NCBI RefSeq assembly: GCF_001870905.1
Contig: NZ_LNDC01000175.1
Location: 1-33,589 of the forward strand
Reading direction: 5' to 3'
Length of the DNA: 33,589 nt
Source of the DNA: Geitlerinema sp. PCC 9228
GTDB lineage: Bacteria; Cyanobacteriota; Cyanobacteriia; Cyanobacteriales; PCC-9228
In this document: positions 1 to 33,589 of the stretch, one piece after another
Layout of the letters: each line of letters opens with the position of its first letter
Numbering within the stretch: the first letter of the stretch is position 1
The notes under the pieces: generated by a model
What the model saw: the letters and a program-made list of their open reading frames with translations, nothing else
Told to the model about the DNA's origin: nothing
The model's database searches: none
Program-made: the position numbers and the translations under genes

Positions 1-125
1 CGGAGTCTGCTACGAGACCAAGGCTGGACTAACCGAACGCAATCGACACGAATGTCAATTTTTGTCCAGTGATTGGGTTAGTCTACCGGGACCTTTTTGT
101 GGGTCTACCTGCATCGGATTCGGTT
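1..125. other. Window edge, no gene seen
   Basis: This stretch lies downstream of ctaB and up to the window boundary. I see no convincing coding frame, RNA gene or terminator hairpin in it. The short plus-strand open frames that begin here run antisense into ctaB and are shadows. Confidence 0.5.
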
Positions 126-1103
126 TTAAATTCCCACCAAGGCATACAGTTTTTCAGCGACAAAAACCGTTGCTTTCTGAGTTACCGGCAGGCTGTCAAC
201 CACCATACCGGCACACAGCAGCATCATATAGAGTATCGAATATTTAAACAGCGATCGCGCCTGTTGTTTGTCCGTGGGTTGTTCTCGCAACGACCAAGCT
301 TTTTTGAGGAAAATACCCCCCAAAGCAACAGCAAAACCAGCATACACCCAACCGGTGGCATGTAACGGATACACCAGCAACAGCGTCGCTGCAATGGTAA
401 TCCAGGTATACCACCAAATTTGCCGGGCTGTGGTTTCGCTACCCGAAATCACTGGTAGCATAGGGACATTCACTGTATGGTATTCGTCGCGAATGAGCAG
501 TGCCAGGGCCCAAAAGTGAGGCGGTGTCCACAGAAACACAATGGCAAACAAGACCCAAGCCGACCAGCTTAACTCTCCGGTAACGGCAGCCCAACCCACC
601 AAGGGAGGAATGGCACCGGCAGCGCCGCCAATGACGATATTTTGGGTGGTGTGGCGTTTCAACCAGTGGGTGTACACCAACACGTAGAATAAGATGCCCG
701 TCATGGCTAAGCTAGCAGCCAGGAAATTGGCGAAAACGCTCAAAAGGGTAAAAGAAGCGATCGCTAAGGTAACGGCAAAAATGATGGCATCTCGGGGATT
801 GACTTTACCGGCAGGCAACGGACGCCACCGGGTGCGTTCCATCTGGTAGTCAATATCGCGGTCGTACAGGCAGTTGATGGTATTGGCTGCCGCCGCTGCG
901 AACCAACCACCCAGCAACGTCACCAGCAACAGCATGGGATCGACTTCACCGGAGGCAGCTACCCACATGCTGCCGGCGGTGGTAATCAACAGCAACAAAA
1001 TAATCCGTGGTTTGGTAAGTTGGTAGTAACTTTTACAGACCTGAAAGATGTTTTGATGGTGTTTTTCGGCGGGAATGGATGGGATAAATTCTTGCATGGA
1101 CAT
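126..1103 (-). CDS. ctaB: Protoheme IX farnesyltransferase (heme O synthase)
   Basis: This integral membrane prenyltransferase converts heme B to heme O with farnesyl diphosphate, the first step to heme A for the cytochrome oxidase encoded opposite. The 325-residue product has the usual family length. It shows the UbiA signature twice: an Asp-rich [15 protein letters not shown] segment near residues 87-101 and a [12 protein letters not shown] loop in the second half. Many hydrophobic segments fit about nine helices. The start ATG is followed by a second ATG two codons later, and no clear Shine-Dalgarno sequence decides between them. It follows ctaA after 40 bp on the same strand, so co-transcription is likely. 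The identity is secure; the exact start is not. Confidence 0.95.
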
Positions 1104-1143
1104 GAATGGCTATGGAATACAAGGAAACAGGACAAGAATGAAG

Positions 1144-2082
1144 TTATTGGGTGGCAGCTACTGGTGCGGTCAAGCGATCGCGGATGCCGTACACGGTAAA
1201 GGCAACCAAAACCCCTAGCAATGCTGCCCCCACGGATTGATGGGCAACGGTGAGAATTTCTACTTGTAAATGCAAGTGCAAGGTGGCAAAACCCAGGGCG
1301 ATTTGAACCAACAGGAGTCCCACGCCCCAGCGGTTGAGCTGTCGCAAGCGGGCGGGTAAATTGGGACTTCGTACCGCCAAAATGCCCAACATCAGCACCG
1401 CAAGACTTGCCGGAAGGACGCCCATGAAATGGCTGTGCAAAACCCCACACAGTTGGGAAATTTGCAAGCACTGATGGGCCGCCCAACGCGATCCCACCAA
1501 AGCTCCCAACAAGCTTTGCAGGTAGACCAGTACGGCTGCGATCGCACTTATCCAGGTTAATCTACGAGGGGTTGCCGTTTCCGTATGTTTTTCATAAGGA
1601 GATAGTAGCAAAGCCATCACCAAAATGGTGCTGAAAAATAGCAAAGCCGTTCCCAAATGAGCGGTAACGATGTCGAAACGCAACATTTCCGTCACTGTCA
1701 GACCGCCGAGCAAACCTTGCAGGGAAATGGCTACCACGGCAGCGGTGGCCATCCACGGTACCCAGCCGGGTAAGTTTTGGCGATGCCACCAACTGCGTCC
1801 TGCCAGCCACAGGGTTCCTACCCCGATAATGGCAGCATCTAGGCGATGGAACCATTCTAGAAACACTTGCAGGTTCATGCGATCGACAGGTAACAGGGTG
1901 CCGTAGCATAAAGGCCAGTCCGGACAAGCCAAACCAGCGTTGGTGACGCGGGTGGCACTGCCAATCGCCATTAAAATAAAGGTCGCGATCGCTAATTTTA
2001 CGGTTAGTTTTTGGATTTTTGCCGATACGGATGCCGTTTTTCCTGAATTGAGGGGCAAGTGATGGGTAACAGCGTCTGTCAT
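1144..2082 (-). CDS. ctaA: Heme A synthase (COX15/CtaA family)
   Basis: CtaA oxidises the C8 methyl of heme O to the formyl group of heme A in the membrane. The 312-residue product has about eight hydrophobic segments. The four expected heme-ligand histidines can be seen: EWFHRLDA (His79), VTAHLGTA, HSHFMG and VAHQSVGA. Two cysteine pairs, LACPDWPLC (Cys53/Cys59) and the QCLQISQLC pair before the third histidine, match the redox cysteine loops of bacterial CtaA proteins. It lies just upstream of ctaB and diverges from coxBAC, a standard cyanobacterial arrangement in which heme A supply and oxidase subunits are linked. No clear ribosome binding site precedes the ATG. Confidence 0.95.
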   Translation of the reverse strand: MTDAVTHHLPLNSGKTASVSAKIQKLTVKLAIATFILMAIGSATRVTNAGLACPDWPLCYGTLLPVDRMNLQVFLEWFHRLDAAIIGVGTLWLAGRSWWHRQNLPGWVPWMATAAVVAISLQGLLGGLTVTEMLRFDIVTAHLGTALLFFSTILVMALLLSPYEKHTETATPRRLTWISAIAAVLVYLQSLLGALVGSRWAAHQCLQISQLCGVLHSHFMGVLPASLAVLMLGILAVRSPNLPARLRQLNRWGVGLLLVQIALGFATLHLHLQVEILTVAHQSVGAALLGVLVAFTVYGIRDRLTAPVAATQ

Positions 2083-2825
2083 AAGCGCAATTTATTCCGT
2101 CGTTGGCGAAACATTCCGAATTTCGCAGCCAGCCAATGCGCGATCGCATTTTTTATTCTGGGCGTGGTCTGTTTTTTCTATATTAATGAATCTAGTTAAT
2201 CCTAGCCACTTTGGTAGCGATTGGAAAAATCTTTAACAGAAACTATAGATGAGTAGCATCGGACAAGGATGGCAATGAAAGCCCCACCTATAAAACCTAG
2301 TACAAGATAACATCCTATCAAACTGTTATCTAAAATACCAAGTAAATCTTTCCTCATATTGTTTTAACAAAATACCAACAAATTTTGCCTACATAATTTC
2401 CGAAAAGCACTAAAAAAGGGACTTCTCGTATAAATCGCTAATTAGTTGTTTTCATCTTGTGTCGCTAGTCAAACAAATATAGGCTACAATTCAGTGGTAC
2501 AATTTTGCACATAAACCATAAAAATTTATGCTTAAATTTGTTTATCGCTTTATGGTTATTTTTAGATTTAAAAACAAAACGTGCCTTTGCCACCCTTGCC
2601 CAATAAAAAATCTAAAGATTGCATTGCAAATAGGTACATTCTAGCAATGCTGTATCAAAATTTTTGTGGGAAAATAAATAGCAGCCAGCAATTAGGACAG
2701 GGCAGGTGGGAGCGTCATTTGGCTGGCCATCGCGCCCAGAACCTTCATCGCATTTGTATGCGGCGATCGGTTTTGTTCCTAAGCAATAACTCAAAGAAGA
2801 GTTTAACAGTTAAAAGAGGTAAAAA
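2083..2825. other. Divergent ctaA/coxB intergenic region
   Basis: This 743-bp AT-rich gap separates two divergent transcription units and must hold both promoters. A TACAAT hexamer at 2485-2490 is a possible -10 box for coxBAC, but no well-spaced -35 accompanies it. A HIP1 octamer lies near 2141. The open frame from about 2581 into the coxB start begins with GTG, has no ribosome binding site and no recognisable domain, so I do not call it. I see no RNA gene. Confidence 0.5.
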
Positions 2826-3803
2826 GTGAATATTCCCAACTCAATCGTCACCCTAATTGCCGGTATTGTCCTAACGTTAATTAGTCTTTGGTACGGACAA
2901 AATCATGGTCTCATGCCCGTAGCGGCGTCAGAAGAAGCCCCCCTGGTGGATAGTTTGTTTAACGCCATGATGACCATTGCCACGGGGTTGTTCATCCTCG
3001 TGCAGGGAATTATTGTTATTGCCATCATCCGATTCCGCCGGCGTCGTGGCGACACCAGCGACGGTCCCCCCATTGACGGCAACTTATCCTTAGAAATCGT
3101 TTGGACCGCCATTCCCACCATCATGGTTTTAGCGATCGCGTTATATAGCTTTGAGATTTACAATGCTATGGGTGGTTTGGACTCAGCAGCCTCTGGTAGC
3201 GGTCGCAACAACCCAGAACTGGCACAAAAACCCGGTAGCGCGATCGCAGCACCCATGCCTAAAGAACGCGACGGAGAAGACCTAGCCGCCGGAGTAGGCG
3301 CTTCTCCCGGCAGAGAAGGATCGGCAGCCGACGTAGTTGTGGATGTCAAAGGCATGCAATACGCCTGGATTTTCACCTATCCCGACTCAGGAATTGTCGC
3401 CGGCGAACTGCACGTTCCCGCTGGCAAAGACATCAAACTCAACATCACCGCCAGCGACGTACTGCACGCCTTCTGGATTCCGCAATTCCGCATCAAACAA
3501 GATGCCATTCCCGGCAGTACCAACCAACTGCGATTCCATCCCCAAAAAATCGGCGACTATCCCATCATTTGCGCCGAACTGTGCGGTGCCTACCACGGCG
3601 TCATGAAAACCCGCATCATCGTCGAATCCCCCGAAGAATTTCAACAGTGGCGGCAAGAACGCATCGCCAGCAGCGAAACCGACAACAACCAACTATCCAT
3701 GCTTGCACCATCTGAAAAAACGCCCTCGGATGCCGAGTATGCTAGCCGTTACGTAGAAGAAAAAATGGGAATCGACCAGCAGGTTCTTCAGCAATTGCAC
3801 TAG
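2826..3803 (+). CDS. coxB: Cytochrome c oxidase subunit II
   Basis: Subunit II accepts electrons from cytochrome c6 or plastocyanin at the binuclear CuA centre and passes them to subunit I. The 325-residue product has two N-terminal membrane helices (about 5-25 and 47-70, plus a second hydrophobic stretch near 93-110). A low-complexity linker rich in Gly, Ala and Ser (about 115-170) follows, then a periplasmic or lumenal cupredoxin domain. CuA ligands are visible: VLHAFW supplies the first His, and CAELCGAYHGVM supplies the two Cys, second His and Met. Translation starts at GTG with AGAGGT about 7 bp upstream. Its stop codon lies 6 bp before the preferred coxA ATG. A long linker between helix 2 and the cupredoxin domain is usual in cyanobacterial CoxB. 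Confidence 0.96.
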   Translation: MNIPNSIVTLIAGIVLTLISLWYGQNHGLMPVAASEEAPLVDSLFNAMMTIATGLFILVQGIIVIAIIRFRRRRGDTSDGPPIDGNLSLEIVWTAIPTIMVLAIALYSFEIYNAMGGLDSAASGSGRNNPELAQKPGSAIAAPMPKERDGEDLAAGVGASPGREGSAADVVVDVKGMQYAWIFTYPDSGIVAGELHVPAGKDIKLNITASDVLHAFWIPQFRIKQDAIPGSTNQLRFHPQKIGDYPIICAELCGAYHGVMKTRIIVESPEEFQQWRQERIASSETDNNQLSMLAPSEKTPSDAEYASRYVEEKMGIDQQVLQQLH

Positions 3804-3809
3804 TTGAAT

Positions 3810-5486
3810 ATGACACAAGCAACCACAACAGCAACCCAATCCATGGCGAACCAAGGGCACCATACCCCTTGGTGGAAATACTTTACCTTCAACACCGACC
3901 ACAAAGTCATCGGCATTCAATACCTGGTGACCACCTTCATCTTCTATTTAATTGGCGGTGTGCTGGCAGGGGGGGTTCGCACCGAACTCGCCACCCCAGA
4001 AGTGGATTTTGTCAGCCGCGAAATTTACAATAGCCTCTTTACCCTGCACGGAACGATTATGATTTTCCTGTGGATCGTTCCCGCAGGCACCGGCGCTTTT
4101 GGCAATTATTTAATTCCCCTAATGATTGGGGCACGGGATATGGCTTTCCCCAGACTCAACGCGATCGCATTTTGGATGATTCCTCCCGGCGGCGCGTTGT
4201 TAATTGGTAGCTTTTTCGTAGAACCGCCGCAAGCAGGTTGGACCTCCTATCCCCCCTTGAGCGAAATTGCCAGCAACTCCGGGCAAATCATGTGGATTCT
4301 CAGCCTGCTAATTTTAGGAACCTCCTCCATTTTGGGGGCTGTGAATTTCCTCACCACCATTTTGAAAATGCGCACCCCGGGGATGACCTTGTACCAGATG
4401 CCACTGTTTTGCTGGTCTATGATTGCGGCTTCCATTTTGATTTTGATTTCTACCCCGGTGCTGGCAGGTGCGTTAATTCTGCTCATGTTCGACATCGTCG
4501 CCGGAACTGCCTTTTTCAATCCCACCGGTGGCGGCGACCCAGTGGTGTACCAGCACATGTTCTGGTTTTATTCCCATCCGGCGGTTTACATTATGATTTT
4601 GCCGGTATTTGGCATCATTTCCGACGTATTGCCAGTTCACGCCCGCAAACCCATTTTTGGTTATACCGCGATCGCTTATTCTAGCCTCGCCATTAGCTTT
4701 TTGGGATTGGTCGTGTGGGCACACCACATGTTCACCAGCGGTACCCCCGGATGGCTGCGGATGTTCTTTATGATTGCCACCATGATTATTGCCGTTCCCA
4801 CCGGCATTAAAATCTTTAGCTGGGTTGCCACCGTCTGGGGCGGTAAAATCGAACTCAACAGCGCCATGCTCTTTAGCTTGGGCTTCGTCTCCATGTTCGT
4901 TATCGGCGGTCTGAGCGGCGTAATGGTGGCATCGGTACCCTTTGACATTCACGTTCACGATACCTACTTCGTGGTTGCCCACATTCACTACGTCTTGTTT
5001 GGTGGCAGCGTCTTCGGATTGTATGCGGGCATCTATCACTGGTTCCCGAAAATGACCGGTCGCAAGCTCAACGAACCCCTGGGCATTACCCACTTTGTCT
5101 TGAACTTTATCGGCTTTAACATGTGCTTTCTGCCCATGCACTGGCTGGGCTTGCAAGGAATGCCCCGCCGGGTAGCCGAGTACGACCCGCAATTTACCTT
5201 TGTCAACCAGATTTGTAGCGTTGGTTCGTTGCTGCTGGCCATTTCCACAGTGCCGTTTTTGATTAATGCCATTTGGAGTTGGATTGGTGGCAAACAAGTG
5301 GGTGCCAATCCCTGGAGAGCTTTGACTTTAGAATGGCAAACCGCTTCGCCACCGCCGGAAGAGAACTTTTTGGAAAATCCAGTATTGTGGTCTGGTCCTT
5401 ACGATTACGGCATTGACAACGTTCACCGCGACAGCGACAAACCGGTGGAAGAGTTGCTATCGGAAGTTCAAGGAAACGCTCGTTAA
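3810..5486 (+). CDS. coxA: Cytochrome c oxidase subunit I, A2-type
   Basis: This is the catalytic heme-copper oxidase subunit, with about twelve helices and 558 residues. Heme a and a3/CuB ligands appear in order: the His of LFTLHGTIMI, the YSHPAVY segment, the CuB pair WAHHMFTSG, and HVHDTYFVVAHIHY. The usual HPEV glutamate of the D-channel is replaced: the sequence reads WFYSHPAVYIM, the YSHP signature that defines the A2 subfamily. I start at ATG 3810. A TTG at 3804 immediately after the coxB stop would add two residues, and neither start has a good Shine-Dalgarno. Its tight spacing to coxB indicates translational coupling. A G/C hairpin separates it from coxC. Confidence 0.96.
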   Translation: MTQATTTATQSMANQGHHTPWWKYFTFNTDHKVIGIQYLVTTFIFYLIGGVLAGGVRTELATPEVDFVSREIYNSLFTLHGTIMIFLWIVPAGTGAFGNYLIPLMIGARDMAFPRLNAIAFWMIPPGGALLIGSFFVEPPQAGWTSYPPLSEIASNSGQIMWILSLLILGTSSILGAVNFLTTILKMRTPGMTLYQMPLFCWSMIAASILILISTPVLAGALILLMFDIVAGTAFFNPTGGGDPVVYQHMFWFYSHPAVYIMILPVFGIISDVLPVHARKPIFGYTAIAYSSLAISFLGLVVWAHHMFTSGTPGWLRMFFMIATMIIAVPTGIKIFSWVATVWGGKIELNSAMLFSLGFVSMFVIGGLSGVMVASVPFDIHVHDTYFVVAHIHYVLFGGSVFGLYAGIYHWFPKMTGRKLNEPLGITHFVLNFIGFNMCFLPMHWLGLQGMPRRVAEYDPQFTFVNQICSVGSLLLAISTVPFLINAIWSWIGGKQVGANPWRALTLEWQTASPPPEENFLENPVLWSGPYDYGIDNVHRDSDKPVEELLSEVQGNAR

Positions 5487-5517
5487 GCTCTACACAAGGT
5501 TGACATAGGGAACCATA

Positions 5518-5539
5518 GGGGGTCTTTTCTTGGACCCCC
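5518..5539. repeat. G/C hairpin between coxA and coxC
   Basis: GGGGGTC (5518-5524) pairs perfectly with GACCCCC (5533-5539) around an 8-nt loop. No T-run follows, so it is not a classical terminator. Its place between two genes of one operon suggests an mRNA processing or stability element that could adjust subunit III expression relative to I and II. The function is inferred. Confidence 0.55.
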
Positions 5540-5575
5540 CACAAAAGAAATTGCAAACGAGGATTGAGAAAGTTT

Positions 5576-6196
5576 ATGCAAGGTTCTGTTAGTTCCAGCG
5601 AAAAAGAAGTACAATATGCGGCAGAAACTGCCGAAACTGGTCATGAGGAACATGGCGACCATCGAATTTTTGGGTTAATCCTGTTTTTGGTGGCAGAGTC
5701 GATGATTTTCCTGGGGTTGTTCGTCGCGTATTTAACATTCAAAGCGGTCAACCCCGAATGGCCGCCCGGTGGTACTCCGGAAATTGACTTGCTGCTGCCG
5801 GGAATCAACACTGTTATTTTGATTTCTAGCAGTTTTGTTATCCATAAAGGCGATACCGCTATCAAACGCCAAAGCAATGTTTCCCAACTGCGGTTGTGGT
5901 TTGGGGTTACTGCTTTGATGGGGATTGTGTTTTTGGGCGGTCAGGTATACGAATATTTCAGCAATGATTTCGGTCTGACGGATAATTTATTTACCAGTAC
6001 ATTTTACGTTTTGACTGGGTTTCACGGTTTGCACGTTTTGTTTGGTTTGTTGTTGATTGGTGGGGTTTTGGTGCGATCGCTAAAATCCGGCCATTACAAT
6101 AGTGAAAGCCATTTTGGGGTAGAAGCCGCTGAAATCTACTGGCATTTCGTAGATGTTATCTGGATTATTCTGTTTATCTTGCTGTATTTGCTTTAG
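5576..6196 (+). CDS. coxC: Cytochrome c oxidase subunit III
   Basis: Subunit III is an all-helical membrane protein that stabilises the oxidase core. The product from ATG 5576 is 206 residues, the short five-helix form found in bacteria. It has a hydrophilic N-terminus rich in Glu and His, then FGLILFLVAESMIFLGLF as the first helix. A conserved FYVLTGFHGLHVLFGL segment and a C-terminal AEIYWHFVDVIWIILF helix follow; both are hallmark subunit III motifs. A TTG at 5564 in the same frame is possible, but GAGGA lies directly against it, while the ATG lies 12 bp downstream of that sequence. It is the last gene of coxBAC. Confidence 0.94.
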   Translation: MQGSVSSSEKEVQYAAETAETGHEEHGDHRIFGLILFLVAESMIFLGLFVAYLTFKAVNPEWPPGGTPEIDLLLPGINTVILISSSFVIHKGDTAIKRQSNVSQLRLWFGVTALMGIVFLGGQVYEYFSNDFGLTDNLFTSTFYVLTGFHGLHVLFGLLLIGGVLVRSLKSGHYNSESHFGVEAAEIYWHFVDVIWIILFILLYLL

Positions 6197-6233
6197 ATTG
6201 AGAAAGGGCAAGTTGGGCAAGCATACCGGGGAA

Positions 6234-6261
6234 GTAGGGGTGGTTCGCGAACTGCCCCTAC
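6234..6261. terminator. Palindrome between convergent coxC and dnaA
   Basis: GTAGGGG (6234-6240) pairs with CCCCTAC (6255-6261), and the interior GTTCGCGAAC (6243-6252) is itself palindromic. It lies in the 79-bp gap between two convergent genes, so it could end transcription from both sides. There is no T-run. Similar GTAGGGG/CCCCTAC palindromes are scattered through many cyanobacterial genomes, so a dispersed repeat is equally likely. Confidence 0.5.
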
Positions 6262-6275
6262 AGGAATGCCGAACT

Positions 6276-7691
6276 CTAACTACCAGGATGCCCCTTAATG
6301 CGATCGCTTAATTGCATAACAGTCTGATTGAGATTGATATCTTTTTTGATTGCTTGGGCAACTTTATCGCAACTATAAATGACCGTAGTATGGTCTTTTC
6401 CGCCAAAAGCATCGCCAATTTTGGGCAAACTTAACTCAGTATGTTGGCGCATCAAATACATCCCCACTTGTCGGGCTTGGCTAATTTCTCGCCGGCGGGA
6501 ATTTCCTTTTAAATCTTCAATAGAAATACCAAAATAATCGGCAACCAACTGCATAATTTTTTCGGGCGAAATATCGATATTTTCCGTAGCTGGTTCTAAA
6601 ACTGGAATGAGATTCTCTACCGTCATGGGCAAGCCGGAAATAGAAATATAAGCCACTGCCCTGGTTAACGCCCCTTCCAACTCCCGAATATTAGACGTAT
6701 AGCGAGAAGCAATATATTCCAAAACTTCCCGGGGCAAACGCACGTTTTCGTATTCAGATTTTTTCTGCAAAATGGCAATGCGCGTTTCCAAATCCGGCGA
6801 CTGAATATCGGCAATCAATCCCATGGAAAATCGCGAACAGAGGCGCTCTTGTAGCCGCGAAATTTGACTGGGGGGACGGTCGGATGCCAAAACCACTTGT
6901 TTGCCGGCTTCGTGGAGCGTATTAAATGTATGAAAAAATTCTTCTTGGGTATATTCTTTGCCTTCGATAAATTGAATATCATCTACCAGTAAAACATCTG
7001 CTGCTCGGTAGTGTTCCCGGAAGGTTTGCATGCTGTCTTGACGAATGGAGGCGATTAAATCGTTGGTAAATTGTTCGGTGGAAACGTAAAAAATTCTCGC
7101 CCCGGGGTCGATTTCCCGGCGATAGTGACCGATGGCTTGCATTAAATGGGTTTTGCCCAATCCCACGCCGCCGCAAAGAAACAAAGGGTTGAATTCGCGC
7201 CCGGGAGACTCTGCCACCGCCAGTGCCGCCGCATGAGCCATGCGATTGTTGGCACCGACGACGAAGCGGGAAAAGACATATTTGGGATTTAATTCGGTGG
7301 GTTGGTGTCTGCCTTGCGGTTTATCGAATCCCCTGCCCTGAACCTTGTCGAACAGTGATGGTGGTGGTGATATATCGGAAACGTTGGGATTGTTGGAGGT
7401 GGCGGCGACTTGCCGCTGCATTTCTAGGTCGATGGCTTCTCCGTCGGCAGTGGTGAAATAAATTTTTACAGAATAGCCCAAGATTTCTCGCACTGCATCT
7501 TGGATGGTGTGCAGGTAGTGTTTTTGCAGCCAGGTTTGGGCAAATGGATTGGGAGCACGAACCACCAGGCAATTGCCTTCAAATCGTTCGGCGGTGGTGG
7601 TTTGGATCCAGGTTTCAAAGGTAGGGCGGCTGAGTTGTTGTTGCAGGTGTTCCAGAACCTTTTCCCACAGCGTTCCTAAGGAGATATCCAC
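6276..7691 (-). CDS. dnaA: Chromosomal replication initiator DnaA
   Basis: DnaA binds DnaA boxes and opens the replication origin. Domain I ([21 protein letters not shown]) is followed by a Gln/Pro-rich linker and the AAA+ domain. Walker A is GGVGLGKTH and Walker B is VLLVDDIQF, with a sensor region near LASDRPP. The C-terminal DNA-binding domain includes the signature [16 protein letters not shown] prefer the GTG at 7691: AGGGGGG sits about 6 bp upstream and the protein then begins [12 protein letters not shown] as in other DnaA proteins (471 residues). A TTG at 7709 would add six residues. No dnaN is adjacent, and I see no cluster of DnaA boxes in the flanks, so this locus need not be the origin. 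Confidence 0.96.
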
Positions 7692-7843
7692 GATTTTCCC
7701 CCCTGCCAACGACTGGCACGCAAAACTAGGATTATCAGTTTAATCAATTGTGGCAGACAATGACCACATGAGCAGGGAAGTAGCGATCGCGAATTTGGTC
7801 TCGATGGTTACGATCGGAAATCGCCCATTGCTAGTGCGCCTAC

Positions 7844-7849
7844 TATAAT
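7844..7849 (+). promoter_or_regulatory. Candidate -10 box for htrA
   Basis: A perfect TATAAT lies 50 bp before the htrA ATG. No good -35 hexamer is found 16-18 bp upstream, so it would be an activator-dependent or -10-only promoter. A HIP1 octamer lies between it and the gene. Confidence 0.4.
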
Positions 7850-7899
7850 GGCTATGGTGGGTAGGTATAGCGATCGCATTCTCGCATTAGGAATTTGCT

Positions 7900-9162
7900 A
7901 TGAGTTCTTCATTTGCTGAAAAACCAACCAACCCAACGCCCCACCCCCAAACCAAATGGTGGCGTTGGCGAAATGCTTTCATCCTGATTCTGGCGGGAAT
8001 CGGGTCGGTATCCTGCGCTCAAAGTTCTATTTCCCCCCAAGCGGAGTCGCAAACGCAACAGAACCAACCAACACAACAACCAACAACTGAAGCTTCTCCG
8101 AATTCACAAAAAGCTGATGTTAGAAACACGCCGCCGCTACCAAGTTCGGACAATCGCAATTTTATCGTCAATGCGGTAAACAGTGTGGGCAAAGCAGTGG
8201 TTCGCATTGATGCCACCCGCACTGTAACGCCGGATTTGCCAGAATTTTTCCAAGACCCCTTCTTTCGACGCTTTTTTGGCGAAAACTTACCCACTCCCAA
8301 ACGCAAAGAAGAAGGCACAGGTTCCGGCTTTCTCATCAATCGCGATGGTTACCTACTCACCAACGCTCACGTAGTTAGAAATGCTACCGATGTAAGCGTC
8401 ACCCTCAAGGATGGTCGTACCCTCAGTGGCAAAGTTGTGGGTGCCGATTCCGTTACTGATGTGGCAGTGGTTAAGGTAGATGGCGAAAATCTGCCTTCGG
8501 TGCAACTGGGCAATTCCGACGACATTCAACCCGGTCAGTGGGCGATCGCGATCGGCAATCCTTTAGGATTGGATAATACCGTTACTGTGGGCATTATCAG
8601 CGCCACGGGTCGTTCTAGCAGTGAAGTAGGTGTTCCCGACAAGCGGGTTGGTTTCATCCAAACCGATGCTGCCATTAACCCCGGCAATTCTGGCGGACCT
8701 CTCATCAACGGCGCTGGCGAGGTTATCGGCATGAACACGGCGATTATTCGCGGTGCACAAGGGTTGGGATTTGCCATTCCCATCAATACGGTCAAGCAAA
8801 TTGCCGACGAACTGATTGCCACTGGCGAAGTCCAGCATCCTTTCATTGGTATTCGCATGATAACCATTGACGAAGAAATCCGCCAGCGGATTAACAGCGA
8901 CCCCAACAGTCCTATTGAGGTCAATGTTAGCGAAGGGGTGCTGATTTTGGAAGTGGTTCCCAATTCGCCAGCGGCACAAGCGGGATTGCAGCCGGGGGAT
9001 ATTATTCAACAAATGGAAGGTCAAGCTATTGAAGGTGCGGAAAAAGTCCAGCAAATCGTCCAAAATACGGAAATTGGCGCTGATTTGTCTGTAGAAGTGC
9101 TGCGCGATGGTGAAACGGTCAACCTGACCTTACAGCCAGCACCTTTGCCGAGTCAAGAGTAG
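7900..9162 (+). CDS. HtrA/Deg-family serine protease with one PDZ domain
   Basis: This envelope protease handles misfolded proteins. The N-terminus has a positive and Trp-rich stretch, then a hydrophobic helix (about 25-38) ending in SVSCAQ. That is either a weak lipobox (Cys39) or a signal anchor. A Gln/Pro-rich linker leads to a trypsin-like domain with triad His157 (TNAHVV), Asp187 (VTDVAVV) and Ser264 (NPGNSGGP). A single C-terminal PDZ domain (about 310-410) contains VVPNSPAAQAGLQPGDII. One PDZ domain and 420 residues match the cyanobacterial HtrA/HhoA/HhoB group; which paralogue cannot be decided here. It stands alone between convergent-free neighbours with its own promoter region. Confidence 0.92.
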   Translation: MSSSFAEKPTNPTPHPQTKWWRWRNAFILILAGIGSVSCAQSSISPQAESQTQQNQPTQQPTTEASPNSQKADVRNTPPLPSSDNRNFIVNAVNSVGKAVVRIDATRTVTPDLPEFFQDPFFRRFFGENLPTPKRKEEGTGSGFLINRDGYLLTNAHVVRNATDVSVTLKDGRTLSGKVVGADSVTDVAVVKVDGENLPSVQLGNSDDIQPGQWAIAIGNPLGLDNTVTVGIISATGRSSSEVGVPDKRVGFIQTDAAINPGNSGGPLINGAGEVIGMNTAIIRGAQGLGFAIPINTVKQIADELIATGEVQHPFIGIRMITIDEEIRQRINSDPNSPIEVNVSEGVLILEVVPNSPAAQAGLQPGDIIQQMEGQAIEGAEKVQQIVQNTEIGADLSVEVLRDGETVNLTLQPAPLPSQE

Positions 9163-9308
9163 GTTTTGTTTGTGGGCAGGTTGGAAAAAATGGATTTGCC
9201 GATAGGAGATTGTTAAAAATGACATAAGGCATACAAACGGTCAAGGGAAGAATTTGCTAGCTTAGATGATATCGGGATCGATTCGTACCTGTTTCAGGAG
9301 GCAAATCC

Positions 9309-9851
9309 ATGACCAACCAACCGCAAATTATCGAACTGGGCAATCCCATCCTACGAAAGACTGCCGAACCTATTAAAAATCTTGCCGAGCCCCAATTGCA
9401 AACCCTCATTGACTACCTCTTGGCTGCCGCAGAAACTCATAATGGTGTGGGTATTGCTGCGCCCCAAGTAGGTGTTTCCAAACGTTTGTTGTTGGTGGCC
9501 TCGCGCCCAACGTTACGCTATCCCAATGCTCCTTACATGCCTCCCACGCCTATGCTGAACCCACGCATTATCGCTCACTCCAACGAAACGGCAAAAGATT
9601 GGGAGGGGTGTTTGAGTGTTCCTGGTATTCGCGGTTTGGTGTCTCGCCATCGGGAAGTTGAAGTGGAGTACATCACCCGCAACGGCAAAACCAAGCGTCA
9701 GATATTTACCGATTTTGTGGCGCGGATTTTCCAACATGAGTACGACCACTTGGAAGGGAAGGTTTTCCTCGATCGGGTGGAAAGCAGTCTCGATTTAATG
9801 ACAGAAAACGAATATCAAAAACAAGTTATCAGTAGCTTACCAACTCGCTAA
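9309..9851 (+). CDS. def: Peptide deformylase
   Basis: This Fe/Zn metalloenzyme removes the N-formyl group from nascent proteins. All three family motifs are present in order: GVGIAAPQVG (motif 1), WEGCLSVPG with metal ligand Cys101 (motif 2), and FQHEYDHLEG with His143, catalytic Glu144 and His147 (motif 3). The 180-residue length is normal. The start is well supported by AGGAGG 7 bp upstream of ATG. It lies convergent to the peroxiredoxin gene, with a strong hairpin between them. Confidence 0.96.
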   Translation: MTNQPQIIELGNPILRKTAEPIKNLAEPQLQTLIDYLLAAAETHNGVGIAAPQVGVSKRLLLVASRPTLRYPNAPYMPPTPMLNPRIIAHSNETAKDWEGCLSVPGIRGLVSRHREVEVEYITRNGKTKRQIFTDFVARIFQHEYDHLEGKVFLDRVESSLDLMTENEYQKQVISSLPTR

Positions 9852-9904
9852 AGGTGGAAACATATCATATTTTATGTTTTTTGTCAACCCTCCTAGATAG
9901 CCGG

Positions 9905-9933
9905 TAGTAGGGTGGGCATTGCCCACCCTACTA
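9905..9933. terminator. Perfect 13-bp hairpin between def and peroxiredoxin
   Basis: TAGTAGGGTGGGC (9905-9917) and GCCCACCCTACTA (9921-9933) are perfect inverted complements around a three-base loop. The position between convergent genes and a short T-run downstream (CTTTT) fit a bidirectional terminator. The GTAGGGTGGGC core is also a common dispersed motif in cyanobacterial genomes. Confidence 0.6.
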
Positions 9934-9966
9934 GACTTTTGACGCATTTAGCAGTATTTTCAGCTA

Positions 9967-10566
9967 CTAGCCCAGGGCAGCAAAGTATTCTTTGGATTCG
10001 ACGGGATCGGGTTTCATAGTTTTTTCACCAGGTTTCCAGCCAGCGGGGCAGACTTCATCGGGATTGGCTTGTACGTATTGGATAGCTTGTAGGGTCCGCA
10101 GCACTTCATCTACGTTGCGACCGAAGGCGAGGTTGTTGACGGTGGCGTGTTGGATGACGCCGTCTTTGTCGATGATGAACAAGCCACGCAGGGCAATGCC
10201 GGCTTCTGGATCGAGAACGTTGTAGCTGGCGCTAATTTCTTTTTTGATGTCGGAGATGAGAGGGTAGTTGAGGTCGCCGACACCACCGGATTTGCGGTCT
10301 TTTTGAATCCAGGCTAGGTGAGAAAATTCGCTGTCAACGGAGGCACCGAGAACTTCCGTGTTCAGCTGTTTGAATTCTTCGTAGCGATCGCTAAATGCGG
10401 TAATTTCGGTGGGGCAAACAAAGGTAAAATCTAGAGGATAGAAGAACAAGACAACATATTTGCCACGATAGTCAGACAGTTTGATGGTTTTGAACTCTTG
10501 GTCGACCACTGCAGTCGCGGAGAAATCAGGAGCTTGTTGGCCTACCCGAATGCAGTCTTGTGTCAT
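9967..10566 (-). CDS. Typical 2-Cys peroxiredoxin
   Basis: This thiol peroxidase reduces H2O2 and organic peroxides using thioredoxin. The 199-residue protein has the AhpC/TSA fold signature. The peroxidatic Cys51 lies in [12 protein letters not shown] and the resolving Cys173 in DEVCPAGW near the C-terminus; both are needed for the typical 2-Cys mechanism. AAGGAG lies about 9 bp upstream of the ATG. The C-terminal YF in the last residues is the feature linked in other family members to sensitivity to over-oxidation. A copy of the dispersed IS-end-like repeat lies just upstream, from 10629. Confidence 0.95.
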
Positions 10567-10628
10567 GGTTTCTCTCCTTAACCGTAATCGTTCTGAATTT
10601 ACACGATCGACTGGCTGTATTTTACACT

Positions 10629-10745
10629 CTCACAAATTCTATTCGTGAGATTCTCGCTTCGTTGGGTGTGCCGAGATGGATTCGCGAAAAGAGCTAGCCC
10701 CTCCCCGGCGATAGAGACCCTCGGCGAGCGTCTTTCCGCCCTGCT
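10629..10745 (-). repeat. Dispersed IS-right-end-like repeat, copy A
   Basis: Read on the minus strand it carries GGCGGAAA, GCTCGCCGAGGG, GCCGGGGA, GCTAGCTC and GCGAATCCATCTCGG. It ends in a CTCACGAAT/ATTTGTGAG hairpin. The same block order occurs at 18377-18530 (minus) and 30256-30440 (plus). The 30256 and 33521 copies tie it to the sequence just after the tnpB frame, so I infer it is a solo right end (or guide-RNA scaffold) of an IS605/IS607-type element. No transposase remains here. Confidence 0.6.
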
Positions 10746-10855
10746 CGGACGTACTTGTAAATATCTGCTTCAAGAGCTAATATTTACGAACTGTTAAGAA
10801 TATATCATACTCATTATGAGTTTGAGTAGAAAAAACCAAGATTGGGTATCGTTGC

Positions 10856-11980
10856 CTACTGCTGCAAACGTTCGATATTGTTCAATGCGGTTTCGTACAG
10901 TTGGGTATTGCCCTGCCGCCAGGCCAAATCCGCTGCTTGACGAAAATCCGCGATCGCTCCTTCTGCATTACCAGAGTTAGCCCGCACCAATCCCCGATTG
11001 TAGTAGACCACCGGGTCGTTGGGATCGAGCTGGATAGCTTGTTGGTAGTCCTTCATGGCTTGTTGGTACTCCTGTATTTGTGCCAAGGCCGCTCCCCGAT
11101 TTACATAAGCTCTGGTCATTTTAGAATCAATTTGGATGGCACGGCTGTAGTCGTCAATCGCCTGTTGAAAATTATCCAAACGAGCGTGTACCACGCCGCG
11201 ATTGTTGTAAGCCCTCGCAGAGTTGGGTTGTAGTTCTAACGCTCGGTCGTAATCTTGCAATGCCCCTTGCAAATCTCCCATTTCCGAACGTACCAAACCG
11301 CGATTGTTGTAAGCCCTTGCATAGTTGGCGTCGATTTGAATGGCTTGGCTGTAATCTTCTAAAGCTTCTCGGTTTTTTCCCAAACGGCGGTGGATCGTCC
11401 CCCGATTGACGTAGGTAACTGCATGTTTGGGATCGCGTTGCAGAACTTGGTTGTAGTCAGCGAGGGCTTGGTCGTATTCGCTACTGGTGGCGTAGGCAAT
11501 GCCGCGATGGTAGTAGGCACGAATGCTGTCTGGGTTTTTCTCTAACACTTGGCTAAAATTCGCGATCGCTTTTTGGGGGTCTCCCAAGCGGAAATAGGCG
11601 ATTCCCCGATACAAGTAAGCCTCGATAAGGGTTTCATCCTTTTGAATAGCTTCGGTCAAACGCGCGATCGCTTCTCGGTAGTTGCCGGCTTCGCTGAGTT
11701 TTTTGCCTTTGTCTAAGAACTCCTGGGCAGTTGGGGCATCCTCAGTGGATACATTTTCTGAATTTTCTGAATTTTCTGAGGTTTCCGTATTTTGTGCAAC
11801 GATCGGTGGCGAAAGGTTTGCCCTAGCGGTGGCTAGATGGGGCAAAAAAGCGATCGCGGCTGCCATCCCCAATATCTGATAAAATTGTCTGGTACGTCGT
11901 TTCTGTTGGTTTTGCGTTGGTATCCCTGATGGTCTCATTGTGTTTCTTTTCATCCTTTCCGTGTCTAACATCTGATGCAT
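10856..11980 (-). CDS. Exported TPR-repeat protein
   Basis: The protein has an N-terminal basic stretch and hydrophobic helix (QILGMAAAIAFLPHLATARA) that looks like a signal peptide. A short acidic Thr/Ser/Glu/Asn tract containing three SEN units follows, then about eight consecutive 34-residue TPR units (YxNRG and A..DY..A consensus), ending with LNNIERLQQ. TPR arrays are protein-binding scaffolds; the partner is unknown. The open frame extends up to 12127, but I choose ATG 11980 because AAGGGGG lies about 10 bp upstream of it. Internal ATGs at 11971, 11953 and 11938 remain possible. The role (envelope scaffold) is inferred from the signal and repeats only. Confidence 0.85.
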   Translation of the reverse strand: MHQMLDTERMKRNTMRPSGIPTQNQQKRRTRQFYQILGMAAAIAFLPHLATARANLSPPIVAQNTETSENSENSENVSTEDAPTAQEFLDKGKKLSEAGNYREAIARLTEAIQKDETLIEAYLYRGIAYFRLGDPQKAIANFSQVLEKNPDSIRAYYHRGIAYATSSEYDQALADYNQVLQRDPKHAVTYVNRGTIHRRLGKNREALEDYSQAIQIDANYARAYNNRGLVRSEMGDLQGALQDYDRALELQPNSARAYNNRGVVHARLDNFQQAIDDYSRAIQIDSKMTRAYVNRGAALAQIQEYQQAMKDYQQAIQLDPNDPVVYYNRGLVRANSGNAEGAIADFRQAADLAWRQGNTQLYETALNNIERLQQ

Positions 11981-12461
11981 TCTTAGCAATCCCCCTTGCG
12001 GTTTTGGCATCGAATTGAAAACGAGCCAGCCATAAAATCTGCTACTTCCTCTACGTAACGGGACTTTTCTGGATTTTCTATGCAGTTTTTCTAGAAAATA
12101 AAGCTTCTTCAAGCAGGAGGGAGACAAGCAAATCCCGCTATCCCTGCAACTGCTTTCTATGAAAAATAGAAAAGAATCAATCGAACTCGATTTATCAATA
12201 CGGTCCTATACATCCAGTATAGATGAATGCGATCGCTATTATGTTTCCCAATTTAAAAAAATGTTAACGATTGTATCCAAATCAAATTTTAGAAATCAAA
12301 CCAATAGACCGAAGTAGTATCTTTTTCTTATCCCAGCAATTGTATGTTTCAAACCAGAAAAACCGCCCAAAATGTAGGGGGGGGGAGAATTGATACCAAA
12401 TCCGTACTGGTAAAACCCGAAAAATCCCCAGGCTAAGGCGAAAACTACAAGAAGTTTTCCC
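11981..12461. other. Upstream region of the TPR gene
   Basis: This gap holds the leader of the TPR gene. A TATACT hexamer on the minus strand (12216-12221) is a weak -10 candidate. AT-rich sequence follows from about 12240. No reading frame here has a ribosome binding site or a recognisable domain. The frame that runs on into the 9-bp repeats is an artefact of their periodicity. Confidence 0.4.
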
Positions 12462-12568
12462 CTCCACCCACTCCACCCACTCCACCCACTCCACCCACTC
12501 CTCCCCCTCCACCCACTCCTCCCCCTCCTCCCACTCCTCCCCCTCCTCCCACTCCTCCCACTCCTCTA
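12462..12568. repeat. Minisatellite of 9-bp unit, tract 1
   Basis: Eleven uninterrupted 9-bp units of consensus CTCC(A/T)CCC(A/C) occupy 12462-12560, followed by a broken twelfth. The first four are identical CTCCACCCA; later ones alternate CTCCTCCCC and CTCCTCCCA. The strand is almost purely pyrimidine with A at fixed positions. It starts 9 bp beyond the cutA stop codon, on the downstream side of that gene. A second tract with the same unit is at 15437-15499. Confidence 0.9.
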
Positions 12569-12576
12569 TTTCTAAA

Positions 12577-12939
12577 TCAATTTACTACATCAGATTTAGT
12601 ATGACCCACCGGCGTTGGCACTTGTTCGCCAATCCACTGCAAATAAGCAGGCAATCCCTTCGTAACCGGCAAAGCAATAATTTCCGGCACATCGTAAGAA
12701 TGCAACTCGCGAATCTTCGCCTCCAACGCCTGATATGCATTCAAATCGGTTTTGATAACCAACTGCCATTCATCCTCAGAATTCACCTCCCCCTGCCAGG
12801 TATAAACCGAGTGGATGGCAAACATACCAATACAAGCCGCCAGTTTCGCAGCAACCAACCCCTTCGCAATATAGTCGGCTTCATCGCGGGAACCGGCAGT
12901 AACCAATACAACACCGTATTGTGGCTGTTCGGAACTCAT
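12577..12939 (-). CDS. cutA: CutA1-family protein
   Basis: The 120-residue product has the conserved CutA1 pattern: an N-terminal beta strand VVLVTAGSRDEA, then KLAACIGMF, the signature SVYTWQGE, DEWQLVIKT, and the C-terminal HSYDVPEIIALPVTKG with final aromatic residues. CutA proteins form PII-like trimers and were first linked to divalent-cation tolerance; their real role in cyanobacteria is unsettled. AGAGGT precedes the ATG. The minisatellite lies directly downstream. Confidence 0.93.
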   Translation of the reverse strand: MSSEQPQYGVVLVTAGSRDEADYIAKGLVAAKLAACIGMFAIHSVYTWQGEVNSEDEWQLVIKTDLNAYQALEAKIRELHSYDVPEIIALPVTKGLPAYLQWIGEQVPTPVGHTKSDVVN

Positions 12940-13176
12940 ATTGTACCTCTGCTAGAAACGACAACTTCTCCGTTTATTGTTTCCCAAACGAGAAACCTAT
13001 GACAAGCCGGGGCAAATCGCCAATTCCCCGCATCGAAAATTCCCCATCCGTAGGAGAATCTGGCATGGTTGTCCAAATTATCGGGCAATATGTGGCGAAA
13101 GTAACACGAACGAAAAGCTAAAAATGTAACAATTGAAAAGGTTTTTAGGATTTCTTAAGACTATTTGTAACCCGAT

Positions 13177-13938
13177 ATGGATATTCTCACGCTATTTGGG
13201 ATTGGTTTTGTTGCCTGGCTGTTCAGTACCTTGGCTGGTGGCGGTAGCCCCTTAATTTTAATCCCCATTATTAACTTTTCTTTAGGGGCATCGGCCGTTG
13301 CCCCCACCATCACCGTCGGCATGTTGTTCGGCAATTTGCAGCGGGTTCTCTGGTTTTGGCGGTCCATCGATTGGTCGCTCACCAGTTGGTATTTACCAGG
13401 CGCGATCGCAGGAGCTGTCTTAGGTTCTTACACCTTAACGCAGTTGAACCTGGAATGGCTGCAAATCCTGATGGGGATATTTCTGTTAGTTATGGTCGTG
13501 GCTTTGGTCTGGCGGCAGCAGTTACAAAATCCCACCCCCACCCAACCCTGGCAGTTTTTGCCCTTGGGATTTTTGTATGCCTTTGTTTCCGGGTTAATTG
13601 GCAGCAGTGGTCCGGTTATGAACGGATTTTACCTTAATTACGGCTTGACCAAAGAAACCATGATTGCCACCAAATCTACCCACGTTCTGGTGGTGCACAT
13701 CGCCAAAATTCTTGCTTACGTATCCCTGGGAACGCTGACACCGTTGCATTGGGGATATGGTATCATTATTGGTTTGTCGGCCATTCCCGCCAATTGGATC
13801 GGTCAGTATATCTTCCAAAAAATGAACGATCGCCAGTTTCGCCAGTTAGTATTGGCAACCATGGCTGTGAGTGGCGTGGTTATGCTGTGGCAGGAACGAG
13901 ATGTCTTTTGGGGCATGACTTTGTGGCTGGCATTCTAA
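13177..13938 (+). CDS. TauE/SafE-family membrane permease
   Basis: This 253-residue protein has about eight hydrophobic segments in two homologous halves, each starting with a glycine-rich loop: STLAGGGSPLILIP near residue 20 and SGLIGSSGPVMN near residue 140. This is the TauE/SafE (DUF81) pattern. Members export or import small anions such as sulfite, sulfoacetate or sulfonates; the substrate here cannot be told. The ATG lacks a clear Shine-Dalgarno. Its TAA stop overlaps the stop codon of the convergent glycosyltransferase gene by three bases. Confidence 0.85.
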   Translation: MDILTLFGIGFVAWLFSTLAGGGSPLILIPIINFSLGASAVAPTITVGMLFGNLQRVLWFWRSIDWSLTSWYLPGAIAGAVLGSYTLTQLNLEWLQILMGIFLLVMVVALVWRQQLQNPTPTQPWQFLPLGFLYAFVSGLIGSSGPVMNGFYLNYGLTKETMIATKSTHVLVVHIAKILAYVSLGTLTPLHWGYGIIIGLSAIPANWIGQYIFQKMNDRQFRQLVLATMAVSGVVMLWQERDVFWGMTLWLAF

Positions 13939-15248
13939 CGTTTGCGATACCAATGGGCTAACTTCGTTGGTGAGATGCCCAAGAAATAGCCCAAAATCAT
14001 CACTTGGTTGATGGCAGTGGTTCGCAAAACGCCCAAACGCTGCCATCGACGGGCAGAAGTACGCACGGATTCCGGTACAATGTAAGCTTTGCCAAGTTTT
14101 CGCAAGCGGCGTACAAACACAAAATCTTCCATAATGGGGAGTTCTTCGGGAAATCCCCCCAAATCTTGAAAACGATCGCTTTTGAAAAATAATGCTTGGT
14201 CGCCATAGGGAAGTTGTAACCAATGCGATCGCCATTTTACTCCCCATTCCACCCATCGCAGTTGGGGAAAACCCGTTTGGCGGGTTCTGTCAGATTCTTC
14301 CCAGCCAATGGCTAACTCAAATGCCCCCACAGCAAAATTGGGTTTGCGAACGGTACGGCGTATCCAGCGGTCGTATCCCGGCGGCAGGAGGGTATCCGCA
14401 TGTAAAAACAGTAAAATATCGCCGGTGGCTGCCCTTGCCCCTGCATTCATTTGTTTGGCTTTGCCGCGATCGCTTTTTATTACCCGTACGCCCAAATCCT
14501 CTGCTTTCGCCACGCTGCCATCTTCGCTGCCGCTATCCACCACCAGGATTTCCACATTTTCTCCGGTTTGGGCGTTGGCAAGGGTGGCAGTAATGGTATC
14601 CGCTTCGTTCAGCATGGGAATAATAACGGAAATTTTCTCTTGGGTGAGGGCATCTTCCCACAGATGTAAATCTTCCGGACGGTCTATGTCTCCTTTTGGG
14701 GAAAGTAAGTGGTAGGATAAATTGAAATTGTCGGCAATGTCTAAGGTTTCCTGTCTGACAAACTCGCTGCCCCAAGTAATACCTTGGAATAGTTGCGGGT
14801 AAAACTGACGCAAGCCGATTAAATAGTAACCGCCATCCCAGGCTGGACCCAGAACCAAATCGGAATTTTGCAGATTTTCCCAAGTATGGATAATATCGCG
14901 ATCGCTTAAATGGGGGCAATCAATCCCCACCGTTACCACTCGTTGGTATCCTTCCCGAAACGCCGTTTGAAATGCCCTAGCCATGCGATCGCCCAAATCG
15001 CCATTTCCTTGAGGTCGATAAGAAAATTGGTTACCCAACCACCGCCGCATCTGCCGGAGACTGCCGCCAGCAAAGCGAATTTCAATATCGACAGGCAACT
15101 GGGAAGTAACGCGGGTTAGAATATCGACGGTTCGTTCGGTCATTTGGGTTTGCAAATCCGCCGCCCCAATTTCCCCCAATGTGGGAATCAGGCGGGTTTT
15201 GGTTTGACCAGGCAGGGGATAGCGGGTAAAAACAATTAGGCGATCCAT
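13935..15248 (-). CDS. Fused two-domain glycosyltransferase (TIGR04282 + TIGR04283 type)
   Basis: The first 205 residues resemble the DUF2064/TIGR04282 nucleotidyl- or glycosyltransferase-like family: RLIVFTRYPLPGQTKTRL, then GIDCPHLSDRDI and AWDGGYYLIGL. Residues about 210-437 are a GT2-fold domain of the TIGR04283 type: ISVIIPMLNEADTI, ILVVDSGSEDGS, FLHADTLLPPGYD and PYGDQALFF, with a VPESVRTSARRW tail. Both families carry an 'arsenosugar biosynthesis' label in common annotation, mostly from genome context. They are usually separate adjacent genes, so this is a fusion. I choose ATG 15248 (AGAAGG upstream; the protein starts as in relatives) rather than the open frame start at 15410. No arsenic genes are visible nearby. 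Confidence 0.85.
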   Translation of the reverse strand: MDRLIVFTRYPLPGQTKTRLIPTLGEIGAADLQTQMTERTVDILTRVTSQLPVDIEIRFAGGSLRQMRRWLGNQFSYRPQGNGDLGDRMARAFQTAFREGYQRVVTVGIDCPHLSDRDIIHTWENLQNSDLVLGPAWDGGYYLIGLRQFYPQLFQGITWGSEFVRQETLDIADNFNLSYHLLSPKGDIDRPEDLHLWEDALTQEKISVIIPMLNEADTITATLANAQTGENVEILVVDSGSEDGSVAKAEDLGVRVIKSDRGKAKQMNAGARAATGDILLFLHADTLLPPGYDRWIRRTVRKPNFAVGAFELAIGWEESDRTRQTGFPQLRWVEWGVKWRSHWLQLPYGDQALFFKSDRFQDLGGFPEELPIMEDFVFVRRLRKLGKAYIVPESVRTSARRWQRLGVLRTTAINQVMILGYFLGISPTKLAHWYRKR

Positions 15249-15436
15249 GAACCTTCTTGGCAGTTGTGTGTACGGGAAATCGACATCCTGGTTTCTATTA
15301 TTAAAGCAATTGCCCATGTCAGGGTGAAGAAAACGCGATCGCAGGGTTAAAAATCCATGAGATTTTCCCCAAAAAAACCTATTTGCAGCTAATTTAGCAG
15401 TTATCCCCAAATCTGGAAATATCTTTCAAAATTTCT

Positions 15437-15499
15437 CTCCACCCCCTCCACCCCCTCCTCCCACTCCACCCCCTCCTCCCACTCCTCCCCCTCCTCCCA
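15437..15499. repeat. Minisatellite of 9-bp unit, tract 2
   Basis: Seven tandem 9-bp units of CTCC(A/T)CCC(A/C) lie between the divergent glycosyltransferase and SGNH-hydrolase genes, 20 bp before the latter's ATG. The consensus is the same as at 12462-12568, about 3 kb away. Here the tract would lie in the promoter or leader of the hydrolase gene, so a change in copy number could alter its expression (inference). Confidence 0.9.
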
Positions 15500-15518
15500 C
15501 TAAAATGGGAAAGAAGCC

Positions 15519-16475
15519 ATGCTGGCACAATCCAAAATGTCTTTAAAACTCGCCCTCATCACGATAGCTATTTTGCTGGGAATCGCGATCGCAATGGAAC
15601 TGGGATTGCGGTTGTTGTTTGGATTTGGCAATCCGCCTTTGTATGTGGCAGATGAAGAGGTTGGCTATTTGCTAGCGCCGAATCAAAATTTGCGTCGTAT
15701 GGGCAATCGCATCCAAATTAATGAATATTCTATGCGCAATGGTGCGATCGCGGCGACGCCAGAGGCGGATACCTATCGCATTCTTATGGTTGGCGATTCG
15801 ATTCTCAATGGAAATTGGTGGACCAGTCAAAATAATACGCTAACGGAAGTTTTGCAGAGGCAGTTGCAGCCGGAGGTGTTTTCCCGGCAGCGGGTGGAGG
15901 TGTTGAACGCTTCGGCGAATTCTTGGGGTCCGCGCAATGAGGTGGCATATATCCGCAAATTTGGGACGTTTGATGCGCAAGTGGTGTTTTTGCTGCTGAA
16001 TACGGACGATTTGTTTGCCAAAGCGCCTTTTTCGGGGGTGGTGGGAAGCGATCGCAACTATCCCAACCAAAAGCCACCGTTGGCGATGGTGGAGGTGTGG
16101 CAGTTGTTGGTGTCGCCGCCGACTTCGGTTCTAATACCGGAGGAATCGGGCGATCGCGTGGGCAATAATTTAGAGGCGATGGAGGAGGCAAAAGCGATCG
16201 CGCAGCAAAACAACGCCGAGTTTTGGATAGCCATGACGCCTTTGCTGCGGGAAATCGGCGAACCAGGTCCGCGAGATTACGAACTACGCGCCAGGAAGCG
16301 TTTGCAGGAGTTTGCTGAGAAACACGAGATTCCCTACATCGATTTTTTACCGATTTTCAATGCTGCTAGTTCTCCAGAAGAATTGTACCGCGACCACATC
16401 CATTTAAGTCCTGCGGGGAATAAATTGGTGAGCGAGGTTTTGGCAAGGAAGCTACAGTCGGGTGGCGGCAGCTAG
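15519..16475 (+). CDS. Membrane-anchored SGNH/GDSL-type hydrolase
   Basis: An N-terminal helix (about 9-35) would anchor the protein in the membrane. The SGNH domain follows: block I VGDSILNG with nucleophile Ser94, an Asn-containing block III region LNASANSWGP, and block V RDHIHLSPAGN with Asp292 and His295. These are esterase or acyltransferase-like hydrolases acting on acylated sugars, lipids or cell-wall polymers; the substrate is unknown. The length is 318 residues. The ATG has only a weak purine-rich site (GGAAAGAAG). An in-frame ATG at residue 7 is possible. Confidence 0.8.
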   Translation: MLAQSKMSLKLALITIAILLGIAIAMELGLRLLFGFGNPPLYVADEEVGYLLAPNQNLRRMGNRIQINEYSMRNGAIAATPEADTYRILMVGDSILNGNWWTSQNNTLTEVLQRQLQPEVFSRQRVEVLNASANSWGPRNEVAYIRKFGTFDAQVVFLLLNTDDLFAKAPFSGVVGSDRNYPNQKPPLAMVEVWQLLVSPPTSVLIPEESGDRVGNNLEAMEEAKAIAQQNNAEFWIAMTPLLREIGEPGPRDYELRARKRLQEFAEKHEIPYIDFLPIFNAASSPEELYRDHIHLSPAGNKLVSEVLARKLQSGGGS

Positions 16476-16840
16476 GCTATTGGCGATCGGTCAAGTATTG
16501 CGTTTTGTTAAGAAACTTGTAGCAAACCTGGGAGGCGATGGAGGTTGCCATCCAGGTGGGGGTTGGTGTGGAGCGATGTAACGAAATGTAAATTTGTACC
16601 AACAGTCCGACGCGAAGAGCAAGGGAGAGATAGAAAGAGCAGGCAAGAGCAAGGCGGAGATGGCAGGGATTTTCTTCCTTGACTTCTGCAGAAAATTAGA
16701 CTATATTATTTCTAACGCTGGATATTCCAAGTTTTGTCTGGCGGACTGGTATCTTGTAAATTTTTGCAAAGGACTACCTACGTGGTCTGGCGCAACTGGA
16801 CCTTGAAAACCAAATACAGAGCGCGTTTCCTAGGGGTAGG
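16476..16840 (+). other. CRISPR leader region
   Basis: This gene-free stretch lies immediately upstream of the first repeat. It includes a purine-rich segment with repeated AGAGCAAGG-like words (16615-16660), then AT-rich DNA with a promoter. The 70-codon frame at 16594-16806 has no ribosome binding site and no recognisable domain, so I treat the region as non-coding leader. Confidence 0.6.
16679..16707 (+). promoter_or_regulatory. Candidate sigma70-type promoter of the CRISPR array
   Basis: TTGACT (16679-16684) and TATATT (16702-16707) are separated by exactly 17 bp, close to a consensus promoter. It points into the array about 135 bp before the first repeat, which supports plus-strand transcription of the pre-crRNA. 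Confidence 0.6.
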
Positions 16841-18238
16841 GTCATTTCCTATCTATTCCCCGCAAGGGGACGGAAACGCTCTAAGGCTTCTTCGATTTGC
16901 TCCTTATATTGGACAAGGGGTCATTTCCTATCTATTCCCCGCAAGGGGACGGAAACGTCTTTAAAGCTCTACTGATTCTCGACAGTTCGTTCGTAGTCAT
17001 TTCCTATCTATTCCCCGCAAGGGGACGGAAACTACAACAACAAACTTTATGTTGCCTGCCGTCATTCTAGTCATTTCCTATCTATTCCCCGCAAGGGGAC
17101 GGAAACTTCGTCTTTTTCGTCTTCTGGGTTCCAAAAAGAGTGAATCGTCATTTCCTATCTATTCCCCGCAAGGGGACGGAAACTTTGTTTGGTAGGTGGG
17201 AACATCACTTCCTTCCCCAATAGTCATTTCCTATCTATTCCCCGCAAGGGGACGGAAACGGGAAATTGGAATTAATTCTATTCCTTGGAGTTGTGTCATT
17301 TCCTATCTATTCCCCGCAAGGGGACGGAAACTGATTAGATCAGGTAGAAGCAGAATTTATGTCCTGTGTCATTTCCTATCTATTCCCCGCAAGGGGACGG
17401 AAACGAGGGCGGCGTAGTAGCTTGCAATTATGATATTTATTGCGTCATTTCCTATCTATTCCCCGCAAGGGGACGGAAACCCATTGTCGGTTACCAGCAT
17501 TGGGGATATCTCTGCCCCTTGTCATTTCCTATCTATTCCCCGCAAGGGGACGGAAACTATGTGTTATCCCGCACGTATATTATTTTCTTAGCTCCTACGG
17601 TCATTTCCTATCTATTCCCCGCAAGGGGACGGAAACTAGGATTCAAAGTCCGAAGGAGGTTCGACCTCAGTTTTTGCCATGGTCATTTCCTATCTATTCC
17701 CCGCAAGGGGACGGAAACTGGCGTTCGCTCGGGCCGCTTAGAAAATTATCCAGTCATTTCCTATCTATTCCCCGCAAGGGGACGGAAACGGAATTTTTCG
17801 TCTTCCGGATCGTCGTTAAAACGTCATTTCCTATCTATTCCCCGCAAGGGGACGGAAACTAGAATAGTCTTGTTGCATGATAGCTCCTTCAAAGCAAGGT
17901 CATTTCCTATCTATTCCCCGCAAAGGGACGGAAACCACTTGCTTTCGATTGCAGAAAGGCAAATCCCTAATGTCATTTCCTATCTATTCCCCGCAAGGGG
18001 ACGGAAACAGCGGTGCCCCGTGTCCGTCTCGAACAGAAACAGGGGTCATTTCCTATCTATTCCCCGCAAGGGGACGGAAACCTACCAAGTCCCGATAGGG
18101 CTCCTCGGAATATTTGGTTTTTCCAGGTCATTTCCTATCTATTCCCCGCAAGGGGACGGAAACAGATGCTATTTTGACGGCTAAGCTGGGGTTGACAAAT
18201 AGTCATTTCCTATCTATTCCCCGCAAGGGGACGGAAAC
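16841..18238 (+). CRISPR. CRISPR array, 19 repeats of 37 bp and 18 spacers
   Basis: The repeat begins GTCATTTCC, contains the hairpin CCCCGCAAGGGG and ends ACGGAAAC. Repeats start at 16841, 16920, 16996, 17070, 17147, 17223, 17295, 17368, 17444, 17521, 17600, 17682, 17753, 17823, 17899, 17972, 18045, 18127 and 18202. Spacers are 33-45 bp. Eighteen repeats are identical; the one at 17899 has G to A in the loop-side stem (CGCAAAGGG), breaking a base pair. The GAAAC end on the plus strand and the upstream promoter agree that the crRNA 5' handle would be ACGGAAAC. The wide spacer range and repeat style resemble cyanobacterial type I-D or III arrays, but no cas gene is present in the window to decide. 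Confidence 0.98.
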
Positions 18239-18290
18239 AACGCCAAATCGCAAATCCTTGACAACAAAACCAACTTGTAACCGCATCCAT

Positions 18291-18317
18291 AAAAAAAACG
18301 AGCCGGAAACGACTCGT
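18291..18317 (-). terminator. Rho-independent terminator on the minus strand
   Basis: Read on the minus strand, ACGAGTCG and CGGCTCGT form an 8-bp stem with one G-T pair around a four-base loop, followed by eight T. It would stop transcripts coming from the alkaline phosphatase gene before they enter the CRISPR array as antisense RNA. It lies 53 bp beyond the last repeat. Confidence 0.75.
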
Positions 18318-18376
18318 GGGAAAATTGAGAAAATCTTTCCATCGTTTTTGGGAACAACCAACTTCCTATTGACACA

Positions 18377-18530
18377 CTCACAAAGAAAATTCGTGAGATT
18401 CTCGCTTCATTGGGTATGCCTAGATGGATTCGCTATAAGCTAGCCTATCCCCGGCGCACAGGGACCCTCGACGAGCATTTTTCCGTCCTATTTCATCCCT
18501 GCTTTAAAAAGTCAGGACTTTCAAGCTCCC
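18377..18530 (-). repeat. Dispersed IS-right-end-like repeat, copy B
   Basis: On the minus strand it starts GGGAGCTTGAAAG, contains CAGGGATGAAA, then GGACGGAAAAATGCTCG, GCCGGGGA, GCTAGCTTA and GCGAATCCATCTAGG. It ends in a CTCACGAAT hairpin. It matches copies A and C in order, and its first part matches the sequence directly after the TnpB-RT frame (33521). Relative to copy C the middle section with the GCCGCCGTC hairpin is missing. It lies between the CRISPR array and the alkaline phosphatase gene. Confidence 0.65.
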
Positions 18531-18565
18531 GTCTTTTTTCGTAAAAAGCCGAAAATCCCTGAACT

Positions 18566-21500
18566 CTAGAAACCTAACTCCTCTAAGAAAGCAGCCATAC
18601 TGCTGAAAAGTTCCTCGCTTTCCATAGAGAACAACTGTTGGAAAAACGAAAGACCAGCATCGCCGCCAACGTCATCAAACGACATGTCGTCGCTTTCCCC
18701 TTCACCAGCATCGCCACCACCGTTGGTGACAAAATCTTCCTCAGACTCGCCTTCTTCCTCTTCGCCAAATTCGCTTTCGCCAGTGATAGGATCGGTGGTT
18801 TCCTCTTCTCCTTCACCGTCATCTCCAGAATCAGCCATAGCTTCATCTATATTCTCCTCGGAAAACTCGCCTTCGTCGGGGATACCATCGCCACCATCCT
18901 CTTCATCGGTGATGGGTTCTTGTTCTTGCACCACTTCCGGTTCTTCGCCGAAAAGCGTGCGATACATAATCCGATAAATATCCGTATTGTCAACCGTAGA
19001 AGGCAACGTTTCCGAATTCATACCGAAGGTCTTGGCAACAATACCACCGCTGACATCGCCGCCGGAAGCATAGCTGACGCCAAATTGGAAATTGTCGCCA
19101 TCGGCATCTGGCGCTCCCGTGGTGAAAGGCGCGGTATCGGCACCGGTTTGACCGTCGAAGGGAATTTCAATGGCACTGCTGCGAGAAACTTCCGGTTGTA
19201 CCCCATAGGTTCCTGTGGTTGCACCGGAAACATCATCCACTTCCAAACCGCTGGCATCGCTGTCGGCGGCGGTGACCAATAAGGTATTGGGGTCTTGGTT
19301 GCGGATGAAATCTTGGGCGACGCCAATGGCTTTGTCGGCGCGAATGGCGGCTTCAATACCACCGCCGGCGTTGTTGTCGTTGTTGAAGTTATCGGTGGCT
19401 TCTTCTTCGGCAACCAACATGAAACCATCCGGGTCTTGGGAAAGAATAGATAGTCCCACTTCTGTCATTTCGGCAACTGTGGGAGGATTGGGGTTGATGG
19501 GAGGCTGACCGTAATAAATTAAATCGCCGTTTTCTTCTACGAATCCTTGCCGGCGCAGTTCGTCTTCAAATTCGTCGTTGTAGGTATCCTGGGCAGCAAA
19601 AATCCCCAACAACTTGTCGGTTTCTTCTGGATCGACGTTTAGCAACTGTTCGCGGGTATAGACGACGGTATACCCCATGGCTTGCGCTTCTTCAATAAGG
19701 TTGCGACCATCTTCGCGGGTGCCTTCTTCGCCGAAAACGCCAATTTCTCCTTCGGGTAGATAGTCGGTTTCGCCACCGCCGAGAATCACTTCCGCACCGG
19801 ATTCCAGAATTTCGGCGGTGATTTCTTCGGTTTGACCGCGATTTTCTACGTCGGCAAGAAATACACCGGAACCTGGTTCGGCAATAAAGCCAGAGTTGAT
19901 AATTCCTACGGCTTTGCCGGCTTCCTGGGCTTCTTCCATGATGGTGGTGCCTTCTTTGCCGGAGAGGGAGGTGAGGGGATTGCCTTCTGCATCCAAGCCG
20001 TAGCTGCCGGCGAAGGGTTTGATCCCATAAGCGTGAACCACGGCACCGCCGTTGGAAGTGCTGGTGATGCGGTCGTCCATGTGACCCAAGTATACGCCAG
20101 CGTCGGTCATTTGATCCCAGTTGAGGCGACCGTCGGTACCTACGGTGTTGAAACGAGCGGCGGCGTAGTGGGAAGGACTGGTGCCGTCGGGGTGGATGAA
20201 GATAACGTTGCCGGTGTCTTCGGTGGCTGCGGGGGGTGCTTCTATGGCAAGGTCATCGGGTACGCCTGCTGGGGGATCGAGTTCCACTTCAAACAGGGTT
20301 TCGTACATGAGCCGGTAAATTCCTGTGTTGTCTACGGTGGAAGACAGTTGGTCGGCGTTGAGACCGTAGGCTTTGGAAACGATGCTGCCGGCAAAGTCGT
20401 TCAAACCTGCCCAGGTGACGCCAAATTCAAAGATATCGCCGTTGGCATCTGGCGCGCCGGTGACAAAAGGAGCGGTGTTGTTGCCGGTTTGACCGTCGCG
20501 GGGGAATGTAAATTCGGCTTTGTTGCTGTTTTCGTCGAGGAAGGTTTGTACGCCTTCGTTGGGAACGGTACCGTCTTCTTCCGCGGAAACGTCGTCTACT
20601 TCCAAACCACCAGCGGCACTGTCGGCGGCGGTAATGACGAGGGTGTTGGGGTTGATGTTATCTACGAAGTCTTTGGCGACACCAATGGCTTCGTCGGCTC
20701 GCAATACGGCATCTAGTACGCCGGCGGCATTGTTGTTGTTGCCGAAGTTGTCGGTGGCTTCTTCTTCTGCGACGACGAGGAAACCATTTTCTGCTTCCTG
20801 GAATTTATCCAAGCTGAGGGTGGCTGCCATCATTTCTGCGATGGTAGGCGGGTTGGGGTTTGTGGGGAGTTGCCCGTAAGTGATGAGTTCGCCGTTTTCG
20901 GCCACCAAGCCTTGTTCGATTAAGGAACCTTCGGTGGTGTCGTTGTAGGTGTCTTCGGCGGCGAAGATGCCCAAGACTTTTTCGGTATTGGTGGGTAGTT
21001 CTTCTAGTTGGTCTCGGGTGTAGACGACTTCGTAGCCCATGGCTTTGGCTTCTTGGATGAGGTTGCGCCCGTCTTCGCGGGTGCCTTCTTCACCAAAGAA
21101 ACCAACGGTGCCAATGGGGAGGTAGTCGGTTTCGCCGGCACCCAGGATAACGTCAACGCCGGATTCGAGGATTTGGGCGGTGATTTCTTCGGTTTCTCCC
21201 CGATTGATGGCGTCGGCTAGAAATACGCCGGTTCCGGGTTCGGCGATGAAGCCGGATTGAATTACGGCGGTGGGTTTGTCAGCTGCGATCGCTTCTTCCA
21301 TAATGGTGGAACCGGATTCTGCCCCTTCTACGAGTTGGCCTTGCAACTCGGACAAGGATTTGTAGGGCTCTCCGTTTTCATCAAAGCCGTAACTTGGGGC
21401 TACGGGCTTAATTCCGTAAGCGTGGGCTACGGCACCGGCGTTGGAAGTCGCGGTAATGCGATCGTCCATGTGACCGAGGTAGACGCTGGCCTCTTCCATT

Positions 21501-21610
21501 TCGTCCCAATGGAGACGGCCGTCGGGACCTTGGGTCACAAGACGACCTAGGGTGTAATGGGAGGGGTCAGTCCCATCAGGGTGAATAAAGATAACGTTAT
21601 TGCCTGCCAT
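18566..21610 (-). CDS. Tandem double-domain alkaline phosphatase (PhoA superfamily)
   Basis: Two homologous phosphatase domains (about 1-440 and 467-890) are followed by an acidic Gly/Asp/Glu-rich tail and a short hydrophobic end. Each domain has the IFIHPDGT metal site, a nucleophile region (RITATSNAGAV, Ser56; RITSTSNGGAV, Ser519), a VAEEEATDNF segment, a TAADS segment and a closing STVDNT.IYR motif. Compared with E. coli PhoA the zinc-site histidines are replaced (DxxxH by DNFGN, ADH by ADS); this also occurs, as I recall, in single-domain cyanobacterial relatives. No signal peptide is visible, so export, if any, would use another route such as type I secretion. I choose ATG 21610 (AAAGG upstream) over TTG 21628, giving 1014 residues. 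Confidence 0.88.
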   Translation of the reverse strand: MAGNNVIFIHPDGTDPSHYTLGRLVTQGPDGRLHWDEMEEASVYLGHMDDRITATSNAGAVAHAYGIKPVAPSYGFDENGEPYKSLSELQGQLVEGAESGSTIMEEAIAADKPTAVIQSGFIAEPGTGVFLADAINRGETEEITAQILESGVDVILGAGETDYLPIGTVGFFGEEGTREDGRNLIQEAKAMGYEVVYTRDQLEELPTNTEKVLGIFAAEDTYNDTTEGSLIEQGLVAENGELITYGQLPTNPNPPTIAEMMAATLSLDKFQEAENGFLVVAEEEATDNFGNNNNAAGVLDAVLRADEAIGVAKDFVDNINPNTLVITAADSAAGGLEVDDVSAEEDGTVPNEGVQTFLDENSNKAEFTFPRDGQTGNNTAPFVTGAPDANGDIFEFGVTWAGLNDFAGSIVSKAYGLNADQLSSTVDNTGIYRLMYETLFEVELDPPAGVPDDLAIEAPPAATEDTGNVIFIHPDGTSPSHYAAARFNTVGTDGRLNWDQMTDAGVYLGHMDDRITSTSNGGAVVHAYGIKPFAGSYGLDAEGNPLTSLSGKEGTTIMEEAQEAGKAVGIINSGFIAEPGSGVFLADVENRGQTEEITAEILESGAEVILGGGETDYLPEGEIGVFGEEGTREDGRNLIEEAQAMGYTVVYTREQLLNVDPEETDKLLGIFAAQDTYNDEFEDELRRQGFVEENGDLIYYGQPPINPNPPTVAEMTEVGLSILSQDPDGFMLVAEEEATDNFNNDNNAGGGIEAAIRADKAIGVAQDFIRNQDPNTLLVTAADSDASGLEVDDVSGATTGTYGVQPEVSRSSAIEIPFDGQTGADTAPFTTGAPDADGDNFQFGVSYASGGDVSGGIVAKTFGMNSETLPSTVDNTDIYRIMYRTLFGEEPEVVQEQEPITDEEDGGDGIPDEGEFSEENIDEAMADSGDDGEGEEETTDPITGESEFGEEEEGESEEDFVTNGGGDAGEGESDDMSFDDVGGDAGLSFFQQLFSMESEELFSSMAAFLEELGF

Positions 21611-21655
21611 GGTTGCCTTTGGTTTCAATCAGAACAACCTTATTTTTCGTTGGGT

Positions 21656-21696
21656 GAATTAAGGAAAGTTTATTAAAAGATGTAGTTTGAGTTAAA
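21656..21696 (-). promoter_or_regulatory. Possible degenerate Pho box
   Basis: On the minus strand upstream of the phosphatase, four 8-bp units spaced exactly 11 bp apart start at 21696, 21685, 21674 and 21663. The outer two, TTTAACTC and CTTAATTC, match 7 of 8 positions of the cyanobacterial Pho-box unit (CTTAACCT-like); the inner two match about 5 of 8. The period and gene context support a PhoB/SphR site, but the match is weak. Confidence 0.3.
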
Positions 21697-21834
21697 AAAA
21701 TAACAAGTTTTCTTTAAATTTTGTTTGATGAAATTACTTATAAGTTACAAAAGTATGAAAGGAGTGCGATCGCGTTATTTTTGACTGGCAAAGGTTCGGT
21801 TTATTTATATCCGCAGGACTTTTTCCTGCTTAGC

Positions 21835-22131
21835 TTAAAACCAGCCATCTGTAAAGTAAATTTTTCTGATAACATTCTTTAGGGAAGTTAATATTTTTTG
21901 AAGTAGCAGGTTGCGATCGCGATCGCCGATTTCTAAGATTTCCACAGGAAACAAATCACCACTAGAGAATAGTCTGAGGATGGCGTTGGCTATTCTCCCT
22001 AGGCGGATGGAAAAAGCCAGTCCAGGTTGCTCGATTCCCCAACGGCCAAGGGAAAAATCGGCAACACAAACAAGCATTCCCTGGTTTGCTTCTGGAATAA
22101 CGGTGACGGCACCAAAAATTTGTTTTCTTTC
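21835..22131 (-). pseudogene. Probable 5'-truncated hypothetical protein
   Basis: The frame is open from a TAG at 22132-22134 down to the stop at 21835. It reads as a well-formed protein both before and after the first ATG (22077): IFGAVTVIPEANQG precedes the ATG, and DFSLGRWGIEQPGLAFSIR follows. The coding look upstream of any start codon suggests that the original start is lost. I do not recognise the family. If ATG 22077 is used, the product is 80 residues. Confidence 0.35.
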
Positions 22132-22137
22132 CTATTG

Positions 22138-22640
22138 AATATTTTGGGTGCCCAGGGCGATGTTGCGATCTAATTAGAATTTGGTTTATACTGCGGTTGT
22201 TTTGGCTGCCCGCAAAAGCAACTGAAGTGGCTCGCTTGGCAGTGATGGATGGTCAAAAATACGCAGTTGTACTTTGTCGAACTAGGATTTTCCGTTGCAA
22301 CTGGATCTTCTTAATTGGTGGTTAGGGGCTCACGATTGCTGCTTGGGATGGGGTGTGTTTACTGTTGGTGCAAATATCCGGAAGATCCTTGGAAAAACCT
22401 GTAAGGCAGATCGAGGGTTGCTGTTATGGAGGCAAGAAATTTTTAGTGAGCCATATCACAAACAAACGCACGCACAATAACAGAAAGGCTTTTTGCTATC
22501 TTGCAGCCAGCCGGATCGTACAATTGGCCTAACAAAGCTTATGGCTATTGTTGTCTCTCTTCGCCTGGCATGCGATCGTTGTTTAATTTTCCAAATAACT
22601 TTTTTGCTCCCCTCAAACCACACAACCAAAAAAGTACGTT
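22138..22640. other. Non-coding gap before the SDF operon
   Basis: About 500 bp with no supported gene. A 61-codon plus-strand frame at 22295-22480 starts with TTG and has no domain. I looked for an NtcA-type GTA-N8-TAC site and a good -35/-10 pair and found neither. The promoter of the three-gene operon must be here. Confidence 0.4.
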
Positions 22641-24002
22641 ATGAGTGATTCCTCCAGCCAAACGAGTTGGTTCCGCAAGATTGTCAAAATTTTAAGCAGT
22701 CCTTGGTCGCTTCTAGCAAGCGCAATTTTGGGTGCCATCTTAGGTAGAAAGCTGCCTTCAGTTGCCGAAGCCTTAACCCCACTTGGGGAAGTTTATCTAG
22801 CCATGCTCACCATGTGCGTCTTGCCGATCCTTATTTCTGGGATTAGCTTGAGCGTTAGTCGGTTGCTGAGCGATCGCAATGCTGGTACTTACATCCGCAA
22901 AGTACTACTCGTCTTCCCCATCACCGCTTTGAGTGTCAGCGCGATCGCTTTGGTTTTCGGTTTAACGGTGCAACCCGGGGCTAATCTGGATTCGGAAACC
23001 CTAGACCAGTTAGGGATTGCAGTCAACCAAGCCAGTAACTTTGACTTGGAAGTACCAGTGAACGGTTCCTTTTCTCTGCAAGAAGAAGCGGACGTGGGAT
23101 TTACCTCTTTCTTATTTCAGCTGGTGCCTGAAAATATTTTCTATGCTCTCAGTCGCGGCAAAACCTTACAAGTGGTCTTTTTTACAATTATTTTAGGGGT
23201 TGCCCTCGGTCGCTTGGCACGACATATGGATTCTGTTGGCAGCGTTCTTCAAGTTCTCGAAAGCGTTTACGAATCGTTTAAAAAAATCATTGCTTGGCTA
23301 ATTGTATTTTTCCCTTTTGCTTTATTTTCTCTGGTTGCTACCCAAGCCGCCAAAGTAGGTGCGGATATTCTGGTGGCGATGGCTAAGTTTACCGTAACCG
23401 TCGCTTTGATTTATACCGCAATTTACTTTTTAGGTTGTTTCCCTATCTGGCAGCGATCGAAGGCTTCCTTCAAACAAGTATTTACTGCCTTGGAAGAACC
23501 CACCATTTTGGCACTGGCGACCAGCAACTCCCTGGCTTCCATGTCAGTTGCCATTCGCGCCATGACCGAATCTTTGCATTTCGAGCGCAGTACCACCGAC
23601 TCGATTATTCCCCTAGCAATTACTGTTGGGCGTTTCGGTCAAGTAACTTACTTTGCCATTGCGAGTATTTTTGTGGTGAACCTGTACGAAGAAAGCATGA
23701 GCCTTCCCGTTATTGCCATTATCACGTTTGGCTCTATTTTTGCTGGCATCGCTAGTTCGGGAACCACGGGAATTGTCACCCTGAGCACGCTCAAGATTGT
23801 TCTCGATCCCCTCAGTTTGCCTCTAGAAGCGGTTTTAATTCTATTTATTGCCATCGATCCGCTGATGGATCCGTTACGAACTCTCGGGAGTTTGCATACA
23901 GGGATGGTTGTCTCCGCTATGATTTCTGAGGTTTCGTCAGAAGAAGACCCCGACGCCCAAGCGATCGCTTTTGTGTATTCTCAAAAAGTACAGGAGGAAT
24001 AA
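22641..24002 (+). CDS. SDF-family (DAACS) transporter-like protein, divergent
   Basis: This 453-residue membrane protein belongs by eye to the sodium:dicarboxylate symporter (GltPh/SDF) fold. Recognisable parts are the N-terminal helices with MCVLPILISGISLSVSRLL, the FQLVPENIFYALSRGKTLQVVFFTIILGVALG segment, an HP1-like ALATSNSLASM loop (294-300), a TM7 equivalent and a TM8 equivalent with Asp410, Arg413 and Thr414. These three match the substrate-binding Asp394/Arg397/Thr398 region of GltPh. The hallmark NMDGT of TM7 is replaced by GRFGQ (330-334), and the TM8 Asn and Asp that bind sodium are Ser and a non-acidic residue. It is the first gene of a three-gene operon; the next ORF starts 5 bp after its stop. 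Confidence 0.82.
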   Translation: MSDSSSQTSWFRKIVKILSSPWSLLASAILGAILGRKLPSVAEALTPLGEVYLAMLTMCVLPILISGISLSVSRLLSDRNAGTYIRKVLLVFPITALSVSAIALVFGLTVQPGANLDSETLDQLGIAVNQASNFDLEVPVNGSFSLQEEADVGFTSFLFQLVPENIFYALSRGKTLQVVFFTIILGVALGRLARHMDSVGSVLQVLESVYESFKKIIAWLIVFFPFALFSLVATQAAKVGADILVAMAKFTVTVALIYTAIYFLGCFPIWQRSKASFKQVFTALEEPTILALATSNSLASMSVAIRAMTESLHFERSTTDSIIPLAITVGRFGQVTYFAIASIFVVNLYEESMSLPVIAIITFGSIFAGIASSGTTGIVTLSTLKIVLDPLSLPLEAVLILFIAIDPLMDPLRTLGSLHTGMVVSAMISEVSSEEDPDAQAIAFVYSQKVQEE

Positions 24003-24007
24003 GGGTT

Positions 24008-25333
24008 ATGTTTGCCAATTTCAAAAAACGCTGGATTCTGGGATTGACCGTTGTCTGTAGCTTAATGGCAGCCGTAGCGATCGCGCAGCCAAAACCCCCT
24101 GCAGAGGAAACTCCCAGCACTGCAATTGCCCAAACCATCCCAGAGCCGACCGCCTGTTCCCAAGAAAAACCCAACAGCGCCACCAACCCGCCACCAGTTC
24201 CCAGCAACACCAACACGCCACTGTTGCAACGCGGCATGCAAGGCAACGCGATCGCGACCTTACAAGAGCAATTAAAAGACTGGGGATACTTTTCTTGCCC
24301 AGCCACGGGATTTTTTGGTCCGCAAACAGCAGCAGCGGTTCGAGACTTGCAAGCAGAGAACCAAATTGCTGTGGATGGGATAGTTGGTCCGCAAACTTGG
24401 CGCGTACTCAACGCCCAGAAAAAAGAACCAGAACCTGAAACCAACACCCCCATTTCAGCTTCACAATTCTCTCAAGAAGCAGTAGAATTCTTATCCCCAG
24501 ACATACGCAAAATTTTAGAACGGGGACAACTCATCGTAGCCATGCGCGGAATCGATACGCCACCCTTTTTCATGAGCGATAGTGGTGATGGTTCTCGCTG
24601 CCCGAAACCAACAAAAAACATCAATATCTCAGTATTAGGAAATACGCGATTGAACGCCGTACGCGGTGAAGAACGTCGCTTGTGCGGGTTGGATGTAGAG
24701 ATTGCCATTGGTTTGGCAGAAGCTTTAAAGGTGGATCTGCTGATCGACCGCACTCAAACGGATTTTAACAAAGTGGTCGATTTGGCCTACCGGGGCAAAG
24801 CTGATATGGCGATTTCTAAGCTAAGTGAAAGTCTGTCGCGATCGGTGAAAGTACGCTTTTCTCAGCCTTATATCCGCATGCGGCAGGGATTGTTGGTCAA
24901 TCGCTTGCAATTGGAAAGGGCAGCCAAAAACCAAAATAAAGCGGAACTGATTCAAAGTTTAGCTGGCCAGAAAATTGGCGTTATCCAAAACAGCCAATTC
25001 GTACGATATGCCAAAAACTGGTTCCCCGAAGCTTCCATTGAGGAATTTCCTACGTGGGATGAAGTCGTTGCTGCCGCGCGCAAAGGCGAAATTATGGCAG
25101 CTTTTCGCGATGAAATTGAAGTGAAGAAAATTATCCTCAATCGCCCCCAAGAAAGCCTCGCTTTTACCACAGTGGCTTTTACCGATACGCAGGATCTCAT
25201 TGCCATTGCTTTGCCTTGGAACTACACCCACTTGTGGAATTTTGTCAATACCTATTTGACTCACCAAAATATCGATTATACAGCCGATGAATTTATCGAT
25301 AAATATATAAAAGAAGATGATGAAAGCGATTGA
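24008..25333 (+). CDS. Secreted peptidoglycan-binding plus solute-binding protein
   Basis: A signal peptide (about 1-26, ending AAVAIAQ) and a Pro/Thr-rich linker lead to a PG_binding_1 domain (about 72-134; RGMQGNAIATLQEQLK, FFGPQTAAAVRDLQ, VDGIVGPQTWRVLN). A second linker joins a family 3 solute-binding domain (about 160-435; ILERGQLIVAMRG, LCGLDVEIAIGLAEAL, ADMAISKLSESLSRSVKVRFSQPY, GQKIGVIQNSQ). An insert with Cys198 and Cys226 could form a disulfide. Such a protein would capture a polar amino acid or similar ligand while held to the wall. AGGAGG and AAGGG precede the ATG. Its end overlaps the next gene by 17 bp. No ABC permease or ATPase is adjacent; both neighbours are SDF-like. Confidence 0.85.
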   Translation: MFANFKKRWILGLTVVCSLMAAVAIAQPKPPAEETPSTAIAQTIPEPTACSQEKPNSATNPPPVPSNTNTPLLQRGMQGNAIATLQEQLKDWGYFSCPATGFFGPQTAAAVRDLQAENQIAVDGIVGPQTWRVLNAQKKEPEPETNTPISASQFSQEAVEFLSPDIRKILERGQLIVAMRGIDTPPFFMSDSGDGSRCPKPTKNINISVLGNTRLNAVRGEERRLCGLDVEIAIGLAEALKVDLLIDRTQTDFNKVVDLAYRGKADMAISKLSESLSRSVKVRFSQPYIRMRQGLLVNRLQLERAAKNQNKAELIQSLAGQKIGVIQNSQFVRYAKNWFPEASIEEFPTWDEVVAAARKGEIMAAFRDEIEVKKIILNRPQESLAFTTVAFTDTQDLIAIALPWNYTHLWNFVNTYLTHQNIDYTADEFIDKYIKEDDESD

Positions 25334-26657
25334 GAATGATGGCAAACTTTTCTATCGTATTTTGCACATAGCTGCGGCAATTCTCCAGGACCCAAAAACA
25401 TTCTTTCTGAGTATGGTTGTGGGCGTTTTTATTGGTTTGTTGCATCACGATTGGGTGGTTGCTATTGCACCTTACAGCCAGCTTTACCTCCGGATATTGG
25501 GGGCTTGGGTGCTGCCAATTTTGTTTTTGAGTATTTCCCTAACGGCTATCAAATTTATTCCCAACCATACCTTTTGGGAACGAATTAAAGTGCTGGGTTT
25601 GTTGTTAGTCAGTAGTTTTTTTATCGTCGCGATCGCGATGGAAATTTCGGGCAAACTCTTGGATTATTTCGCTCAATTTACTTCCCAAAATTTAGTAAAA
25701 TTTGGAGAAATCTTCTCCGAAACTGGGCTTCAAGATACCATCGAACTGCCTCTAAAACATAGAGCAACTGATATTTTTCCAGAAAATCCACTATTTGAGT
25801 ATCTTTTAGGGGTAATTCCCCAAAATATTTTTTATGCCCTCAGCGAGGGAGAAACCGTACAAGTGGTATTCTTTGCTTTTTTGACCGGTATTTTCATGGG
25901 TTCTTTAGATACCGAACGGCGACAGATTTTTATTAATTTATTAGAAGGATTGGAAAAAATTCTCCGTCTCTCCGTCAGTTGGTTTCAGTATTTGTTACCT
26001 ATAGCAGTTTGCTTTCAAATCGCCACGATTTTCGATCGCATTGGTTGGGCGGGATTGCAAGCTATGCAAGGGTTTTTTATTGCCATTTTGAGCGTATTTT
26101 TTTTGACCTATTTGGCAAGTATCTTGATTGTTTGGCAGCGTTCCCAGCGATCGCTAACGGAAATTTACTTAGCCGTGAAATCCCCTGCTCTTTACGTACT
26201 GGCTACTGGCGAAAGTTTGTCAGCTATTCCCAATACCATTAAATCTTTACACGAATCTTTGCATTTCGACCGGGAAACCTCGAATTTGATTGCCCCTCTA
26301 GCTATTTCCATATTTCGTTTGGGTTCGGTTATTTATTTTAGCGTTGCCGTTTTGTTTGTGGCTACCCTGTATAATACCAACCTATCTCTAGCGGAAGTGG
26401 GGGTTGTTTTTGTGGGGTCAATGGTTGGCGCGATCGCATCAGTAGAATTTGCCAGTGGCGGCGTATTTTTAGGATTGCTCGCTCCCATCCTCAGTGCATT
26501 GGCACTTCCCTTTGAAGCGGTATTTGTTTTGTTGCGCGCTGTGGAAGTGGCGATCGCCCCTTTTCGAGAACTTTCCACCCTCCTAACCGCTATCGCGATC
26601 GCTGCTATCTTAGCGCAACCGCAAAAGCCCATCCCCAAGCATCAAAACATCTGCTAA
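25317..26657 (+). CDS. Second, more divergent SDF-family transporter-like protein
   Basis: A paralogue of the protein at 22641-24002. It shares FLLGVIPQNIFYALSEGETVQVVFF, an HP1-like ATGESLSAIP (296-305), SLHESLHFDRE and a PLAISIFRLGSVIYF TM7 equivalent. The NMDGT motif is FRLGS here (333-337). In the TM8 equivalent Arg417 is kept, but the aspartate three residues earlier is Ala414 and the Thr is Glu418. Thus both cation and substrate residues have changed more than in the first paralogue, and it may have a regulatory or partner role rather than ordinary symport (inference). Two adjacent ATGs (25317, 25320) are possible; AAGAAG lies just upstream. The overlap with the binding-protein gene implies translational coupling. 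Confidence 0.78.
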   Translation: MMKAIENDGKLFYRILHIAAAILQDPKTFFLSMVVGVFIGLLHHDWVVAIAPYSQLYLRILGAWVLPILFLSISLTAIKFIPNHTFWERIKVLGLLLVSSFFIVAIAMEISGKLLDYFAQFTSQNLVKFGEIFSETGLQDTIELPLKHRATDIFPENPLFEYLLGVIPQNIFYALSEGETVQVVFFAFLTGIFMGSLDTERRQIFINLLEGLEKILRLSVSWFQYLLPIAVCFQIATIFDRIGWAGLQAMQGFFIAILSVFFLTYLASILIVWQRSQRSLTEIYLAVKSPALYVLATGESLSAIPNTIKSLHESLHFDRETSNLIAPLAISIFRLGSVIYFSVAVLFVATLYNTNLSLAEVGVVFVGSMVGAIASVEFASGGVFLGLLAPILSALALPFEAVFVLLRAVEVAIAPFRELSTLLTAIAIAAILAQPQKPIPKHQNIC

Positions 26658-26690
26658 ACTCTAAAAAAATCGATTGCCAAAGCTGTCATT

Positions 26691-27425
26691 ATGTCCAAAA
26701 ACGCCATTGCCATCCGACACGTTCCTTTTGAAGATTTGGGAACCTTAACCACCACCCTCCAACAACGCAATTATACAATCACTTATCTGGAAGCTGGGTT
26801 GAACCCAATCCAGACCCTCGATCCCCTCACGCCAGATTTGTTGGTGGTTTTGGGCGGTCCCATTGGCGCTTATGACAACGAAGACTATCCATTTTTAAAT
26901 GATGAAATTCGCCTGCTTGCCAAACGCTTGCAAGCCGATTTACCCACTTTGGGAATTTGTTTGGGTGCCCAACTCATGGCGAGTGCCCTCAACGCCAGGG
27001 TTTATCCTGGCACCCCCGAAATCGGCTGGTCGCCTCTGGAACTGACCCCCGCCGGCAAAACCTCTCCCCTAAAGCATCTCTCACCAGAACGCACTTCCGT
27101 CTTGCACTGGCATGGAGATACCTTCGATTTACCCGAGGGCGCTACCCAACTTGCCTCTACCCCCGTTTGTCAAAACCAAGCTTTTTCCTGGGGCGATCGC
27201 GGTTTGGCATTGCAGTTTCACCCAGAAGTGACCGCCGCCAATTTAGAACGCTGGTTTATCGGTCATGCCCGTCAGATTGGCACCGCCGCTGACTTAAGTG
27301 TCGCTGGGTTGCGTCAAGAAACGGCGCGCTATGCCCCTGCTTTGGAAGCACAAGCGCCTCACCTCTGGCAGGAATGGCTGGCGGCGGTAGAAACAACAGA
27401 AGTTTCCGCCAAACCTTCCGCATAG
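26691..27425 (+). CDS. Class I glutamine amidotransferase-like protein
   Basis: The 244-residue product is a stand-alone class I amidotransferase domain (GuaA/YfeJ-like). VVLGGPIGAYD is the oxyanion-strand loop. GICLGAQLMA carries the nucleophile Cys90, and LQFHPEV carries His177 and Glu179, completing the triad. No synthetase domain follows. Relatives are labelled 'glutamine amidotransferase' or gamma-glutamyl hydrolase-like, with substrate mostly unknown. It starts 33 bp after the SDF operon on the same strand, so it could be co-transcribed and share a link with glutamate or glutamine metabolism; this is inference. The C-terminal 45 residues (after about 195) are a family-typical helical tail. 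Confidence 0.88.
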   Translation: MSKNAIAIRHVPFEDLGTLTTTLQQRNYTITYLEAGLNPIQTLDPLTPDLLVVLGGPIGAYDNEDYPFLNDEIRLLAKRLQADLPTLGICLGAQLMASALNARVYPGTPEIGWSPLELTPAGKTSPLKHLSPERTSVLHWHGDTFDLPEGATQLASTPVCQNQAFSWGDRGLALQFHPEVTAANLERWFIGHARQIGTAADLSVAGLRQETARYAPALEAQAPHLWQEWLAAVETTEVSAKPSA

Positions 27426-27470
27426 GGGGATTCTCTGGAAAAGCAGCGATCGCTATTTCTGCGGTGGATC

Positions 27471-27761
27471 TTAAATCCAATCCTCCTGGGTATCCTGATT
27501 GCGCCGGTTGTATACCGGAGAAGACCAGTGAATTTCTCGGGTTTTGGCAAACAGTTCCTCTTCCGTAAGCTGCCAATTTTGCAATAGGGTATCCAACTCC
27601 TGTTTAATTTCCTTAGCACCGGGAAACCCTTCATAGCGAATGCGCAAACGCGCCGCCTCCGCCAGATTGTAGGAAGTTGGTTCGCTGTTGAGTAGGGAAG
27701 CGACCATCGCGCGATCGCTTTTTTCTTGCGGGTGTTGTACGATGCGTTGCTCTTCAGCCAT
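27471..27761 (-). CDS. DUF3288 family protein
   Basis: This 96-residue soluble protein matches the cyanobacterial DUF3288 family: QHPQEKSDRAMVASLL near the N-terminus, EPTSYNLAEAARLRIRYEGFPGAKEI in the middle, and QLTEEELFAKTREIH near the end. The function is unknown. The gene stands alone on the minus strand, convergent to the amidotransferase. Confidence 0.85.
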   Translation of the reverse strand: MAEEQRIVQHPQEKSDRAMVASLLNSEPTSYNLAEAARLRIRYEGFPGAKEIKQELDTLLQNWQLTEEELFAKTREIHWSSPVYNRRNQDTQEDWI

Positions 27762-27918
27762 GGACCTATCGAATGAAATCAGCTAAATAATATAAAATCC
27801 GCTTGAATAGATTGAATCGCTCTGAGAACCCCGGCTGTTGCTATCCCCCTTAGCAATAGGGATTACAGGAGGCTATCCCCAATTGAACACCAGTCGAAGT
27901 CAATAAAATATTACCAAA

Positions 27919-29469
27919 TTAGGGAGATAAATTGCAAAACTTACGTTCCCGGTCCGATTCCGGTTCCTGCCAAGAGTAAGCAAAATGACTGATGCTGTCA
28001 ATTTCTGGGGCGGCTTGATGAATTGCTGCCATTTGCGCTTCCAAAGCCGGGCGATTGTTGGTAACTTTCCCCCAAGTTCCCGCCAAAGCCGGTACGATCT
28101 CCGTTTGGTTGCTCGCGAACTCCAGAACCCGTTGCAACTCATCTACAATACAGCCAGTTTCCCCACACTTAGCATACAGCATGGGATGCCACTGGACGGA
28201 CTCGGGAAAACGGTCCCACGCCTGCAAGCGAGAATCGAACCCTGCCTCTCCCACCGGGCGATTGCCCCCGGGAAAAAAGACTGCCCCCGTGGGAATATCT
28301 CGTTTTTGAATCGGCGCGATCGCTTCCTCGAAAAAATCCAAAACCCCCTGTACTGCATGGGCAACACTCAAATACCAAAGCTGTCTTTGCAGCAGATCCT
28401 GACGTTGAGACAAACTCATATCTGCCTTTTTCGCCTCTGCCGGCAACCAACGACCTTGCCACATGGGAGTTTTCTCATCGGGATACATATTTTCTAAAGC
28501 TTTCAAATCGCTAATAGTGATATATCCCTGGTCTAAAAACCGGCGAATCAGTTCCCGCCCCTTTTTATTGTCAGCACGAGCGGACAAAGCCTGACGGGAA
28601 GCTTCCCCATGAATCCATAAATCCGATACGTTGGTCACCACAGAATTTTCACCATTGCCGCGCTTATAACGCAAATAATCTAACAACACCCCATCCGGCT
28701 GACGTTGCAAAACCGAATCCACCAACCAAGCATAATCCCGCTGCGCCAGAGGATGGTAGGGGTCAATAAAAACTTCGCTGTGGTTGCCCGTACCGATTTG
28801 GGCGTGGATGCCCGTTTTCCCTGTTACTTCCAACGTGGTTTGATTTTTGCCATTGCGCGCCAACACTTCCTGGCGGTCGGGGAGTTGGGCGTAGGAGTAA
28901 CCGAAATTCATGGTAAACATCCAAGCGTACACCTGCAATCCCCGTTCGCGACCTTTGGCGATCGCTTTTTCCAGCAAATCGGTATTTTCGAGCTCGACCT
29001 CCTCGGGAACGACAGAAGGCCAAGGGGTAGGATTGTCATCCGGCGGCAGCAACACCCGCCCATCGTAGAATACTTCCAAATACACCCGATTGTAGCCTTT
29101 ATTCACAATGCGATCGAGCACTTTTTCCAAAGACCCCGGTTGTAAATCGCAGGGATACAAACGCAACCAGATAGCTTGATTTTGCAGCCAATGTTCTTGG
29201 CGGCATTGTTGCAGTTGTTGGGCATGTTGGCGAATCAGGCGTTGGTATGCCTGTTGGGCAGTTTCTGGGGTCGTTGCTGGGGAATCCGCAAAAGCTGCTT
29301 GGCGCTGGCGATTTTTTTGCGCGATCGCTTCTTGGGAAAAATGACAGTAAGCATCAGTGCTGGCCAAAACCGAAGTGCCAGATAGGAAAATGCCCGCCAT
29401 CGGCAGACTCAGACAAATTCCCAACCTTCGTAGCCAGGGGAAACCATGTTGACGCTGCAATCTAGCCAC
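27919..29469 (-). CDS. Exported glycosyl-hydrolase-like protein (GHL10/DUF187 type)
   Basis: The 516-residue product has a signal peptide (hydrophobic 14-36, cleavage near VLASTD). A Gln-rich coiled stretch (about 50-95) leads to a TIM-barrel domain resembling the GHL10 family. Supporting motifs are KGYNRVYLEVFYDGRVLLP, RGLQVYAWMFTMNFGYSY, FIDPYHPLAQRDY and PDGVLLDYLRYKRG, the last typical of the strand that carries an acidic residue. GHL10 members are thought to act on polysaccharides, but the substrate is not established. Translation starts at GTG with a weak GGTAGG upstream. It is the only gene between DUF3288 and psb27 on this strand and has its own leader. Confidence 0.75.
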   Translation of the reverse strand: MARLQRQHGFPWLRRLGICLSLPMAGIFLSGTSVLASTDAYCHFSQEAIAQKNRQRQAAFADSPATTPETAQQAYQRLIRQHAQQLQQCRQEHWLQNQAIWLRLYPCDLQPGSLEKVLDRIVNKGYNRVYLEVFYDGRVLLPPDDNPTPWPSVVPEEVELENTDLLEKAIAKGRERGLQVYAWMFTMNFGYSYAQLPDRQEVLARNGKNQTTLEVTGKTGIHAQIGTGNHSEVFIDPYHPLAQRDYAWLVDSVLQRQPDGVLLDYLRYKRGNGENSVVTNVSDLWIHGEASRQALSARADNKKGRELIRRFLDQGYITISDLKALENMYPDEKTPMWQGRWLPAEAKKADMSLSQRQDLLQRQLWYLSVAHAVQGVLDFFEEAIAPIQKRDIPTGAVFFPGGNRPVGEAGFDSRLQAWDRFPESVQWHPMLYAKCGETGCIVDELQRVLEFASNQTEIVPALAGTWGKVTNNRPALEAQMAAIHQAAPEIDSISHFAYSWQEPESDRERKFCNLSP

Positions 29470-29543
29470 TGCTACCTACCCCAATCAAAACAATCGGTGT
29501 TCGCTTTAGAACCAGACGGTTGAACATTCCTCTATGTTGCCAG

Positions 29544-29571
29544 AAAAAACCGGGTTCTTCAGAAAACCCGG
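29544..29571 (-). terminator. Rho-independent terminator downstream of psb27
   Basis: On the minus strand CCGGGTT and AACCCGG form a perfect 7-bp stem (29550-29556 with 29565-29571), followed by six T (29544-29549). It sits about 90 bp beyond the psb27 stop and would insulate the glycosidase gene from psb27 transcripts. Confidence 0.85.
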
Positions 29572-29656
29572 CTTCGCTGTCTATTCACTAATACGCACTT
29601 ATTTACGCCGTTCGGGGAAAATCCCTGGGTATTTATGGCCACCTTGGGGAAAAATG

Positions 29657-30061
29657 CTAGCTTCCTCGCTTCAAGGCTGCTTCTACTTGATTCAACTCGT
29701 ACTCTACCCGTTTTTTCACCTTGGGAGGCAACGGACGGCTGGTCTCCTTGCTGTAATGGGCTGCCAAAGCATTCAAAGCGGTACGCATTGTAGTAAACGA
29801 AGGCAGGCTGGAAACCGAATCATCCCGACGATACCGAGAAGCAAATTCATTGATTTTTTCGCGGGCTTCGGCCTGCGCTTCCCGTTTTTCCGGCGCATCC
29901 TGGGGTAGTTCTAGGGTATACCGCAAGGTCTCTACCAAGTCCAAGGTGTCTTGTTGGTAGTTACCGCTTAGAGTAGCGTTGCCACCCACATTGGAACAGC
30001 CGACCAAGCCAATGACGGCTACTAAAAGCAGGGCTAGCAATCGAGGCAAATAGTGTCTCAT
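29657..30061 (-). CDS. psb27: Photosystem II assembly lipoprotein Psb27
   Basis: Psb27 binds the lumenal side of CP43 during PSII assembly and repair and keeps the manganese cluster site free. The 134-residue precursor has a lipoprotein signal peptide ending in the lipobox LVGC, so a lipid-modified Cys becomes residue 1. The mature part has the four-helix Psb27 pattern: NYQQDTLDLVETLRYTLELP, REAQAEAREKINEFASRYRR, SFTTMRTALNALAAHY and RPLPPKVKKRVEYELNQVE. I start at ATG 30061; a TTG three codons upstream is possible. A clear terminator follows. Confidence 0.95.
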   Translation of the reverse strand: MRHYLPRLLALLLVAVIGLVGCSNVGGNATLSGNYQQDTLDLVETLRYTLELPQDAPEKREAQAEAREKINEFASRYRRDDSVSSLPSFTTMRTALNALAAHYSKETSRPLPPKVKKRVEYELNQVEAALKRGS

Positions 30062-30255
30062 AGCTGGCAAAAAACTATACTAACCCCCGATCCTATCTTG
30101 AATTGCACTTTAGTTGACAGCTTCCCGCCTTGCTCCCCTAGAAGGGAAAATTCTTATATCCACCGAACTACCCAACAGCGGCGGGATCGGAACGCTGGTC
30201 TGGGGTGGTTGGTTGAAAACGATAATTTCTCTAGAATATTTACGAAAAAAGGACA

Positions 30256-30440
30256 GAAGCTTGAAACCCCTGCCTCTTTCCCAGCAGGGATGAAAAGCGA
30301 CCCGTGCAGCTTGAGCCGCCGTCAAAAATGTGCTACAACTGCGTTAAAAGTACGTCTGGGCAGGGCGGAAAAATGCTCGCCGAGGGGAATGTCGCCGGGG
30401 ATGAGCTAGCTCTCTTCGCGAATCCATCTCGGCACACCCA
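30256..30440 (+). repeat. Dispersed IS-right-end-like repeat, copy C (longest)
   Basis: On the plus strand, AGCTTGAAACCCCTG and CAGGGATGAAAAGCGACCCG are followed by GAGCCGCCGTCA, then GGGCGGAAAAATGCTCGCCG, GTCGCCGGGGATGAGCTAGC and GCGAATCCATCTCGGCACAC. The first 65 bp closely match the last bases of the window after the TnpB-RT frame. The second part matches copies A and B. It therefore bridges the two halves of the repeat family. It ends about 55 bp before the small exported-peptide gene and may contribute to its leader. Confidence 0.65.
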
Positions 30441-30495
30441 TTGTGTCGATAAACTATAAGCGTAAAACTCTTGATTTAGATAAGGGGTGACATCT

Positions 30496-30678
30496 ATGAA
30501 ACGTTGGCTGCAAGTACAGTACCTCCTGTTGGCGATCGCGCTGGGAACCAGTGCCGCAACCATTACCAACATCGCATCTTTCCCCACCAACTTCGCTACC
30601 GCCAACAGCGAAGAAGAACCCACCGGATCGCCACCACCTGGCAGCGGTGTTTCACGAGATTTTCGTCAGCTTAGCTAG
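30496..30678 (+). CDS. Small exported peptide, hypothetical
   Basis: This 60-residue product has a clear signal peptide: basic start MKRW, hydrophobic core LLLAIALGTSAATI, and likely cleavage after NFATA. The mature part is about 24 residues, begins NSEEEPTGSPPPG and ends SRDFRQLS. AAGGGG lies about 8 bp before the ATG. TATAAG at 30455-30460 is a candidate -10 box. I do not recognise a family. It stands alone between the repeat and the hli gene. Confidence 0.55.
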   Translation: MKRWLQVQYLLLAIALGTSAATITNIASFPTNFATANSEEEPTGSPPPGSGVSRDFRQLS

Positions 30679-30881
30679 GTAACCCCCGTTTTTGGTAGAA
30701 AATCTGCCCGCTCTTCGATCGAACTCCGAAAACAAAAGGCGATTGGTATCAATTATCGATACCTTAATAAAATTTAATCAAAATAAGCGGGGCATCCCTG
30801 CTTCCCAGCATCGCCAACTCGCGCCAACTACGTCACGGCTAGGAGTTTCCTACATTGCCAAAATAGGGGAATCGAACCACC

Positions 30882-30928
30882 AGCGCCCCAGAAAGCCGTA
30901 CTGGAAAACAGTCTTGGCCTGGGGCGCT
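30882..30928. repeat. Long composite hairpin upstream of hli
   Basis: AGCGCCCCAG (30882-30891) pairs perfectly with CTGGGGCGCT (30919-30928). Inside, GCC pairs with GGC and ACTG with CAGT around a GAAAA loop, making a stacked hairpin with small internal loops. It ends 6 bp before the HLR1-like site. It could be the 3' structure of an upstream transcript or a structured RNA; there is no T-run. Confidence 0.5.
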
Positions 30929-30933
30929 CAAAA

Positions 30934-30951
30934 TTTGTAACAAAATGTTGC
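30934..30951 (-). promoter_or_regulatory. HLR1-like RpaB site upstream of hli
   Basis: Read on the minus strand this is GCAACATT-TT-GTTACAAA. The HLR1 consensus, as I know it, is two (G/T)TTACA(T/A)(T/A) units separated by two bases. The second unit matches 8 of 8 and the first 6 of 8, with exact spacing. HLR1 is bound by the response regulator RpaB and controls high-light genes, including hli genes. A TTGCAT/TAATTT pair with 17-bp spacing (30948-30976) overlaps it. Confidence 0.55.
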
Positions 30952-31012
30952 ATCTTTAAGAAAGTTAAGTTAATTTATTTAACAGATGGGTTGACTTAAG
31001 GAGTAATTCCAT

Positions 31013-31162
31013 ATGACCGAACAACAAGAAACCAACAAATTTGGCTTCACCGCCTTCGCCGAAACCTGGAACGGTCGTCTAGCCATGCTAGGCTTCATCA
31101 TCGGCATAGCCACCGAATATCTAACCGGACAAGGCATCCTCTCTCAAATCGGTTTGATGTAG
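31013..31162 (+). CDS. High-light-inducible protein (one-helix Hlip)
   Basis: This 49-residue protein is a one-helix member of the LHC superfamily. It carries the chlorophyll-binding motif ETWNGRLAMLGF, which is ExxNxRxAMxGF in the family, then the rest of one membrane helix (FIIGIATEYLTGQG). Hlips bind chlorophyll and carotenoid and protect PSII assembly intermediates and chlorophyll recycling. AAGGAG lies about 9 bp before the ATG. An HLR1-like site lies upstream and a strong terminator follows, so it is a monocistronic stress gene. Psb27, about 1 kb away, also serves PSII assembly. Confidence 0.93.
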   Translation: MTEQQETNKFGFTAFAETWNGRLAMLGFIIGIATEYLTGQGILSQIGLM

Positions 31163-31234
31163 ATTTGATATAATTGCTGCAAAAAGCAATATCCTATCAA
31201 ACACCTTGTTGCCACCAACTTAATATAAATTCAT

Positions 31235-31265
31235 AAAATCTGGGGTGAAGCGCCCCAGATTTTTA
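31235..31265 (+). terminator. Rho-independent terminator of the hli gene
   Basis: AAAATCTGGGG (31235-31245) and CCCCAGATTTT (31253-31263) make a perfect 11-bp stem around TGAAGCG, continuing into a T-rich tail. It lies about 75 bp after the hli stop codon. Confidence 0.9.
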
Positions 31266-31400
31266 TTTTTGGGGTTAAGAGTTGCAAACGGTATACGGAG
31301 CATGGGAGTTGACTGCTAGAAGAACAATTACTGTACATCAATTGACATTACTTAACTTCCAAGCTAGATTCTCATGTGTCAATTAAATTGTTTTTTTTTA

Positions 31401-32046
31401 AATGCCGAAGTATGTGCCAGCCAGAGTCGCCCAAGAAAAACTCGGCGTTTCACTCCGAACCCTTCTCCGATGAGATGAAGCTGGGAAAATCGAAACCATC
31501 CGAACCCAAACGGGCAAAGACGTTACAACGTCGAATCAATCCTCAACCCTTCTCCATCAGAGAAAGCAATTCTCCTCTACGCCAGAGTTAGCAGTCATGC
31601 TCAAAAACCTGACCTGGAGAGACAGGCTGACTTTCTTCTCGCTCGTTTCCCCAACGGTGAACTCGTCAAAGAAATCGCGTCGGGTCTCAACTTCAAAAGA
31701 AAAAAACTTCGTGACCTATTGGAACGAGTTCTCGCAGGAGATGTTTCAATGGTTGTGGTCTGTCATAAAGATCGACTCGCCCGTTTCGGCGTTGAACTTA
31801 TCCAATGGGTCTGCGAAAGACAAGGTTGTCAACTCGTGGTTCTCCAGCAAAGTGACCTTATCTCCAGAACGAGAGATGGTTGAAGATATCCTTGCCATCA
31901 TCCACGTCTTCAGTTGTCGATTATACGGACTCCGAAAGTACAAAAAACTGATTCGTGAAGACTTGCACCCAGTATCGAATGGTACTGAACCAAGAACAAC
32001 GCCATCTTCTAAAAAAGTGGGTCAGACTGAATCGGAAAGCATATAA
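31401..32046 (+). pseudogene. IS607-family serine recombinase (tnpA) pseudogene
   Basis: Translated across three frames this is an IS607-type TnpA. Segment 1 reads MPKYVPARVAQEKLGVSLR (MerR-like helix-turn-helix) and then hits a TGA where Trp is expected (codon 24, TGG to TGA). Segment 2, after a frameshift near 31513, reads RYNVESILNPSPSEKAILLY, then ARVSSHAQKPDLERQADFLL with the catalytic-region Ser, and HKDRLARFGVELIQWV. Segment 3, after another frameshift near 31873, reads REMVEDILAIIHVFSCRLYG and LRKYKKLIRED, the IS607 C-terminus. One nonsense mutation and two frameshifts make it inactive. It overlaps the start of the tnpB-like frame, as intact IS607 elements do. Confidence 0.85.
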
Positions 32047-33517
32047 CCTGGCTATAGAGTACTTAAACCAACATCAGGGCTTTGACCGAACAGGAATTGG
32101 AGGGACTGGAAAGCAAGCCTTCAAGACTTTTTTTAAGGCTCAAATCAGACCAGACTGGTTAAAAAAGGAACTTCCTGCCGCCATCTTAGATCGAGCGGTG
32201 ATGGGTGCTTACTCCGCATGGTCTAAAACCAAGAAGAATCCCAAATATGTGGGGAAAGGTAAGCAAAAACAGCCTCATCCCCAAGCTGGATTAAAAATAG
32301 CAAGATTTCGTTCCATCCGAGACAAATCCCAAACTCTTCAATTTAAGGTAGCATCTGACCTAAAACAAGGGAAACTGCTTCCCCAATACTGGGGAAATTT
32401 AGGAGCATTTGAATGTTCTGATAACGGAACACGCTTTTGCGTTATTCATCCAGACTACACGCCAGAAGTCACTTACAAAAATGGTAATTTCTATCTTTCT
32501 CTTCCTCAAGATACAGAAGTAAAAGACAACGAGAAGGAAAGTTTCATTGCGTTTGACCCTGGTGTGCGAACTTTCCTAACAGGATTTGATGGTAATCGGT
32601 TTATCGAGTTTGGAGAAAGCGATATAAATCGCATTGTAAGATTGTGCCGTTCTTTGGACAAAATGCAAAGTCAACGAAACTTATTGAAAGGACATAAAAA
32701 TCGCCCCGCAGGGGTAGATAAGGAGGTACTAAACACCCCAGACGAGCGAGTGAAACTTGTGAACAGTTGGGAAATGCCCAAAGCTAACCCAACACGGCGA
32801 GTTTACCTCCCCAAATCTAACGGGAAGAAACGTCCCCTCGGAATCCCTACCGTACGGGATAGAGTCGCACAAGCAATGGTTAAGAATATACTAGAACCCG
32901 AATGGGAAGCCGTATTTGAGCCTAATTCCTACGGGTTTAGATGCGGAAGAAGCTGTCACGATGCCATCGCGCAATGCTTCCTGAGAGTGCAAGGAGGACG
33001 AGACAGTTGGGTTCTGGACGCTGACATTAAGGGTTTCTTCGACAACATTGCCCATGAATCCATTCTGACAGCGATCGAATCTATACCACATGGAGATTTA
33101 ATGGAAGGATGGTTAAAAGCTGGTTATCTCGATCGAGGCATACTGAATCCGACCGACATGGGAACACCACAAGGTGGAGTGATTAGTCCTCTGTTAGCAA
33201 ACATTGGGTTACATGGGTTGGAAGATTTCATCAAGTCAATCAACCCAAAGCTCGGAGTTATTCGCTATGCGGATGATTTCGTGGTCACTTCTAAGGATAA
33301 AGAAAGCCTAGAACATATATTAGACCAGATAAAGCAGTGGATGTCAGAACGAGGTCTGGAAATCAGTGCGGAGAAGACGAGAATCATCTCAATGGAAGAA
33401 GGTTTTGACTTTCTTGGGTTCAACTTACGTCACTACGGTGGCCAATTGTTAATCAAGCCCCAGAAAAAGAAGGTACTTGCCTTCTGTAAAAAGAGAAGAA
33501 AGCAGTTTACGGCGTGA
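31955..33517 (+). CDS. In-frame chimera: TnpB N-terminal half + group II intron-type reverse transcriptase
   Basis: Residues 1-250 are the TnpB start: YRMVLNQEQRHLLKKWVRLN, AWSKTKKNPKYVGKGK and the first RuvC motif IAFDPGVRTFLTGFDG (Asp201), breaking off after LLKGHKNR. The TnpB Glu and second Asp motifs and the zinc finger are absent. From residue 251 (PAGVDKEVLNTPDE) it is a reverse transcriptase of group II intron type: RRVYLPKSNGKKRPLGIP, EPNSYGFRCGRSCHDAI, DADIKGFFDNI, GTPQGGVISPLLANI, and YADD at 438-441. It ends after the RT7 motif FDFLGFNLR and LIKPQKKK, so the maturase (X) and endonuclease domains are missing. GTG start; 520 residues without a stop. The IS-end repeat follows within 4 bp. 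It may be a decayed recombination product or a real fusion. Confidence 0.85.
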   Translation: MKTCTQYRMVLNQEQRHLLKKWVRLNRKAYNLAIEYLNQHQGFDRTGIGGTGKQAFKTFFKAQIRPDWLKKELPAAILDRAVMGAYSAWSKTKKNPKYVGKGKQKQPHPQAGLKIARFRSIRDKSQTLQFKVASDLKQGKLLPQYWGNLGAFECSDNGTRFCVIHPDYTPEVTYKNGNFYLSLPQDTEVKDNEKESFIAFDPGVRTFLTGFDGNRFIEFGESDINRIVRLCRSLDKMQSQRNLLKGHKNRPAGVDKEVLNTPDERVKLVNSWEMPKANPTRRVYLPKSNGKKRPLGIPTVRDRVAQAMVKNILEPEWEAVFEPNSYGFRCGRSCHDAIAQCFLRVQGGRDSWVLDADIKGFFDNIAHESILTAIESIPHGDLMEGWLKAGYLDRGILNPTDMGTPQGGVISPLLANIGLHGLEDFIKSINPKLGVIRYADDFVVTSKDKESLEHILDQIKQWMSERGLEISAEKTRIISMEEGFDFLGFNLRHYGGQLLIKPQKKKVLAFCKKRRKQFTA

Positions 33518-33520
33518 ATC

Positions 33521-33589
33521 GGGAGCTTGAAAGCCCTGACCTTTTAAAGCAGGGATGAAAAGCGACCCGTGCGGCTTTAGCCGCCGTCA
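33521..33589 (+). repeat. IS-right-end-like repeat, copy D, cut by window end
   Basis: GGGAGCTTGAAAGCCCTG, a CTTTTAAAG segment, CAGGGATGAAAAGCGACCCG and a GCGGC-TTTA-GCCGC hairpin match the first part of copy C almost base for base. The position right after the tnpB-like frame identifies the family as tnpB 3'-end sequence, where the right end and the guide RNA scaffold of such elements lie. The second half would be outside the window. Confidence 0.7.

What the first reader, a model, noticed from the sequence alone, without database searches (positions are those of the whole stretch)
31955..33517. Open frame fusing half of TnpB to a group II intron-type reverse transcriptase
The sequence shows one uninterrupted frame of 520 codons. 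Residues 1-250 are TnpB up to just past the first RuvC motif, and 251-505 are an RT with intact YADD. The join (HKNR then PAGVDKE) falls exactly where the RT0/RT1 region of cyanobacterial group II intron proteins begins, and there is no intron RNA sequence between the parts. After the RT the tnpB-type right end resumes within 4 bp of the stop, as if the RT had replaced the TnpB C-terminal half inside the element. A random junction would keep frame one time in three, and the long stop-free RT suggests that it is recent or under selection. A TnpB RNA-binding half joined to an RT, next to a possible guide-RNA scaffold, would be a novel architecture.
Basis: partly seen in the sequence, partly recalled or inferred. 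Interest (0 to 1): 0.8.

Follow-up and report, generated by a model that had tools for sequence, protein, structure and literature searches.

The report
Jumping-gene scar fusing TnpB and RT
In a cyanobacterium, a piece of one mobile element's reverse-transcriptase gene has replaced a piece of another mobile element's nuclease gene without breaking the reading frame, and a third mobile element has since cut the gene in two; it is a curious natural chimera but most likely a dead relic rather than a new machine.

Summary
The open frame is real (31955-33517, 520 codons). It is a three-layer stack of mobile DNA. (1) An IS607-type element, 92% identical in DNA to copies in a relative (G039), with a broken tnpA. 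(2) In its tnpB, 333 bp (including the codon taken as RuvC-II glutamate and the first zinc CxxC) are replaced by 789 bp from inside a group II intron reverse-transcriptase ORF; both joins are blunt and in frame. (3) After the RT, tnpB resumes for 16 bp and is then cut at TTTAC by a high-copy IS200/IS605-type element, whose end supplies the stop codon. The other side of the insertion is, by sequence, on contig C74, where tnpB continues at the very next base, still in frame; the frame was 553 codons before the insertion. No collection searched showed the join elsewhere; relatives found are separate TnpBs or separate intron RTs. The product lacks TnpB's RuvC-II residue and the RT's N-terminal, maturase/thumb and endonuclease parts. 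Best reading: illegitimate recombination between two mobile elements, now a pseudogene. A working TnpB-RT protein is unlikely (about 4%). An assembly artefact needs reads to exclude.

The parts
31305..31954 (+). Left part of an IS607-type element with a broken serine-recombinase tnpA (31402 on, overlapping the start of tnpB): one TGG-to-TGA, one 1-bp deletion, one 1-bp insertion
   Evidence: 92.2% identical over 31305-32705 to L136; intact tnpA of L136 is Pfam Resolvase + MerR; alignment with three inactivating differences
31955..32705 (+). tnpB, codons 1-250 plus one base: N-terminal part and RuvC-I (FDPGVRTF at residue 200)
   Evidence: 94.8% and 92.4% aa identity to L136 and L137; NCBIfam guided_TnpB; positions
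32706..33494 (+). 789 bp (263 codons' length) of a group II intron RT ORF, about residues 79-340 of a 581-aa protein: whole RVT_1 core, without most of the N-terminal domain, the maturase/thumb domain (GIIM) and HNH
   Evidence: 88-90% DNA identity to 7 of 8 G039/G011 intron loci, 85% to a partial one; join sequences; domain map of the intact parent; tree places it beside L138/L140
33495..33510 (+). tnpB resumes in frame (codons RKQFT of the zinc ribbon), ending at the insertion target TTTAC
   Evidence: 15 of 16 bases equal to L136 2789-2804; the 12 bases before TTAC match at 11 of 12; of 7,788 TTAC sites scanned in other loci only 2 do as well, both in loci that hold the window itself
33511..33589 (+). 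Left end of a high-copy IS200/IS605-type element inserted 3' of TTTAC; supplies the stop codon; continues past the contig end. Inferred right flank: contig C74 (right end ...GTGTCAA, then tnpB tail TTGTCC...)

Best explanation
A natural scar of nested mobile elements. An IS607-type tnpA-tnpB element lost 333 bp of tnpB and gained 789 bp from the middle of a group II intron RT gene by illegitimate (homology-free) recombination. Either this was one event of fragment capture at a break, or an intron first inserted in sense into tnpB and two deletions then trimmed it. By chance, or under weak selection, both joins kept the frame, giving a 553-codon TnpB-RT-TnpB frame. Later an IS200/IS605-type element, perhaps a roughly 240-bp gene-less copy, inserted 3' of TTTAC in the tnpB tail and ended the frame. 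Shown: the boundaries, the frames, the parents' relatives, the insertion site. Inferred: the order of the events, the recombination route, that the product is inactive as nuclease and as RT, and that contigs C175 and C74 are the two sides of one insertion.
For: Both parents exist apart in a relative: tnpB at 92% DNA identity (L136, L137) and the RT at 88-90%. Joins are blunt, and the lengths 789 and 333 are both multiples of three. tnpB continues on C74 at the base after TTTAC, following an IS right end in TCAA; the empty site reads in frame to a tnpB stop, 553 codons. Left and right ends lie together in 3 whole copies of about 240 bp. The window's RT lacks most of RVT_N (17-97), GIIM (336-412, all but about 5 residues) and HNH (496-541) of the 581-aa parent; TnpB residues 252-361, with E295 and C350xxC353, are gone. 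The ISDra2 TnpB E278A variant is called catalytically dead (PMC8612924, passages). tnpA carries 3 inactivating mutations. No spanning relative: only the own genome among 388 by pattern and among 388 by protein; 0 of the 5000 plasmid records kept and 0 of 99 matched phage records cover 80% of the query. Plasmid rows whose match overruns the join are ordinary genes: H1 is a whole TnpB (75% over 410 of 410 residues), H14 and H19 are intron RTs without TnpB.
Against: The frame survives both joins (1 in 9 by chance) and has no stop in 1557 bp, while tnpA next to it has 3 inactivating mutations in about 550 bp; if such mutations fell evenly, all three landing in tnpA has a chance of about 0.02 (my arithmetic). 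That hints at retention, but the frame was picked because it is open, and tnpB may have been selected before the join. dN/dS is low in both halves. The C175-C74 link could not be confirmed by gene order: in none of 24 loci of relatives was the window's hli gene (49 aa, easily missed) or four other window frames found within 1.5 kb of the nucleotidase gene.
Confidence: 0.8

Rival explanations
1. Assembly or library chimera: the joins do not exist in the organism.
For: Draft assembly of 223 contigs; the window ends in a high-copy repeat; no other genome searched has the joins; no reads available.
Against: Neither parent has another close copy in the assembly (4 other protein matches, at most 54% identical; the only other DNA match is a 69% piece of tnpA), so there is little to misjoin. 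No base is shared at either join with the parents compared. The RT is flanked by tnpB on both sides in frame, which would take two precise false joins.
Confidence: 0.08
2. A working chimeric protein: a TnpB RNA-binding half carrying an RT, selected to act on RNA or to prime DNA synthesis at RNA-bound sites.
For: Frame kept across both joins; RT core and YADD intact; low dN/dS in both halves; no stop in 1557 bp beside a broken tnpA.
Against: RT lacks its N-terminal part, maturase/thumb and endonuclease; TnpB lacks the RuvC-II residue and half of the zinc ribbon; no homologue of the join found; an IS now separates the frame from the tnpB tail and right end. dN/dS is in the range between parents (0.085-0.144 for 10 intron pairs, 0.089 for the two tnpBs), so it may report only history before the join.
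Confidence: 0.04
3. Variant within the best explanation (its 0.35 is part of the 0.8): a group II intron inserted in sense into tnpB, then two separate deletions trimmed both flanks, leaving only the RT core.
For: Same orientation as tnpB; an intron of this family sits in sense 6 bp after the stop of another tnpB (48% identical over residues 194-390) in G024 (L029); introns of this family are multi-copy in G039.
Against: Needs three events with two homology-free in-frame deletions; no intron RNA was found on either side; one capture event would do. Only 1 tnpB-intron pair was seen among the 126 of 170 loci scanned that hold this RT type (L029 and L168 are the same place).
Confidence: 0.35

Closest known systems
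IS607-family element (serine recombinase tnpA + tnpB), copies L136/L137 in G039
   Same: Same tnpA-tnpB arrangement; 92% DNA identity over 1.4 kb; the two G039 copies share 1.9 kb at 95% with different flanks
   Different: tnpA broken; a 333-bp tnpB stretch replaced by RT; tail cut off by an IS
Group II intron reverse transcriptase/maturase, solved relative 6me0 ('Maturase reverse transcriptase')
   Same: RT core 88-90% identical in DNA to introns of G039/G011; residues 249-515 align to 81-350 of the 562-aa solved chain
   Different: Only residues ~79-340 of 581; no intron RNA found, no GIIM, no HNH, no RVT_N match
IS200/IS605-type element (left flank TTAC and right end TCAA as in IS608)
   Same: Insertion 3' of TTAC, right end in TCAA, no duplication of the target (IS608 from PMC5934647, passages)
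   Different: Whole copies seen are ~240 bp and too short for a transposase gene; which kind sits here is unknown because the contig ends
IStrons (group I intron joined to an IS)
   Same: An intron-type part and an IS in one unit (PMC4227781, start of abstract in listing)
   Different: Here only a protein-coding scrap of a group II intron; no ribozyme found, no recurring unit
RT-Cas1 fusions (6-RT-Cas1 chain 7kft appears)
   Same: A group II-like RT joined to a nuclease-type protein
   Different: Those are a recurring family (recalled); here one genome only

Membership tests
IS607 family | Serine-recombinase TnpA with MerR-type domain, overlapping tnpB | tested here: met
   Intact in the 92% relative (Pfam Resolvase 64.9 bits, MerR 35.6); in the window the gene is broken
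Active TnpB RNA-guided nuclease | RuvC residues D, E, D | tested here: not met
   D201 kept; E295 lies in the lost 252-361; D378 lies beyond the IS on C74. Residue roles follow from recalled motifs, the alignment range to ISDra2 TnpB (200-389 on 190-372) and D191/E278 in PMC8612924 (passages)
Active TnpB RNA-guided nuclease | Right-end RNA joined to tnpB | tested here: not met
   tnpB's own right end is separated by the IS; no Rfam RNA in the window, but Rfam also found none in the intact L136, so that part says little
Group II intron | Intron RNA with domain V | tested here: not met
   0 Rfam matches in the window; found in L138, L139, L141, L142, L144 and L029
Group II intron RT/maturase | RVT_N, RVT_1, GIIM (and HNH) | tested here: not met
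   Only RVT_1 in P0001; all four in L138. NCBIfam group_II_RT_mat 294.2 bits, under its 300 cut-off
IS200/IS605-type element (33511 on) | Left flank TTAC, right end TCAA, no duplication | tested here: met
   TTAC in 19 of 19 left-end copies inspected and in 2 of 3 whole copies, the third CTAC; exact GAGTGTCAA in 19 of 20 right-end loci, L214 not
IS200/IS605-type element (33511 on) | Y1 transposase that moves it | tested here: inconclusive
   8 Y1_Tnp match rows in the genome (two in one frame on C46, one with stops); none linked to this repeat
Natural RT-nuclease fusion family (as RT-Cas1) | Fusion conserved in more than one lineage | tested here: not met
   Own genome only, 1 of 388 by pattern, and no other spanning hit in 388 by protein; none in what searches list; overrunning plasmid rows checked and ordinary
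Natural RT-nuclease fusion family | Reverse transcriptase activity | not testable with these tools
   needs bench work

The most novel reading that the evidence does not exclude
Before the IS insertion, a 553-residue TnpB-RT-TnpB protein in which an RT core replaced the RuvC-II region was made and bound the element's right-end RNA, so that an RNA-binding scaffold carried a reverse transcriptase; the truncated 520-codon frame might still be made.
Probability: 0.04. Interest if true: 0.85.

Novelty: new member of a known kind. Interest (0 to 1): 0.25.

Why it matters
It shows at base level how mobile elements can swap enzyme parts in frame without homology, a raw step by which fusions such as RT-Cas proteins might begin. 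It also warns that a repeat end beside an ORF can be mistaken for its own guide-RNA scaffold. As a working system it would be a natural RNA-guided reverse transcriptase, but the evidence speaks for a relic.

Tried and rejected
Rejected: 'right end of the tnpB element resumes after the RT'. The end repeat abuts TTAC in 19 of 19 copies inspected, and tnpB itself continues on C74.

Rejected: a 5'-truncated group II intron retrotransposition. That would keep the intron's 3' end (recalled rule), and none was found.

Tried without result: gene-order test of the C175-C74 link (25 loci examined, own included, no match of any of 5 window frames). dN/dS as a test of selection after the join: it cannot separate before from after. 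Join patterns in viral contigs (0 exact matches each) and a protein scan there (12 stretches, none a relative). A structure prediction was not run: the TnpB half had too few permitted rows for an alignment. Literature: no paper holds a TnpB-RT compound term (0 papers); the 8, 7 and 3 papers were seen as listings with the start of abstracts, two of the last also as passages.

Limits: one search scored 40 of 106 candidates and one search scored 40 of 88, so copy numbers are lower bounds. One search cut its list of matches (E at most 1e-20, at most 25 scored per genome). One search stopped at 5000 records and listed 20. each drew 388 genomes evenly from a larger group, and these overlap; one search listed matches at E at most 1e-45, at most 8 scored per genome. 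In one search, 10 of 15 possible pairs of the 6 introns chosen were compared (those with L140 fell out on length). The tree has 12 of 23 inner branches open.

Full report
What is there. The frame 31955-33517 is open for 520 codons. Its first part is TnpB-like and its second part a group II intron RT, each just under the curated NCBIfam cut-off or well under it. The window is the whole of contig C175 of a 4.8-Mb draft genome of 223 contigs whose relatives are cyanobacteria, and the frame lies at its very end.

Parents. In the closest useful relative (G039, one contig) both parts occur apart. An IS607-type element (L136, L137) matches window 31305-32705 at 92.2% and 91.6% DNA identity. Group II introns of G039 and G011 match the RT part, from 32698, 32706 or 32720 to 33492 or 33494, at 88.3-90.2% in seven of eight loci (L138-L142, L144, L145); the eighth (L143) matches 32859-33494 at 85.3%. 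Two of these seven are copies with identical RT protein (L139, L145). The tree of 27 RT rows puts the window's RT beside L138/L140 with support 95/98. Neither parent has another close copy in the window's own genome; pieces of the IS607 element remain on C66, C140 and C26, besides C74.

Boundaries. tnpB runs to 32705 and the RT begins at 32706. The RT ends at 33494 and tnpB resumes at 33495 with GAAGAAAGCAGTTTAC, where L136 has GAAGAAAACAGTTTAC. No base is shared at either join with the parents compared. The inserted length is 789 bp (263 codons) and the missing tnpB length is 333 bp (111 codons), with a hybrid codon at each edge, so the frame is kept through both joins. The resumption rests on 11 of 12 bases before TTAC. 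Of 7,788 TTAC sites scanned in other loci two did as well, and both lie in loci that hold the window itself (L146, L164); the parents L136 and L169, left out of that count, match as well. L137 does not, because it has TTTAT there.

The third layer. From 33511 the sequence is a repeat end with at least 39 other copies. The 19 best were inspected: all 19 abut TTAC and have different DNA before it. The matching right end is at contig C74: 82 bp ending in GTGTCAA, then TTGTCCTAACTGTGG, which is tnpB from the base after TTTAC, 96% identical to L136 over 158 bases. 19 of 20 right-end loci hold exact GAGTGTCAA, with differing flanks. Three whole copies of about 240 bp carry both ends; two follow TTAC, one CTAC. 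IS608 inserts 3' of TTAC and has TCAA at its right end (PMC5934647, passages; TTAC also in PMC8612924, passages). So an IS200/IS605-type element interrupted the chimeric gene; the stop codon TGA belongs to it. Joining the two flanks gives a frame of 553 codons that ends in the tnpB tail with CPNCG and RDFVGA. The pairing of C175 and C74 rests on tnpB sequence alone; a gene-order test gave nothing.

What is lost. The intact RT parent has RVT_N 17-97, RVT_1 113-318, GIIM 336-412 and HNH 496-541; the window keeps about residues 79-340. In the intact TnpB the likely RuvC residues are D201, E295 and D378 (motifs recalled; positions; range of alignment to ISDra2 TnpB); the middle one is in the lost part, and the ISDra2 variants D191A and E278A are called catalytically dead (PMC8612924, passages). 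That an RT of this kind needs its thumb is recalled knowledge. tnpA in the window has a nonsense change, a 1-bp deletion and a 1-bp insertion.

Selection. Pairwise dN/dS is 0.086 and 0.111 for the TnpB part, and 0.061-0.139 for the RT part against the eight close intron loci. Between the parents it is 0.089 (L136/L137 tnpB) and 0.085-0.144 (10 intron pairs). The window shows no relaxation, which fits a recent join as well as selection. The frame's survival (1 in 9 for two joins) and its lack of stops beside a broken tnpA are weak hints of retention, made weaker because the frame was chosen for being open.

Is it shared? Not in what was searched. A 36-base pattern over the first join with up to 3 mismatches is found in 1 of 388 genomes of the order, the own one. 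Residues 150-350 give no other spanning match in 388 genomes of the class (15 matches in 5 genomes, all listed). No spanning match is in the listed rows for 60 relatives or among the best 80 loci of the species-wide scan. 0 of 5000 plasmid records kept and 0 of 99 matched phage records cover 80% of the query; by DNA, 0 of 22 matched plasmid records do. Viral contigs gave nothing. Some plasmid rows run past the join on paper: H1 and H2 (residues 1-309), H14 and H15 (169-507), H19 (163-510). Three were checked: H1 is a whole ordinary TnpB (75% identical to L136 over 410 of 410 residues), and H14 and H19 are ordinary intron RTs with no TnpB match, so these are alignment overruns; H2 and H15, of the same genera and coordinates, were not fetched. 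The library searched holds no paper with a TnpB-RT compound term, and searches list none on such a fusion by title.

Route. A single capture of an RT fragment at a break, or an intron insertion trimmed by two deletions, would both give this sequence. An intron of this family sits in sense 6 bp after the stop of another tnpB in G024, so such nesting does happen.

Verdict. A real (reads pending) and unusual in-frame chimera of two mobile-element genes, interrupted by a third element, most likely non-functional.

Noticed in passing
G024:C89, locus L029 (reverse strand, tnpB to 697, intron from 704): A group II intron of the same family sits in sense 6 bp after the stop codon of a tnpB that is 48% identical to the L136 one: an intron nested beside a TnpB gene.
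   Followed up: partly
window 33511-33589; G000 C110:13078-13318, C100:48716-48954, C11:18902-19142: A repeat with IS608-like ends, each end seen at least 40 times, sits at many contig ends and so probably broke the assembly; three whole copies are ~240 bp. The genome has 8 Y1-transposase match rows, none linked to it.
   Followed up: partly
contig C74 (L174) 83 on: The bases next to the right end of the IS here are tnpB sequence, so if the IS were of a TnpB-bearing kind its guide would match the intact site (TTTAC TTGTCC...) in the related IS607 element L136.
   Followed up: no
L149 1500-2866 (G008): A similar left end precedes a tnpB gene, with what looks by eye like a small antitoxin-like ORF on the opposite strand between them: a possible full-length relative of the short repeat.
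   Followed up: no
window 129-9159: UbiA, CtaA, COX2, COX1, DnaA and a trypsin/PDZ protease lie together, a housekeeping neighbourhood far from the mobile DNA at the contig end.
   Followed up: no
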